A DNA stretch of 12,454 bases, taken from NCBI GenBank assembly GCA_016840965.1, contig JAEORI010000295.1, positions 1 through 12,454 of the forward strand, in the 5' to 3' direction. The stretch's first letter is position 1. Each line of letters begins with the position of its first letter. The notes under the pieces are model-generated. The model was given only the letters and a program-made list of their open reading frames with translations, was not told the DNA's origin and ran no database searches. Of the stretch, positions 1-12,454 are shown piece after piece. This DNA is from Candidatus Thorarchaeota archaeon (lineage in GTDB: Archaea; Asgardarchaeota; Thorarchaeia; Thorarchaeales; Thorarchaeaceae). The position numbers were made by a program, and so were the translations under genes.

Positions 1-244
1 GAGACCTCACTATGGATATGAAATAAAGGAACTTATCACCAAACGCTTTGGCTTTTCACCAGCTACTGTAAGTGGGTATGCAATTATCTATCGACTCACA
101 AAGGATGGTCTAATAGAAGAACAAAGGAAAGACGATTCGCCAAGAAAGTACTATTCAATAACAGAAAAAGGTAGCAAAGCAATGTCTGAAGCAAAGGCAT
201 TCCTTGGTAAAACAGTGGACATGGTGTTTGATCTAACACCATGA
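1..244 (+). CDS. PadR-family transcriptional regulator, 3' part (cut by the window edge)
   Basis: Reading in frame from base 2 gives 80 codons ending in TGA at 242-244; the start lies left of the window. The visible protein opens with R-P-H-Y-G-Y-E-I, the hallmark of the first helix of PadR winged-helix DNA-binding domains, followed by a recognition-helix stretch (SPATVSGYAIIYRL) and the wing (RKYYSITEKG). PadR proteins are dimeric cytoplasmic one-component repressors, often of efflux or stress genes. The short tail after the wing (about 20 residues) suggests a minimal PadR without a long C-terminal dimerisation domain. It converges on the PfkB-like gene, leaving 16 bases between the two stop codons. 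Its target cannot be told from this fragment. Confidence 0.85.
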   Translation, partial: RPHYGYEIKELITKRFGFSPATVSGYAIIYRLTKDGLIEEQRKDDSPRKYYSITEKGSKAMSEAKAFLGKTVDMVFDLTP

Positions 245-260
245 TGTTGCTCGCAAGTCA

Positions 261-1139
261 CTAACGGGATTCGACAGCACGAACAATCGTATCCGATCGA
301 TGTCGGATTTTGTTGTTATCTATAGAGAAGTTCAGTCCATCACGCTCTACTTTCAGGCTAGCAACCGATGTTGCATAGACTCCACAGTCGATAAGCGGAT
401 TTTCTGAGGCCAACTTAGCCGCGAACGCTGCAAGATAAACTGAGCCAACTCCTGATGAATCAATCACTTGCGAGGGATAAGAGGGGATAAAGCTAAAGTC
501 TTTTCCATCATAAATCAAACTACCCTTCTCTCCAAGAGTAATAACACAGACTTCAGAAGCCCATTCAACTATCAGCTCTGCTGCCAGAAAAGGATCGGAT
601 TCTCCTGTTATCAACTCTGATTCTAGTTGGTTTGGTTTAATAACATCCAAATAGCTTTGAGTCTTCTCTGTAACACTAAAATCACGGATGACATCCAAAC
701 GACCCTCTGAGTTTAGTTTTCGTAGTTGCGGGTCAAGAAAGACGAGAGCATCAGTTGAATTGCATATCCATTCAACCAATTCTGCACTCACCTCTTGCAG
801 GGATGGACTTAGTAACACAGCCTGTGTATCTAGAAATTCATCAGGTATATCTCGGATATTGATACGTTCTGGACTTACCAAAGTAGTCATATTTCTGTTG
901 AGAGTGGGATTACGAATTTCAACTGCATGTGTATGTTTTGCTTCGATTACAAAATACTCAGGTATGTCTAGCGCATCGATTCCTGCAATGAATTTGTTTT
1001 TCAGACTGTCATCAACAGAACTAACTAATGCTATTTGTTCAAGACCAATTTTTGTAGCGGTTGCAGCTGCGTAAACACTGGGGCTCGTAAGTTGTCCATT
1101 CCTGAATATAGGATTTCCAATCACAACAATTTCATACAT
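261..1139 (-). CDS. PfkB/ribokinase-fold protein with degenerate catalytic motif
   Basis: This 292-residue protein has the ribokinase-family layout: an N-terminal strand (YEIVVIGNP), a mid-protein KPNQLE motif (168-173), ITLGEKG (200-206) and the anion-hole region near 227-233. In active PfkB kinases the last motif reads D-T-x-G-A-G-D, whose final Asp is the catalytic base; here it is D-S-S-G-V-G-S, so the base is Ser. The N-terminal Gly-Gly substrate motif is also lost (TSPSVYAAA). Both features argue for a pseudokinase or an altered reaction. The nearest functional idea is the archaeal inositol-kinase-like branch, because the gene follows, and overlaps by 8 bases, a probable archaetidylinositol phosphate synthase. 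I chose the ATG at 1139 because GGGGTGA lies 7 bases upstream; a GTG at 1151 would add four residues. The substrate is unknown. Confidence 0.82.
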   Translation of the reverse strand: MYEIVVIGNPIFRNGQLTSPSVYAAATATKIGLEQIALVSSVDDSLKNKFIAGIDALDIPEYFVIEAKHTHAVEIRNPTLNRNMTTLVSPERINIRDIPDEFLDTQAVLLSPSLQEVSAELVEWICNSTDALVFLDPQLRKLNSEGRLDVIRDFSVTEKTQSYLDVIKPNQLESELITGESDPFLAAELIVEWASEVCVITLGEKGSLIYDGKDFSFIPSYPSQVIDSSGVGSVYLAAFAAKLASENPLIDCGVYATSVASLKVERDGLNFSIDNNKIRHRSDTIVRAVESR

Positions 1140-1860
1140 GCTTGTCGTCACCCCGTTCTTTTTCGGTTATAATTCTCCTTGCATAAACCAATCTCTGAAC
1201 TACTGTAATATGAGAGAGAATCCCAACAATAACAATACACAGAGTGAGGATGTTGGTAATATCAAGCATAACAAAGAAATCAAGTAGAATGGGGATTGGT
1301 GAAATGATACTAATCCAGATGTTTGTACCCGGGATAGCTAAAAGCAAAATGCCAGCTATAGTGAGTAGTAACTTTTCCTGACGCTCAGCTATTCCGACAG
1401 TACAACTTTCCATGCCTCCCACTGATTCAGCCTTGGCTCTGGTAAAACTAGCCATAATCATTCCAAAGAGCGAAAAGAAACCCCAAAACCATGGTACGAA
1501 TTTATCGCCTAAATTGTAAGGCCACCAGGGGATAGATACAGCAGATAATGGACCCATCATAAGCCCGACCATGAATAGAAACTCAGCATATCTGTCGAGG
1601 GTATGGTCGAAGGTCGCACCAAACTTTGATGCAAGACCTGCTGCACGTGCAACGGCACCATCAAACATGTCCATGACAATTGTGAGTAACATAAATGAAA
1701 GTCCAATGAATAGATCGCCAGACGCAAAAAACAAAGCGCTAACTAACGCAACTAATACTGTTAACCCGGTTATCATATTAGGAGTGATTCCAGTACGAGC
1801 AAGCGCCTTACCAACAGGCATCATTGCACGTTGATATCGCTCTCTTAAAGATCCAAGCAT
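1132..1860 (-). CDS. CDP-alcohol phosphatidyltransferase, probable archaetidylinositol phosphate synthase
   Basis: This is an integral membrane enzyme of 242 residues. The family signature D-x2-D-G-x2-A-R-x8-G-x3-D-x3-D is complete: D64, D67, G68, A71, R72, G81, D85 and D89, which bind metal and CDP-lipid. Hydrophobic stretches at about 28-48, 51-65, 90-108, 122-140, 164-185 and 190-222 fit the usual six transmembrane helices. The segment MASFTRAKAESVGG...GIAERQEKLLL resembles the inositol-phosphate/archaetidylinositol branch, which joins CDP-archaeol and myo-inositol 1-phosphate; this substrate assignment is inferred. The ATG at 1860 is chosen over the GTG at 1869 because the protein then starts MLGSLRERYQ, as in relatives, and GTGA sits 5 bases upstream. 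A TATA-like box lies at 1909-1921. The PfkB-like gene overlaps its 3' end. Confidence 0.88.
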   Translation of the reverse strand: MLGSLRERYQRAMMPVGKALARTGITPNMITGLTVLVALVSALFFASGDLFIGLSFMLLTIVMDMFDGAVARAAGLASKFGATFDHTLDRYAEFLFMVGLMMGPLSAVSIPWWPYNLGDKFVPWFWGFFSLFGMIMASFTRAKAESVGGMESCTVGIAERQEKLLLTIAGILLLAIPGTNIWISIISPIPILLDFFVMLDITNILTLCIVIVGILSHITVVQRLVYARRIITEKERGDDKHV

Positions 1861-1908
1861 ATATTTCACTAACCTACTAGTGTAAGCCGAATTTCGCCGA
1901 CTTGTATT

Positions 1909-1921
1909 CTATTAATAAACG
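1909..1921 (-). promoter_or_regulatory. Probable TATA box of the phosphatidyltransferase gene
   Basis: On the minus strand the 13 bases read CGTTTATTAATAG, close to an archaeal TATA element (TTTATTAA). The start codon at 1860 is about 50 bases downstream, allowing initiation near 1888 and a leader of roughly 28 bases. This suggests that the lipid gene and its PfkB-like partner can be transcribed separately from lysyl-tRNA synthetase. Inferred from spacing only. Confidence 0.4.
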
Positions 1922-1943
1922 TGTTGTGGGAAGCTTACAACAC
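1921..1943 (-). terminator. Hairpin across the lysyl-tRNA synthetase stop codon
   Basis: A perfect 7-base inverted repeat (GTGTTGT / ACAACAC) is separated by 9 bases and encloses the TAA at 1935-1937. On the transcribed strand it is followed by GTTTATTAAT, moderately T-rich. It could act as a transcription terminator or 3'-end stabiliser between this gene and the next promoter. The stem is short, so the role is tentative. Confidence 0.35.
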
Positions 1944-3605
1944 ACTCATTATGCGTTCGAGGACCCATTCACTACCTAAAAGGTTCAGGAATCCGCCTAA
2001 ACGAGGACCAGATTTTCTAGAAATTAGAATCCTATATAGAACAACAAAGGCACGTTTATCTTTCACACCCGATAACCGAGCAGTCTCAAAGATTTTGCCT
2101 TGTAAGGCTTCATCTTCCAAAGGGGGTCCCTTGAGAACCTCAACTACTTTTACTAGGAACTCACGGTCTTTATCAGATAGAGTGTTAACGATTTCATTCG
2201 GAACAGTTGCTGGAACCTCAACTCTGTCTCCTTCAGTCCCATACTCTAATGCCCATGTTCTTGCTCTGCTAAGCCTTATCGGAATTAACTCCCTTGCCTC
2301 AGAACTGATATCTTCGAGCCCAAACTGCTTTTTGAGGACTTGTTCGCATCGCTCCATTGTTGTTTTAGAACCAAGAATATTCTCTAGTTGAGAGGTGATA
2401 ATAGCAAATTTGAATGGAAGTTTTGGTACATATTTCTCAGGAACTTCACCTGCCAGACATAATGGGTAAAGAAGATTAGCAAATTCCTTCTGCTCTCCAG
2501 CTACCTCTTCAAGGCCATAGAAAATCCTCTCGAACCTATCAAACTCGTCAACCATTTCGGGTATCCTTTCTGGATGAATATCAATCGCTCTTTCAAGACC
2601 AGACTTCAACATCCAGTATCGATATAACTCAGGAGGTGCTATTGAGAGCCAGACTTTAGGACTAAATATAATCCCTTCTGATGTTGCCATATCCCTGCCT
2701 CCTATACGTACCCATTCAAATGGAACTTTAACTGGACCTTCCCATTCAAAGATGCGTCTTGATATCTCAAGTCCAGTGTCGAAAGAGCCACCTTTAACCG
2801 CGTGATCCTTTCCAGCAGGCTCACAGGTCACATTAAGAACAAACCATTTGGCAGGCCAATCAATACGCCAAGATAGCTTTACTCGAAGATTATTTAGAGA
2901 AGTTTCGGTGCTATAGCCACATGAGGGACATGTGAAGGAAACTTGGTCTGTTTCGGCATCATAATACGTAATCCTGTTTGGAGCAATCTCGCCCTTTGCA
3001 CCAGCTTGAATTCGACCACAAGATGGACAAATAACTGAAACAGGATACCAAGTTTTCATAGCTTCAATATAGGCAGTTTTCTGTTCCTCATTGAAATCAC
3101 GGGCGACGTATTCGATTAATATCTCACGAATGGTTTCAGTATTTTTCAAACATGTCCGAGTGGCTTCCAACATTTCAGGAGTTTCGTATAGCTTACTCTG
3201 CCAGATAATCTCTGGATTAACCCCAAATTCTGGGAAAGTATCGATGAGCTCATTAGCAGCATGTGCCCCAAAACTCTGGCAGCAACCAAACTCATCGGGC
3301 ACAGCAGAGTAAGGTTTCCCAACCCATTCGTCGAGTGACAAGGATACGCTAGGCGGAAATGACCGTACCGGATCATAATCATCTATTACAAAAAGGGTCA
3401 AAGCTTTCTTTCCAGCTTCGAGAAGTTTGCGTTTGATAACATCTGCAATAATAAGTTCACGAACAAATCCAATGTGAATAGTACCACTGGTGCTCTTGCC
3501 CGTTGAGATTCTATAAACATCAACATCGCGAGCTAGAACTTCATTAACAATATCACTTATCCAGTGTATTGAAAACTCGTCGTCCTGAGTTTCTTCAGAT
3601 GTCAT
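1935..3605 (-). CDS. lysS: Lysyl-tRNA synthetase, class I
   Basis: This 556-residue cytoplasmic enzyme charges tRNA-Lys with lysine and is of the archaeal class I type rather than class II. It shows the HIGH-type motif TIHIGF (H44-I45-G46), two CPSCG knuckles at 193-197 and 226-230 forming a zinc site, the strongly conserved block WRIDWPAKW followed by EPAGKDHAVKGGSFDTG (about 246-278), and the downstream SPKVWLSIAPPELYRYWM (315-332). A helical anticodon-binding region fills the rest, and the length is normal for the family. The KMSKS-type loop is degenerate: it reads R-D-M-A-T-S-E-G (304-311), with acidic residues where lysines usually sit. The ATG at 3605 is preferred over the TTG at 3608 because GAGGA lies 7 bases upstream. 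It follows the ABC permease gene after 49 bases. Archaeal identity is well supported. Confidence 0.95.
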   Translation of the reverse strand: MTSEETQDDEFSIHWISDIVNEVLARDVDVYRISTGKSTSGTIHIGFVRELIIADVIKRKLLEAGKKALTLFVIDDYDPVRSFPPSVSLSLDEWVGKPYSAVPDEFGCCQSFGAHAANELIDTFPEFGVNPEIIWQSKLYETPEMLEATRTCLKNTETIREILIEYVARDFNEEQKTAYIEAMKTWYPVSVICPSCGRIQAGAKGEIAPNRITYYDAETDQVSFTCPSCGYSTETSLNNLRVKLSWRIDWPAKWFVLNVTCEPAGKDHAVKGGSFDTGLEISRRIFEWEGPVKVPFEWVRIGGRDMATSEGIIFSPKVWLSIAPPELYRYWMLKSGLERAIDIHPERIPEMVDEFDRFERIFYGLEEVAGEQKEFANLLYPLCLAGEVPEKYVPKLPFKFAIITSQLENILGSKTTMERCEQVLKKQFGLEDISSEARELIPIRLSRARTWALEYGTEGDRVEVPATVPNEIVNTLSDKDREFLVKVVEVLKGPPLEDEALQGKIFETARLSGVKDKRAFVVLYRILISRKSGPRLGGFLNLLGSEWVLERIMSVL

Positions 3606-3654
3606 CAAACAGTCCTCATGCGAATCTGAAGTAATAATCTAAAGAACGTTGCCA

Positions 3655-5508
3655 TCAAGATTGGAATTCTGATACTATCAAATCATTTCTTGTTGCAAAG
3701 AAGACATAGGTCGGAATTGCTGCTAGTAGAATTACTACAATCATTGTTATTAGAACAGTAAGGATAGATACAGGAAGATATGCTAGGGAGGGGACAGCAG
3801 CTTCTGGTATCAATGCATAGATACTGAGCAGAGTACTCACGAATAAAGCAGGAATCCCTGCTCTAAGTCCAACATCCAATCCTTCAGCGATCATTACTTT
3901 TGCTAAGAAGGAAGGTTTTGCTCCTACAGACCTCATAATAATGTAGTCACGAAGACGTCCAAAGACTGAAACTAATAGATAATTCATGAGACTCAAAAAA
4001 GCACTTAGTAGAGTAACGATTGCTAGTGGATTTATCAGAGCCCAAATAGCATCGATTATTATGAGATTTCCTTCCAAAACCTCTTCCTGTTTGAAGCTAT
4101 CAAACCCATAGCTCTCAGCAAGATTATCAATTTGCGAAATGACCGAATCATCATACTCCTCAAGTTGAACAAGAAGTAGATTTGTGCCAGATACACCAAA
4201 GGTGCTTTGTAGCTGTGAAAGGTCCATCAATGCCATCATGCCACCATTAAGAATGTCAAAAGCTTGCGCATTGATTTCCAAAGATGTGCCTTGTACGCCT
4301 AGACTCTGTACGAGAGGATCCACGAAGAGGTCAGTAGCCATCTTTCCTCCAATCCAGACTTGCTGAGTATTATCTATACTTCGACCCTCAAAATACCAAT
4401 CAGAAATAGTTGTATCCCAGTTTACACCAACCAATACAGCTGAGCTTGTACGATCCAGTCCAATGTATTCATATTGTTCAAGTTCCTCATTCCAAAGGAT
4501 TGCAGGCATCTCTTCTACTTCAGAGTATACAACAAGACGCGTTTCAATTCTATAAACACCTAAGACCTCATCAAGATCATTAACTAACTGGGTGGGTATT
4601 ATATCTCCTCCACTGAGGAAATTAAATGAGTCATTCAAAGGTGTTCCATAAAGGGAATATGAGTTATAGTATAGATTCAAGAGAGTTGGATTTCCAATAG
4701 CTACAACATTTGAGCCCATGGAGCGGGTAACATAGGAGATAGACGTTGCGTGCACAACACCTCCACCTATCCAAAGAAGTGAAGCAATTGTAAAACTAAG
4801 GAAAAGGGAGATAACTGTTCGACGAGTTCCTCTTAATCTTCTGCCTGTTCCTTTGGTGGCAATACGAAAGGGCAGCCCAAAACTATCGAGAAATCCTGCT
4901 ACACGAACTTTTGAACCTACATCAGGATTCAATGCTAAGGAGGGAGATTCTTGAACAGTATCGTAAATTGGTTTCTGGGCAGAAAAATATCCAGCTATAA
5001 TTAACACAATTGCGAGAAAGGATATTTGTAATACTGGAAAGGATCCTGCAAGTTGAAGTGTTGGAACCATTGTGCCCAACCAAATCATTCCAACTATGTA
5101 CAGGACGGTACCAAGCCCGAGACCAAGTACAATACTGGCAAGAAGTAATATGACTGATTGTGCCATGAAAAAGTCAAAAATTGCATCAAGAAGAGTGCCA
5201 ATCGACTTCATTAGACCAATATCACGTCTACGAGTGACCATCTCCAATGATATTGTAGTAGATACAACTACTGCGCCTAACACAAACACAAGTAGCAGAA
5301 TCGTCCATACAAAGGTCGAAAAGAATGTGCCAAATGATGATGATAAAGCACTTGCGACAGCAAAAGAAGAAACATCTAGTAAGACATTACTAAACAAAAA
5401 TACGAATGTTGTAGCAGTCACTATGCTTGTTAGTGAAATTATAGTGAGGGTAGTCCGGAATGGACGTCTCTTGAGGTCTTTTGAAGCAAACATCTGATGG
5501 TCAGTCAT
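3655..5508 (-). CDS. ABC transporter permease, two FtsX-like membrane halves
   Basis: This 617-residue protein has about eight transmembrane helices. The first half carries helices near 20-42, 64-86, 113-141 and 157-175, with the cytoplasmic coupling segment RRRDIGLMKSIG (93-104). The second half has a helix near 232-254, a large extracytoplasmic domain (about 255-480) and three helices near 488-515, 545-572 and 582-608, again with a coupling segment (GRLRDYIIMRSVGAK). This repeats the FtsX/MacB core, so one chain may provide both halves of the channel. Such proteins usually convert ATP hydrolysis into mechanical work on lipids, lipoproteins, peptides or cell-surface factors rather than classical uptake. 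Its ATG overlaps the ATPase stop by 8 bases, a sign of coupled translation; GGAGTG lies 10 bases upstream. The substrate is not evident. Confidence 0.9.
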   Translation of the reverse strand: MTDHQMFASKDLKRRPFRTTLTIISLTSIVTATTFVFLFSNVLLDVSSFAVASALSSSFGTFFSTFVWTILLLVFVLGAVVVSTTISLEMVTRRRDIGLMKSIGTLLDAIFDFFMAQSVILLLASIVLGLGLGTVLYIVGMIWLGTMVPTLQLAGSFPVLQISFLAIVLIIAGYFSAQKPIYDTVQESPSLALNPDVGSKVRVAGFLDSFGLPFRIATKGTGRRLRGTRRTVISLFLSFTIASLLWIGGGVVHATSISYVTRSMGSNVVAIGNPTLLNLYYNSYSLYGTPLNDSFNFLSGGDIIPTQLVNDLDEVLGVYRIETRLVVYSEVEEMPAILWNEELEQYEYIGLDRTSSAVLVGVNWDTTISDWYFEGRSIDNTQQVWIGGKMATDLFVDPLVQSLGVQGTSLEINAQAFDILNGGMMALMDLSQLQSTFGVSGTNLLLVQLEEYDDSVISQIDNLAESYGFDSFKQEEVLEGNLIIIDAIWALINPLAIVTLLSAFLSLMNYLLVSVFGRLRDYIIMRSVGAKPSFLAKVMIAEGLDVGLRAGIPALFVSTLLSIYALIPEAAVPSLAYLPVSILTVLITMIVVILLAAIPTYVFFATRNDLIVSEFQS

Positions 5509-6253
5509 GACGAGTTAACACTCCACGGTCCATGTTATAATGGTGAATTTTGGACTGTTTGATTATGCCTTCATCATGGGTCATGACGATTACAGCCTTT
5601 CCGCGCTTGTTTAAATCCATCAGAAGTTCACGTATCATCTGACCGCTATGTCCATCAAGATTGGCTGTAGGTTCGTCAGCTAAAATGATTGGGGGGTCAT
5701 TAGCCATTGCACGTGCTATTGCTATTCTTTGTTGTTCTCCAGAACTAAGCTGCCAAGGAAGATGATCTGCGCGATGCTCCATCTCAACTCTCTCAAGGAG
5801 TTTCATTGCTTCATCTCTTAATGCAGAACTGCTTCTTTCTGAGAGTTGCATTGGAAACATAACATTTTCAATTGCAGTCAAGGTGGAAACCAAATTATAG
5901 CTCTGAAAAATGAAACCCGTATTATTAAGTCTAAAAGACGCTCGGAATGATTCATCATAATCGTTAATTGGCACATCCATAACAAAAACCCGTCCCTGAG
6001 ATGCCATGTCGATTGCACCGATAATGTTCAGAAGCGTGGTTTTCCCGGAGCCAGATTTGCCAGATATAACAACAAAATCCCCAGCATCGACTACGAGATT
6101 TACACCTATGACAGCATTAATCGCAACATTGCCCAGTTTGAAAGTTCGATGGACATCTCGGAGTAGAACAGCATGTTGAACTTCTTCAAGATCTTCAACA
6201 TCCAAATCATCTCGCGTATAATCTATTGCATCAAGATAGTCTTCATCAGCCAT
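5501..6253 (-). CDS. ABC transporter ATP-binding protein, LolD/MacB type
   Basis: This 250-residue cytoplasmic ATPase drives the adjacent FtsX-type permease. All nucleotide-binding motifs are intact: Walker A GKSGSGKT (65-72), Q-loop FQSYNLV with Q117, signature LSSGEQQ (169-175), Walker B IILADEP with the catalytic Glu (189-195), the D-loop (NLD, 198-200) and switch His226 in MTHDE. The stretch DEPTANLD is typical of the LolD/MacB/FtsE group. An acidic extension of about 28 residues (rich in D and E) precedes the fold. The ATG at 6253 is chosen because AAGGTGG stands 6 bases upstream; reading further to 6394 would overlap the upstream regulator gene by 77 bases and add a segment unlike the family. 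It is cotranscribed with the permease and probably with the regulator, 64 bases upstream. Confidence 0.95.
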   Translation of the reverse strand: MADEDYLDAIDYTRDDLDVEDLEEVQHAVLLRDVHRTFKLGNVAINAVIGVNLVVDAGDFVVISGKSGSGKTTLLNIIGAIDMASQGRVFVMDVPINDYDESFRASFRLNNTGFIFQSYNLVSTLTAIENVMFPMQLSERSSSALRDEAMKLLERVEMEHRADHLPWQLSSGEQQRIAIARAMANDPPIILADEPTANLDGHSGQMIRELLMDLNKRGKAVIVMTHDEGIIKQSKIHHYNMDRGVLTRHD

Positions 6254-6317
6254 GTTGTGCCACCTTGGATTGTACCCCGATGACTGTAAATCCAAGATAA
6301 GCATAGGGGTTGGACAA

Positions 6318-7133
6318 TTAATGTACCAAAATATCCTGACAATCGATAGCCGAGCGTGCCCAATCAGTGAGCAACACAGGTTTCTCCCTACCAAAAACCT
6401 TCACAATGCGAAGAATTTCAGCTTCTAATAGAGTGCTGATATAATAGGATATGAGACTCTTATCAACATCTAGAGTTTTGCTGATGATGGCTTGAGTCGT
6501 TTGTCCATTTGAGGCACATTCACTGAGAATTGAATTAATAGTAGGGTTGCGGGCTAGCGCTGTCAAGAGCATAACTTTCTCATCTGAAGAAAAGTCTGGA
6601 GGGAAGATATGCCGGACATTGCCATTCCGTAGAGATACTACTTGTCCGTCTTTCTCCAACAGCCTAAGATGATACTGTAATGCGCCCATAGCACAACCAA
6701 TTATTCGGTGAAGTTCTCGAAGGTGTATACCAGGATTAACAGTAACCTCGTCAAGAACTCGTTCTCTTAGCTTCTGCAGTCTGCGTTCGTCACGTCGTTC
6801 CATTGATAATGTTCCAATAGCAATCATAAAGAGTCCAAAATCAATAGTAGTGAAGAGCGCATTAGACCAAGCTAAATTAGTACCTCCTGAGTTCCCAGTG
6901 AAGAAGCCAATGTCCATGGAAAAATTCTCTACTCTCGTCGCACTACCTATCAATATTGATAGTGCTTGAAATTTAGCATAACTACTGTCTCCACCCAATG
7001 TGGGGGATAGGTCCTGGGCAATAGGCTCAACACCACCAAAACTAAAGCCAGATAGGACTACACCTAATACCCCCCAAGTGAGGAGGACAAGTGAAAGTCC
7101 AACTAGGATATGTTTGGTGAACTGCCTATTCAT
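6318..7133 (-). CDS. Membrane-anchored transcriptional regulator with two winged-helix domains
   Basis: This 271-residue protein starts with a transmembrane helix (about 8-30), a loop of about 60 residues that would face outside, a second helix (about 92-110) and a basic, charged connector (MERRDERRLQKLRER). Two cytoplasmic winged-helix-like domains follow: about 122-180 (LRELHRIIGCAMGALQYHLRLLEKDG, ArsR/MarR-like, with wing VVSLRNGNVRHIF) and about 184-265 (TTQAIISKTLDVDKSLISYYISTLLEA). The layout suggests a one-component sensor that reads an envelope signal and binds DNA at the membrane. It stands immediately before the ABC genes, so they are its likely targets. ATG 7133 is preferred to ATG 7166 because an A/T-rich palindrome resembling a TATA box at 7170-7184 would lie at a sensible distance from it. 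The second HTH assignment is less certain than the first. Confidence 0.8.
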   Translation of the reverse strand: MNRQFTKHILVGLSLVLLTWGVLGVVLSGFSFGGVEPIAQDLSPTLGGDSSYAKFQALSILIGSATRVENFSMDIGFFTGNSGGTNLAWSNALFTTIDFGLFMIAIGTLSMERRDERRLQKLRERVLDEVTVNPGIHLRELHRIIGCAMGALQYHLRLLEKDGQVVSLRNGNVRHIFPPDFSSDEKVMLLTALARNPTINSILSECASNGQTTQAIISKTLDVDKSLISYYISTLLEAEILRIVKVFGREKPVLLTDWARSAIDCQDILVH

Positions 7134-7169
7134 GTTCAAACATCCACACTCAAACCCTAATAGCATTTT

Positions 7170-7184
7170 GCAGTTAAAAACTGC
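7170..7184. promoter_or_regulatory. Palindrome over a TATA-like core, probable operator of the membrane regulator gene
   Basis: GCAGTT-AAA-AACTGC is a perfect inverted repeat with 6-base arms, 37 bases upstream of ATG 7133. On the minus strand its centre reads GTTTTTAAC, a possible TATA element. A smaller palindrome, GAAATTTC, lies at 7192-7199. A protein bound here would block TBP, so autoregulation by the downstream winged-helix protein is a natural guess. There is no direct proof of binding. Confidence 0.4.
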
Positions 7185-7205
7185 GTTTGTTGAAATTTCG
7201 CACTA

Positions 7206-7760
7206 CTAAGTAGCACCTCGTGCAGGGTAGGTCAATGTAATCTTAAAACTGCAAGACTCCTGCCCAGCTGACATGCATGTGTCCTCAATGACAAGCAACT
7301 TTTCATATTCAATTCTGTTGAAATCTGTTAGATATTCGAGAACAGCTTCTATGAAGCCTTTCAGAAAGTAGCATGATGGTTCTTCAGATTCATAACCAGA
7401 GGCATATGGATTATCACCAATCTCAATTATCGCCTCTTCGTCTAACCATAGCTTGTAGAGTTTAGAAATCTTAATGTCACCAAAAGGCACAATCAAAGTT
7501 TCAAGAGCCATCTTGATGAACTCAATTATGCCCTTGAAATCCCCAGGAGGCTTCTGTTTTCCTACTTTGAAGTATTCTCGTTGCGCTTCTAGTCCTGCAA
7601 GGCGCCCAGCAGAATAATAAAGATCCTTTACTCGGTCTGGGAACATCACTGCAATTCTGCTTCCAAGCTTGTTCCAAGTCTTGGCAAAGAATGCAACCAT
7701 AAGATCACGTTCCTTGAGCCTACTCTGCCACCATGGAATCACCTTTTCGCCACTAGACAT
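7206..7760 (-). CDS. V4R-domain protein with canonical zinc-type motif
   Basis: This 184-residue soluble protein has no signal peptide or membrane span. Its C-terminal half is a V4R (4-vinyl reductase) fold: C130 followed by YFLKGFIEAVLEYL, then VIEDTCMSAGQESCSF with E159, C162 and C170. The spacing C...E-x2-C-x7-C matches the zinc-binding site described for the sensor domains of XylR/DmpR/MopR-type regulators, so a metal-stabilised small-molecule pocket is plausible. No output domain is attached, so it may act by partner binding. The N-terminal part (WWQSRLKERDLMVAFFAKTW) is helical and not recognised. ATG 7760 has GAGG 8 bases upstream. It follows the smaller V4R gene by 68 bases and precedes the membrane regulator by 72 bases. 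It is clearly different from the two cassette V4R proteins. The ligand is unknown. Confidence 0.75.
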   Translation of the reverse strand: MSSGEKVIPWWQSRLKERDLMVAFFAKTWNKLGSRIAVMFPDRVKDLYYSAGRLAGLEAQREYFKVGKQKPPGDFKGIIEFIKMALETLIVPFGDIKISKLYKLWLDEEAIIEIGDNPYASGYESEEPSCYFLKGFIEAVLEYLTDFNRIEYEKLLVIEDTCMSAGQESCSFKITLTYPARGAT

Positions 7761-7828
7761 ATCATAAGCCTCGTTTCACAGATTGATGCTGAATTGAAAG
7801 TTAAGTGCTTTATGGGTATGTGATACCT

Positions 7829-8302
7829 TTACACTAAACGGACATTCCAAACGCAAACGTCTGCACCAGTTGCTCTACTCATTTCTTGGAAAACTTTAGC
7901 CTCAACGCCTTTGAACTCGAGTATGGATTCAATGATACCACTAAATATCTCGCAATACCCGAATCCTCGCATTCCTTCAAGATTGACTTCCTGACACCAA
8001 ACGCAATTATCATCAGTTATGCGTACAGACCCTCGAGCTGTCTTCATATCGATATCCTTGGGCTTCTTGTCAAAAAGAACCTTGTAGAGGATTTCTATGA
8101 GTTTTGTAACATCTTCACGTGTTGTAACGTTATCTTTCGTCTTCTCGACAATCTCGGTGTTGAGGTAGATTTGTTGACCAATTTCTTTTCCGAGGTCTCG
8201 AAGGCTCTGATTTGCTTCATCAATACTAGAGGTATTTGATAGAATATTCTCAACATAATGAGAATAGAGGCTAAGTAGTAAAGGATTGTCTATCTTGGGC
8301 AT
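7829..8302 (-). CDS. Small V4R/Bet3-like protein, cassette copy A
   Basis: This 157-residue soluble protein has a helical N-terminal half and a C-terminal V4R-like core with four cysteines, C100, C103, C117 and C150 (C-x2-C-x13-C-x32-C). The same spacing recurs in the paralogue at 10681-11184; by hand I count about 23 identities in the last 61 residues. Core features shared by both include GYC/QYC-x3-SG, then FQE, then G-x2-VC-x-W. V4R domains bind small molecules or metal and share their fold with the Bet3 subunits of eukaryotic TRAPP complexes. ATG 8302 (MPKIDN) is chosen because AGGTG lies 8 bases upstream; a longer frame from the TTG at 8341 would overlap the preceding gene. It follows the Roadblock protein gene by 22 bases, almost surely in one transcript. 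Exact function unknown. Confidence 0.75.
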   Translation of the reverse strand: MPKIDNPLLLSLYSHYVENILSNTSSIDEANQSLRDLGKEIGQQIYLNTEIVEKTKDNVTTREDVTKLIEILYKVLFDKKPKDIDMKTARGSVRITDDNCVWCQEVNLEGMRGFGYCEIFSGIIESILEFKGVEAKVFQEMSRATGADVCVWNVRLV

Positions 8303-8324
8303 AGCATTCACACCTAATTGATAT

Positions 8325-9332
8325 CTAGAGTGTCTTCCCAATCACTTTAAGACCGTGCTTTCTGTATTTTGCGATTGTTTGTACCACTTTTGGTGTTGGG
8401 ATCTTCAATGACTCTGCAATTTGTTCTGTTGTTCGAGAGCCATCACACATGCGGATGATGTTTTGATCTTCGACAGCTACTTTACTCATATCACCCTCGA
8501 AACGAGGACATTTTACATACCGGCCCACTGTACCTATTCTCTCGTCTTGAGTTACGACTTGTTCAGCAGAAACTGCTGGCACTGTGATTATTCCTTTTGA
8601 AGCGCCCCATTTCAGCAGATCAATGACTCGATTATTGGGTTGAAACATTGAGTCTGCTATTTTATCTACACTAATGCATCCATCCACAAGCATGAGAACG
8701 TCAAATCCAAAGTTACGATATAGTTGCTTCATCTCACGGTAAAGTTCAGAATCTAGTGATAGCGCACTTGAGTATTGTGTACCGCGCTCAGGAATTGTTC
8801 CAGGCAGTACATTGAACGATTCTGGAGGTGGTAATTCCGTAGGGATTGGTTCAGGTGTTGATTTAATGAGAGGGGGAGTAGGAATGGTTTCGATAGTTGA
8901 TGGTGTTTCTTTTGGTACTATTGATTCAACAGAGGCGGCTTTAATTGCGATACTCTCTAGTACTTGAAGATTAGATTCAACAGATTCTTCAAACTCCTCA
9001 GGCGGAGGTGGAAGTACTATTCCTTCCAGCAATCGTAGAACATTCTTAGTCTTGGCAATTGCTAAACCAAGTTGAAGCTCTGGCACATATAAGACAGTCA
9101 AAATCCAGTTGTCGTCAACGGGGGATAAAACAACAAGTCCACGGTCAGTATCGATTGTCATGAGACGCAAATCAGATTTGTAAAGGTTAATGCTATCCTT
9201 CACTCGTGGGAACAACTCATCTGGAAACGCAAAACTAACAAATGGTCTACCGACCTTTGTCATCAATGAATACCCCAATACCTGGTCATCGAATCTTAAT
9301 TTAGATAGAGCTCGCTCCAAATCTTTGGACAT
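8325..9332 (-). CDS. Roadblock/LC7-like domain fused to two winged-helix-like domains, cassette copy A
   Basis: In this 335-residue protein, residues 1-107 have the Roadblock/LC7 pattern: a first helix (LERALSKLRF), paired strands around VLGYSLMTKVGRPFVSF, a middle helix, strands LVVLSPVDDNWILTVLYV, and a last helix (AKTKNVLRLLEG). Residues 108-180 are a flexible linker rich in Pro, Glu and Ser. Two compact helical units follow: 193-252 (DSELYREMKQLYRNFGFDVL, then DGCISVDKIADSM) and 275-335 (CPRFEG, then DGSRTTEQIAESLKIP), both winged-helix-like in shape. Roadblock proteins usually pair with small Ras-like GTPases or form scaffolds; none is encoded in the window. ATG 9332 is chosen because GAGGT sits 7 bases upstream and because the paralogue aligns from there; a longer frame to 9449 has no family support. 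Domain calls are by eye. Confidence 0.72.
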   Translation of the reverse strand: MSKDLERALSKLRFDDQVLGYSLMTKVGRPFVSFAFPDELFPRVKDSINLYKSDLRLMTIDTDRGLVVLSPVDDNWILTVLYVPELQLGLAIAKTKNVLRLLEGIVLPPPPEEFEESVESNLQVLESIAIKAASVESIVPKETPSTIETIPTPPLIKSTPEPIPTELPPPESFNVLPGTIPERGTQYSSALSLDSELYREMKQLYRNFGFDVLMLVDGCISVDKIADSMFQPNNRVIDLLKWGASKGIITVPAVSAEQVVTQDERIGTVGRYVKCPRFEGDMSKVAVEDQNIIRMCDGSRTTEQIAESLKIPTPKVVQTIAKYRKHGLKVIGKTL

Positions 9333-9488
9333 ATTCTTTACCTCACCGACTCTGGTCTGACTGATGGTTGCTTGGACGTGGTATTCTCCGAGAGTCGTCT
9401 GAAAAGGATTGTGGTCACAAAGTTCGGTTTTCCAATCACGACTTGTCAAAAACGGTTAAGAGGGGTTCCAACATGTCGAATAAACATA
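9333..9488. other. Divergent intergenic region between the Roadblock gene and the zinc-ribbon membrane gene
   Basis: These 156 bases separate two genes transcribed away from each other and must hold both promoters. I find no convincing TATA box. Minus-strand AAAACCGAA at 9423-9431 recurs next to the TATA box of the membrane gene at 10052-10576. An AGAGGGG Shine-Dalgarno-like site at 9459-9465 points to the ATG at 9473, which is in a different frame from the membrane protein. Confidence 0.4.
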
Positions 9489-10055
9489 ATGAAGAACTTT
9501 ATTGGCGGCTTATCCGGGGTTGTTGTTGGCTCAATAATTATTGTGGTTGGGCGTGGATTAGTACCACCATTGTATCCAGAGCCATTTAACATGGTATGGT
9601 TTCTATTAGTGGGAAATCATGCAATTCAAGCAACTCTGTTTGAACCTATTAAGCCATCGGTTTTAGTATCATACATTCTAACGTGGGTCAGTATCGGACT
9701 AGTAATTGGCATTTTTTCCAAACCCGGATGGAATACTGTTAGGTCCGCAATTTGGGTTGGGTTGATCAGCGCTATCTTTACCTTGATTTCTATACTACTT
9801 CTGGAGCCTGAATTTTGGGTTAGTGCAACTAGGAATTTCGATTTACTGTTTCAGTTTGTGACATCCTTGGTTCTATCTATACTTACATTACCATCTGCAT
9901 TGCCTGTATCAATACTAATTGAGCGATTAAAACAGCAAGCAGAGCCTTCAATTCCGTCGAGGATTGAAACAGTGTGTGAGTGTGGTGCAACATTCAAATC
10001 AAATCCTCTGATATGCTCAGAGTGTGGAAGAACTTTGGGTCGAGAAGATACCTAA
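9489..10055 (+). CDS. Small membrane protein with C-terminal zinc ribbon
   Basis: This 188-residue protein has about four hydrophobic helices (near 5-24, 57-76, 84-105 and 117-145), followed by a cytoplasmic tail holding C163-x-C165-x10-C176-x2-C179, a zinc-ribbon arrangement. Both the tail and the membrane part are unrecognised beyond that. The glycine-rich helix pattern around SIGLVIGIFSKPG and GLISAIFTLIS resembles the minus-strand neighbour (TGGLVAGLMTKEIFPG, SAIIGAFLTWL), so the two may be distant paralogues. It ends by overlapping the neighbour's stop codon by 3 bases. ATG 9489 lacks a clear Shine-Dalgarno site; a strong one serves an ATG at 9473 in another frame, which opens only 38 codons. 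A leaderless message or a sequence error near 9475-9500 could explain this. Function unknown; a metal-dependent membrane adaptor is one idea. Confidence 0.7.
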   Translation: MKNFIGGLSGVVVGSIIIVVGRGLVPPLYPEPFNMVWFLLVGNHAIQATLFEPIKPSVLVSYILTWVSIGLVIGIFSKPGWNTVRSAIWVGLISAIFTLISILLLEPEFWVSATRNFDLLFQFVTSLVLSILTLPSALPVSILIERLKQQAEPSIPSRIETVCECGATFKSNPLICSECGRTLGREDT

Positions 10056-10576
10056 CGATCCCTTGTTATTGCTCCACCTAGGAGTCCACCAATTGCACAT
10101 GCTATTGCTGGGTATATTGTTCCCTCTAGAGATACCTGCATGATTAAGAGAGAACCTTGTTGAAAAATTGAGGCAATATCACCGCCGTGAAGAATCATGA
10201 AGAATAGAAGCCATGTTAAAAATGCACCAATGATAGCAGAGAAAACTGCAGAAAGGATTCCAGGGAATATCTCCTTTGTCATTAACCCTGCGACTAATCC
10301 ACCTGTCCCCCACGCTAACCACATGAGAACAGTTGCACCAGTGGCTCCAATTGGGTAAAGTGAACCCAGACTAGTTGAGCCTAGAAAAGCTGGTGCTGGA
10401 TATAGTATAGTGCAAGTTACCGCAAGTCGTATTTCAAGTTCACCCGTCATAAGAAAGTCTTCTACAATTGTTGATGCAATAAGGTCATTGGGCATAAAGT
10501 TTCCAAACATCAACACTACAAATGTTATTGCAAATGCTGTGATTAATCCCATAAGCGTGCCTAAACCTTGACCCAA
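10052..10576 (-). CDS. Small glycine-rich integral membrane protein
   Basis: This 174-residue hydrophobic protein has about five membrane segments (near 7-27, 50-68, 78-98, 104-129 and 152-171) with many small residues (Gly, Ala, Ser) at helix faces. No catalytic motif is seen and I do not recognise a family. It starts with TTG at 10576, supported by a perfect GGAGG 7 bases upstream; a nearby ATG at 10590 reads another frame and stops after nine codons. The Shine-Dalgarno is half of the palindrome GGAGGTCCTCC (10578-10588). The gene stands alone on the minus strand between the two Roadblock/V4R cassettes and has its own TATA-like promoter. Its stop overlaps that of the convergent zinc-ribbon membrane gene, of which it may be a diverged relative lacking the ribbon. 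Confidence 0.75.
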   Translation of the reverse strand: MGQGLGTLMGLITAFAITFVVLMFGNFMPNDLIASTIVEDFLMTGELEIRLAVTCTILYPAPAFLGSTSLGSLYPIGATGATVLMWLAWGTGGLVAGLMTKEIFPGILSAVFSAIIGAFLTWLLFFMILHGGDIASIFQQGSLLIMQVSLEGTIYPAIACAIGGLLGGAITRDR

Positions 10577-10612
10577 CGGAGGTCCTCCATGAACTTCTTT
10601 CTAACCACTATC

Positions 10613-10634
10613 TTCGGTTATTCGGTTTTATACC
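10613..10634 (-). promoter_or_regulatory. TATA box with adjacent direct repeat, promoter of the membrane protein gene
   Basis: On the minus strand GGTATAAAACC (10624-10634) is a good archaeal TATA box. It is about 50 bases before the TTG start, allowing initiation near 10603 and a leader of about 27 bases containing GGAGG. Immediately downstream, the 8-base units AAACCGAA and TAACCGAA stand in tandem (10613-10628). Their position between TATA and the predicted start site is typical for a repressor site. Inferred from spacing. Confidence 0.5.
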
Positions 10635-10680
10635 TATGCCGGATGAGTAGCTAGACTTCAAAGACTTTTAATATATGGTC

Positions 10681-11184
10681 TTATCGAAGTGAGAGGGTCC
10701 AAGTACAAACCTCATCACCCAATGCCCTGCAGGATTCCTGAAAACTCTCAGCTTGAAATCCTCGAAGTTTCATGACAGCATCAAACACACCACTCACAAT
10801 GACGCAGTACTGCAAGCCAGGCATGTCTGTTATGTGAACCCCAGCGCATATTGGACAGTCTGCATCTGTAAACTTGATACTTCGTTTATCATCACTAATC
10901 CAGATGTCTGTAAATTCTTGTCCAGAATTCACCTTGTACGCAAGTTGTAGAGTGTTTGCGAATTCATGGAACTTGCCGGCATGTTGACGAATTCTGTCAG
11001 CATAGTCCATTAGGAGTGTTTCTCCGACCCGAAAACCAATGTCTTTCATTTTTCGATTTATTTCATCAACACTGACACTAGTACTCATGAGAAGGTTCAT
11101 CAACTCTCTATAGCTAGCTTGAAACAGAACTTTACTCACTTTGTCAGTCATGAAGTTCCAGGCAATTTTTCCTTTTACACCCAT
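10681..11184 (-). CDS. Small V4R/Bet3-like protein, cassette copy B
   Basis: This 167-residue soluble protein is paralogous to the one at 7829-8302, with the same four-cysteine spacing: C110, C113, C127 and C160. The shared core runs from D-x2-C-x2-C through QYC-x3-SG, then FQE and VC-x-W. The N-terminal half is helical (SYRELMNLLMSTSVSVDEINRKMKDIG) and aligns with copy A around the SIDEANQSLRDLG segment. ATG 11184 is preferred over the TTG at 11196 because GGAGGT abuts the TTG directly but stands 11 bases before the ATG. It begins 21 bases after the Roadblock gene stop, reproducing the 22-base gap of the other cassette. V4R folds bind small molecules or metal, or serve as Bet3-like assembly subunits; which applies here is unknown. 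A second free cysteine, C152, is specific to this copy. Confidence 0.75.
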   Translation of the reverse strand: MGVKGKIAWNFMTDKVSKVLFQASYRELMNLLMSTSVSVDEINRKMKDIGFRVGETLLMDYADRIRQHAGKFHEFANTLQLAYKVNSGQEFTDIWISDDKRSIKFTDADCPICAGVHITDMPGLQYCVIVSGVFDAVMKLRGFQAESFQESCRALGDEVCTWTLSLR

Positions 11185-11205
11185 TTGTTTCTTCAACCTC
11201 CAGTA

Positions 11206-12198
11206 TCAGAATCTTGACGCTTTGTCTATGCGAATGAATCTGACGGATTTTCCACGATAGGGGATAATCATCTGCAACGCTTCAAAATAGGGTATACCCA
11301 TTTCCGTAGCTATTTCCTGCAATGTCTTCTTTCCATTGCACCTCTCAAGTATAGCCCGATGCTGCTTCTTTACCTTGTCAATCTTTCCTTCAAATAAAGG
11401 CAACTCTATAATTTCTCTCTGACTTGGTTCCAGTCCTTCAGGGCATTCGACCCATAGAATATTACGTGAAACACACCATTTCACAATCTCAACAATCTTC
11501 TCAACCGGTCTTGCCAAGAGTTCAGCCAATTTATAGACCGACATCTTCTCGTCAGCAATAAGAAGAACATCGATGCCAACATTAGCAAAAAGCCGTTTTA
11601 TTGATAAATTGAGCTCCGAATCCAAGGTTACTGAGTCCTTGTAGTTATCACCTCGGTGCACAATGCATCCATGTTTAACCTCCACCATTTCTTTAGGCGT
11701 TTCAGATAGGGGTACAGTAGCAACAGTTTCCATTGTTGCCTGTTCTTCTGGTTCATGAGGTAAAACATCCTCTGTAATCATATCTGGGGATACATCAGAG
11801 GTTGTGGACTCGGATTCAACCACCGGTTTTTCCTCTATAGGTAAAATCACTTCTTCTGCAGCCATAGAAGCTGGGGGAGGTGGTAGGTTAACCTGAACAA
11901 GAAGATCAACAACAGCTTTTGTTCGTGATAGAGCGCCACCAAGTTGAAAATCAGGTTCGAATAAGACAGCAAGTACCCAGCGAGAATCGACTCTTGCTAG
12001 AATAACAATACCACTCTTGGTCATGATGTTAACGAGTTTCAAGTCGCTTCCATGGATTCTAAGAGTACCTTTGATTTGGGGTAATACTTCATCAGGTAGA
12101 GAAAATGAGAGGAAGGGATGACCATCACTTGTTATTAGAGCATATCCACTAACTGCCTCATCAAACTTGAGTTTTGTTAGGACTCGCTCCAACTCCAA
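11206..12198 (-). CDS. Roadblock/LC7-like domain fused to two winged-helix-like domains, cassette copy B
   Basis: This 330-residue paralogue of the protein at 8325-9332 has the same order: Roadblock-like domain 1-103, a linker opening with LPPPP (105-109) and rich in Glu, Thr and Pro, then two helical winged-helix-like units at about 193-250 and 266-325. In the first unit I count by hand about 22 identities in 57-58 aligned residues; shared landmarks are LDSEL, WVL/WIL in the Roadblock sheet and FEG ahead of the last unit. The TTG at 12198 is the likely start: GGTGA lies 7 bases upstream and homology with copy A begins there. An ATG at 12273 would add 25 Cys-rich residues, overlap the upstream kinase gene by 29 bases, and has its AGGAG directly abutting. 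A TATA-like CTTAAAG lies at 12253-12259. A partner GTPase is not in the window. Confidence 0.72.
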   Translation of the reverse strand: MELERVLTKLKFDEAVSGYALITSDGHPFLSFSLPDEVLPQIKGTLRIHGSDLKLVNIMTKSGIVILARVDSRWVLAVLFEPDFQLGGALSRTKAVVDLLVQVNLPPPPASMAAEEVILPIEEKPVVESESTTSDVSPDMITEDVLPHEPEEQATMETVATVPLSETPKEMVEVKHGCIVHRGDNYKDSVTLDSELNLSIKRLFANVGIDVLLIADEKMSVYKLAELLARPVEKIVEIVKWCVSRNILWVECPEGLEPSQREIIELPLFEGKIDKVKKQHRAILERCNGKKTLQEIATEMGIPYFEALQMIIPYRGKSVRFIRIDKASRF

Positions 12199-12244
12199 AT
12201 AACATTCACCAAGCCTTGCGTTGCAAAGATCACTGATACAGCAG

Positions 12245-12454
12245 TCACTGAACTTTAAGTAACTTTGTACCATCTCCTGATAGTAAGGGATTAGACTTTA
12301 GAAATTCGACTATATCAGGTATTTGGGGATGTGTTGCGGATATTGATGACACATAAAGAGATGCTATAGCATTAGCTAAAGTTAATCGATCCTTTGATGG
12401 GAGTTTGAGAAGAGTCCCGTAAATGTCACCAGCATTCCATGCATCTCCAGCACC
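12245..12454 (-). CDS. PfkB/ribokinase-family carbohydrate kinase, 3' part (cut by the window edge)
   Basis: Reading leftward from the window edge gives 69 residues ending in TGA at 12245-12247. The first residues, G-A-G-D-A-W-N-A-G, are the C-terminal PfkB signature including the catalytic Asp of the GAGD motif. A helix (DIYGTLLKL), then NAIASLYVSSISATHPQIP and a short tail (IVEFLKSNPLL) follow, as in sugar and nucleoside kinases of the ribokinase fold. Active enzymes phosphorylate a sugar or nucleoside hydroxyl with ATP in the cytoplasm; the substrate cannot be read from this end. The motif is intact here, unlike in the other PfkB-like protein of the window at 261-1139. The downstream Roadblock gene begins 46 bases later and may be read through from it. 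Confidence 0.85.
   Translation of the reverse strand, partial: GAGDAWNAGDIYGTLLKLPSKDRLTLANAIASLYVSSISATHPQIPDIVEFLKSNPLLSGDGTKLLKVQ

Follow-up and report, generated by a model that had tools for sequence, protein, structure and literature searches.

The core of the eukaryotic TRAPP complex comprises Bet3/TRAPPC3, Trs33/C6, and Trs31/C5 together with the longin-fold proteins Bet5, Trs23, and sedlin. V4R domains are also present in MsvR and PoxR, where they are joined to DNA-binding domains, and MsvR is a DNA-binding regulator. Another GTPase regulator, GATOR1, has to our knowledge no Bet3-like subunit. Npr2/Npr3 (NPRL2/NPRL3) of GATOR1 consist of a longin domain and a triad of winged helices, and in the MglA–MglB systems of bacteria and archaea a Roadblock protein regulates a Ras-like GTPase with which it is often co-encoded (PMC3521125). 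Roadblock, longin, TRAPPC3-like, and Ras-family proteins are all known from Asgard archaea. In MK-D1, genes for small GTPases do not as a rule share an operon with those for RB, longin, or TRAPPC3, and the layout of this genome makes it difficult to match GTPases to regulators (PMC10933270).

The closest described protein is Thor-TRAPPC3, for which crystal structures have been published (7yh2 and 7yh3; Tran et al. 2024, PMC10933270). According to that report, orthologs of the protein called B1 below bind zinc through four cysteines, form homodimers, and contain internal cavities. The same source places hydrophobic ligands in the cavities of mouse TRAPPC3 and PoxR and a PoxR metal site near the same place, and it reports no membrane targeting in HeLa cells for the Asgard proteins studied, Thor-TRAPPC3 included.

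We analyzed a 12,454-nucleotide stretch of DNA from a Candidatus Thorarchaeota archaeon (the window). The initial annotation had described a Roadblock–V4R gene pair occurring twice in the same orientation, and the coordinates bear this out, with intergenic gaps of 22 bases for A1–B1 and 21 bases for A2–B2. The genes and domains are as follows:

A1, 8325 to 9332, minus strand: protein of 335 residues with the order Roadblock, linker, winged helix, winged helix; its ATG is the start of most aligned orthologs
A1 Roadblock domain (residues ~1–112), 8997 to 9332, minus strand
A1 first winged helix, wH1 (residues ~183–252), 8577 to 8786, minus strand
A1 second winged helix, wH2 (residues ~270–335), 8328 to 8525, minus strand: from the A1 model
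B1, 7829 to 8302, minus strand: TRAPPC3/Bet3-family (V4R-fold) protein, ortholog of Thor-TRAPPC3
A2, 11206 to 12198, minus strand: paralog of A1 with a TTG start, syntenic in Thorarchaeota
B2, 10681 to 11184, minus strand: paralog of B1 with an N-terminal MGxKG motif
M1, 10052 to 10576, minus strand: small membrane protein (judged by eye), between the two cassettes
M2, 9372 to 10055, plus strand: membrane protein whose C-terminal tail resembles a zinc ribbon (both features judged by eye)
C, 7206 to 7760, minus strand: a more distant V4R protein, the third in the window, immediately following B1

As an ortholog of Thor-TRAPPC3 (83–88% identity), B1 resembles it in fold, four zinc cysteines, cavity, and homodimer. 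A B1 profile matches 7yh3 with an E-value of 1.7e-74, and in Foldseek searches the B1 structure model matches 7yh3 (E 1.8e-24, 86% identity) and mouse Bet3 (1wc8; E 1.4e-8, TM 0.86). The B1 model thus has the TRAPPC3/V4R fold that had been predicted. In B1 the Pfam TRAPP family (PF04051) is matched above its cut-off of 27 bits (43.1 bits, E 4.7e-11), and in B2 below it (23.8 bits, E 4e-5); B2 matches V4R at E 0.26 only. The description of a four-cysteine protein also holds, since C100, C103, C117, and C150 of B1 are all common to B2. The third protein, C, matches Pfam V4R (E 2.7e-9), is syntenic in Thorarchaeota (labelled in 32 of 35 loci), and has no significant similarity to B1. Because the B1 crystal structures are published, the V4R half of the pair is already known; neither its operon partner A nor the second copy, A2–B2, appears in the available part of the 2024 description (PMC10933270).

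Comparison of the A1 model with solved structures supports a predicted Roadblock fold. The Roadblock domain claimed for A therefore stands as a fold but not as a sequence family, and because neither A1 nor A2 matches the Pfam Roadblock family at E ≤ 1, we refer to a “Roadblock fold” rather than to family membership. Foldseek aligned GATOR1/SEA chains across both A1 domains, and these hits, together with VIA matches, suggest a possible likeness to NPRL2/NPRL3, in which a Roadblock/longin domain precedes tandem winged helices, a layout that A may share. Membership of A in the NPRL2 family by sequence was rejected: A1 and A2 lack a Pfam NPR2 match at E ≤ 1, and the NPR2 cut-off is passed by none of 227 Asgard genomes, 10 of which match at E ≤ 0.01. 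Four of these 10 loci were inspected. L084 to L086 encode a longin-like–winged-helix protein (by eye, NPR2 below cut-off) and L083 does not; the L084 protein finds NPRL2 in the PDB at E 0.7 only.

Both members of the pair are paralogous far above chance, as had been proposed, with 119 identities in 354 positions between A1 and A2 (34%, E 9e-67) and 41 in 154 between B1 and B2 (27%, E 2e-27). In the main B tree (68 of 96 B rows; a second, quick B tree included 27 of the 96 plus G214), Thor B1 and B2 form a single clade separate from 32 other Asgard sequences (support 100/100), and “non-Thor” hereafter denotes B proteins outside this clade. B1 occupies a long branch (2.39) nested within B2 in the main tree. 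A1, A2, and the outgroup resolve separately in a quick tree, where A1 has a support of just 50. The A and B trees agree with the suggestion that the pair was duplicated as a unit. The MGxKG motif at the B2 N-terminus is common to most other Asgard B proteins, occurring in 22/30 B2, 25/32 non-Thor B, and 0/34 B1 rows. We considered whether this N-terminal region might form a membrane-inserting amphipathic helix in B2 and further B proteins, and dropped the idea because the hydrophobic moment was no higher than that of shuffled sequences for six of six peptides. The Thor-type genome G214 carries only the A1–B1 cassette, and several others (e.g., G187, G193, G215, G220, G221, and G224) yield a single B match, reflecting either an assembly break or loss.

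A lack of conserved adjacency in relatives had been named beforehand as grounds for rejecting a functional pair; in a survey of Asgard archaea, adjacency proved to be conserved in relatives. A1 and B1 are adjacent on the same strand in all 34 Thor loci that carry both. The set of 34 loci assigned to Thor by synteny comprises 30 labelled Thorarchaeota, two labelled Lokiarchaeota (L013, L031), and two labelled only “archaeon” (L008, L012). A2 and B2 are paired in 30 of 32 Thor loci with A2, the other two retaining a B2 remnant. Thor synteny extends over ~13 genes, so finding the two genes side by side in Thor says little by itself. Among non-Thor genomes, an A-type gene lies directly upstream of 19 of 32 strong B genes and is absent from this position in 13. 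The corresponding values are 0/17 for weak V4R genes (Fisher p 2.6e-5 against 19/32, uncorrected for kinship) and 0/277 for other genes of the same stretches, taken as longest-ORF picks. The non-Thor survey comprised every match at E<1e-12 and left out at least six weaker ones (G067 C3, G068 C5, G069 C23, G070 C82, G156, and G227 C196), so the 0/17 control represents part of the weak set.

Outside Thor, both the flanks of the pair and the N-termini of A vary. Positions ~245–311 of the A4 profile, corresponding to wH2, match the genes that precede B in other Asgard archaea, and weak wH2-like matches occur in many other Asgard genomes. The Roadblock half is swapped for other N-terminal domains in other lineages, including a CxxC domain in eight genomes. 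The Roadblock reading of A-type genes L050, L051, L059, L067, L069, L070, and L072 was made by eye, as was the longin-like reading of L060; L050, L051, L060, L067, L069, and L072 have no Roadblock or longin Pfam match at E ≤ 1.

In two related genomes, same-strand Ras-family genes (three in G180, two in G181; Pfam Ras E 3.4e-40 to 1.4e-42) directly precede a gene for a longin-like–winged-helix protein, which is followed by B. A GTPase gene in the cassette operon was found only in these genomes, which represent one lineage, and in none of the Thor loci. Given this single lineage and the 22–37 Ras matches per genome in the three Asgard genomes searched, the adjacency could be due to chance. Searching with a profile built from the five GTPases of G180 and G181 gave no match in any Thor locus examined (the window lay outside that search), and no window protein scanned gave a whole-protein match to a small-GTPase family. 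The Ras match nearest to a Thor cassette is ~17.6 kb away in G002 and ~53 kb away in G214. G182 encodes a 296-residue fusion of a longin-like domain and B that lacks a winged helix, and its longin-like domain is 38% identical to that of G180. Sybindin, the TRAPP longin-fold family, is weakly matched by five of 12 longin-like proteins scanned (E 0.0026 to 0.16) and unmatched at E ≤ 1 by the other seven, among them P0241, L052, and L060. Two relatives match Fuz_longin_1 below its cut-off (E 4.5e-5 and 5.3e-5). Because the longin profile A5 found no longin chain in the PDB, the longin reading of G180, G181, and G182 rests on weak Pfam matches and relatives. A Heimdall longin–TRAPPC3 fusion has been reported earlier (PMC10933270).

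The sequences show the pairing, its duplication, its retention across Thorarchaeota, and a modified version of it in other Asgard lineages. With middling confidence, we propose that each cassette encodes two parts, A and B, of a platform for small-GTPase control. A and B would bind each other, and the Roadblock domain of A (longin-like in some lineages) would dock a Ras-family GTPase, a difference from MglA–MglB being that the Roadblock gene here is paired with TRAPPC3 rather than with a GTPase. The B cavity may sense or hold a hydrophobic ligand and thereby link the GTPase switch to a signal from membranes or lipids; the measured ligands are those of B relatives only. The winged helices could be protein-binding scaffold modules resembling those of NPRL2/NPRL3, and the two diverged copies might form paralogous homo- or heteromers, as in TRAPP with its paralogous Bet3-type subunits. 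Homologs of M1 and M2 adjoin a Roadblock–wH1 gene in seven of eight and eight of eight genomes, respectively, of another Asgard group, which suggests a membrane link for the platform. Products of the Thor pair likely cooperate at membranes on small GTPases, as their eukaryotic relatives do.

A broader version, possible but doubtful, is that the cassette is a proto-TRAPP: an operon-encoded particle of two subunits, one a Roadblock/longin arm that carries winged helices of the NPRL2 type and the other a Bet3-type ligand-binding subunit. It would already have regulated Ras-family GTPases at archaeal membranes and have duplicated into paralogous copies before the multi-subunit TRAPP and GATOR/Ragulator assemblies of eukaryotes arose from the same parts. 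Like TRAPP, which acts on Rab GTPases, the cassette combines a Bet3 fold with a Roadblock/longin-fold part. In contrast to TRAPP, A bears winged helices, the partner of B in Thor has a Roadblock domain in place of a longin, and the cassette consists of two genes rather than a many-subunit particle. The locus points to a specific candidate partner for TRAPPC3-like proteins in several Asgard lineages, with one fusion and one Ras-family GTPase context, and makes the origin of TRAPP and GATOR-type regulators directly testable.

The foremost alternative, which we regard as unlikely, is a split one-component transcription regulator in which the V4R fold of B senses a hydrophobic ligand or redox state, the winged helices of A contact DNA, and Roadblock serves only for dimerization. 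MsvR and PoxR provide the precedent for joining V4R to DNA-binding domains, and weak matches to the MsvR model come from B2 (E 9e-4, 19.1 bits) and C (E 5e-4, 19.8 bits; cut-off 220), B1 being absent among the matches listed. In addition, wH2 is net positive in Thor (mean +5.4 for A1 and +4.0 for A2), which is compatible with nucleic-acid binding. It is also net positive in three A genes (+4 to +7) among the 13 from outside Thor, and the A gene of L069 scores above the cut-off of HTH_5 (E 7.5e-5), a DNA-binding family. However, in the other 10 non-Thor A genes the net charge over the last 60 residues is only 0 to +3, and the third helix is hydrophobic in several of them; wH1 is neutral to slightly acidic, and weak matches include the peptide-binding PqqD type. 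The G182 fusion dispenses with the winged helix, and the neighbors of the pair vary between lineages. Unlike MsvR and PoxR/DmpR, the cassette comprises separate polypeptides, its A partner begins with Roadblock/longin, and its winged helices are low in charge in most non-Thor lineages checked.

Less probable still is a GTPase-free, membrane-associated ligand or lipid sensor, in which A and B would cooperate with M1, M2, and C in the setting of the Thor genes for lipid synthesis and ABC transport. The association of M1/M2 in two Asgard groups, the syntenic occurrence in Thor of an archaetidylinositol-phosphate-synthase-like gene and of one for an ABC/FtsX-type permease, and the hydrophobic ligands in the cavities of mouse TRAPPC3 and PoxR favor this reading, but Thor profiles for these two kinds of gene had no match next to A–B in the non-Thor stretches examined (contigs often being short), and Roadblock and longin are described as GTPase-interacting folds (PMC3521125, PMC10933270). 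Finally, the view that the genes are neighbors by inherited synteny alone and their products act separately gains from the extent of Thor synteny and from the two Thor loci at which A2 persists without an intact B2, but it is very improbable given that non-Thor A–B pairs persist with different flanks and A N-termini and that G182 fuses a longin-like domain to B.

The two-gene cassette that the initial annotation had described as present twice in the same orientation, with 22 and 21 bases between its members, is confirmed on the minus strand of the window. In each copy, a predicted Roadblock-linker protein with two winged helices (wH1 and wH2; gene A) precedes a V4R-fold protein of the TRAPPC3/Bet3 family (gene B):

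12198-11206, minus strand: A2, first gene of cassette 2
11184-10681, minus strand: B2, second gene of cassette 2, 21 bases after A2
10576-10052, minus strand: M1, small membrane-protein gene between the cassettes (by eye)
9372-10055, plus strand: M2, small membrane-protein gene between the cassettes (by eye)
9332-8325, minus strand: A1, first gene of cassette 1
8302-7829, minus strand: B1, second gene of cassette 1, 22 bases after A1
7760-7206, minus strand: C, third V4R gene, directly behind B1
3655-7166, region: D, double-HTH protein with likely membrane segments (by eye), adjoining a LolD/FtsE-type ATPase and an FtsX-like permease
261-3608: class I lysyl-tRNA synthetase (LysRS) and archaetidylinositol-phosphate-synthase-like (AIPS) genes, syntenic with the cassettes

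The proposed paralogy of both members also holds: A1 and A2 align over almost their whole length with 34% identity (119/354, E 9e-67), and B1 and B2 share 27% identity (41/154, E 2e-27). Comparison of C with B1 gave no significant match, and only the second half of C scores above the Pfam cut-off for V4R; this gene is strongly kept across Thorarchaeota. The four cysteines of B are complete in 34/34 B1, 30/30 B2, and 30/32 rows from outside the Thorarchaeota clade. An N-terminal MGxKG motif is present in 22 of 30 B2 rows, 25 of 32 outside rows, and none of the 34 B1 rows; the hydrophobic moment of this stretch does not point to an amphipathic helix.

The names of homologs assign the contig to Thorarchaeota. 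Conservation within Thorarchaeota was assessed using the window and 34 loci, of which 30 are titled Thorarchaeota, two Lokiarchaeota, and two only “archaeon.” The order PfkB-A2-B2-M1-M2-A1-B1-C-D-ABC-permease-LysRS-AIPS is kept to the contig limits with small exceptions, such as a locus lacking the PfkB label (L013) and two with about 1.3 kb extra between C and D (L010 and L031). This PfkB gene lies upstream of A2; another, within 261-3608, is syntenic with the cassettes in part of the loci. The AIPS gene scores below the NCBIfam cut-off, and D stays together with its ATPase and permease in Thorarchaeota. A1 and B1 are co-oriented neighbors in all 34 loci having both (the L033 contig stops inside A1), as are A2 and B2 in 30 of the 32 loci with A2, larger gaps being an effect of ORF starts and labels (checked in L004, L006, L013, and L016). 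The entire block is syntenic, so gene adjacency seen only in Thorarchaeota proves little.

Departures from the double arrangement are few. In L019 (2176-3214) and L020 (4790-5809), A2 is intact and B2 is a C-terminal remnant with 28 or 22 matching residues; the second cassette of this lineage is losing B2. In L013 (5012-6417), A2 is split over two frames by either a frameshift or an assembly error, with a nearly whole B2 behind it. The Thorarchaeota-type genome G214 carries, on a large contig, A1-B1 (L061 8152-9637) and the surrounding block without A2-B2. Profile searches gave a single B match and a single strong A match in this genome, and no further A or B match was found in an 18-kb stretch. 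Its B groups with B1 in the tree, which makes it more probable that A2-B2 was lost than that the genome preserves a state preceding the duplication.

The B profile matches in 78 of 227 Asgard genomes (E<=0.001), and Pfam TRAPP scores above cut-off in 44. Outside Thorarchaeota, stretches were fetched for all B matches with E<1e-12 and for some of the weaker ones. Conserved adjacency in related archaea, on which the initial annotation had staked its two-part unit, was found there: for 19 of the 32 strong B genes, the same-strand gene directly upstream ends in a match to wH2 of A (gap -7 to 149). Such a gene precedes 0/17 weaker V4R genes in the subset fetched, which is smaller than the full weak set by at least six matches (strong versus weak, Fisher 2.6e-5, uncorrected for kinship) and 0/277 background genes in the same stretches. 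Among the 13 remaining strong B genes, nine stand in tandem B-B pairs (G005, G075, G076, and G078); the others are two G082 loci, G227, and a fusion in G182. The N terminus of the upstream gene varies. Judged by eye, it resembles Roadblock in seven genomes (G004, G006, G079-G082, and G169). G180 and G181 have a longin-like domain there, as does G172 by eye, and in 8/8 genomes G067-G074 (L046-L049 and L063-L066) the winged helix is attached to a CxxC-bearing domain; the G174 gene, at a contig start, is outside this tally. Divergent V4R genes also form tandem pairs with a 17-base overlap (L074-L076 and L081), two of which (L075 and L076) stand behind a gene that looks by eye like HypE.

Genomes G067-G074 also encode a Roadblock-wH1 protein that matches the A profile with E 4e-33 to 1e-29 but lacks the final winged helix. 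Its gene lies on a contig other than that of B and has neighboring homologs of M2 (8/8) and M1 (7/8), while the gene before B is CxxC-wH2. Given this separation, the Thorarchaeota A appears to have arisen when Roadblock-wH1 was fused to wH2, which would have brought M1, M2, and B into one locus. In the B tree, Thorarchaeota B1 and B2 form one clade (100/100) set apart from 32 other Asgard rows; in the A tree, A1 and A2 separate from each other and from the eight Roadblock-wH1 proteins. Both trees are as expected for a joint duplication of A and B in the Thorarchaeota stem, in agreement with the co-duplication suggested initially.

Two related genomes, which therefore count as one lineage, link the pair to GTPases:

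L043, 4244-7864: tandem Ras GTPases, longin-like-winged-helix gene, TRAPPC3-like gene, MoxR-type AAA/vWA gene
L044, 5281-8281: same order

Three (G180) or two (G181) same-strand Ras-family genes, which match Pfam Ras with E 3.4e-40 to 1.4e-42, precede the longin-like-winged-helix gene by 178 and 279 bases, respectively, and B follows after 149 and 98; the AAA/vWA assignment comes from Pfam on the G180 copy. In G182, a longin-like domain 38% identical to its G180 counterpart is joined to B in one 296-residue protein. Sub-cut-off matches to Sybindin in 5 of 12 proteins scanned (E 0.0026 to 0.16; P0253 and L052 are possibly one protein) and to Fuz_longin_1 in two relatives (E 4.5e-5 and 5.3e-5) point weakly to a longin identity for proteins of the G180/G181/G182 type. 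L079 (2923-3780) encodes a 285-aa protein that combines a longin-like domain (by eye) with a V4R domain that has diverged further, and L085 (1-858) has a possible longin-like N terminus (by eye) followed in frame by a Rab-like GTPase.

The single directly relevant paper found in the open-access literature searched on these families in Asgard archaea reports, in the portions available, a comparable longin-TRAPPC3 fusion in Heimdall and small GTPase genes of MK-D1 that do not as a rule share an operon with genes for RB, longin, or TRAPPC3; the upstream partner A and the duplicate A2-B2 go unmentioned in those portions (PMC10933270). Excerpts of other papers draw the Bet3-V4R relationship (PMC2253512), name an “NPRL2-like longin domain” as one of the Asgard signature proteins (PMC9834061), or hold nothing bearing on the pair (PMC10936438, PMC12872458, PMC8534245, and PMC8813620). 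The component parts were already known, and the pairing itself was not found described in the open-access literature, as far as seen, on TRAPP, V4R, Roadblock, and longin proteins in Asgard archaea and neighbors, a scope that excludes subscription papers and supplements. The initial observation is confirmed, and its interpretation is supported and extended.

We favor a putative small-GTPase platform, in which the Roadblock/longin arm would handle the GTPase, the TRAPPC3-like dimer would be the partner holding a ligand, and the winged helices would serve as scaffold. The folds, the A-B pairing, the G180/G181 GTPase run, and the longin-B fusion argue for this function, as do parallels with NPRL2 and with TRAPP, which combines Bet3 and longin parts. 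Against it, the GTPase link is confined to a single lineage, and a local profile search found no GTPase beside any Thorarchaeota locus examined, the nearest such gene lying about 17.6 kb (G002) or about 53 kb (G214) from the cassette. Furthermore, wH2 is positively charged in Thorarchaeota. The main rival, still a plausible one, is that A-B acts as a ligand-sensing transcription regulator. However, wH2 has a low charge in 10 of 13 A genes outside Thorarchaeota (the other three carry +4 to +7), wH1 is neutral, and the longin-B fusion of G182 has no winged helix.
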